Of a DNA stretch of 36,167 nucleotides, positions 1 through 36,167 are shown piece by piece. The stretch's first letter is position 1, and every line of letters begins with the position of its first letter. Where the stretch lies: NCBI GenBank assembly GCA_002894665.1, contig NCRB01000023.1, forward strand, positions 1-36,167, written 5' to 3'. The notes under the pieces are model-generated. The model had not been told where the DNA came from. It was given only the letters and a program-made list of their open reading frames with translations, and searched no databases. The stretch is from Salinivenus iranica. Its GTDB lineage: Bacteria > Bacteroidota > Rhodothermia > Rhodothermales > Salinibacteraceae. The translations under genes were made by a program, and so were the position numbers.

Positions 1-38
1 CTTCATTCCCCTGTCTCCGCACACCGGCCGCCCCTCGC

Positions 39-1358
39 ATGTCGTCCAACCAGCGCTTCAAGCTGTTCTCGGATCCGGTGCACGGGTTCATCTCCGTGCC
101 GAAAAACCTCATCATGGACCTCATCCAGACGCCCGAGGTGCAGCGCCTCCGCCGCATCCGCCAGCTGGGGGTGGGGCACCTCGTCTTCCCCGGCGCCGAA
201 CACACCCGCTTCAATCACGCCCTCGGGGCCATGGCGCTGATGCAGGACGCCCTGACCAACCTCTCCGAAAAGGGCACGCCCATTTCCTCCGAGGAACGCA
301 CGGCCGCCCTCGCCGCGGCGCTGCTCCACGACGTGGGCCACGGCGCGTTCTCCCACACGCTGGAGCACCAGCTCATCGACGACTTCGAACACGAAAAGAT
401 GAGTCGAGCGATCCTGCTCCACCTCAACGAGCAGCTGGACGGGGCCCTCGACCTCGCCCTGGCCATCTTCGACGACACCTACGAGCGCCCCTTCTTCCAC
501 CAGCTCGTGTCGAGCCAGCTCGACATGGATCGGCTCGACTACCTGCGCCGCGACTCCTTCTACACCGGCGTGGCGGAAGGCGAGGTGGGCGTGCAGCGCC
601 TCCTCAAAACCATGCGCGTCCATCCCCTGGCCGGCGGGGCCGACTCCGAGATTATGGTGGAGGGCAAGGGCATCTATGCCGTCGAAAACTTCCTCATCTC
701 GCGCCGCCTCATGTACTGGCAGGTGTACATGCACAAGACGGTACTGGCCGGCGACGAAGTGCTCCGGGCCGTTCTTCGCCGGGCCGCCTCGCACCTCGAC
801 GGCCCCAACGCCGGCCCCGACTGGCTCTATCGCGGCTCGCGGCCCCTCCTCTTCTTCCTCGCCCACGACATCCAGGCCCACCAGATCGACGACGACCGCA
901 TCCGCCGCCGCTACTGCGAGATCGACGATACCGACCTGCTCTTTAGCGCGAAGCAATGGATGTGGCAGGACGAGGACCCCGTGCTGGCCGACCTGAGCCG
1001 GCGGTTCATCAACCGCGAGTTCTTCCGCGTCACCTTTCTACCCCGCGAGCCCAGCGCCCCGCAAATCGAGTCGTGGCGACAGCAGGTGGCGGACTGGCTC
1101 GTCGACAACGGCCTCGCCTCCCGCGAAGAGGCCCCCGCGGCGGCCCGGCACTACCTCACGCTCGGGACCTCCCGCCACACCGCCTACGACAGCCACGACG
1201 AGATGATTGGCATTCTGGGGCGCGACGGCACGGCCCGGGAGCTCTCCGAGATGGCCGATACGGCGGCCATCTCCGAGCTCACACAATTTGTCGTCAAACC
1301 CTACGTCTGCTATCCCAAGCCCGTCGACATTGACGTCGATGCCGTGCCGGCGGCATAG
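39..1358 (+). CDS. HD-domain phosphohydrolase (YdhJ/dGTPase-like)
   Basis: A 439-residue soluble protein of the HD superfamily, in the group of dNTPase-like phosphohydrolases (COG1078 style). The metal-binding HD pair is H97-D98 in LLHDVGHGAFSH, preceded by HTRFNHALG (H55, H60), which supplies the first histidine of the motif. The spacing and the N-terminal DPVHGFI segment are typical of this family, as is the later SQLDMDRLDYLRRDS stretch that carries another conserved Asp. Family members remove phosphates from nucleotides or dNTPs; the substrate here cannot be read from sequence. The ATG at 39 is the first start before the conserved DPVHGFI block. It is followed by 223 bp without a gene and looks monocistronic. 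Confidence 0.9.
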   Translation: MSSNQRFKLFSDPVHGFISVPKNLIMDLIQTPEVQRLRRIRQLGVGHLVFPGAEHTRFNHALGAMALMQDALTNLSEKGTPISSEERTAALAAALLHDVGHGAFSHTLEHQLIDDFEHEKMSRAILLHLNEQLDGALDLALAIFDDTYERPFFHQLVSSQLDMDRLDYLRRDSFYTGVAEGEVGVQRLLKTMRVHPLAGGADSEIMVEGKGIYAVENFLISRRLMYWQVYMHKTVLAGDEVLRAVLRRAASHLDGPNAGPDWLYRGSRPLLFFLAHDIQAHQIDDDRIRRRYCEIDDTDLLFSAKQWMWQDEDPVLADLSRRFINREFFRVTFLPREPSAPQIESWRQQVADWLVDNGLASREEAPAAARHYLTLGTSRHTAYDSHDEMIGILGRDGTARELSEMADTAAISELTQFVVKPYVCYPKPVDIDVDAVPAA

Positions 1359-1581
1359 GGGCCGGTTCTCCACTTCTACCGGCTGATGCTCTCGTCCGGC
1401 CCCGGACGACTCATCGTACCCAGCGGCCGGTTCACCGATTGCTCCGCACCCTGTGCACAGTAGGGAGCGTAGAGGGGACGCAATCGGGGGGCTTCCTCAG
1501 GTGCAACCATTTTCGACCACGGGGTGTCTACTGAGGTGTCCCCACTCCTCGCTCGTCCTCTCTCGTCAACGTGCCGCCCTC

Positions 1582-2103
1582 ATGCGCTTCTCTACGTTCA
1601 AGGACCAGGTTGACCTCTACGAGGACCGCATCTACCGCTTTGCCTGCTCACTCCTCAAGAACGAGGTCATTGCGCAAGACGTCACCCAGGACGTCCTCAT
1701 TACGTTCTGGGAGCATCACGAGGATCTTGATGGCGAGCGCGTGCTGCCGTGGCTCCTGCGCGTCACCCGCAACGCCTGCATCGACCAGCACCGCCGCCGC
1801 CAAACCCGGCACAAGACCCTAACGGTGGACACCGAGGGGCTGTCGGATGCCCCGAGCGAGCGCCCCGGGCCCGACGCCCTCGCCGAGGGGTCGGACTTCG
1901 AGGAGCACCTCCACGCCGCCCTCGACCGCGTCGACCCGCCCTACCGGCAGGTGGTCGAGCTTCGGGAGCTGCAGGAACTCAAGTACAAGGAGATCGCCGA
2001 GGCGCTCGACATGCCCCTGAACACCGTCAAAGTCTACATCCACCGGGGGCGCAAGAAGCTCCGCCGGCAGCTCTCCGATCGCCTCGACTACGCACCGGCG
2101 TAG
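1582..2103 (+). CDS. ECF-type RNA polymerase sigma factor
   Basis: A 173-residue sigma-70 family protein of the extracytoplasmic-function type. Region 2 is residues ~1-75, with the core-binding and -10 recognition helices around DVTQDVLITFWEHHEDL. Region 4 is residues ~115-165, with the helix-turn-helix LKYKEIAEALDMPLNTVKVY and a basic tail RGRKKLRRQL. There is no region 3, as expected for ECF factors. The open frame extends upstream to 1453, but those residues are low-quality and the family begins at MRFSTFKDQVDLY, so the ATG at 1582 is chosen. ECF factors usually sit next to an anti-sigma gene; here the next gene is tryptophanase and the previous one an HD protein, so no regulator partner is visible. 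Confidence 0.9.
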   Translation: MRFSTFKDQVDLYEDRIYRFACSLLKNEVIAQDVTQDVLITFWEHHEDLDGERVLPWLLRVTRNACIDQHRRRQTRHKTLTVDTEGLSDAPSERPGPDALAEGSDFEEHLHAALDRVDPPYRQVVELRELQELKYKEIAEALDMPLNTVKVYIHRGRKKLRRQLSDRLDYAPA

Positions 2104-2189
2104 TAGGCGCACGGGCAGTCTCGTTGTCCTTTGGCGGCCCAGTCGGTAGGTTGGACACCAGCTCATCTCTCAACAGTCCCCGCCGTGCC

Positions 2190-3608
2190 ATGGACACCAT
2201 CATCGAGCCGTTTCGGATTAAGTCCGTTGAGCCGATTCGGATGACCTCCCGGGCCGAACGGGAGCGTCTGATCCGCGAGGCGCACTACAACCTCTTCAAC
2301 CTGCACGCCGACGACGTCATCATCGACCTGCTCACGGACTCGGGCACCTCGGCCATGAGTGCCGCGCAGTGGGCGGGCCTCATGCAGGGTGATGAGAGCT
2401 ACGCGGGCTCTCCCTCCTATTTCCGCTTCGAGGAGGCGGTGAAGGAGCTCATGCCCTTTGAGCACGTGGTGCCGACCCACCAGGGGCGGGCCGCCGAGCG
2501 CATCCTGATGGGCATCGTGGCGGGGCCCGAGGCAAAAATTCCGAGCAACACGCACTTCGACACCACCCGCGCCAACATCGAATCGACGGGCGCTGAGGCC
2601 GTCGATCTGGTGATTGAGGAGGGCCTCGATCCGGATGCCGACCATCCGTTTAAGGGAAACATGGACCTGGACCGGCTGGGCGCCTTCCTCGACACCCACG
2701 GCGAGCACGTGCCGCTCGTGATGCTCACCGTCACAAACAACACCGGGGGCGGACAGCCCGTCTCGATGGCGAACATTCGCGGCGCCAAGGCCCTCTGCGA
2801 GGAGCACGACGTGCCCCTCTTCCTCGACGCCTGCCGCTTCGCCGAAAATGCCTACTTCATCAAACAGCGCGAGGAAGGCTTCGGCGACTCGTCGGTCAAG
2901 GAGATCGTGCGGGAGATGTTCTCCCACGTGGACGGCATGACGATGAGCGCCAAGAAGGACGCGCTCGTCAATATCGGCGGCTGGCTGGCCCTCGATGACG
3001 ACGACTGGGCCCGCGAGGCGCGCAACCAGCTGATCCTCACCGAAGGCTTTCCGACGTACGGCGGCCTGGCGGGGCGTGACCTGGAAGCGATCGCCGTCGG
3101 CCTCCGCGAGATCGTGGACGAGGACTACCTGGAATACCGCATGGCCTCGACCCGCTACCTGGGCAATGCCCTCACGAACCTCGGCGTCCCCATCGTGACG
3201 CCCGTGGGCGGCCATGCCGTCTACATCGACGCGAAGCGGTTTCTCTCCCACCTCCCCCCGCTGGAGTACCCGGCGCAGGCGCTCGCCGTCGCCCTCTACA
3301 CGACCGGCGGCATCCGCGGCGTAGAAATCGGCTCGGTGATGTTTGGTCGTCAACCGGATGGCTCCGAGGAGCCGGCCGACCAGGAGCTTCTCCGCCTCGC
3401 CATCCCGCGACGCGTCTACACCCAGAGCCACGTCGACTACGTGATCGAGTGCTTTGAGGAACTCGTGGACCGGGCGGACGAGATTCCCGGCTACGAGATT
3501 ACGGAGGAGCCGCCCCAGCTCCGCCACTTTACCGCTCACTTCCGCCCCCTCGACCCGTCCGCCGTCCACCGCGAGACGACGCCCCCAGCCCACGAGCACG
3601 AGGCGTAG
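2190..3608 (+). CDS. tnaA: Tryptophanase (PLP-dependent beta-eliminating lyase)
   Basis: A 472-residue protein matching tryptophanase/tyrosine phenol-lyase end to end, with EPFRIKSVEP at the N-terminus. PLP is bound through the lysine of MSAKKDALV (K256 by alignment with E. coli K270). Two recalled discriminating positions favour tryptophanase over tyrosine phenol-lyase: Asp in HFDTTR (Thr in TPL) and Ile in VEIGS (Arg in TPL). The reaction splits tryptophan to indole, pyruvate and ammonia in the cytoplasm. The ATG at 2190 fits the family N-terminus; the upstream frame (from 1749) is only an overlap with the sigma gene. No tnaC-like leader or tnaB permease is seen nearby. It converges on the asparaginase gene with a 20-bp gap. 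Confidence 0.92.
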   Translation: MDTIIEPFRIKSVEPIRMTSRAERERLIREAHYNLFNLHADDVIIDLLTDSGTSAMSAAQWAGLMQGDESYAGSPSYFRFEEAVKELMPFEHVVPTHQGRAAERILMGIVAGPEAKIPSNTHFDTTRANIESTGAEAVDLVIEEGLDPDADHPFKGNMDLDRLGAFLDTHGEHVPLVMLTVTNNTGGGQPVSMANIRGAKALCEEHDVPLFLDACRFAENAYFIKQREEGFGDSSVKEIVREMFSHVDGMTMSAKKDALVNIGGWLALDDDDWAREARNQLILTEGFPTYGGLAGRDLEAIAVGLREIVDEDYLEYRMASTRYLGNALTNLGVPIVTPVGGHAVYIDAKRFLSHLPPLEYPAQALAVALYTTGGIRGVEIGSVMFGRQPDGSEEPADQELLRLAIPRRVYTQSHVDYVIECFEELVDRADEIPGYEITEEPPQLRHFTAHFRPLDPSAVHRETTPPAHEHEA

Positions 3609-3629
3609 CGCTCGCCCAAGGCGCCTCGT
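3598..3629. terminator. Shared hairpin across the tnaA/ansA convergent stops
   Basis: Perfect 8-bp arms ACGAGGCG (3598-3605) and CGCCTCGT (3622-3629) flank a 16-base loop. The left arm lies in the last codons of tnaA, and the right arm reaches the stop codon of the opposing asparaginase gene. A T-run is absent on both sides, so this is a possible weak bidirectional terminator, not a classic one. Confidence 0.4.
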
Positions 3630-4717
3630 TAGCGGTACCCGGCCAGGCGGCGGCGCGCCCGGCCCAGCGACGGCGGCACGTCCTCGGGCGGCGTGAGCTC
3701 GCCGCGCAGGTTTTGCTGCGTGAGGGCGCGCACCTCCGCCGGCGGGTGCCCCTGCTCGAATAGGTAGTACAGCTTGGCGAGGGCCGCCTCGGTCGTCATG
3801 TCGTACCCGCTCACCACGCCCGCCTCGGCCAACGCGTGCCCGGTTGCGTAGAGATCGAGGTCCGCCGTGCCGCGGAGGGGCTGCGTGACGGCCACCACGA
3901 CGACGCCGCGCTCCGTGGCCCGCCGAAGGGCGGCGAGGAATTGCTCGTTTGAAGACGGCGCGTTTCCGGAGCCGAAGCACTCCAGCACCACGCCCTGCAC
4001 GGGCGGAGCCAACACGTTTTCGAGGTACTCGGCCTCCAGCCCCGGAAAGAGGCGAAAGGCCGACACCGTCGCGCCCCCCAGCGCCGTCACGTCGGGCGGG
4101 CGGGCCGGACGCTCGGGCGTGGGCACCCGGTCCCAATCCACGTCCAGGTTGATGCCCGCCGTGCCCACCGGGGGAAAATTGGGCGAGTCAAACGCCGCGA
4201 AGGCGTCCGCATTGACTTTTGTCGTGCGATTTCCGCGGTAGAGCCGGTCGTTGAAGAAGAGATGCACCCCGGCGAGCCGATCGGCGTACTGCCCCAGCAG
4301 CAGGAGCGACGTGAGGAGGTTGCTCTGCGCATCGGTCCGCGTGGCGGCCAGGGGGAGCTGCGAGCCCGTAAGGACCACCGGCTTGTCCAGCGGCTGGAGC
4401 ATGAAGGAGAGGGCCGAGGCCGTAAACGCCATCGTGTCCGTCCCGTGCACCACAAGAAAGCCGTCGTAGTCGGCGTGGTGGTCCCGGATGAGCTCCGCGA
4501 TCCGCAGCCAGTCAGCCGGGGCCATGTTGGAGCTGTCGAGCAGGGGGGCCAGCTCATAGACGTCGTACGTCGGCACGTCCGCCGCCTGGAAGGGCGGCAA
4601 CTCGGCCATTCGTCGCTGCAGGTAGCCGGGCGCCGGGGCGTACCCGTCGTCGGTTTCCCGCATGCCGATGGTGCCCCCGGCGTAGGCCACAAAAATGCGA
4701 GGCGACGATTGGCTCAC
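3629..4717 (-). CDS. ansA: Type I (cytoplasmic) L-asparaginase
   Basis: A 362-residue asparaginase that hydrolyses L-asparagine to aspartate and ammonia. The first catalytic threonine is T16 in VAYAGGTIGM, and the second is T93 followed by D94 in VVHGTDTMAFTA. A lysine in the TTKVNADAF segment fits the third catalytic element. The absence of a signal peptide and the ~360-residue length match the cytoplasmic AnsA-type enzymes and not the periplasmic type II group. The start is a GTG at 4717 (MSQSSPRIF); the glycine-rich catalytic loop follows directly, which leaves little room for another start. It lies 24 bp downstream of hpt on the same strand and is probably the last gene of that operon. 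Confidence 0.92.
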   Translation of the reverse strand: MSQSSPRIFVAYAGGTIGMRETDDGYAPAPGYLQRRMAELPPFQAADVPTYDVYELAPLLDSSNMAPADWLRIAELIRDHHADYDGFLVVHGTDTMAFTASALSFMLQPLDKPVVLTGSQLPLAATRTDAQSNLLTSLLLLGQYADRLAGVHLFFNDRLYRGNRTTKVNADAFAAFDSPNFPPVGTAGINLDVDWDRVPTPERPARPPDVTALGGATVSAFRLFPGLEAEYLENVLAPPVQGVVLECFGSGNAPSSNEQFLAALRRATERGVVVVAVTQPLRGTADLDLYATGHALAEAGVVSGYDMTTEAALAKLYYLFEQGHPPAEVRALTQQNLRGELTPPEDVPPSLGRARRRLAGYR

Positions 4718-4741
4718 GGTCAGCGGGGCCGGAATGGACGA

Positions 4742-5332
4742 TTACGCGGAGTCATCCAGAATGTAGATGTCGCCCAGGTTGCGGGCAAGCTGTCCGTAGT
4801 CCAACCCGTAGCCAATCACGAACAGGTCGGGAATCTGAAAGCCCACGTAGTCGAGCGTGAGGTCGGGCTCGGTGGCCTCGGGCTTGTGCAGGAGCGTGGC
4901 CACGCGGAGCGACGCAGGGCTGTATTCCCGCAGGCGGTCCTTGATGAACTCCATCGTGAGGCCCGTGTCCACGATGTCTTCGACGATGATCACCTCCCGC
5001 CCCTCCAGGTCGGCGTCGATGCTTTTGAGTTCGTGCACTTCGCCACTCGACACCTTCGCCGCGCCGTACGAGGACAGCTTGATAAAGTCGATCTCACAGT
5101 CGATGTCGAGCGCCCGCATCAGGTCGGCGGTAAACATAAATGCCCCATTGAGCACGCTGACCAGGATGGGGTTTTGGCCCGCGTACTGATCGCCAATCTG
5201 GCGACCCATTTCCTGGACGCGCGTCCGAATGGTGTCAGCGTCGAGATAGCGGCGAAAACGATCGCCCCGGTACGAAACGGTGGCGTCGCCGGGTTCGACG
5301 GGGGCGGCGGTGAGATCGCGGGTGGAAGGCAT
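4742..5332 (-). CDS. hpt: Hypoxanthine phosphoribosyltransferase
   Basis: A 196-residue purine-salvage enzyme transferring the phosphoribosyl group of PRPP to hypoxanthine or guanine. The PRPP-binding motif is VIIVEDIVDTGLTM in the middle of the protein, and the C-terminal GYGLDYGQLARNLGDIYIL is characteristic of bacterial Hpt. The ORF runs to 5383, but the ATG at 5332 (MPSTRDLTAA) gives the usual family length. It follows tilS by 66 bp and precedes the asparaginase gene by 24 bp. The tilS-hpt adjacency is conserved in many bacteria, where ftsH often follows; here ansA takes that place. Confidence 0.93.
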   Translation of the reverse strand: MPSTRDLTAAPVEPGDATVSYRGDRFRRYLDADTIRTRVQEMGRQIGDQYAGQNPILVSVLNGAFMFTADLMRALDIDCEIDFIKLSSYGAAKVSSGEVHELKSIDADLEGREVIIVEDIVDTGLTMEFIKDRLREYSPASLRVATLLHKPEATEPDLTLDYVGFQIPDLFVIGYGLDYGQLARNLGDIYILDDSA

Positions 5333-5398
5333 AAGCGAGGGCCTACGGGTGGGACGAAGGATGACAGGGATTCGCACTGGCAAAAAGCTACGCGGCGG

Positions 5399-6847
5399 CT
5401 ACGGCGAATTGCAATCGTCCGAGGCATTTTCACGATTGGGGTCTTGCCGCGGCCGCCACGAGAGGTGGGCCACCCGTTCGGTCTCCGGACGGACCCGCAC
5501 GCGGTGGTCGAGCCGGTGGCCGATCACCCAAGCCAGGTGATGGTCGGTTGCGAGCACGCACGTGGCGGCGCGGCGATGCGGCGGGACCTGGTTGTCGGTC
5601 AGCAGGTCGCTGACGAGCTTGGTGCCCTCCATTCCTAACGGCTGGACCCGGTCTCCCTCCTGCCAGGAGCGGAGCGTGAGCGGGTCGGGCAGGCGGTCGA
5701 GATCGGCGTACGCCTCGTAGCGCGAGCCGGGGTCCAGCCGCGCGGGCGCCCGGTCCATCGGGTCGAGCCGGAAGGTGCCCGTCGCCACGGGCACGTCCTC
5801 GCCCCACGGCACCGGCGTGGGCGCCACCCGGGCCGCTGCGTCGGCCCGTGGCACAAACCGGAGCCGGTCCCGCTCGCGCCAGACGGTCCCCTCCGCCACC
5901 TCGAACCTCGCCCCCGGCTGCGCCTCAATGAGCGCGGCCAGCTCCTCGGCGACGGCGTGCGTCTCGGGGGCCTCCGGGAGCGTACGGGCCAGCGCCTCCA
6001 GCAGCATGCGACGCTGCCACACGGCGGGTTCCGCCCGTAGGGCGTCGAGATCGACTGCGCCCCCATGCGCCGTGCGCCAGAATCCGCCCGCCATGCGCTC
6101 CTCCAGCGCCGGCGTGAGCGTCGCGTCGACGTACTCGCGCATCAGGGTCGCCGCCCGCGCCACGTTCTCCGACGCGCCGGGGAAGCGGTCCTCGATCTTG
6201 GGGAGAATTGCGGTGCGAAGGGCCGCCCGGTCGTAGGATGGGTCTTCGTTGGAGGGGTCCTGTCGCCACGGGATGTCCTGAGCCGCCGCGTAGTCTTCGA
6301 TCTCGGATCGGGCAAGGGACAGGAGCGGACGCACGAGCGAAATGGTGGGATCGGCCCGGAGTGCCCGTGCAGGCGGCATGCCCGCCAGCCCGTCCGGCCC
6401 GGCGCCGCGAAAGAGATTGAGCAGAACCGTTTCGGTCTGATCGTCGCGGTGATGGCCGACGGCCGCCGCCGAACAGTTCGCGTCCCGGGCGGCGTCGGCG
6501 AGGGCATCGTAGCGCAGCCGTCGGGCCGCCTCCTGCAGCGATTCGTCGGTCGCCTCCGCCCGCTGCTTGGCGTCGAGCGTGACGACGCGGAGCGGCACGC
6601 CGTGCTGTTCACAGTACCGGCGCACGAGGGCCTCGTCCTCTTCCGCGCCCGGCCGCAGCCCATAGTTCACGTGGAGCCCCGCCGCCTCGTACCCAAGGGT
6701 CCGGAGCACCGCAAGGCAGACCATCGAGTCGGGCCCACCGCTGACGCCCACGAGTACGCGCTGCCCCGAGCGCAAAAGCGCATGGCGGTCGATACACTGG
6801 GCCACCCGGTCGGGCAGATCGTCGGTCATCCGAGCTGACTGATTCAT
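5399..6847 (-). CDS. tilS: tRNA(Ile)-lysidine synthase
   Basis: A 482-residue N-type ATP pyrophosphatase that attaches lysine to C34 of the CAU-anticodon tRNA-Ile, switching its reading from AUG to AUA. The PP-loop is SGGPDS at residues 36-41 (VLVGVSGGPDSMVC), with further family blocks HVNYGLRPGAEEDE and VGHHRDDQTETVLLNLFRGA. The C-terminal TilS_C domain is present (LRSWQEGDRVQPLGMEGTK), so the protein is the full-length form. The ATG at 6847 is chosen because the ORF upstream to 7120 overlaps mutL and has no family similarity. It starts only 7 bp after the mutL stop, indicating co-transcription. Confidence 0.95.
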   Translation of the reverse strand: MNQSARMTDDLPDRVAQCIDRHALLRSGQRVLVGVSGGPDSMVCLAVLRTLGYEAAGLHVNYGLRPGAEEDEALVRRYCEQHGVPLRVVTLDAKQRAEATDESLQEAARRLRYDALADAARDANCSAAAVGHHRDDQTETVLLNLFRGAGPDGLAGMPPARALRADPTISLVRPLLSLARSEIEDYAAAQDIPWRQDPSNEDPSYDRAALRTAILPKIEDRFPGASENVARAATLMREYVDATLTPALEERMAGGFWRTAHGGAVDLDALRAEPAVWQRRMLLEALARTLPEAPETHAVAEELAALIEAQPGARFEVAEGTVWRERDRLRFVPRADAAARVAPTPVPWGEDVPVATGTFRLDPMDRAPARLDPGSRYEAYADLDRLPDPLTLRSWQEGDRVQPLGMEGTKLVSDLLTDNQVPPHRRAATCVLATDHHLAWVIGHRLDHRVRVRPETERVAHLSWRPRQDPNRENASDDCNSP

Positions 6848-6854
6848 GAAGGGA

Positions 6855-8801
6855 CTACCGGCCAAACCGGTCGTCAATCTCTTCCATCGACCACTTCTCC
6901 ATTGTAGGGGTGCCCGAGGGGTCGGCGTACGGCATTTCGCAGTCAAACAGGTCGCGGAGCAGGGCGCGTCGCTCGTTCTCGGAAAGGGGCTGGCCGCGGG
7001 CGACGGCACTCTGCTGGGCCAGGGTCCGGGCCAGGCGCTCGCGCCGCTCGTCGGACACCGTGTCCTGCTCGGTCTTGTACTGGTCGAGGAGGTCTTCCAG
7101 AATGCCGCTCTCGTCGCCATCCGGCACGTCGGCCGGCACGCCGCGCACCGCCACGGTCCGCCCGCTCATCCGCTCGATTTCGAACCCGAGCGCCCGCAGG
7201 TCCGGCAGCAACTCCTCGAAGAGGTCGGAGTCGGACGGATCTAATTCCACCGTGTGCGGGAAAAGCAGCTGCTGGGACGGGCCCTGCCCTTCCGACAGCC
7301 GCGCCCGATGCTTTTCGTAGAGCACCCGCACGTGGGCCGCCCGCTGGTCCACCATCATGAGTCCCGTGTCGGTGGGCGTGAGGATGTAGGTGTCATGCAG
7401 GCCCCACACGGGGCGACGCATCCCTCCGGCGCCGTCACGTCCCTCCGTGCCCGTGTCCGGGGACGCATCGTCCGCGGGGCCCGTGTCTTCCGGCCCTTCG
7501 TAGAGCGTCGTGGAAAGCGATCCCGACGCCTCCCCCTCGCTCCGAGACGCGGGCGGCACGGAGTCCCCGTCGCGTTCGGGGCTCGTTGAGGGACGGGCCG
7601 CGGGCGACGACGGCGGCTGCTTCGACGCGTCCGCGTCCGACCGGCGGGGCTGGAAAGAGGTCGGGCGCGAGGGCGTCCCCGACCGTGAGGTCGCCCCCCC
7701 CGTCCCGTCGGATCGATCGCGTCCCGACGCGGAGGCCGCCGCGTCGTCAGCGTCGAACTGCGGCGTCACGTGCACGCGGCCCAGCGCCTCGCGCACCGCA
7801 CTTCGCAGGAAGCCGTAGATGCCGCTTTGATCGTCGAACTTGACCTCCGACTTCTGCGGGTGCACGTTCACGTCCACCCGTCGGGGGTCCATCTCGAGGA
7901 ACAGCGCGAAAAAGGGGAACGCCCCGTCGGGCAGGAGGTCGCCGTACGCCTTCTTGACGGCGTGGCTCAGGTACTGGTCGCGCACGTAGCGCTCGTTCAC
8001 GAACAGAAACTGCTGCCCCCGCGTCTTCCGATGGAACTCGGGCGTGCCGACGAACCCGCGGAGTGTGAGGTCACTGGAGGCGTCCCGAACCGGCACCAGC
8101 TGCCCGTCGTGCTCGTCCCCAAAGAGGCCGAGGATCCGCTCCTTGAGGGCCGCGGAGGCCTCCTCGGACTGGGCAGCGGGGAGGTCATAGTGCTCGTGCC
8201 CGTCGTGCTCCATGCGCACCGCCACTCGCGGATGGGCGAGCGCCAGGACCTGCACCGTGGTGCTCAGGTGCTTTAGCTCCGTGGCGGGCGTCTTCAGGAA
8301 GTTGCGGCGGGCGGGGACGTTGTAGAACAGATTCTGAACGGCGACCGAGGTGCCCTGCGGGGCGGCACAGGGGCGGTGCTCCGTAATCTCGCCCCCCTCC
8401 ACGCGCACCAGGGTGCCGGCCTCATCCTCCACCCGCTTCGTCTTGAGCGTCACCTGCGAGACGGCGGCGATGGACGCCAGCGCCTCGCCTCGAAAGCCGA
8501 GCGTGCGAATGCGCTCCAGATCGTCGACCGACCGGATTTTGCTGGTGGCGTGCCGCTCAAAACAGCGCGCCGCGTCCGCCCGGCTCATCCCACACCCGTC
8601 GTCGATCACCTGCACGAGCGTGCTCCCGGCCTCCTTGAGAATGACCTCCAACGACGAGGCCCCCGCATCCAGGGCGTTCTCCAGCAGCTCTTTCGCCACC
8701 GACGCCGGGCGCTGCACCACCTCGCCGGCGGCGATCTGATTTGCAAGACGGTCCGACATCACCTCAATGATGCCGTCCGATCCGGTGGAGTCGTCAGCCA
8801 C
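6855..8801 (-). CDS. mutL: DNA mismatch repair protein MutL
   Basis: A 648-residue GHKL ATPase that couples MutS mismatch recognition to downstream repair. The N-terminal ATPase motifs are intact: NQIAAGEVVQRPASVAKEL, ENALDAGA (residues 41-48), DDGCGM (67-72) and TLGFRGEAL (100-108). A long acidic, Ser/Pro-rich linker follows (~residues 345-465), then the dimerisation domain. The endonuclease metal motif DQHA(X)2E(X)4E is degenerate, reading DQRAAHVRVLYE near residue 485. The usual C-terminal Cys motifs are also replaced (QQSAVARGQ; CEMPYADPSGTPTM). The start is a GTG at 8801, giving IIEVMSDRLANQIAAGEVV in the normal place. It lies between a small membrane protein gene and tilS. Confidence 0.95.
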   Translation of the reverse strand: MADDSTGSDGIIEVMSDRLANQIAAGEVVQRPASVAKELLENALDAGASSLEVILKEAGSTLVQVIDDGCGMSRADAARCFERHATSKIRSVDDLERIRTLGFRGEALASIAAVSQVTLKTKRVEDEAGTLVRVEGGEITEHRPCAAPQGTSVAVQNLFYNVPARRNFLKTPATELKHLSTTVQVLALAHPRVAVRMEHDGHEHYDLPAAQSEEASAALKERILGLFGDEHDGQLVPVRDASSDLTLRGFVGTPEFHRKTRGQQFLFVNERYVRDQYLSHAVKKAYGDLLPDGAFPFFALFLEMDPRRVDVNVHPQKSEVKFDDQSGIYGFLRSAVREALGRVHVTPQFDADDAAASASGRDRSDGTGGATSRSGTPSRPTSFQPRRSDADASKQPPSSPAARPSTSPERDGDSVPPASRSEGEASGSLSTTLYEGPEDTGPADDASPDTGTEGRDGAGGMRRPVWGLHDTYILTPTDTGLMMVDQRAAHVRVLYEKHRARLSEGQGPSQQLLFPHTVELDPSDSDLFEELLPDLRALGFEIERMSGRTVAVRGVPADVPDGDESGILEDLLDQYKTEQDTVSDERRERLARTLAQQSAVARGQPLSENERRALLRDLFDCEMPYADPSGTPTMEKWSMEEIDDRFGR

Positions 8802-8822
8802 AATAGAACACCACAGGTTCGC

Positions 8823-9023
8823 TTACAGCGCCTGGTAGATGAACAGTGTAAGGAGCAGGAGCCCCGCGAGGTACAACAGCCCAATCGGGCTCCGGCGCTC
8901 GGAGCGGGATCGGCGTGCCCGCATCCGGCGCTTCAACTCCCGATCCTCATCGTCGTCCGGGTTGTAGTACCGCGGTTCGTAGTCGAACGAGCGGGGCCCG
9001 CGACCGGAGCGAAACAGACCCAT
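8823..9023 (-). CDS. Small C-tail-anchored membrane protein next to mutL
   Basis: A 66-residue protein from the ATG at 9023. It begins MGLFRSGRGPRSFDYEPRYY, continues with an acidic then very basic stretch (RRMRARRSRSERR), and ends in one hydrophobic helix (GLLYLAGLLLLTLFIYQAL). It would therefore be anchored by its C-terminus, with the charged part in the cytoplasm. Small proteins with a similar F-x-Y-x-PRYY segment sit beside mutL in many Bacteroidota, as I recall, and are sometimes mislabelled 'riboflavin synthase beta subunit'. Function is unknown. It lies 21 bp upstream of mutL and downstream of cdsA on the same strand. A longer reading from 9071 is possible but adds unconvincing residues. 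Confidence 0.7.
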   Translation of the reverse strand: MGLFRSGRGPRSFDYEPRYYNPDDDEDRELKRRMRARRSRSERRSPIGLLYLAGLLLLTLFIYQAL

Positions 9024-9109
9024 GAATCCATCAGGTTCGTCACACAGACAAAGGAGGAGTGGTACCTCCACCCGAAAGGCGACGTTCCCCTGGCCCCGCC
9101 TCCGACGCC

Positions 9110-9925
9110 CTAAAAGAGCCCCGTCAGGTGCAGGTAGACGTAGATCAGAGGGGCCGCAACGGCCAGCGCGTCAAAACGGTCGAGCACCCCGCCGTGCCCG
9201 GGCAGCAGGCCGCTGGAGTCCTCCGTGTCGGTCGAGCGCTTCAACTGACTTTCCAGCAGGTCCCCGACCTGTCCCACGCCGCCGCCCAGCACCGCAAGCA
9301 TCGCCACATCGACCCAGCCGAGAAACGGGACCAGCACGAATTTGCCCGCAACCGCCACGAGCACCGCCGCCCCAAATCCGCCCAGCGTCCCCTCCCACGT
9401 TTTGTCCGGGGAGATGTCGGGGGCAAGGGGACGCTCCCCCAGCCACGTGCCCACATAGTACGCAAAAATATCGGTCGCCCACACCAGCAGGAGCGTGAGC
9501 ACCACCAACCAGAACGCCGCGCGCACCTCCACGCCCGGGATATACTCGTTCCGCAGAAGAACCAGGCTGCCGAGCAACCCGGTCGGGTAGAGTGCCCCCA
9601 TCACGGTAATGCCCAGGCTCGGCAGAAACTGCTCCCGTGGCACGAGAAACGGCGCCGCGACGACGTAGGCGAGCAGCCCAAGCGCGAGCCCCGGCCAGAA
9701 CCACGGCGCGCCCAGGCTTGCCACGACGAGCGCCCCCAGCACCAGCCCGCTCCCAACACTGGGATCGGCTCCCGCCTGCTGGGCCATCCGGTAGAGCTCC
9801 ATTTGCCCCACGAGTCCGACGAGCGCGATCGCCACCGCGAAGCTCGCCCCGCCCGTATACGCGAGGGCAAGGGCGATCGGCGCGCCGACGAGGGCGGTTA
9901 CAATGCGTTGAAGGTCTTCGCTCAC
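9110..9925 (-). CDS. cdsA: Phosphatidate cytidylyltransferase
   Basis: An integral membrane enzyme (271 residues) that makes CDP-diacylglycerol from phosphatidate and CTP, the branch point for bacterial phospholipid synthesis. The C-terminal part carries the CdsA signature, with SQLKRSTDTEDSS followed by GLLPGHGGVLDRFDAL. The remainder is about eight hydrophobic segments, as usual. The frame is open to a TTG at 9973, but the GTG at 9925 (SEDLQRIVTALVG follows) matches the usual CdsA N-terminus just before the first membrane helix, so I prefer it. Gene order is DUF2007, cdsA, small protein, mutL. Confidence 0.93.
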   Translation of the reverse strand: MSEDLQRIVTALVGAPIALALAYTGGASFAVAIALVGLVGQMELYRMAQQAGADPSVGSGLVLGALVVASLGAPWFWPGLALGLLAYVVAAPFLVPREQFLPSLGITVMGALYPTGLLGSLVLLRNEYIPGVEVRAAFWLVVLTLLLVWATDIFAYYVGTWLGERPLAPDISPDKTWEGTLGGFGAAVLVAVAGKFVLVPFLGWVDVAMLAVLGGGVGQVGDLLESQLKRSTDTEDSSGLLPGHGGVLDRFDALAVAAPLIYVYLHLTGLF

Positions 9926-10023
9926 GGATACAATTCGGTTCGATCGGGGGGGAACATACGAAAGAGTCACCAACGAAGGCCGCGCAGGAGACTACTGTTG
10001 TGTCAAACCTCAATGTTGTGTTT

Positions 10024-10073
10024 GTCATCCCGGCCAAGCCCCGAAGGCTTTCGGGGCGCCGAGCCGGGATGAC
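10024..10073. repeat. REP-like two-tier palindrome
   Basis: The outer arms GTCATCCCGGC (10024-10034) and GCCGGGATGAC (10063-10073) are perfect inverted repeats of 11 bp. Inside lies a second perfect pair, GCCCCGAA (10038-10045) and TTCGGGGC (10050-10057), around a 4-base loop. The core resembles GTCATCCCGGC-type extragenic palindromes known from many bacterial genomes. It sits in the cdsA-DUF2007 gap and is not followed by a T-run on either strand. No second copy was seen in this window. Confidence 0.6.
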
Positions 10074-10115
10074 AGGGTGCGATTTTTCTGTGGAAGAATC
10101 ACGGTTGACACGGCA

Positions 10116-10490
10116 CTACTCCTCGTCCTCCTTTTCCTCCTCTTCCTCTTCGGGCGGACGGAAGTTCATGTGCTCGTGCCCGGAGTCGAGCTTCGAGTCT
10201 TGTTCCGGCGTGTTGGCCGCCGGCGCATCCGGATCGGCCCCCAGAGCAGCCGCCTCCAGCTCCTCCTCCGAGAGCTCCTCGCCCAGAAGAGAGACGGCCT
10301 CGTCCGCCCGATCCGGCGGCACCATCACGTGCACCCGCGCCAGGTCCCCAACATTGAGGTTGAAGGCATGGTCGCGCTGCGTGAGCACCACAGCCGGAAT
10401 ACCGCCATCATCAAGCCGGTCGCGCACCAGATCGGCCTCATAGTCCGTACCGGTACGGAATACACTCACCCAGTCTTCTCGCTTGCCCAT
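10116..10490 (-). CDS. DUF2007-domain protein
   Basis: A 124-residue soluble protein. Residues ~1-75 match the DUF2007 'putative signal-transducing' fold: WVSVFRTGTDYEADLVRDRL, then AVVLTQRD, VHVMVPPDRADEAVSLL. These small proteins resemble a ferredoxin-like or PII-like fold and have no established function. The C-terminus is a long acidic tail ending in PEEEEEEKEDEE, in line with the acidic proteome of a salt-in halophile. The ATG at 10490 directly precedes the domain. It lies 46 bp downstream of the CPBP gene and probably belongs to the same transcript. Confidence 0.8.
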   Translation of the reverse strand: MGKREDWVSVFRTGTDYEADLVRDRLDDGGIPAVVLTQRDHAFNLNVGDLARVHVMVPPDRADEAVSLLGEELSEEELEAAALGADPDAPAANTPEQDSKLDSGHEHMNFRPPEEEEEEKEDEE

Positions 10491-10536
10491 AATGACGCTG
10501 CGTAGCTACTCAAAAAAACCGTGTGGGGCCGCCGCC

Positions 10537-11547
10537 CTACTCCGACGACTGCAGGCGACGCGCCAGCGGGTTCAAAACATAGAGAACGCCACCGACAATC
10601 ACGAACCCACCCAGGACCACGTACCAGGGCAGCGACATTCCTTCCAGACTCTCCATGTCCAACTCGGGGCGGCGCTGGGCGAGGTGGGCCGCCACCACCG
10701 CAATTCCGTTGTGGAGCAGGTGCACCAACACCGCGGGCCACAGGCTGCCCGTCCGCCACGTTAGGTACGCCAGAAAGATACCAATCACAGCCAGCGGAAG
10801 CACTTGCGACGGACGCAGGTGGTACAGCCCAAAGAGAACCCCCGATAGCAGAATGCCACCGCCCGCGCCCGCCGCCCGCTCAAACTGCCGCTGCGCGTAG
10901 CCGCGAAACAGAATCTCTTCGCAGAGGGCCGGGACGAGCGCCAGCATCGTCACGTTAAACCCCAGGCCCAGATTGCTTTCCAGGACCTTCTGAATCATCT
11001 GGAGCTGGGATTCTTCGAGCATACGGATGCCCTCGGGCATCGGCAGGGCCTGATTCAGTTGGGCGAGCCATTGCACTACGGGCTGAAGGCCCAACACCCC
11101 GATGCCGGCCAGGAGCAGAAACCGGGAATCCACTCCCCGTATGCGAAGATAGCTGAGCCACTGCCGGGCGTGGAGCCGGGCCGCCAGGAGCGCCGGCACC
11201 GCCAGCCCCAGCACCTGCCCCACGCTGTTGCTCACGATCAGCTCTCGGGTGTAGAGGTCCAGCAATCGGGTCGGATCATTCATCGAACTGAGCGAGGCCA
11301 TGCCGCCCTCGGCCAGCACAATTTGCACGACCAACACAACCGGCGTGACGAAGAACTGAAACAGAATGAAGGCCGCCCCAAGCCCCAGCAGCCCGGTCAC
11401 AAACCCGAGCGTAGCCGGATCCACAGCCGTCCGCTCTAGTGGGCCGTTGAGGGCCACCGGTCGACGGGCCCAGGGATCTGCCAAGACAGCGATCGACCGG
11501 GGGGTGCGATCGACCGGCGAGCCGTTCGTGTCGGGGGAGGAAGCCAT
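10537..11547 (-). CDS. CPBP-family intramembrane glutamic endopeptidase
   Basis: A 336-residue multi-pass membrane protein of the CPBP (CAAX protease and bacteriocin-processing, ABI) family. The diagnostic motifs are EEILFRGYAQRQFE (E210, E211, R215) and, after a GGILLSGVLFG helix, the histidine in GLYHLRPS (H243). A third motif, with HLLHNGI, sits near the end. Such proteins are Rce1-like membrane proteases; substrates in non-bacteriocin contexts are mostly unknown. The ATG at 11547 (MASSPDTNGSP) is chosen because the open frame further upstream to 11778 runs antisense through the tRNA gene and is not protein-like. It heads the minus-strand series running to ansA. Confidence 0.88.
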   Translation of the reverse strand: MASSPDTNGSPVDRTPRSIAVLADPWARRPVALNGPLERTAVDPATLGFVTGLLGLGAAFILFQFFVTPVVLVVQIVLAEGGMASLSSMNDPTRLLDLYTRELIVSNSVGQVLGLAVPALLAARLHARQWLSYLRIRGVDSRFLLLAGIGVLGLQPVVQWLAQLNQALPMPEGIRMLEESQLQMIQKVLESNLGLGFNVTMLALVPALCEEILFRGYAQRQFERAAGAGGGILLSGVLFGLYHLRPSQVLPLAVIGIFLAYLTWRTGSLWPAVLVHLLHNGIAVVAAHLAQRRPELDMESLEGMSLPWYVVLGGFVIVGGVLYVLNPLARRLQSSE

Positions 11548-11633
11548 CCAGGGAATGAATCTTGGAAGAGAAACGTGCGGGACCGCGGGGCAGTGCCCAT
11601 CACCGGAACATTCCGCCCCACGAGATCGAACAG

Positions 11634-11639
11634 TATAAT
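11634..11639 (+). promoter_or_regulatory. Candidate -10 element for the tRNA-Arg gene
   Basis: TATAAT lies 35 bases upstream of the tRNA 5' end. With a 17-base spacer, the -35 position (11611-11616) reads TTCCGC, a weak match to TTGACA. It is plausible as the tRNA promoter by position only. Confidence 0.4.
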
Positions 11640-11673
11640 CGGAATAATCCGGGGTGCCAACTGGCCCCTCCCT

Positions 11674-11747
11674 GCGCTCGTAGCTCAGTCGGACAGAGCA
11701 TCGGTTTCCGGTACCGAAGGCCGGGGGTTCGAATCCTCCCGAGCGCA
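11674..11747 (+). tRNA. tRNA-Arg (anticodon CCG)
   Basis: A complete 74-base cloverleaf. The acceptor stem is GCGCTCG/CGAGCGC with discriminator A. The D stem is GCTC/GAGC. The anticodon stem TCGGT/ACCGA closes the loop TTCCGGT, so the anticodon is CCG (reads CGG, arginine). The T arm is GGGGG-TTCGAAT-CCTCC. CCA is not encoded. It lies divergent to the CPBP gene and has its own terminator. Confidence 0.95.
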
Positions 11748-11759
11748 CACCTCCGAAAC

Positions 11760-11810
11760 CGCCTCTCAGCGCCTGCAACCGTCGATGCTGCAGCGTGAGA
11801 GGCGTTTTTT
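11760..11810 (+). terminator. Rho-independent terminator after tRNA-Arg
   Basis: The arms CGCCTCTCA (11760-11768) and TGAGAGGCG (11796-11804) pair perfectly. Further inner pairing (CTGCA with TGCAG) shortens the loop. Six T residues follow at 11805-11810. This is a classic strong terminator 12 bases after the tRNA. Confidence 0.88.
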
Positions 11811-12228
11811 ATTGGCCTCCTGGCGGAAGCAACTGTCAGGCTATGTGAAGCGATCGCAGCTCGTATAAAGGGTTATGGGGAAGCGGTGGGGACGCGATTG
11901 GTTGGCTCTCCGTTTTCGTTTTACCTGTCTTCCGGGCCAATAGTGCCGCGTCTGGCAGATTCGACACACCGGGCCCCTGCGCCGCCACCCAGACATTTTC
12001 CAGCGGTCCGTCTCGTCTCTTCGTCTCTCGCGGGGACCGGTCCGCTTCTTGAACACACCCCCGACCGTCTCGATCACCGAAACGCCGCCCCAAACCCTTC
12101 CGCGCCCCCTGGTCGCGCTACCCGTCCTAAAGAGGACCCCGGGGCGGGAGAAAAAGGAGCGGGCCGACTGCTCCGGGGCCGTCCGAGTCCCTTGATGAAC
12201 GCAGGCGATTGACGAAAGAAAAAGAGGC
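11811..12228. other. Intergenic region between tRNA terminator and sbcC
   Basis: A 418-base stretch with no convincing gene on either strand. Open frames here give arginine- and proline-rich translations typical of noncoding high-GC DNA. The only structure I support in it is the sbcC terminator at 12151-12174. No duplicate of the tRNA 3' end, integrase or att-like repeat was found. Confidence 0.6.
12151..12174 (-). terminator. Rho-independent terminator of sbcC
   Basis: Read on the minus strand, GGAGC (12174-12170) and GCTCC (12160-12156) form a stem around a 9-base loop, followed directly by five T residues. It lies about 55 bases after the sbcC stop codon. The stem is short, so strength is moderate. 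Confidence 0.6.
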
Positions 12229-15200
12229 TCAGGCCTGCATCGAAAGCGTGCTTCCTTCCTGCGTCTGCTCCACCTCCAGCCGGGTGGACACGCGCTGCTT
12301 GAGATCGGAAACGTGCGAGATGATGCCAACCATGCGCCCGGTGTCTCGCAGGTCACTGAGCGCCTCCATCGCCCGGTCCAGCGCCTCCGGATCGAGACTG
12401 CCAAAGCCCTCGTCGATGAAGATGGTCTCCAGATGACGCCCCCCGGAACGGCCCTGCACCACGTCGCTCAATCCTAGGGCCAGCGAAAGCGCCGCCATGA
12501 ATCCCTCGCCCCCCGAGAGCGTTGCTACCGGCCGCTTCTCCCCCGTGTAGGCGTCGTGGACCAGCAGGTCCAGGCCCGAGCCACTGCGCCGGTCGCCCAC
12601 GTCCTCCGACCGGAGGAGCCGATACCGATTCTGCGTCATGTGGGCGATGTGCTCGTTGGCCACACTGAGCACCTCCTCCAGCCGCGTGGCAAGCACAAAG
12701 CGCTGCAGGCTCATCCGGCTCTCGTTGTCTCCTCGGGCCAACTTGGAAAGGAAGCCCACCTGGCGATACCGCTCGTCGGCTTCTTGAAGAGCCTCTTCGA
12801 TGTCCTCAATGGCCTGAAGGGTTTCCTCGATTTCCTCCACCTTCACTTCCAGCTTGGTCGTCCTCTCCTTCACCTTGTCCAGCTCCTCCTCCAGGGACTC
12901 GACGGTGTCTTTCGCCCCCTCCACGTCGGGCTCCTCCACGTTTTCGGCGGCCTCCTCCGCACGCGCCTTCCGGTCGGTGGCCGCTGCCCAGCGCTCTTCA
13001 AAGTCCTGAACCTCTTCCTTCAGCGACTCCCGCTCGTCTTTGTCCCGGCGCGCATCCTCGAAAGCCGTTTTGTTCTCGAAGCCATTCGCCCGAAGCGCCT
13101 TCTCAAATCGCGCCTGCGCCTCGCCGAGCCGCTCGGCGGCCTGCTGGGCCGCGTTCTGTTTGCTAAGCGCCGACTGCTTCTTCTCGGCTCGTTCCTCCCG
13201 GGCGTCCTGCACGGCGGACTCGGCCTCCTGCAGGGCCTCCTCTAGAGCCGCCAGCTCCGAGGTGGTCTCGTCAAGCGCCTCTTCCAGGGCCTCCTGTGAG
13301 GCAACCTCCTCCGGAAGCCGCCCCCGGATCGTGTCGGCCTTCGAGCTGAGACCGTCCATCTCGCTTTCCAGGTCGTCGATCTCCTCGTCCAGTTCCTCAA
13401 TTTCCTTCTCCAGCGCCTCCACTTCGTTCTCTCGCTCTTGAATGTTCTCGGCCAGCGTCTCCCCCTCGTCGGCGGCGGCCCGCGCCTCCGCGAGCGCCTC
13501 TTCGGCGGCCGCAAAGTCGGCGTCGATCTCCTCCCGGGTCTTCTCGTCGAGGGCGGCATGGTTCTCCTTGAGGCTTTTGACCTCCGTCTGCTTTTCCGTG
13601 AGCGCGGATTGGGCTTCTGCGACGGCCGACTCCGCCTCGTCGAGCGCCTCCCGGGCATCTTCCGTCTCCACCCGAGCGTCGGCGATCTCTTCTTCACCCG
13701 GCACGTCGCGCTCCTCATGCGCAGGGGCGGGGTGCTCCTCCGATCCGCACACCGGGCACGGCTCGCCCTCGGTCAGGCCCGCAGCCAGCGCCGACGCGTA
13801 GGCGTCCCGGCGCTGCTCCTCCAGGGCCTTCAGATCCTCTGCCGCCTCCTGAACGGCCCCCTCCCGGGCATCCCGCTTCTCGCGGGCCTCCGCTAGGGCC
13901 GCCTCCGCCTCTTCAACCGCGTCCTCCTTTTCCTCCAGCTCTGATGCCTTCTCCCTCAGGGTCTCCGCCTCCTCGTATTCTTTCTGGAGCAGGTCTTCCC
14001 TTCCCGCGACGTCCTCCGTCTCCTCCAAGGCCTCCCGCTGGTCTTCCAGCTCCGCTTCCAGGGTCGCTTTCTCGTCCTCCGCCTCTTCGCGCCTCCCAGT
14101 AAGCTGCTCTTTCTTCTTACGGCGATCCGTCAGCGCCACTTCAACCTCCTCCAGGGTTTCGATCTCTTCCTCCAGGCCCTCCAAGCGTGTGTTCTTCTCC
14201 CGGAGCGCCTCCCGCTCCTCGTCGCGCTGCCTCTCCGCCTCCAGATCGTTCTCGGCCGTTTCGAGGGCCTCCTGTGCCTCTTCCAGGGCCGTCTGGGCGG
14301 AGAGTGCCTCCGCGTCTGCCGCCTGTTTCTCATCACGCCGCGTCTGGAGATCCTCCTCGACGGGCGCCACTTCGGCGGCCCGCTGTGCATCGTCGAGCCG
14401 CTGCTTGCGCGCCTCGTGGCCCCCTCGTTCGTCCCGGAGTTCCTCGACGGCGGTCCGGGCGGCCTCAAGCTCGTTCAGGGTCTCCCGGGCGGACTTCGCC
14501 TGCTCAAGCGCCTCGCGGGCCGACTCGTACCGGTTGGAGAGGTCCTCTTTGCTCTCCCTCGTCTCCGCCAGATTCGATTTGGTCTCCGCCCGTTTCTCCG
14601 TCAGCTCCTCCACGTCCTCCGCCCCCTGGCGAGCCAGCTCCTCCCGTTTCTTTTCCCGCAGGCGTTGGACGTCGCCCTCGGCCTCCGATGCCATCTCCTT
14701 CAGGAGGTCCTGGAGGCGCTCGTATCGACCGGTTTCAAAGAGCACCTTGAGAATGTCCTCTCGCTCCGACGAGCCGGCCGAGAGGAAGGCGCGGAATTTG
14801 CCTTGCGGCAAGACCACCACCTGTCGAAACTGCTCGTGCGCCAGCCCCAGGAGATCCTCGACGGCGCGGTCCACGTCTCGCTTGCCATCGGCGATGGGCT
14901 CGCCGTCCGACCCCGGCGTCTCCGCCTCTGAACGGTCGTAGAGCGTGGCCTGCTCGCTCTTGGAGGTCGTGCCCTCTCCTCGCTTCTTGGCCAGCGCCTG
15001 CTGCGGGCGCCGCCGCACCCGATAACGCGTCTCCCCGAGCCGAAAGTCGAGGGTCACCTCCGTCGGGTCGTTCGGCGTCGCAAAGTCGCTTCGCATCTCG
15101 TCCCCGTCCCGCTCGCTGCCGGAGGTCTCGCCGTAGAGCGCAAAGCAAATCGCGTCGAGAAGCGTCGACTTGCCCGACCCGGTGGCCCCGTGGATGAGGA

Positions 15201-15291
15201 AAAGCTGGCGGGCCCCCAACTGTTCGAAGTCAACCGTTTGCGGCTCGGTGTACGGGCCAAACTCATTGAGTTCGAGGCGCTCGGGGGTCAT
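12229..15291 (-). CDS. sbcC: Exonuclease SbcC (Rad50-type ATPase)
   Basis: A 1020-residue SMC-like ATPase, the partner of SbcD in processing DNA ends, hairpins and protein-blocked ends. The Walker A is GATGSGKS (residues 35-42), followed by a Q-loop region VVLPQGKFRAFL. Two long, very Glu-rich coiled-coil arms flank the zinc hook CPVCGSEEHP near residue 511. The ABC signature LSGGEGFMAALSLALGLSDV lies near 925 and the Walker B IFIDEGFGSLD near 957. Length matches the family (E. coli 1048). The ATG at 15291 is right at the conserved LELNEFGPY. sbcD is upstream on the same strand but is separated by 637 bp holding toxin-antitoxin remains, which is unusual because sbcD and sbcC are normally adjacent. 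Confidence 0.95.
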   Translation of the reverse strand: MTPERLELNEFGPYTEPQTVDFEQLGARQLFLIHGATGSGKSTLLDAICFALYGETSGSERDGDEMRSDFATPNDPTEVTLDFRLGETRYRVRRRPQQALAKKRGEGTTSKSEQATLYDRSEAETPGSDGEPIADGKRDVDRAVEDLLGLAHEQFRQVVVLPQGKFRAFLSAGSSEREDILKVLFETGRYERLQDLLKEMASEAEGDVQRLREKKREELARQGAEDVEELTEKRAETKSNLAETRESKEDLSNRYESAREALEQAKSARETLNELEAARTAVEELRDERGGHEARKQRLDDAQRAAEVAPVEEDLQTRRDEKQAADAEALSAQTALEEAQEALETAENDLEAERQRDEEREALREKNTRLEGLEEEIETLEEVEVALTDRRKKKEQLTGRREEAEDEKATLEAELEDQREALEETEDVAGREDLLQKEYEEAETLREKASELEEKEDAVEEAEAALAEAREKRDAREGAVQEAAEDLKALEEQRRDAYASALAAGLTEGEPCPVCGSEEHPAPAHEERDVPGEEEIADARVETEDAREALDEAESAVAEAQSALTEKQTEVKSLKENHAALDEKTREEIDADFAAAEEALAEARAAADEGETLAENIQERENEVEALEKEIEELDEEIDDLESEMDGLSSKADTIRGRLPEEVASQEALEEALDETTSELAALEEALQEAESAVQDAREERAEKKQSALSKQNAAQQAAERLGEAQARFEKALRANGFENKTAFEDARRDKDERESLKEEVQDFEERWAAATDRKARAEEAAENVEEPDVEGAKDTVESLEEELDKVKERTTKLEVKVEEIEETLQAIEDIEEALQEADERYRQVGFLSKLARGDNESRMSLQRFVLATRLEEVLSVANEHIAHMTQNRYRLLRSEDVGDRRSGSGLDLLVHDAYTGEKRPVATLSGGEGFMAALSLALGLSDVVQGRSGGRHLETIFIDEGFGSLDPEALDRAMEALSDLRDTGRMVGIISHVSDLKQRVSTRLEVEQTQEGSTLSMQA

Positions 15292-15380
15292 CGCGGATGT
15301 GGTGAGCGGTGGAGTTGAAGCGGAAAAAAGTGAAGCGGGACCCCGAAGAGGAATCGTTCCAGCAGAACCGGGGCATTCAA

Positions 15381-15612
15381 TCAGTCCCTCGAACCTTCAT
15401 TCAGCATCGCCTGGACCGTCTGCTTGGGCGGAGGAAGATCGTTCTCAATACCGTTCCAAACTTCGTCGAGATCAATGCCCATATACTCGTGGATGAGGGT
15501 GCCCCGGAATCCATCAATCCGACGCCATGGCACCTGGTCGTACCGTTCAGGAAGCTCGGGAGAGCTGCTTCACCGCTTCCCCGATCCCCTCAAAGTTACG
15601 GATGATCGCATC
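15381..15612 (-). pseudogene. Decayed HepT-like (DUF86) HEPN toxin, C-terminal remnant
   Basis: No intact frame remains, but two minus-strand pieces match HepT-type HEPN proteins. The first (15612 to ~15553) reads DAIIRNFEGIGEAVKQLS and then meets a stop. One frame over, ELPERYDQVPWRRIDGF continues into RGTLIHEYMGIDLDEVW and IENDLPPPKQ, ending at a TGA at 15381. The catalytic HEPN motif R-x4-H-x-Y (RGTLIHEY) is intact. The N-terminal half (roughly 50 residues) is missing, and a frameshift separates the two pieces. In living systems HepT is an RNase toxin kept silent by AMPylation of the Tyr by its MntA partner, whose remnant lies immediately upstream. Confidence 0.75.
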
Positions 15613-15631
15613 CTAAAGCACAAAGGAGTCG

Positions 15632-15796
15632 TTAAAGGCCGCTCGCCCCCTCTTCCATGTCGACGAGCAAATCGAGGTCGCCATCGGGCCACTCCCCCCC
15701 ACGAGCAGCAGAGCCAAAGAGTCGTCGGTTGTTTGCACCGTGCTCGCGAGCCAGGCGAAGAATCTCGGCCCGGTGATCGTGGATGGCCGAATGCAT
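15632..15796 (-). pseudogene. Truncated MNT nucleotidyltransferase antitoxin (MntA-like)
   Basis: A 54-residue open frame beginning MHSAIHDHRAEILRLAREHG. It carries the nucleotidyltransferase motif LFGSAARGGEWPDGDLDLLV (GS-x9-D-x-D, with both metal-binding aspartates present) and then breaks off at VDMEEGASGL-stop. Normal MNT proteins of this family are about 95-110 residues, so the C-terminal half is gone. The HepT-like remnant follows within 20 bases on the same strand, also lacking its facing half, as if one deletion joined the two genes. It might still be translated, but it lacks the rest of the MNT fold, so I call it a pseudogene. Confidence 0.75.
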
Positions 15797-15928
15797 TGTG
15801 GGGTGTTGTTTCGGTGAAGGGGTCGGTCTCTCTACGCCCGCTCATTCATTTCGATTCTCTGTGTCTTTGGGGCCGTTCTCATTCGGGTCTGGCGTCGCAA
15901 GAATGGCTTCACAAGACAGAACGGACCC

Positions 15929-17080
15929 TCAAGCCTCCCGCTCCTCCTCCCTCAGCCGATCGAAGGCCTCCTCCAACACCGCTCGCTGCCTCTCCGAAAG
16001 ATCCTCGTCCCCGGTGACGTGCGCCGCAAACTCTTCGAAGACCTCTTTCTCGCTCTGGGCCTGAAGGTCGCCGGCCAGCCCGTCCAGACTGCCCCCCTCG
16101 ACCCGGGCCGGGTGCTCGACGTGCAAAGCGTTGGGGTACGTCTCCCGAATGCGGCTCATGGCATCGACGACCGGCCCGTCGTCCTGAAGCGTCACCCAGA
16201 CGTAATCCCGCACGTTCTCGTCGGGCGAGGGGCCTTCTTGAATCTCCGAAAGGGTGCCCTCTACGCGGCGCAGGTCGCGCTCGGGTACCAGTGGAAGCCG
16301 CTCCACCTCACACCCTCCGTCCTCGTCCATCTCCACGAGCGTGACGGACTTCTCGTGGTGGACTTCGTCGAAGGAGTATTTCATGAGGGAGCCGGAATAC
16401 CGAACGTGATCCGTGCCGACCTGCTGGCGGCGGTGCAGGTGGCCGAGGGCCACGTAGTCGAATCCCGCAAAGCGAGAAGGGTGGACGGTCTCGGCTCCCC
16501 CGACCGCGAGAGGCCGCTCCGAGTCGGCCAACGCCCCACCCTGGGCAAAGACGTGCGCAACAGCGATGGACCGCTCCGCGTCGGGGAGGGTCGCGCGGGC
16601 TGCGTCCGCCTGCGCGGCCACCACGTCGTCGTGCGTCTTGATGTCAGTGTCCTCAAACACGTGACGGGCCTGCGGGGGCTCGGTGTAGGGCAGGCCCGCA
16701 ATGTGCACCGGGCCATGCTCGTCCTCAACCGTCACCACGCCCGGCGCCTGCCGGGGCTTACTGAAGACGTGCAGGCCCTGCTCCCGCAGAATGCGCGAGC
16801 CAAAGTCGAGGCGATCGGGGCTGTCGTGGTTCCCGCCAATCATCACGACCGGCGTGTCCCGTTCGATCACCAGCGCCGACAGGGTGTCGTCCAGAAGCTC
16901 AACGGCGTCGGCAGGCGGCACCGACCGATCGTAAACGTCGCCCGCCATGAGGACGACGTCGGGACTCTTCTCGTCAACAATCTCGCAGAGCTGGCGGAGA
17001 AGACCTCGCTGTTCGGTGGTGAGATGCTCACCATGGAGGAGCTTGCCGAGATGCCAGTCGGCGGTGTGGAGGAAGCGCAT
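15929..17080 (-). CDS. sbcD: Exonuclease SbcD (Mre11-type nuclease)
   Basis: A 383-residue calcineurin-like metallophosphoesterase, the Mn2+-dependent nuclease subunit of SbcCD. All phosphoesterase motifs are present: HTADWHLG (D8, H10), AGDVYDRS (D48, D51), GGNHDS (N84, H85) and FDYVALGHLHRRQ. The C-terminal part (from ~270) is the capping and SbcC-binding region, ending in a Glu/Arg-rich helix. The ORF can be read from a TTG at 17086, but the ATG at 17080 (MRFLHTADWH) is the better start. It is 44 bp downstream of the DUF4011 helicase gene on the same strand, suggesting one transcript. Confidence 0.95.
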   Translation of the reverse strand: MRFLHTADWHLGKLLHGEHLTTEQRGLLRQLCEIVDEKSPDVVLMAGDVYDRSVPPADAVELLDDTLSALVIERDTPVVMIGGNHDSPDRLDFGSRILREQGLHVFSKPRQAPGVVTVEDEHGPVHIAGLPYTEPPQARHVFEDTDIKTHDDVVAAQADAARATLPDAERSIAVAHVFAQGGALADSERPLAVGGAETVHPSRFAGFDYVALGHLHRRQQVGTDHVRYSGSLMKYSFDEVHHEKSVTLVEMDEDGGCEVERLPLVPERDLRRVEGTLSEIQEGPSPDENVRDYVWVTLQDDGPVVDAMSRIRETYPNALHVEHPARVEGGSLDGLAGDLQAQSEKEVFEEFAAHVTGDEDLSERQRAVLEEAFDRLREEEREA

Positions 17081-17124
17081 ACGCAATGTCAGTGGATCAG
17101 AAATGGCGAACTGGAGGCAACAGT

Positions 17125-20100
17125 CTACTCCCCGACGGTGAGGTGCCCGTTCTCTAGCGCCAGCGAGCCCCGCTCTATCATCGCGTCGATCACCCCGCCA
17201 ATGCGGGCCTCAATGTTGGAGCCGATCCGGCCGAAGCCAAGCTGGCGCCCCACCTGCTCCACGAGTTCGTCCTTCTCGATGCCGAAGGACACGTCGACGA
17301 TGGTTTCCGCTGCCGTCGCAATTTCCGAATCAGGGACGTGCTGAATGTCGCGAGCCGGCCCCTCCAGCTCACTCCGGTCCCGGACGGGCACCGTCTCCTG
17401 CTTGGGATCATGTAGGATCTCCCCGCGCTTTTCGATCGAGCCGGTCCGGGCAGCGGACCGAATGCCCTTTTCCAGGGCCTCCCGGATGCGGCTTCCCATT
17501 CGACTCACGTCCGACGCGTCCAGCACGCGACGCATTGCGACCTCTTTGTGAACCGGACTCTCCTCAGAAACGACTGTTTCTATCCAACGCCCCAGGGTGG
17601 AGGTCGGCTCGTCGTGCAGCCCATCGCGCACGTTGATTCGGAGCGAGGCCTTTTTGTAGGGCACCGCGTCCGTTTCGGGCTCCTCTTCTTCGGCTCGCTC
17701 AATCTGGGTCTCCCGTTCCTGCGGCGGCTCGCGGTCCGGGGCCTCTCCTCCATCCTCCGTGCCCTCGCGCGAAGAGTCCTCCGCCCCTCCGTCGGTGGGC
17801 TCCTCCGCGTCCCCATTTGAGGCCGCCGACCGCACGCGGGCCCGCTCAATGGCCGTAACGGCCCGACCGAGCTGCTCGCCGGGGGTGCGGAACCAGTCGG
17901 TACTCCAGATGCGGTGAATCGACCAGCCGAGGCTCTCCAGAACGGACTGCCGGGTCCGGTCCCGAACGCGGGCCATCTTGGCGCTGTGGTAGGTGGCCCC
18001 GTCGCACTCGATTCCAAGAATGTAGCGGCCCGGCCGCTCGGGGTCGACGACGGCAAGGTCAATGGAGAAGCCGGCCACCCCCACCTGGTGCTCCACCCGG
18101 TATCCTTCGTTCCGCAAACGCTCCGCAACCGCTTCCTCAAAGGGAGAATCCGGCCCGCGCCCCGAGGGCGTCGCCAGGTCGAGCTCACCGGTCTCCGCGA
18201 ACTTTAGGTACTCCTTGAGCACTTCCACCCCACGCGCATCGGTACGGTGCAAGTCGATGTCCTCCGCCTTGAGGTTGGTGAAGACCTCGCAGCGAAGCTT
18301 GGCGCGGGTCGTGAGGACGTTCAGTCGCCGCTCCCCGCCCTGCTGGTTGAGCGGCCCAAAGTTCATCGACACCCTTCCGTCGTCATCCCGCCCGTAGCCG
18401 ACGCTGATAAAGATCACGTCCCGCTGGTCGCCCTGCACGCTCTCCAGGTTCTTGACGAAGAAGGGCTCGTCGGGGTGGCCGGAGAAGAAGTCCTCGCAGC
18501 TCGGGTCCTGCCGGCGCTCGTATTCGAGGCGGTCCCGAATCGCGTCCTGCTGGGCGCTGCTGAACGTAGCCACACCCAGAGAGAGGTCCGGCTCGGTGCG
18601 GGCGTGCTCCATAACCCGCTGGGCCACAACTTCTGCCTCCCCCTTATTCGTTCGGCTTCCGCCCCGATCGTAGGTCGTATCCGGGAGGTGGTTGAAAAAG
18701 AGGCCCGTTTCTTCCCGCTCCGCGTCCGGGCTCGGAAAGACGTTGAGGTTGTTGTCGTAGAACTCCTTGTTCGAGACGGCAATGAGCGACTCGTGTCGGC
18801 TCCGGTAGTGAAACCGGAGCATCTGCTCCGGAGCGCCCCGCGAGCGAAAAAGATCCAGAATGCTCTCCTGGTCGGAGGCCTGTTGCTCGAAGTCATCGCC
18901 TCCCGTATCGATCGCCGAATCGAAGAAGCTGGTGGGCGGGAGCTGCTTATTGTCGCCTACAACAACGGTCTGGTCCCCCCGCAAGATGGAGCCGAACGCA
19001 TCGACCGGGCGGACCTGACTGGCCTCGTCGAAGACGACGAGGTCGAAGCTGATGCTTTCCGGTGGGAGGTACTTGGGCACCGACATCGGGCTCATCATGA
19101 ACACCGGCTTGATCGCCTGAATGGCATTCCCGGCCCGTTCCATCAGTTTGCGAATGGGCATGTGGCGGCTCTTCTTTCCCATCTCGTGGAGGAGCACGCC
19201 CATCTGGCCCGCCCCACTCTTTCGGGGCATCCGCTTGTAATGCTCCAGGGCAAGCGCGTGCCGGTTGTGCTCGAGGCTCGCCTTGTCGAGCTCCTGGAAG
19301 CGTTCGACGACCTGCTCGTGCTGGGCGCCGCTGAAGCGCTCCAGGGCCGACCGCTCGTCCATCGCCCGCTCTAGAAGTGCGTTGTAGTAGGCGTGTCGGA
19401 AAATGTCGACTAGATGGTTGGGGCCCTCTTCCCACTCCTCGACCAGGTCGCGAATCGGCCCCAGTCCCTCCTCTTCCAGCTCCTCGGCGAGCTGGTTGTA
19501 GGTGACCATCTCCTGAATCCGCGGGGCCTCGTCTCGGCACCGAGTGAAAGCGCGCCGCTGCGTTTTGTAGGGCTGAGACGGCAAGGGCGATCCGTCTAGG
19601 CGGACGTCCGGGTCGAGATCGATCTCCTCGGCAAAGGCCGTCACGGCCTCGCGGTGCCCGTCGCGCGCGTGCCGCACCTTGTCGGTGAGAGACGCAAGCC
19701 GGCGCTCGGCCGGCGGATCGGCGACCGTGTCCAGAAGGGCCTCGGGGAGCCTTCCCTGGCGGATGGCCTCGTGGAGCGCAGTCAGGAAGTCGGTGACTTC
19801 CCGGAGAAGGGCCCAGTCCGAGGAGGCGCCGCGCCAGGCGGAACCGAACGCCGTCTCTCCAAGAGACGCCTGCTCCTCGAACTGCTCCTCCAATCGCTGC
19901 GCCTCTAAGATGGCGTCGACGAAGTCGAGGCGAGCCGCCGTCCCGCCGGGCAGCGATTTTTTACAGAGGGCCGCCAGGTCGTTTTTGGCGCTCCGCCACT
20001 CGCTGAAGATCCATCGGTACCACTTCTCGCCGTGCGTCGCCAGCCCCTGCCGAATGTCGAAGACCTCCTGGTCCCAGGCCTCCGGAATCAACACGTCATC

Positions 20101-21948
20101 GTACTCGTCGTGGAGCGCCTCGTACCGCTCCCCCGCCTGAACCAACTCGGCAAGCGGGCCGGCTTGCCCCCGAAAGGCCTCCGACGTCGGGTGCACCCCC
20201 GTCAGATCGGGCATGCGAAGCATCCGGTCCGACGCCTCCAAGAGCCCCTCCGTCTCCTCGGGGTCCTCAGGTTCGAACACGCCGAGGCAGCGGGCCAGGT
20301 CCTGCGCCGCCTGCTGCAGGACGTCCAGGCTCTCGGCAGCGGCGCTAGCCGCCCGCTCGATGCTGTCGCGTTCCGCAGGGAGGAAGCGGGTCTTATCGCT
20401 CCCCCAGAACGGGTGCCGGGACGGCACGCCCATCTCCGACAGGTGGGACTGGACCTGCTCCAAAAGAAACTTCTTTTCCTCGTATTCTTGCCCGTCCCAC
20501 GTTCGCATCGCAGAAAACTCAATCGAGGGCATCGTCACTTCCGAAAGGGTCTCCCGAAGGCGGACAAGCTCCCCGTAGGCATCGTACGGGCGGACGCCGC
20601 TCTCCCCAATGGGCCGGTTGACCGCCTCCGCGTAGCCGTTAAGCGTATCGCGGGCATCTGTCATCACGGCGGCCTCCTGGGTGAAGTCGTCCACCTGCGG
20701 CTCCCCGAGGTTGAGGGTCCGCTCCAGTTCCTGCAGAATCGCTTTCTTTTGGGTTTTGTGGCTGTGGAGCTCCAGGCAGGCGTCCCCGAGGCCCACCGCA
20801 TCGAGGTTGCGCTTCACCACCTCCAGAGCAGCCATCTTCTCCGATGCAAAGAGAACCGTCCTCCCCTGCCCCATCGCCTCGGCAATGATGTTGGTAATGG
20901 TCTGCGACTTGCCGGTGCCCGGCGGGCCCTGAAGCACGAGGTCCTGCCCCCGCTTCACCGCAAGGAGGGCCTCGGTCTGGGAGCTGTCGGCATCGACGAC
21001 GTGATAGGTGTCCGCCGGATCAAGGTGCTCGTCGAGCCCCTCCTCAGCGATCTCGGAGATCGGGGTCTCCGTCGGCTCGAAGCCCTCGCCCAGAAGCTTT
21101 TTCAGCACGGGGTGGTCGTCCGGGCGCTCGCCCTCCGGCCAGTTCTCCACGTTCAGGTCCTCGTACATGAGGAATCGGGAGAAGGAGAAGAACCCCAGCT
21201 CAATGGCGTGATGGTCAATGTGCCATCGCTCCTTGTGGTTGATGACCTGCTGGACCTCGTGGAAGTAGCCCTCCACGTCAAGATCTCCTTCCTCCGGATC
21301 GGGGGGCAGGGGCCACTTGAGTCCGTACTCCCCATCCAGAAACGCGCGGAGCGAGAGGTTGCCCCCAATCTCTTCGCCGAGGTACTCTAGCCGGAAGCGG
21401 CCTTGTACGTCTGTGCGGCTGATCTCGACTGGCACAAGCAAGAGAGGCACCTTTCGCTCCTGGTCTGCCGACGGGGAGCGGTACCAGCGCAGCATGCCGA
21501 GCGCCAGAAAGAGCGTGTTGATGCCTTCCTCCTGAATGGAGCGCTCGGCGCGGTGGAACGTGTTCAGGAGCCGCGTTTGAAGCTCCCGGGACGTGTAGGG
21601 CGTCTGGAGCTTGGTGTCGACGTGCCGGTCGGGCGGACCGTTGGTGTCCGCGCCTGATGCCTCGTGGTCGGCATCCGCATCGCGGGGCTCCCTGGGCTGC
21701 CCAAAGAGCTGGCTCTGCTCGGGCCCCTCTGGATCACTCAGCTTTTCCTTTTCCTCTTCCGTCACTTCGAGGAACGACATCTTCCGTCCCTCTTCAACCA
21801 GCCTCCGGTAGACGTGGACCGGACGCTCGTCGATCACCTCCACGCCCCTCGACTTCAGCGTGCGGTGGCTGATGAGGGGATTGCGGAGGGTAAGGTCCAG
21901 GAGCTCGTTCTTGCGGGCCTGATCGAGCTGCTCGGCGATCGAAGACAT
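17125..21948 (-). CDS. Giant DUF4011-SF1 helicase-Vsr-like nuclease-DUF3320 protein
   Basis: A 1607-residue protein. The N-terminus (~1-250) matches DUF4011 (LLDLTLRNPLISH; FLALGMLRWYRS; LLVPVEI). A Upf1/SF1-type helicase follows, with Walker A GPPGTGKS (341-348, K347), Walker B VVFDEAS (D974, E975), then GDNKQLPPTSFF and FHYRSRHESLI, and a final motif SVQGDQRDVIFISVGYGRD. Next is a PD-(D/E)xK/Vsr-like nuclease, FSIDLAVVDPER and GIECDGATYH (E1314, D1316), ending GWSIHRIWSTDWF. After an acidic linker the C-terminus (~1460-1520) is DUF3320-like. All catalytic residues look intact. This domain order has been reported as a candidate antiphage gene (hhe-type, from memory). It probably starts the operon with sbcD and sbcC. 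Confidence 0.9.
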   Translation of the reverse strand: MSSIAEQLDQARKNELLDLTLRNPLISHRTLKSRGVEVIDERPVHVYRRLVEEGRKMSFLEVTEEEKEKLSDPEGPEQSQLFGQPREPRDADADHEASGADTNGPPDRHVDTKLQTPYTSRELQTRLLNTFHRAERSIQEEGINTLFLALGMLRWYRSPSADQERKVPLLLVPVEISRTDVQGRFRLEYLGEEIGGNLSLRAFLDGEYGLKWPLPPDPEEGDLDVEGYFHEVQQVINHKERWHIDHHAIELGFFSFSRFLMYEDLNVENWPEGERPDDHPVLKKLLGEGFEPTETPISEIAEEGLDEHLDPADTYHVVDADSSQTEALLAVKRGQDLVLQGPPGTGKSQTITNIIAEAMGQGRTVLFASEKMAALEVVKRNLDAVGLGDACLELHSHKTQKKAILQELERTLNLGEPQVDDFTQEAAVMTDARDTLNGYAEAVNRPIGESGVRPYDAYGELVRLRETLSEVTMPSIEFSAMRTWDGQEYEEKKFLLEQVQSHLSEMGVPSRHPFWGSDKTRFLPAERDSIERAASAAAESLDVLQQAAQDLARCLGVFEPEDPEETEGLLEASDRMLRMPDLTGVHPTSEAFRGQAGPLAELVQAGERYEALHDEYDDVLIPEAWDQEVFDIRQGLATHGEKWYRWIFSEWRSAKNDLAALCKKSLPGGTAARLDFVDAILEAQRLEEQFEEQASLGETAFGSAWRGASSDWALLREVTDFLTALHEAIRQGRLPEALLDTVADPPAERRLASLTDKVRHARDGHREAVTAFAEEIDLDPDVRLDGSPLPSQPYKTQRRAFTRCRDEAPRIQEMVTYNQLAEELEEEGLGPIRDLVEEWEEGPNHLVDIFRHAYYNALLERAMDERSALERFSGAQHEQVVERFQELDKASLEHNRHALALEHYKRMPRKSGAGQMGVLLHEMGKKSRHMPIRKLMERAGNAIQAIKPVFMMSPMSVPKYLPPESISFDLVVFDEASQVRPVDAFGSILRGDQTVVVGDNKQLPPTSFFDSAIDTGGDDFEQQASDQESILDLFRSRGAPEQMLRFHYRSRHESLIAVSNKEFYDNNLNVFPSPDAEREETGLFFNHLPDTTYDRGGSRTNKGEAEVVAQRVMEHARTEPDLSLGVATFSSAQQDAIRDRLEYERRQDPSCEDFFSGHPDEPFFVKNLESVQGDQRDVIFISVGYGRDDDGRVSMNFGPLNQQGGERRLNVLTTRAKLRCEVFTNLKAEDIDLHRTDARGVEVLKEYLKFAETGELDLATPSGRGPDSPFEEAVAERLRNEGYRVEHQVGVAGFSIDLAVVDPERPGRYILGIECDGATYHSAKMARVRDRTRQSVLESLGWSIHRIWSTDWFRTPGEQLGRAVTAIERARVRSAASNGDAEEPTDGGAEDSSREGTEDGGEAPDREPPQERETQIERAEEEEPETDAVPYKKASLRINVRDGLHDEPTSTLGRWIETVVSEESPVHKEVAMRRVLDASDVSRMGSRIREALEKGIRSAARTGSIEKRGEILHDPKQETVPVRDRSELEGPARDIQHVPDSEIATAAETIVDVSFGIEKDELVEQVGRQLGFGRIGSNIEARIGGVIDAMIERGSLALENGHLTVGE

Positions 21949-22007
21949 GTATGGAGAGGAAAGGCAGAGGGTGCTACAGTAGAAGGGGGGGATGCCGAGG
22001 GGGACGT

Positions 22008-22320
22008 CTATGCCGACACGGTGTCACTGGCGACCGTCTCCCCGTAGACATTATTCCGAATGTCGTCGTGTATTTCACTGGGCTGGAGCTCACTCGTTGC
22101 AGGGCCCGTTCGGATGTAGAAGTGATCCACGTTCTGATAATCACGGTCGGCGGGCACACCGCTCGGCTCACAGTCGACTCAAAAAACCGCTTCCTCCCTC
22201 TTCGACCGAACAATTGAGGAAGCGCAGACAGGACGTTCCGAGTCGATCCTTCACGATGTTCGTGAGATGAAGCATCATGTCGTCAGGGGACTCAAACTGA
22301 TCGTCCCCTGTCGCAGCCAC
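22008..22320 (-). pseudogene. AlbA_2 (Schlafen-type) protein, frameshifted C-terminal remnant
   Basis: Two minus-strand pieces together match the C-terminal half of an AlbA_2-family protein. Piece one (~22313-22180) reads GDDQFESPDDMMLHLTNIVK then DRLGTSCLRFLNCSVEE. After a frame change at a T6 run, piece two (~22175-22008) reads VDCEPSGVPADRDYQNVD and HFYIRTGPATSELQPSEI, ending ...ETVASDTVSA-stop. In intact family members the same blocks occur in one frame (the pattern V-D-x-E-P-S followed by FYIRTG-x-x-T). The N-terminal part with the substrate-binding core is missing. AlbA_2 proteins are often found in defence and restriction loci. It lies 59 bp upstream of the helicase gene. Confidence 0.65.
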
Positions 22321-22350
22321 CTTTCTCGTAATCGCCCGTGGCTCAGCCGC

Positions 22351-22383
22351 CCCTAAATCCATGTAATAATGGAACGGTTAGGG
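22351..22383. repeat. Interrupted inverted repeat between AlbA_2 remnant and SGNH pseudogene
   Basis: CCCTAA (22351-22356) pairs with TTAGGG (22378-22383), and inside it TCCAT (22358-22362) pairs with ATGGA (22369-22373) around the loop GTAATA. It is AT-rich against a GC-rich background. It could be a hairpin terminator remnant or the edge of a lost element; I cannot tell which. Confidence 0.35.
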
Positions 22384-22521
22384 AGTGCGATGGCAACGGC
22401 ACTCCGTGTGACTGCCCCCCTCAAAATCGAGAGGAGTCCCCCTCCGTCGAACCGGAACGGCTACCTCAACGGGTTCGCCTCTCCCTCTCCTCCCTCCCAC
22501 ACAATCGACCGTCTCCTCCCA

Positions 22522-23154
22522 ATGCACCTCGTGCTTCATGGCGATTCGACCCTCGACAACCGCACATATACCTCTGGCGGCCCCGCCGTGATTGACCATC
22601 TCTCCCGACTGCTGCCGGAGGCGGCCCGGGCAACGCTTTTGGCCGTGGACGGTGCGCCCCCCGACGGTGACAGTCAGCGTGATCGGATGCCGACTGGGGC
22701 AACCCACATAGTGCTCAGCGTGGGGGGAAACGATGCGATGCGGGAGATCCCCGTGGTGGACCAGTCGGTGGGGCACGTGTCAGAAGCGCTGACGGAGTTG
22801 AGCGGCGCGACCCAGCGATTTGAAAAGAGGTATCGGGCGTGGTTGCAGCAGGTCCTCCAGACCGACCGGCCCACCACTGTCTGAACGATCTACAACGGCG
22901 CTTTCGACGAGCCCAGCGGGCAGCAGCGCGTCATCAACGCCGCACAGGCGATGTGGAACGACGTGATCCTGCAGACAGCCCTGGACCACGACTGTCCGAT
23001 GCTCGACCTGCGACGGGTGTGCTCCCGCAGGGACGACTACACCCGGCAGATCGAGCCCAACGAGCAGGGCGGGCGCAAGATTGCGAGGGCACTCTTCCGA
23101 GCTGTTTTAGACCCTGCCTCTTCCTCCACACGCATCGGGCCGACCGGTCGGTAA
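22522..23154 (+). pseudogene. SGNH/GDSL hydrolase interrupted by an in-frame TGA
   Basis: The frame from the ATG at 22522 encodes an SGNH hydrolase. Block I is LVLHGDSTLDN (nucleophile S9) and block III is VLSVGGNDAM (residues 68-71 GGND). At codon 121 (22882-22884) a TGA follows RPTTV. The same frame then continues without a shift as TIYNGAFDEPSGQQRVIN, through DHDCPMLDLRRVC and RQIEPNEQGGRKIARALF, to a TAA at 23154. Related proteins usually have a cysteine or another residue before TIY, so a TGC/TGT-to-TGA change explains the break. The whole protein would be 210 residues, normal for the family. The function in the ancestor, probably ester or acyl hydrolysis, is not known in detail. Confidence 0.75.
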
Positions 23155-23421
23155 GTTGTAAATGGCCCTGGTTGGGGCGGCTCTTTAAAAATGTAAGTGG
23201 TTGGAGCCCCGCTCCTCAACCCTTAGAAGATTCCCTCTCGGAAGGAAAGGCCCTCGGGGCGAGTTAGACGTGAACCGTGTTGCCGGCGCGGAACGCGTTC
23301 TTTCCCCCGCTTCGGCGCCCACTCAGGTCGCCCTCTCCCCTGTATCGGAGGGCCTGAGCCCTTTCAGGGGAGAAACTGTCCCCCTGCCACTCTTTTCCTC
23401 ACTATTCTTTTCTCTCACCGG

Positions 23422-24372
23422 ATGAACGATCTTTCCACACGACTCGCCGACGGCCCCCTTCTGCTGGACGGCGGCCTGGGCCAGGAACTGCTCCACCGGG
23501 GCATGCCCCACTCCAAGCCCTCGCTTTGGTCCGCCAACGCCCTCAGCGAAGCCCCCGACCTGGTACAGGAGGTGCACGAAGACTACCTGCGGGCCGGGGC
23601 GGACGTGATCACCACCAATACCTACGCCACGCCCCCGGAGCGCCTCGCGGAGGCGGGCCTGGAAGGCCGAGCGGAGGAGCTCAACCACAGCGCCGGCCAC
23701 CTCGCCGAGCGCGCCCGGGAGGCGGTGGGCCGCGACGCCCTCATCGCGGGGTCGCTGCCCCCGATCCGGGGGAGCTACCGGCCCGACCGGGTGGGCACGG
23801 CCGACGAGATCGAGCCGCAGTACCGCGAGCAGGCCGACTACCTGTCTCCGCACGTCGACCTTTTCCTCTGCGAGACAATGTCGACGCCCGATGAGGCCCG
23901 GGCGGCGGTGCGAGGGGCCGCCGCGACCGGGCGTCCGGTGCTGGTGGCGTACACGATTGCGGACCCCTCCTCGCCGGCCGACACCGAACCGCGTCTCCGC
24001 AACGACCAGTCCCTGGGGGAAGCGGTCGAGGCGCTCTCGGACCTTCCGGTAGAGGGGATCCTTCTGAACTGCTCCTCCCCCGAAAGCATCTCGGCGGCCG
24101 TGCCGGTTCTCCGAGGGCTGACCGAGCGGGCGGTTGGCGCCTACGCCAACGCCTTTACGCACATCCCGGACGACTTCGACGAGCACACTGAGGTTCTGGA
24201 CCCGGATGGCAGGCCCAAACAGCGCGAGGACCTCGGCCCCGACGCCTACCAGGCGCACGTTGAAGACTGGCTGAGCGCCGGTGCCGACATCGTGGGGGGC
24301 TGCTGCGAGGTGGGCCCCGATCACATTGCCCGCCTGCGCACAACGGTCGACAACGCGGCGAGCCGTCGCTGA
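23422..24372 (+). CDS. Homocysteine S-methyltransferase-family protein
   Basis: A 316-residue (beta/alpha)8 barrel of the zinc-dependent homocysteine S-methyltransferase family (MmuM/BHMT type), which moves a methyl group from a donor such as S-methylmethionine or betaine to homocysteine to give methionine. The three zinc cysteines are C217 in GILLNCSSPESI and C294-C295 in VGGCCEVGPDHI. The N-terminal LLDGGLGQEL and the GADVITTNTY block are typical. The methyl donor cannot be decided from sequence. The ATG at 23422 precedes the conserved DGG block directly. The 267 bp upstream hold no gene. It appears monocistronic. Confidence 0.9.
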   Translation: MNDLSTRLADGPLLLDGGLGQELLHRGMPHSKPSLWSANALSEAPDLVQEVHEDYLRAGADVITTNTYATPPERLAEAGLEGRAEELNHSAGHLAERAREAVGRDALIAGSLPPIRGSYRPDRVGTADEIEPQYREQADYLSPHVDLFLCETMSTPDEARAAVRGAAATGRPVLVAYTIADPSSPADTEPRLRNDQSLGEAVEALSDLPVEGILLNCSSPESISAAVPVLRGLTERAVGAYANAFTHIPDDFDEHTEVLDPDGRPKQREDLGPDAYQAHVEDWLSAGADIVGGCCEVGPDHIARLRTTVDNAASRR

Positions 24373-24485
24373 GGGAAACGGCCGTGTCGCGGTTAGGAGC
24401 GGCACGAGCGCGTAGGCATTTCGGTGCTGCGGTCCGCACGGGGAGACGGGCCGGTGCGGCTTCCTGTTTTCACTCGGCCCCACGG

Positions 24486-24510
24486 TGTAACACTGCACTG
24501 TCCAGTTACA
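24486..24510. promoter_or_regulatory. Operator-like inverted repeat upstream of the kinase gene
   Basis: TGTAAC (24486-24491) and GTTACA (24505-24510) are perfect inverted half-sites with 13 bases between. The pairing extends imperfectly inwards (CTG with CAG). It lies 67 bases before the kinase start codon, in the right place for a repressor or activator site. No regulator is identified. Confidence 0.3.
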
Positions 24511-24577
24511 ACGGCTCACGTGGGCATGCAACCGCGGGGTTTGTCTTTCTGTTGCGTTTCCTACTCGGTCTCCCAAG

Positions 24578-26164
24578 ATGATGCGGCGCCGATTTACTCC
24601 AAGCGGCCTGGTTGTGGCTCTTCTCGGGTTCGTGCTGACGCGGTCTACCGTCACGTTTGCTCTCTCGGACACCCCCCTGACGTTTATTGTGGGCAACGTG
24701 TCGCCCCTCCTGCTGGGGCTGTCCTTGTCCGCTTTTGGGGTCGCCCTCGCCGTCGGGACCTTCAAGCGGAGCTACGTGCGCACCATTGCGGGCTGGACGG
24801 TGCTGGGAGCCGGGACCATTGCCCTCCTTGTCGTCGCAACCGTCTACGGGACGGCTCGTCACCTCCTGGAAGAGGCCCGGGCAATCGAGGTGTTTTCGAA
24901 TGTGTTGATTGGGGGCAGTGTCGGGGGCGCCCTAACCGGCGTCTATGCGGCCCAGAGCCAAAGCTATGAGCGCAAGCTCCTGAATCGCCAGAATCGACTG
25001 GTTGTCCTCAATCGGCTCCTGCACGACCGGGTGATGAACGCGGTGACCGTCGTGAAAGGAAGTGTCTCCCTGTTGCAAGAACAAGCGCACGCCGGACCGG
25101 AGGCCGACGCGCCGCCCGATTCGATCGGCGCCATCACGGAAAAGATGGAGTCGATCGAAGCGACCATGAGCAGCGTACAGGACCTCGCCGAGCCCGGCTC
25201 GGAGGCGGAGCGAAGGCCGGTCGACGTGTCTTCCCTCGTGGAGGAGGCGCTGGGCCGGGCGCGCGAGCGGCACCCCGACGCGACGTTCGTGGCAGAAGAC
25301 CTCCCGTCCGGCGTGTCCGTCCATGCGAATCACCGGCTCGCCGACGCCCTCTACCAGCTCGCGGCCAACGGCGCCGAGCACGCAGGGGCGGAGGCTCCCC
25401 GTGTCGTCGTAACGGCAGAGGTGCGGGACGAGGCGGTTACGCTGTCGGTGATCGACGAGGGCCCCGGGCTTCCCGATCGGGGGCGAACGGTCCTCGAACG
25501 CCCTACGACCATTGCCGGAAATGACGGGCCCAGGGCAGGCCTCGGCCTCTATCTCGCCCGGCTTTCCGTGGAGGCGGTGCGGGGGGCCGTCGAAACAGAG
25601 GTCACGGAGGCAGGGACATCGATCTCCATTACCGTGGGGCGGAGCGGAGACAGGGGTACGCCGTTCCGAGTTGCCCGGAGCCCCTCCGCAGTGGGGGTTG
25701 AACCGGAACGCCTCGGGGCCGTGGCCCTCGTCGCGCTGGGGGCCGGGGCCCTCATGGGGGGATACGTAGAACTTACGGTTGGGGCCATGCCCATCATCGG
25801 GTCGCTCTACGGAGCGGAGAACGCGACCGTCGGAGCCCTCACCCACGGGTTTCACAGCCTCGTGTTTGGACTCATCTACGCGGCGATCCTGAAAGCCGTG
25901 CCCCGTCCGCACAGCGGCGGATGGGGCGCTCGCGTCGGGGTAGGCTTGGCGTGGGGCGGGGCGCTCTGGCTAGTGGCGAGCGGCATCATCATGCCGGTGT
26001 GGCTCAACCTCGTGGGACTGCCGGCGCCGCTGCCCGATTTGGGGCTCCACAGCCTGGGGGCGCACCTGCTCTGGGGAGGCGCCCTAGGGATCGGGGAAGC
26101 CGCGAGCGAGGCGTGGGGCCTTCCCGGTCGTCTCCAGTCGGGCTGGAAACGGGCGATTCGATGA
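24578..26164 (+). CDS. Membrane histidine kinase with membrane domains at both ends, haloarchaeal-like
   Basis: A 528-residue protein. The N-terminus (1-~125) has about four membrane segments. A short dimerisation helix follows with RQNRLVVLNRLLHDRVMNAV (likely phospho-acceptor H149). Then comes a HATPase_c domain with an N-box-like LYQLAANGAEHA (N264), a G1 box DEGPGLP (D293) and a G2 box GLGLYLA (G321). After a linker, the C-terminus (~385-510) has about four more membrane segments (VGAMPIIGSLYGAENATVG; GFHSLVFGLIYAAIL; GLAWGGALWLVASGIIMPVW). The RLVVLNRLLH pattern and the C-terminal membrane block recall haloarchaeal sensor kinases. No receiver or response regulator is adjacent. The ATG at 24578 is the first of two adjacent Met codons. 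Confidence 0.82.
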   Translation: MMRRRFTPSGLVVALLGFVLTRSTVTFALSDTPLTFIVGNVSPLLLGLSLSAFGVALAVGTFKRSYVRTIAGWTVLGAGTIALLVVATVYGTARHLLEEARAIEVFSNVLIGGSVGGALTGVYAAQSQSYERKLLNRQNRLVVLNRLLHDRVMNAVTVVKGSVSLLQEQAHAGPEADAPPDSIGAITEKMESIEATMSSVQDLAEPGSEAERRPVDVSSLVEEALGRARERHPDATFVAEDLPSGVSVHANHRLADALYQLAANGAEHAGAEAPRVVVTAEVRDEAVTLSVIDEGPGLPDRGRTVLERPTTIAGNDGPRAGLGLYLARLSVEAVRGAVETEVTEAGTSISITVGRSGDRGTPFRVARSPSAVGVEPERLGAVALVALGAGALMGGYVELTVGAMPIIGSLYGAENATVGALTHGFHSLVFGLIYAAILKAVPRPHSGGWGARVGVGLAWGGALWLVASGIIMPVWLNLVGLPAPLPDLGLHSLGAHLLWGGALGIGEAASEAWGLPGRLQSGWKRAIR

Positions 26165-26481
26165 GGACCGACAGGCGACCACACCGTCAAATGGGGGGTG
26201 CCGGGAATGTGGTGAAGAGTCGCGCTTTTCCGGCCCTTCGGGGACGTCGTCTTCGTCGTCCCCGAATTGCACTCGGCGTCCGCAGCGAACCCGTCGCAGA
26301 TCCGCCGGCTCCAGAAGAGACTGCGTCGGCTGGAGCAGGCGCGGGATGTCGTGGCAACAGGCGCCCCTGGGGCCCGGCCTGCCCCCTCCGGGAGCCCGGC
26401 GGGTTTCCTCTTCACTCTTCCAGTTTACGGACGCGCCCCGGGCCGAACGTCCAGGGCCCGCCCCGACGGATCGGTCCCCAG
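26165..26481. other. Convergent intergenic region (kinase / addA-like)
   Basis: A 317-base gap between two convergent genes. I see no credible coding sequence. Its only clear structure is the perfect hairpin at 26237-26266, listed separately. Confidence 0.6.
26237..26266. terminator. Hairpin in the convergent kinase/addA-like gap
   Basis: The arms TTCGGGGACG (26237-26246) and CGTCCCCGAA (26257-26266) pair perfectly over 10 bp around a 10-base loop. A T-run is lacking on both sides, so intrinsic termination is uncertain. Its position between convergent genes favours a bidirectional terminator or mRNA-end structure. Confidence 0.45.
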
Positions 26482-29400
26482 TCACGCCCGCAGCGCCTCA
26501 AGAAGCTCTGGGGCGTCACGGGTGGGATCGGGCTCCACCGACACGGGCACCAGGCGGGGCGCGTCCGCAAACCAGAGCCCGGCCTGCGTCACGGACTCGC
26601 CTGCGTGCTGCGCCCACAGGGCGGCGTACGCCCGCACCTGGCGCCGGTACGGATGGTCGGGCGGCAGCGAGAGGTCCGCCTCCTTCTCGACACGATCCGT
26701 CTTAAAGTCGATGAGCGCCCATCCCTCGGGCCGCCGGTAGAGAAGATCGACCGTCCCGCGGACATGAATCGAGGGAGTCCCCTCCACCACCTCCGCCAGT
26801 GGATACTCGGCGTACGCAATCTGGGCCTCCACGACGTCCTCCCAGAACGCACTGTCGAGCACGCCACGCACCTGACGCCGCACCCGATCGAGGTGCTCCG
26901 CCGGAGCGTCTACGCCCGCCTCGCGGAGCGCGTGCCGGGCCTCCGCGCGTGACACCGCTCCTCCCCGCCGACGCTCCCGGACGCACTGCTCCAGAAGCCG
27001 GTGGACCGCCGCCCCCATCTCCGGGCCGTATCCGGGGGCCCCACCTTTCACCGCGGAGGGCGTCCGCTCCTCGTCCGTAACCGACTGGGGCTGATACGAC
27101 GGGTGGGAGCGGTCCTCCACGCGGCGGGCCCGGTCGGCACGGGCCGCGTCCAAGTCCGGAGCGGGGGCGTGCCGGCCGTGATCGGGCGAGACGGCCGGCG
27201 GATCGAACGGGGCAACCTCGGCCGCCTCCAGGTGCGGATAGAGCGGGGCCCACGGGCCGTCGTTCGGCTTCTCCGGATAGGTGGACACCACCAGCAGGTT
27301 GCGGGCCCGGGTGGCCGCCACGTAGAGGAGACGATGGTCCTCAGCCGTCTCGTGCCGCGCCTCAAGGGCCCGGAAGGAGGAGGCACTCCCGTCGTCCCAG
27401 CCGAGCGGCGGATGCGTGATCTGCTGGTAGTAGCCGTCTCCCTGCACCAGGGGCGCCACCAGCTCGTCCGTCTCCCGCCGCACATGGCGGGTGACGGTGT
27501 GGGTGTTGCCGCGGCTGTACGGGTCCGCCAAAAACACGACCGGCGCCTCCAACCCCTTCGCCTGGTGCACATTCATGAGCCGAACCGCCTCGCCCCGCCC
27601 CGTCTCCAGGGTGAGTCCATCGATGGTTTCCTCCCCGTCCAGCACACGCTGCAGCTCCTCGGTGACCTCGGCCCAGCCCAGCCCCTGCGCCGACAGGGTG
27701 TCGACGACCGTAAGCAGGCGAAGGACGGCCCCGGCCCGCAGCGACCCGTCGGCGGGATCCGGCGGATGGGCCGCCCCGGCCAGCAGCCCAAAGGCATCCA
27801 CGATGCGCTCCATCGCAACCGCCGGTCGGGCCTCGCGGAGCCACGCCCGGGCGCGACGGAGCCGCGTGAAGGCGGACTGGAGGCGCTCTCGGAGCGGCTC
27901 TTCCATCGCCCCAAGCACCGACTCCGACACCGGCTCGTGCACCTGATCAAACGTCCCGCCGGCCTCTCGAAACTGGTACAGGTCGTCGTCGCTGCACCCG
28001 ACGAGCAGGCCCTTCAGGTACGCCACGACGGCCACGGGGTCGTCCGGGCGCAGCGCACAGGTGAGCAGGTCCACCAGCGCCTTCAGTTCCGGCGCCGCCC
28101 CGAGGTCTTCGCTCCCCGTGACCGTGTACGGAATGTTGTAGGCCGCCAGGGTTTCAGCGTAGATGGAGAGGCGCGTCTTGTTGCGCGTCAGAATGAGCAT
28201 GTCGTCGTATCCGGCCCCTCCCGGGAAGACCGCCTCCTCATCCCCCGGCGGCCCGTAGAACGCGTCGTCGAGCCGACCGTCGACGGCCGCCCGGATGGCA
28301 CTCGCGATCTGCTCGGCATTTGCCGCCGCAATGTCGCGCCCCCAGTTTCCCGACACCTTGTCCACGTCGAGCCGGCGGAGGGTGGTGTCGGGGGCCCCTG
28401 GCGGGCGCTGGGGATCGAACGGAACATAGTGTGCCTGCTGGTCGGCCACGGCCGGGTCCGCAAAGATCTCGCCGAAGGCGCGGTCGCACCAGTCGCAGAT
28501 GCGGCCGCGCGAGCGGAAGTTCTTGGTGAGGTCCACCGCCTCCCCCCCCGCGTCCTCCACCAGCGCGCCCACCTCGTCGAACACCTCCTTGTCGGCCCGC
28601 CGGAAACGGTAGATGGACTGCTTGTCGTCGCCGACGATGAAGAGGCTGCCGGGGCGAGGACGGCAGGCCCGCCAGTCGGTCTGGGCGGGATCCTGGCTTG
28701 TCAGGTAAAAAAGGATTTCGGCCTGGAGCGGGTCGGTGTCCTGAAACTCGTCCACCAGGAGGCATCCGTACTGCTCCGCAAAGTGCCGACGGATGTCGGG
28801 GTGATCGCGGAGGAGGTCGCGCGTGTAGAGCAGAAGGTCGTGGAAGCTCAACGTCCCCTCTTCCCGGCGCAGGGCCCGAACCTCCTCCACGGCCGGCTGC
28901 ACGAACGACACCACCTCGGCGTGCACGACGGCGCGCCACGGGCGCAACACGGGGTGGATGGTCTCTTCGACCAGGGCGGGCAGCGTCTCGTCCCGAAGCG
29001 TCGTGGCCTCGGCCTTCGCCTCTCCCCAGTAGGTGACCTTGCACTTGCGATTGGGCACCGCGCCGTCGCGCACCAGGTCGTCGAACAGGCCCAGGAAGGT
29101 TGCGCGCTGGGCCGGGGTGTCGAGGCGCTGGTACCGAAGCATCTGCTCGGCCTTGTCGAACGCCCGCATGGTGGCGTCTCGCCCCTTCGGCGGCGGGTCG
29201 GGGCGCAGGGCCTGCCACCGCTCCAGGTGCGACTGTACCTTCTCCACCGCGGACTGAAGGTCGGGGACGGGGTCCGGGGCGTTCGTGTATGGAGTGAGTT
29301 CTGGGTGTGCACAGAGGGTGCGGAACGATCCCTGTAGGTCATCGGGCTCCAGCCCCAGCGCCGTGATGTCATCGATCCGCTCCGGCGCCTCCGCCCGGAC

Positions 29401-29904
29401 GGATTGGAGGTACCGCCGCCAGGCCCGCTCTCGCAGGTCGCGCTTCTCGCGGTCCTCCAGTCCGGCCGCAAAGTCGGGCGACAGGCCCGCGGCGAGGGGC
29501 CGCTCGCGGAGCAGGCGCGCGCAGAATGAGTGGATGGTGCCAATGAAGGTGCGCTGGGCGTTGGCGAGGGCCTCCTCCAGGCGGTGGGCCTCGTCCGACG
29601 CGTCCGGGACCGCCGTCCGGGCCTCGCGCAGCGCCCGAAAGAACCGGGCATTCATCTCGCCGGCGGCCTTCCGCGTGAAGGTAATGGCGGCCAGGTCGTC
29701 GACCGGCGTTCCCTTCCGCACGAGGGCCACCATCCGGGCCACGAGCGCAGTGGTCTTTCCGGAGCCCGCCGCGGCGCGGACGAAAAAGTTGGTGTCGGGC
29801 TCGAAGTCCGAGAGGGAGGGAAGGCCGTCCTCGACCCACGGGCCGATACGGCGCCGGACGGCGCTGTCGTCCTGCGGGGCGGAGGTGGGGGGCGAAGAAG
29901 CCAT
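26482..29904 (-). CDS. addA: AddA-like ATP-dependent helicase/nuclease (UvrD-type)
   Basis: A 1140-residue SF1A helicase-nuclease, the motor subunit of an AddAB-type double-strand-break resection machine. The Walker A is AAAGSGKTT (K50) and the next block AITFTRKAAGEM; the Walker B is VDEFQDTDPLQAE (D385, E386). Then come GDDKQSIYRFRRAD, a late motif VHQAKGLEAPVVFLADP, and LLYVAATRARNLLVV. The C-terminal PD-(D/E)xK nuclease has VRGTVDLLYRR and LIDFKTDRVEKEADL (D1066, K1068), followed by RRQVRAYAALW. The ORF extends to 30087, but the ATG at 29904 (MASSPPTSAP) is the sensible start. It lies 55 bp downstream of the addB-like gene. A RecB-type label is less likely because of the AddB partner and the absence of recC/recD. 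Confidence 0.9.
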   Translation of the reverse strand: MASSPPTSAPQDDSAVRRRIGPWVEDGLPSLSDFEPDTNFFVRAAAGSGKTTALVARMVALVRKGTPVDDLAAITFTRKAAGEMNARFFRALREARTAVPDASDEAHRLEEALANAQRTFIGTIHSFCARLLRERPLAAGLSPDFAAGLEDREKRDLRERAWRRYLQSVRAEAPERIDDITALGLEPDDLQGSFRTLCAHPELTPYTNAPDPVPDLQSAVEKVQSHLERWQALRPDPPPKGRDATMRAFDKAEQMLRYQRLDTPAQRATFLGLFDDLVRDGAVPNRKCKVTYWGEAKAEATTLRDETLPALVEETIHPVLRPWRAVVHAEVVSFVQPAVEEVRALRREEGTLSFHDLLLYTRDLLRDHPDIRRHFAEQYGCLLVDEFQDTDPLQAEILFYLTSQDPAQTDWRACRPRPGSLFIVGDDKQSIYRFRRADKEVFDEVGALVEDAGGEAVDLTKNFRSRGRICDWCDRAFGEIFADPAVADQQAHYVPFDPQRPPGAPDTTLRRLDVDKVSGNWGRDIAAANAEQIASAIRAAVDGRLDDAFYGPPGDEEAVFPGGAGYDDMLILTRNKTRLSIYAETLAAYNIPYTVTGSEDLGAAPELKALVDLLTCALRPDDPVAVVAYLKGLLVGCSDDDLYQFREAGGTFDQVHEPVSESVLGAMEEPLRERLQSAFTRLRRARAWLREARPAVAMERIVDAFGLLAGAAHPPDPADGSLRAGAVLRLLTVVDTLSAQGLGWAEVTEELQRVLDGEETIDGLTLETGRGEAVRLMNVHQAKGLEAPVVFLADPYSRGNTHTVTRHVRRETDELVAPLVQGDGYYQQITHPPLGWDDGSASSFRALEARHETAEDHRLLYVAATRARNLLVVSTYPEKPNDGPWAPLYPHLEAAEVAPFDPPAVSPDHGRHAPAPDLDAARADRARRVEDRSHPSYQPQSVTDEERTPSAVKGGAPGYGPEMGAAVHRLLEQCVRERRRGGAVSRAEARHALREAGVDAPAEHLDRVRRQVRGVLDSAFWEDVVEAQIAYAEYPLAEVVEGTPSIHVRGTVDLLYRRPEGWALIDFKTDRVEKEADLSLPPDHPYRRQVRAYAALWAQHAGESVTQAGLWFADAPRLVPVSVEPDPTRDAPELLEALRA

Positions 29905-29959
29905 CAGAATGGGGATCGCATAGTTCGTCGAAACAACGGACAGGGACGGCCCCCGCCGA

Positions 29960-32900
29960 TCAGAGCGACTCGAACCCCGGCCCGGGCGGACGGGGGCGAT
30001 CGTCGGGGTAGTCCTTTTGCTTGAGATCCCGGCTACGGGCGGCCAGGTCGTGGACGAGACGATCGTAGCCCCGATACCGCCACGCACTTGCGCTTCGGGC
30101 CTTCGGGGTCATGGGGAAGCTCCCGCTGCGCGCCAGGGCGTTCAGTCGATCGACCAGGCGCTCGACGTCCTCCCGGTAGCGGGCCGGGCGGAACGACAGG
30201 CGGGTGCCCATCTCCTCGGCAGTCGGAAAGAAGTAGCCGGACTGCCCGACGGGCGGGTCCCGCAGCTCTTCTAGGGCGTAGGCGTAGAGCGCCCACTGGA
30301 GGTGTGCGCCCGACGCAAGGGGATCGTCTTCGTCGTACCGGTCGGCGCGGCCGGTCTTGTAGTCCCAGAGGGCGAGCGTGCCGTCGGGGCCCCGATCCAC
30401 CCGGTCGATGCGGCCCCGGAGGGGAAGTTGAAGGTCGCCCAGTGGAAGGTGCACGAGCGGCTCGTCCTGCGGCCGCCGGCGGCGCGGCCCCATGCCAAAG
30501 CCGAGCTCAAACTCCAGGGGTCGGAACGACTGCGTGTGCTCAACTTCAGCCCGCAAAAACACCTCCGCGTCGCGGTGCAGCCGACGACGAGCGACCTCCC
30601 GCTCGACCTCACTTCGCGGGGCGACCAGTTGCGCCTCCCGCTCCATCTTCTCATCCAGCACAGCCCCCAGACGATCCGCATCGTCGAGGGTGGGCGCCCT
30701 CTTCAGATCGCCCATAAACTCCTCGAAGGTGGCGTGGAGGATGGTGCCGCGCCGCAGGGGCGTCAGCCACGGATCGTCGTCGAGGGCAGGCTCATCGAGG
30801 GGCGTGACCCCCAGGACATACTGGAGAAAGTAGATGTAGGGCGTTTCGGCCAGGGTCTCCAGCCGGCTGGCCGACACCGGACCGCCCCCGGCCAGATCCA
30901 ACTCCGGGTACGCCCTCGCCGCCAGGAGGCCGTCGTGCGCCCCATACGCGTCCCCCGCCTGAGCCGCCTGTGCCTCCTGCCCCTCCACAATCCAGGCATG
31001 CTCCTGTCGCAGCCGATCGCGCGCGGTCAGGCCCCCGTCCTCGTCGGCCGAACTCCCCGTCACCGAAAGCCAGGCGTCCGCGGCGTGCAGCATCACGGCA
31101 GAGGCCTCGGGCGCAAGCCCCGCCGGGGACTGCGCATCGGAGGGGCCGTGTGCGGCCTCGATCTGAAGAAAGAGCGGGGCGGGATGCCGTTCCTCCCCGG
31201 CCGCCACATCGTAGGTGCGCGTGTACAGCGTCGTGTGTCCCTCGTGGCGAGCCAGGGCCTGCGTGGCCCGCCACAAATGCTCGTCGGCCGGACGCATGTC
31301 GTCGCCCGCAACCATGTCCGGGGTGCCCTCCCGAAAGGCCTGCCGGTCGCCATCGCGCAGACCGTCCGGGGCCGTCGCCGCGGCCGAAAAGGTATCCCCG
31401 TCCATGCCCAGGACATAGAGGTGCGAGCGGGCTCCGTATCCGGCACTCTCCAGCGGCAGCACGTGGACAGCACCCGGCCCCGGGGACTGCGCCCGCACAT
31501 ACTGCCCCTCCACCCAGCGCCGGAGCAGGGAGGCGAGGCGCGCGCCCGACGCCGAATACTCGAACGGAAGCTCGGTGAGCGCATCGAGCTTCTGCCAGAG
31601 CACCGTCCGCGCCGCCTGGTCGAGCGACCGCTCCTCCTCCGGCATCTCGTCCGGCGGTGGGTCGACCGGCCCGAACCGTTCGACAAACCGCCGACTGGCC
31701 GCCGCCATCTCCTGAATCGAGGCCCGGCGGGGCGCCAGCTCCAACAGCGTGCCGACGATGCGCTCCACCCGTTGCAGCCGTTGGTGCTGCTCCTGCAGGT
31801 GCTCTCGCGCCCCCGCCCCCTCCTCCAGGTCCGCGATGTCGTCCGCCAGCCGCTGCTGCGCGGCGGAGAGGGTGTCGGCATAGCCCGTGCGCCCCGGCTC
31901 GTAGCGGTGCGACGCAAGGATCGTCGCCACGTCGTGGGCCGCCAGGGACGGCCCCTCCCAGTCGGCTTGTACCCGATCGAGGCGGAGCAACCCGCTCCGG
32001 AGCAACCGCACAAGCCCCTCCGCGTCGAAGCCTTCGGCGATCCAGTCAAGAACCCCGCGCAGCGCCTGTCCAGTGCGCGTCATGGACGCCGGCCGCCCCG
32101 GCCCAATCGTGACCGGCACCCCGATGCGGTCCGCCTGGTCAGCAATCAGCGAGAGGTACGGGCTGGACTCGGTGAACGCAAGCTCAACCTCATCGAACGG
32201 AACGTCGGCCGCGAGAATGTCCCGGAGGGCCGCCTGGACCTCTGCCCGATGCCCCACCGCACGCCGAAACGCCCAGGTCCCGGCCGTCGGCGGGGCCGAA
32301 GAGGGCGAGGACGGCGGAGCAGCCTCCGCAAACCGTCCCGCGGCACTCTGCGGCGGCGCCTCCTCCGCGTTCGTGTCTCCCAGTCGGTAGAACGCACTCG
32401 ATGCCTCCCGGAGGGCTTCGACGAAGGCAAACGGCCGGGCCGGCAGGTCGACCCCGTCGCACACAGCCACAATGGTGTGCTCAACCAGTGCCGGACGATC
32501 CTGGACGGCCTCCGTCGCCCACCGAAAGAGCTGCGCATCGTCGTACAACTCCTTTTCCGCAAGCAGCTCGTGGTAGCCGTCGTAGCAGGCGGCCAGGGCC
32601 GGAAACGTGGGCGGCGCTGCGGGGTCGGCGGCCCGCTCGCGGACGGCGCCCCGGGCCACTCCATTCAGCCGCAGGGTCCGAACCGTATCGGCAATGGTCG
32701 GCGCAAGCTGCTGGGCACTCGGGGCATTCGGGGGGAGGGTGTCGGCGTCAAGGTTCCCCAACAGGTTCGCCACGAGAAACACCTGGCCCGTCACGGGCAG
32801 CTCCTGCCGGCCGGAGGCGAGGATGCGGGATCGTGCCAGTGTCGCCGCGTAGTGCCGTGGAATCATCGCACGAACCCCGGCCCACCCGCCTGCCCGCTGG

Positions 32901-33031
32901 GCCAGTCCGTCCTCCAAGGCCCGCCCAAGCTGAATCCGAGGAACCAGAACCACTTTCGACCGAATCGGATGGGTCGTGCACACCGAGGCGATTTGGTCGA
33001 CCGGCGACACGGACGGGGAAAACGACGCCAT
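29960..33031 (-). CDS. addB: AddB/RexB-like nuclease subunit (PD-(D/E)xK)
   Basis: A 1023-residue protein forming a pair with the AddA-like gene just downstream. The N-terminus (KVVLVPRIQLGRALEDGL) has the helicase-like fold of AddB but no Walker A, so it is probably not a motor. The C-terminal nuclease has RGRIDRVDRGPDGTLALW followed by DYKTGRADRY (D890, K892). In AddB enzymes this domain is normally stapled by a four-cysteine Fe-S cluster; here the corresponding end reads SFPMTPKARSASAWRYRGYD, with no cysteine. The ATG at 33031 (MASFSPSV) is preferred over the GTG at 33037. It is divergent from the small gene at 33221. Confidence 0.85.
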   Translation of the reverse strand: MASFSPSVSPVDQIASVCTTHPIRSKVVLVPRIQLGRALEDGLAQRAGGWAGVRAMIPRHYAATLARSRILASGRQELPVTGQVFLVANLLGNLDADTLPPNAPSAQQLAPTIADTVRTLRLNGVARGAVRERAADPAAPPTFPALAACYDGYHELLAEKELYDDAQLFRWATEAVQDRPALVEHTIVAVCDGVDLPARPFAFVEALREASSAFYRLGDTNAEEAPPQSAAGRFAEAAPPSSPSSAPPTAGTWAFRRAVGHRAEVQAALRDILAADVPFDEVELAFTESSPYLSLIADQADRIGVPVTIGPGRPASMTRTGQALRGVLDWIAEGFDAEGLVRLLRSGLLRLDRVQADWEGPSLAAHDVATILASHRYEPGRTGYADTLSAAQQRLADDIADLEEGAGAREHLQEQHQRLQRVERIVGTLLELAPRRASIQEMAAASRRFVERFGPVDPPPDEMPEEERSLDQAARTVLWQKLDALTELPFEYSASGARLASLLRRWVEGQYVRAQSPGPGAVHVLPLESAGYGARSHLYVLGMDGDTFSAAATAPDGLRDGDRQAFREGTPDMVAGDDMRPADEHLWRATQALARHEGHTTLYTRTYDVAAGEERHPAPLFLQIEAAHGPSDAQSPAGLAPEASAVMLHAADAWLSVTGSSADEDGGLTARDRLRQEHAWIVEGQEAQAAQAGDAYGAHDGLLAARAYPELDLAGGGPVSASRLETLAETPYIYFLQYVLGVTPLDEPALDDDPWLTPLRRGTILHATFEEFMGDLKRAPTLDDADRLGAVLDEKMEREAQLVAPRSEVEREVARRRLHRDAEVFLRAEVEHTQSFRPLEFELGFGMGPRRRRPQDEPLVHLPLGDLQLPLRGRIDRVDRGPDGTLALWDYKTGRADRYDEDDPLASGAHLQWALYAYALEELRDPPVGQSGYFFPTAEEMGTRLSFRPARYREDVERLVDRLNALARSGSFPMTPKARSASAWRYRGYDRLVHDLAARSRDLKQKDYPDDRPRPPGPGFESL

Positions 33032-33220
33032 TATCACGGAGGGGACACGGGAAAAGCGAGCGGAGCGTCGTGAATGGAATCCGTGTTTGCCTTCCTAGTT
33101 CACGCAGCCCGACCGTCGCGTCCCCTCAAAATTTCGTGTCGATTTCCCGGAAGCTCCTGGACGGGGCGTCGTATACAAATAAGAAATCTCTCCAATCTTT
33201 TCCCTGCACGCCCCGCCCTC

Positions 33221-33574
33221 ATGATCAAGGTCACGATCCTCGACGCCCAGAAGCTCGCTCAGAAACAGATGGGAGCCCAGGCCATGGCGGCCGGCGCCCG
33301 AGGGGCCAACATCGAGTCCGCCGTCCGGAATCAGGTTGCCAAGCAACTGGAGAAAGGCTTTGCGTCGAAAGGGGTGGAGGTCTCGGTGCGCCGCTCCGGG
33401 TCCCGAGGGCTCGAGATTGAAGTTACGGACCCAAAGACGGCGGCCTGGAAACAAGGCATCTTCGCCTGGCTGGTCGCGTCGATCATGCCCAGCACCGTCG
33501 ACCACACCCTGGCCCCGACGGTGGAGAACACCCTCGAGGAAAGCGGCATCGACGCGGAAGTGTCCGTCGAATAG
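33221..33574 (+). CDS. Conserved-looking hypothetical protein (117 aa)
   Basis: I do not recognise the family. The protein (from the ATG at 33221) begins MIKVTILDAQKLAQKQMG. A helical, Ala/Gln-rich part follows, then a beta-rich middle (EVSVRRSGSRGLEIEVTDP) and a weakly hydrophobic helix WKQGIFAWLVASIMP (~residues 79-93). It ends acidic (LEESGIDAEVSVE). There is no signal peptide. The frame is open upstream to 33074, but those residues are low-complexity and an ATG with a compact fold behind it is available. It is divergent from addB by 189 bp and meets the next small gene tail to tail with a 9-bp gap. Coding bias and composition look real. Confidence 0.65.
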   Translation: MIKVTILDAQKLAQKQMGAQAMAAGARGANIESAVRNQVAKQLEKGFASKGVEVSVRRSGSRGLEIEVTDPKTAAWKQGIFAWLVASIMPSTVDHTLAPTVENTLEESGIDAEVSVE

Positions 33575-33583
33575 CCCCCAGCA

Positions 33584-33796
33584 TCAGTCCTCGTCGGCCT
33601 GGATGTCCATGTGGAGGCCGAGGGCGGTTGCCAGACACACCACTCCGACGAGGGCCGGAAGGATTCCCACGAAGAAGTAGGCCGTTCCGGAAAGCCATCC
33701 AGGCGCCTCCCAGAAAATGTACAGGCTCCACAAGTACAGCATGGCCGCGAGGCCAAAGGTGAGCTGAAAGAGTTGCTGCTTTCGGGCGTTCGTCAT
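33584..33796 (-). CDS. Small two-helix membrane protein, unknown function
   Basis: A 70-residue protein from the ATG at 33796: MTNARKQQLFQLTFGLAAML. Two hydrophobic helices follow (GLAAMLYLWSLYIFW and AYFFVGILPALVGVVCLATAL), with an acidic C-terminus QADED. No family is recognised. The open frame upstream to 33844 adds a proline-rich stretch that does not look coding. It is convergent with the 117-residue gene and lies downstream of the symporter gene on the same strand, with a 205-bp gap that holds no gene. Confidence 0.6.
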   Translation of the reverse strand: MTNARKQQLFQLTFGLAAMLYLWSLYIFWEAPGWLSGTAYFFVGILPALVGVVCLATALGLHMDIQADED

Positions 33797-34001
33797 GGGC
33801 ACGACTGGGAATTGGGGGTGGCAGCCCCAGGGCCGGTCCGGCAAACGACAGCATGTCTCCTCCCCAGCGTCGACCCTGGGCGTCTACCAAGAAGCAGTAG
33901 ACACTGGGATAAGCGTATACGAACGACGCTCGGCCGACTTTCCCCGCCTGGCAGTGCACCAGCAAGGCGTGACCGAATCGTTTCGTCGTCCGCGACTGCC
34001 C

Positions 34002-35348
34002 CTACTCTCGTCCCGCAGCGACTCCCTGCACATCGGCCGTCACCACGCTCACGCCGTCGGTCGGAAAATTTAGCTGCCCCTCCGACGCGGCCACGACAGA
34101 CGCGACCATCGTATCCCCCGTCACGTTGTTGGTCGTGCGGAGCATGTCGAGGGGCCGATCCACGCCGAGGATGAGGGCGAGTCCGGCACTCGGCACGCCA
34201 ATCGACTCCAGGATGGCAACGAGCATCACAATGCCGGCGCTCGGCACGGCCGCGGTTCCAATTGACGCCAGGACCGCAATCAGGATGATGTTCAACTGCT
34301 GCGTAAAGGTCAGCGCAATCCCGAGCACCTGGGCGATGAAGACGGCCGAGACGGCCTGATAGAGCGCCGTCCCGTCCATGTTAATCGTGGCCCCCAACGG
34401 CAGGGCAAACGACGACACCTCCTCGGAGACGCCGAGGTTTTTCTCCGACACCTCCATAGTCACCGGAAGCGTGGCCCCGCTCGACGACGTGGAGAAGGCC
34501 ACCAGCTGGGCCGGGGCAATCGCCCGGAAGTAATCCGGAATGGAGATGGAGGTGAAGAGCGTCATGAAGAGCGGATACACGGCAAAGACCATAATTCCCA
34601 GGCCGATCACGACCGTGAGGCAGTAGTACCCAAGGGCCCCGAGCAGGCTGGCCAGCCCCATCGGCGTCCCCGAAGCAATGGACGTAATGGCGTCCGCCAG
34701 AAGCCCGAACACCCCGATCGGCGCCATCAACATGATGAGCTCCACGGCCTTGATTATCAGCTGGAACAAGCTGTCAAAGAAGCTGAGAAGCGGCTCGGCG
34801 TCCTCCCGGGGAATCAGGAGCAGGGCGATGCCGAAGAAGATGGCCACGAAAACGACCTGCAGCATATTCCCGTTGTCGGAGGCCGAACTAAAGAAGTTCG
34901 ACGGCACCATATCCACAAGCGGCTGCAGGGGGCCCCGGTCCTCTGCCTGCTTGGCCATCTCCATGCTCTCCTCAATGTCGCCCTGATACGTCTGCTCCAG
35001 CGTGCTGCGGACCTCCGCCGGAACGGTCGCGCCCGGCTCGAGCGTGTTGACCAGCACCAGTCCAATGACGAGGGCGATGGTGGTGGTCAGCACATAAATC
35101 CCGATGGTCTTTCCCCCAATCCGGGACAATTGCTCCAAATCTCCCAGGGACGCCACCCCCACAATCAGGGACGAAATAATGAGGGGGACCGCTATGAGTT
35201 GGAGGAGGTTGAGAAAGACGGTCCCAAACGGTGCCACCCAGTCGCTGGTGAACTCCCCCCATCCGGCCGAGGCGGCCACCACGCCGTACACAAGGCCCAG
35301 AATGAGGCCGATGATGATCTGCCAGTGCAGCTTCTTATACCAGGGCAT
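34002..35348 (-). CDS. Dicarboxylate/amino acid:cation symporter (DAACS, GltP-like)
   Basis: A 448-residue secondary transporter taking up glutamate, aspartate or C4-dicarboxylates with Na+ or H+. The N-terminal WYKKLHWQIIIGLILG and LLQLIAVPLIISSLIVG segments are typical of the family. Around residue 290 lies the hairpin motif TSSSGATLPVTM, near residue 322 the substrate- and cation-binding NMDGTALYQ, and further on GVPSAGLALILGVDRPLDM. An inserted acidic loop (~105-150) lies between early helices. Length and about eight helices plus two re-entrant loops match the family. The substrate is not decidable here. The ATG at 35348 is right before the family start. Confidence 0.93.
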   Translation of the reverse strand: MPWYKKLHWQIIIGLILGLVYGVVAASAGWGEFTSDWVAPFGTVFLNLLQLIAVPLIISSLIVGVASLGDLEQLSRIGGKTIGIYVLTTTIALVIGLVLVNTLEPGATVPAEVRSTLEQTYQGDIEESMEMAKQAEDRGPLQPLVDMVPSNFFSSASDNGNMLQVVFVAIFFGIALLLIPREDAEPLLSFFDSLFQLIIKAVELIMLMAPIGVFGLLADAITSIASGTPMGLASLLGALGYYCLTVVIGLGIMVFAVYPLFMTLFTSISIPDYFRAIAPAQLVAFSTSSSGATLPVTMEVSEKNLGVSEEVSSFALPLGATINMDGTALYQAVSAVFIAQVLGIALTFTQQLNIILIAVLASIGTAAVPSAGIVMLVAILESIGVPSAGLALILGVDRPLDMLRTTNNVTGDTMVASVVAASEGQLNFPTDGVSVVTADVQGVAAGRE

Positions 35349-35449
35349 AAACCGGGATCATTGAACTACAGAACAATGAGGAGGCGTGCACGCCAGGGCG
35401 CGACACGGCATAAGTAAAGACACAGCGACGTGTTGAACAACCGCCCCCC

Positions 35450-36167
35450 TCACCCCCCAAACAGAATACGACCGACCACGGCGCCCCCGGCCCCGATGAC
35501 CGTGCCCACAAGATTCACCACATCGTTGTCCACGACCCGAAGGCCCCGGATCTGCTCAGCGTCGGGCGCGGGGCGGTCCGTCCAGGGGGCGTCCGCGCCC
35601 GTTCGATAATGCCCCTGAATCGTGGCTCCCACAACGCTATCCACGCTCATCCCCAGGACTCCCCCGATCAGCATCCATCCTCCCGTAGCCGCCGCGCGCC
35701 CTCCCGTCAGCACGGCGCTGGCCGCCACCGTCCCGGCCCCGGCCGCCCCCGCCAGCGTCCCGATCACCGACACTGCGCCCGACGTCCCCGGTTCCACGGG
35801 ACGAAATGTTCGAAGCGACCACGGGCGACGGGCCCACCGAACGCCAAGCTCCGTGGCCCAGGTGTCGGCCGCAGCCGCCGCCAGCGCCCCTCCAAATCCG
35901 ACGTAACAAAGCGTCCGGGCCAACGCCGCGTCCGGGAGGAGCACACTCCAGAGGCCCAGAAGGGCCCATGCCACCCCTCCATTCGCGAGCACCTGCCGGA
36001 GCGTTCGGCGCGGGGAGGCCGCCGGTTCGGACGGGTGCGGGAGAAACGAAAGGGCATTCGACAGCCCAAAGAAGACCAGGCCCGGCACGATCCACGCCGG
36101 GCCGCCCAGCGACACCAGAGCCGCGGCAAAAAGCCCCGCGGCCCCGGCTCCCCGGCGTGTGAGAAGC
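35450..36167 (-). CDS. DUF92-family membrane protein (5' end outside window)
   Basis: The minus-strand frame is open up to the right edge, reading ...LLTRRGAGAAGLFAAALVSL before GGPAWIVPGLVFFGLSNAL, so the start codon lies outside. The family blocks are clear: GGVAWALLGLW, GFGGALAAAAADTWATELG and GGWMLIGGVLGMSVDSVVGA, ending VDNDVVNLVGTVIGAGGA. DUF92 (TMEM19-like) proteins are multi-pass membrane proteins of unknown or poorly defined role; some relatives in other organisms are linked to prenyl-phosphate metabolism. The GTG at 36115 should not be taken as the start, because the family continues upstream of it. About 238 residues are visible. Confidence 0.85.
   Translation of the reverse strand, partial: LLTRRGAGAAGLFAAALVSLGGPAWIVPGLVFFGLSNALSFLPHPSEPAASPRRTLRQVLANGGVAWALLGLWSVLLPDAALARTLCYVGFGGALAAAAADTWATELGVRWARRPWSLRTFRPVEPGTSGAVSVIGTLAGAAGAGTVAASAVLTGGRAAATGGWMLIGGVLGMSVDSVVGATIQGHYRTGADAPWTDRPAPDAEQIRGLRVVDNDVVNLVGTVIGAGGAVVGRILFGG

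Follow-up and report, generated by a model that had tools for sequence, protein, structure and literature searches.

Does the large helicase-nuclease gene of Salinivenus iranica protect its host from mobile DNA, or does it serve the cell in another capacity, such as DNA repair? The gene lies in a 36,167-nucleotide stretch of DNA (the window) that lies on contig C49 of a 3.4-Mb genome, estimated as 98.8% complete. It occupies positions 17125..21948 of the minus strand as an uninterrupted open reading frame of 1607 codons, with an ATG start that is supported by close homologs starting at the same point and with no internal stops. The initial annotation had proposed an intact 1607-residue frame at these positions without giving a strand, and this is borne out. 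The nearest named genome, that of Salinivenus lutea DBO (Salinibacteraceae), carries a copy of 97% identity with the same neighbors, hereafter the sister. Our preferred reading, to which we assign a probability of roughly 0.65, is that the gene is a stand-alone anti-mobile-element candidate of the PDC-S37/ProA family, in which a single protein would target DNA. This reading rests on an uninterrupted frame with its domains in the order proposed, ATPase and nuclease residues that never vary, folds of the Vsr and winged-helix kinds, a patchy distribution and the lack of any neighbor common to the holder genomes.

Pfam searches recovered the previously proposed order of DUF4011, helicase, Vsr-like nuclease and DUF3320, with all of the encoding segments on the minus strand. 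The DUF4011 domain spans residues 15–204 (21337..21906; E 4e-37). Its fold, in an AlphaFold model of residues 1–330 (pLDDT 79), returned no Foldseek match at E <= 0.1, and the best comparison reached a Z score of 2.9. The helicase is represented by the Pfam pieces AAA_19 (residues 324–378), AAA_11 (967–1007) and AAA_12 (1029–1225), and a sequence search of the PDB identified SMUBP-2 and Sen1 as its closest solved structures. Judged by sequence, it is a UPF1/SMUBP2-like SF1 helicase, in which both the Walker A lysine and the Walker B DE pair are intact. Residue conservation was scored across many phyla, in a set of 68 full-length homologs. K347, within the Walker A motif GPPGTGKS (residues 341–348; 20905..20928), and the Walker B pair D974-E975 (19024..19029) are identical in 68/68, and these residues lie where the initial annotation had put them.

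The nuclease matches the MTES_1575 family of Vsr-like PD-(D/E)XK enzymes (PF18741; residues 1270–1366; 17851..18141; E 8e-37, 125.7 bits). E1314 and D1316 had been named as its functional residues, a claim that stood for D1316, invariant in all 68 homologs, and failed for E1314 as a key position; it also missed D1297, which is equally invariant. Residue 1314 is glutamate in 55 of the 68 and aspartate in four, with serine, asparagine, isoleucine or leucine in the remainder. The 13 homologs in which E1314 is replaced all belong to the Bacteroidota (Chryseobacterium, Pedobacter, Sphingobacterium and some Chitinophaga) and retain their other motifs. Because E1314 varies among homologs, it is a poor choice for mutagenesis, and D1297 and D1316 are better ones. 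E1271 is, like E1314, frequent among the homologs.

Structural modeling of residues 1240–1607 (mean pLDDT 83) places D1297 in strand two of the nuclease core, E1314 in strand three and D1316 at the end of strand three. The modeled nuclease resembles the catalytic domain of I-Bth0305I (Z 11.4), the endonuclease-like structure 3hrl (Z 10.5) and DNA-bound E. coli Vsr (1cw0; Z 9.3, rmsd 3.1 over 101 residues). DUF3320 (residues 1442–1490; 17479..17625; Pfam E 1e-19) is modeled as helices followed by a hairpin. The last 70–80 residues of the protein (about 1527–1607; 17128..17370) resemble winged-helix domains by fold comparison, with Z scores of 8–9.5 over 60–77 aligned residues.

Between the nuclease and DUF3320 lies an acidic linker (residues 1367–1441; 17626..17850), the middle of which, at about 1380–1420, is predicted to be disordered (pLDDT < 50). 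Its length is 75 residues between Pfam edges and 63 by alignment, short of the approximately 100 suggested by the initial annotation. That account had also viewed the linker as a glutamate-rich halophile adaptation; its acidity is real (35% D+E), but the linkers of many non-halophile relatives contain 25–38%, so acidity at this position is not specific to halophiles. Linkers are 63–103 residues long in the Salinibacteraceae versus about 39 in most relatives. Over the whole protein, D+E reaches 18.9% versus about 14% in relatives, and it is plausible that salt adaptation involves the entire protein, with no feature specific to the linker.

The family to which the protein belongs can be assigned from profile matches. 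The PADLOC profile PDC-S37 aligns end to end, from residues 2–1603 of the protein to positions 2–1544 of 1550 (1972 bits), with no sequence difference found. PDC systems are candidates that derive from a guilt-by-embedding approach, and experimental validation is pending for most of them (PMC12988326). In the NCBIfam release of June 2026, the equivalog NF058533 ("anti-phage protein ProA") has a cut-off of 1500 bits, which the window protein passes marginally at 1546.5 bits over profile positions 362–1903. Short forms from other bacteria score 1391–1717 bits on this profile, and the cut-off therefore runs through the short-form group. A mesophile short form, from Chitinophaga (L008), has 42% identity to the window protein. 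Since the match begins at position 362, leaving positions 1–361 (about 360 N-terminal residues) without a counterpart, we describe the protein as a short-form ProA rather than one with the full ProA architecture. All above-cut-off matches in the Rhodothermales likewise begin at about 346–362. A literature search found no paper that names PDC-S37 or stands behind the ProA name.

The initial annotation had likened the domain order to that of hhe-type candidate antiphage genes. The antiphage type is supported by the full-length PDC-S37 match and the above-cut-off ProA match; the assignment to Hhe is not. Hhe, reportedly described by Gao et al. 2020, shares with the window protein the order DUF4011-SF1 helicase-Vsr-like nuclease, and the Hhe models do match, best over the helicase-nuclease half (759 bits with PADLOC, 1059.9 bits with NCBIfam NF042953). 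However, the latter score falls below the NCBIfam cut-off of 2000 bits, PDC-S37 and ProA score far higher, and an annotated Hhe from Vibrio tubiashii (1915 aa) has no DUF3320 match at E 0.01. It is thus highly improbable that the window protein is a true Hhe, which on profile scores we place as the next family over.

What the missing N-terminal region might contain is suggested by longer relatives. The long-form ProA encoded on a Bacteroides plasmid (L137) matches the profile from position 1, unlike the window protein, and its N-terminal region yields a weak, sub-threshold transglutaminase-like match. This agrees with a 2013 paper in which MTES_1575 proteins are described as giants with the architecture HEPN-transglutaminase-SF1 helicase-Vsr-wHTH (PMC3710099). 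The SF1 helicase, the novel Vsr REase and the wHTH overlapping DUF3320 of these giants (PMC3710099) are also present in the window protein, whereas Pfam finds neither HEPN nor transglutaminase domains in its 1607 residues. Several homologs from the Chloroflexi carry an N-terminal extension of roughly 245 residues; the one tested (L007:9896-10670) has no Pfam match.

The MTES_1575 architecture was predicted to attack invading DNA independently of modification, by means of its C-terminal wHTH (PMC3710099). Our best reading of the Salinivenus gene applies that prediction, by analogy, to a form lacking HEPN and transglutaminase domains. The C-terminal winged helices would bind incoming DNA, the UPF1/SMUBP2-like helicase would translocate along it or remodel it, and cleavage would fall to the Vsr-like nuclease, with no need for a modification enzyme or other partner gene. 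We infer that in Salinivenus the targets would be phages or plasmids and the substrate DNA, with helicase activity gating the nuclease. A more speculative extension, which we rate as doubtful, is that the short form scans DNA without a partner and by a mechanism of its own, with a nuclease that can do without its second acidic residue (E1314), in contrast to the longer ProA and Hhe proteins, which may need their N-terminal module as a trigger or effector.

The same arrangement of domains raises the main alternative to single-protein restriction, namely abortive infection. Here the helicase would sense damaged DNA or intermediates of phage replication and free an indiscriminate DNA-degrading nuclease, and the infected cell would be killed or arrested. 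Consistent with this, helicase and nuclease form a single chain that includes a flexible linker, a helicase-gated nuclease has precedent in the two proteins of Hachiman (PMC12278908), and no modification gene that could protect the host adjoins the helicase-nuclease in the window annotation. Sequence fits direct restriction equally, however, and searches gave no link to HamA or HamB. We consider abortive infection unlikely and continue to favor single-protein restriction.

The neighborhood of the gene bears on a third explanation. On the same strand, an sbcD frame begins 38 bp downstream, with sbcC beyond it; upstream lie genes for a homocysteine S-methyltransferase and a histidine-kinase-like protein, as well as addAB at a distance of 4.5 kb. 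There is no intact defense neighbor within the window. These surroundings could point to a resident enzyme of DNA repair or DNA-end processing that acts together with the neighboring SbcCD and with AddAB a short distance away, and that is not mainly defensive. Support for such a role also comes from Chitinophaga, in which the gene keeps its position (synteny), and from Pseudomonas aeruginosa, in which a DUF4011 gene belongs to the core genome and borders a defense hotspot (PMC10250203). In addition, the gene tree is congruent with that of AddA within the genus. Against it, the window genome and its 97% sister are the only two in which sbcDC lies beside the gene; genomes G006 and G007 carry sbcDC elsewhere, without the gene alongside. 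We therefore rejected a functional operon with SbcCD as a general feature. The neighbors of other holders are unrelated, and many of the complete genomes in the genus are without the gene. A repair role accordingly strikes us as improbable, and we retain the reading of a stand-alone defense candidate.

Several other features of this region were observed. The SbcD/SbcC pair (12229-17086) is itself patchy: SbcD is 54–79% identical in G006, G007, G014 and G016, and the majority of genomes in the genus have no more than a distant SbcD-like gene (about 33%). Between sbcD and sbcC, on the minus strand (15292-15928), is a decayed MNT-HepT toxin-antitoxin remnant (NTP_transf_2, 21.3 bits; HepT-like, 59.5 bits after joining two frames). 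The sister (L002) also has a broken MNT-HepT copy, and in G006 and G007 the sbcD-sbcC gap is 58–70 bp. An SGNH-hydrolase-like frame, recognized by eye and apparently frameshifted, occupies 22369-23154 of the plus strand; its first 171 aa have no Pfam match. The interval 12000-26500 coincides with a break in synteny, with the CAAX-protease/cdsA block separated from addA by about 15 kb here versus about 105 kb in G011 and 107 kb in G003. Integration at the tRNA-Arg gene (11674-11748) was considered and rejected, as the 3' end of the tRNA is not repeated in the window. A recent foreign origin on grounds of composition was likewise rejected, as the GC content (0.647) and GC3 (0.825) are near the values of neighboring genes.

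Patchiness extends to the distribution of the gene, which is present in 7 of 27 Salinibacteraceae genomes and missing from several complete genomes of the same genus. Applied across the Bacteroidota, a less stringent threshold of E <= 1e-80 picks out 13 of 148 genomes, some of them through partial matches to related longer proteins. Chromosomal copies from the Salinibacteraceae group together in the gene tree, with the two copies from elsewhere in the Rhodothermales as sister, and a distant copy on a Salinibacter ruber plasmid (37% identity) forms a separate lineage. A tree of AddA for the genus sets the window genome and its sister apart from a group that contains G005+G006 and the gene-less G007, G004, G003 and G011. 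Taken together, the two trees fit vertical descent accompanied by losses, and local transfer would fit equally. The holder loci compared in the Salinibacteraceae and Rhodothermales share no neighbor and have only the gene itself in common, so the gene has probably moved. At the same time, the synteny in Chitinophaga and a Salinibacteraceae tree that fits vertical descent indicate resident-like behavior in some lineages. As for carriage by phages, one fecal phage-labeled contig encodes a relative of 29% identity, and a scan of viral contigs, which reaches close relatives only, found none.

Defense context among homologs is clearest on plasmids. We viewed ten annotated plasmid homologs, of which four have clear defense neighbors and the others have unclear ones or none. 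One lies 2.5 kb from a type I-E CRISPR-Cas system, and three others neighbor, respectively, SIR2, two DUF262 genes, and DUF4297 with DUF87/HerA. With no control for the plasmid set and only crude gene calling, the evidence for a defense context is suggestive only. In a genome of the Rhodothermales (G038; L119:8145-17569), a type IIG restriction enzyme-methyltransferase (MmeI-like) overlaps the end of the gene and is followed by DUF3800; the three possibly form an operon. Among the 139 neighbors of 27 chromosomal homologs, PADLOC families are few and mostly found in one member each, with no enrichment relative to 133 control genes, the matches of which are largely AddA and SbcC. The initial annotation had proposed that ubiquitous vertical inheritance with no defense context would speak against its hypothesis. 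Vertical descent with losses does fit the tree, but the gene is far from ubiquitous and several plasmid homologs reside in defense clusters. We also considered a link to AddAB through UvrD/PD-(D/E)XK genes that adjoin two homologs on haloarchaeal plasmids. UvrD relatives occur on 43 plasmid records, mostly haloarchaeal, far exceeding the few haloarchaeal plasmids with the gene; the link is therefore not specific and was rejected.

The Salinivenus gene is a well-formed, ordinary member of a catalogued candidate antiphage family, and on its own it changes little. The family is catalogued, yet its mechanism is undescribed in the literature we searched. To it the window adds an intact PDC-S37/ProA member from a halophile and a set of residues to mutate (K347, D1297 and D1316). 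If the gene is protective, its product would be a compact helicase-nuclease able to restrict DNA in the absence of a modification partner, and comparison with the longer ProA and Hhe proteins would reveal the role of the N-terminal module.
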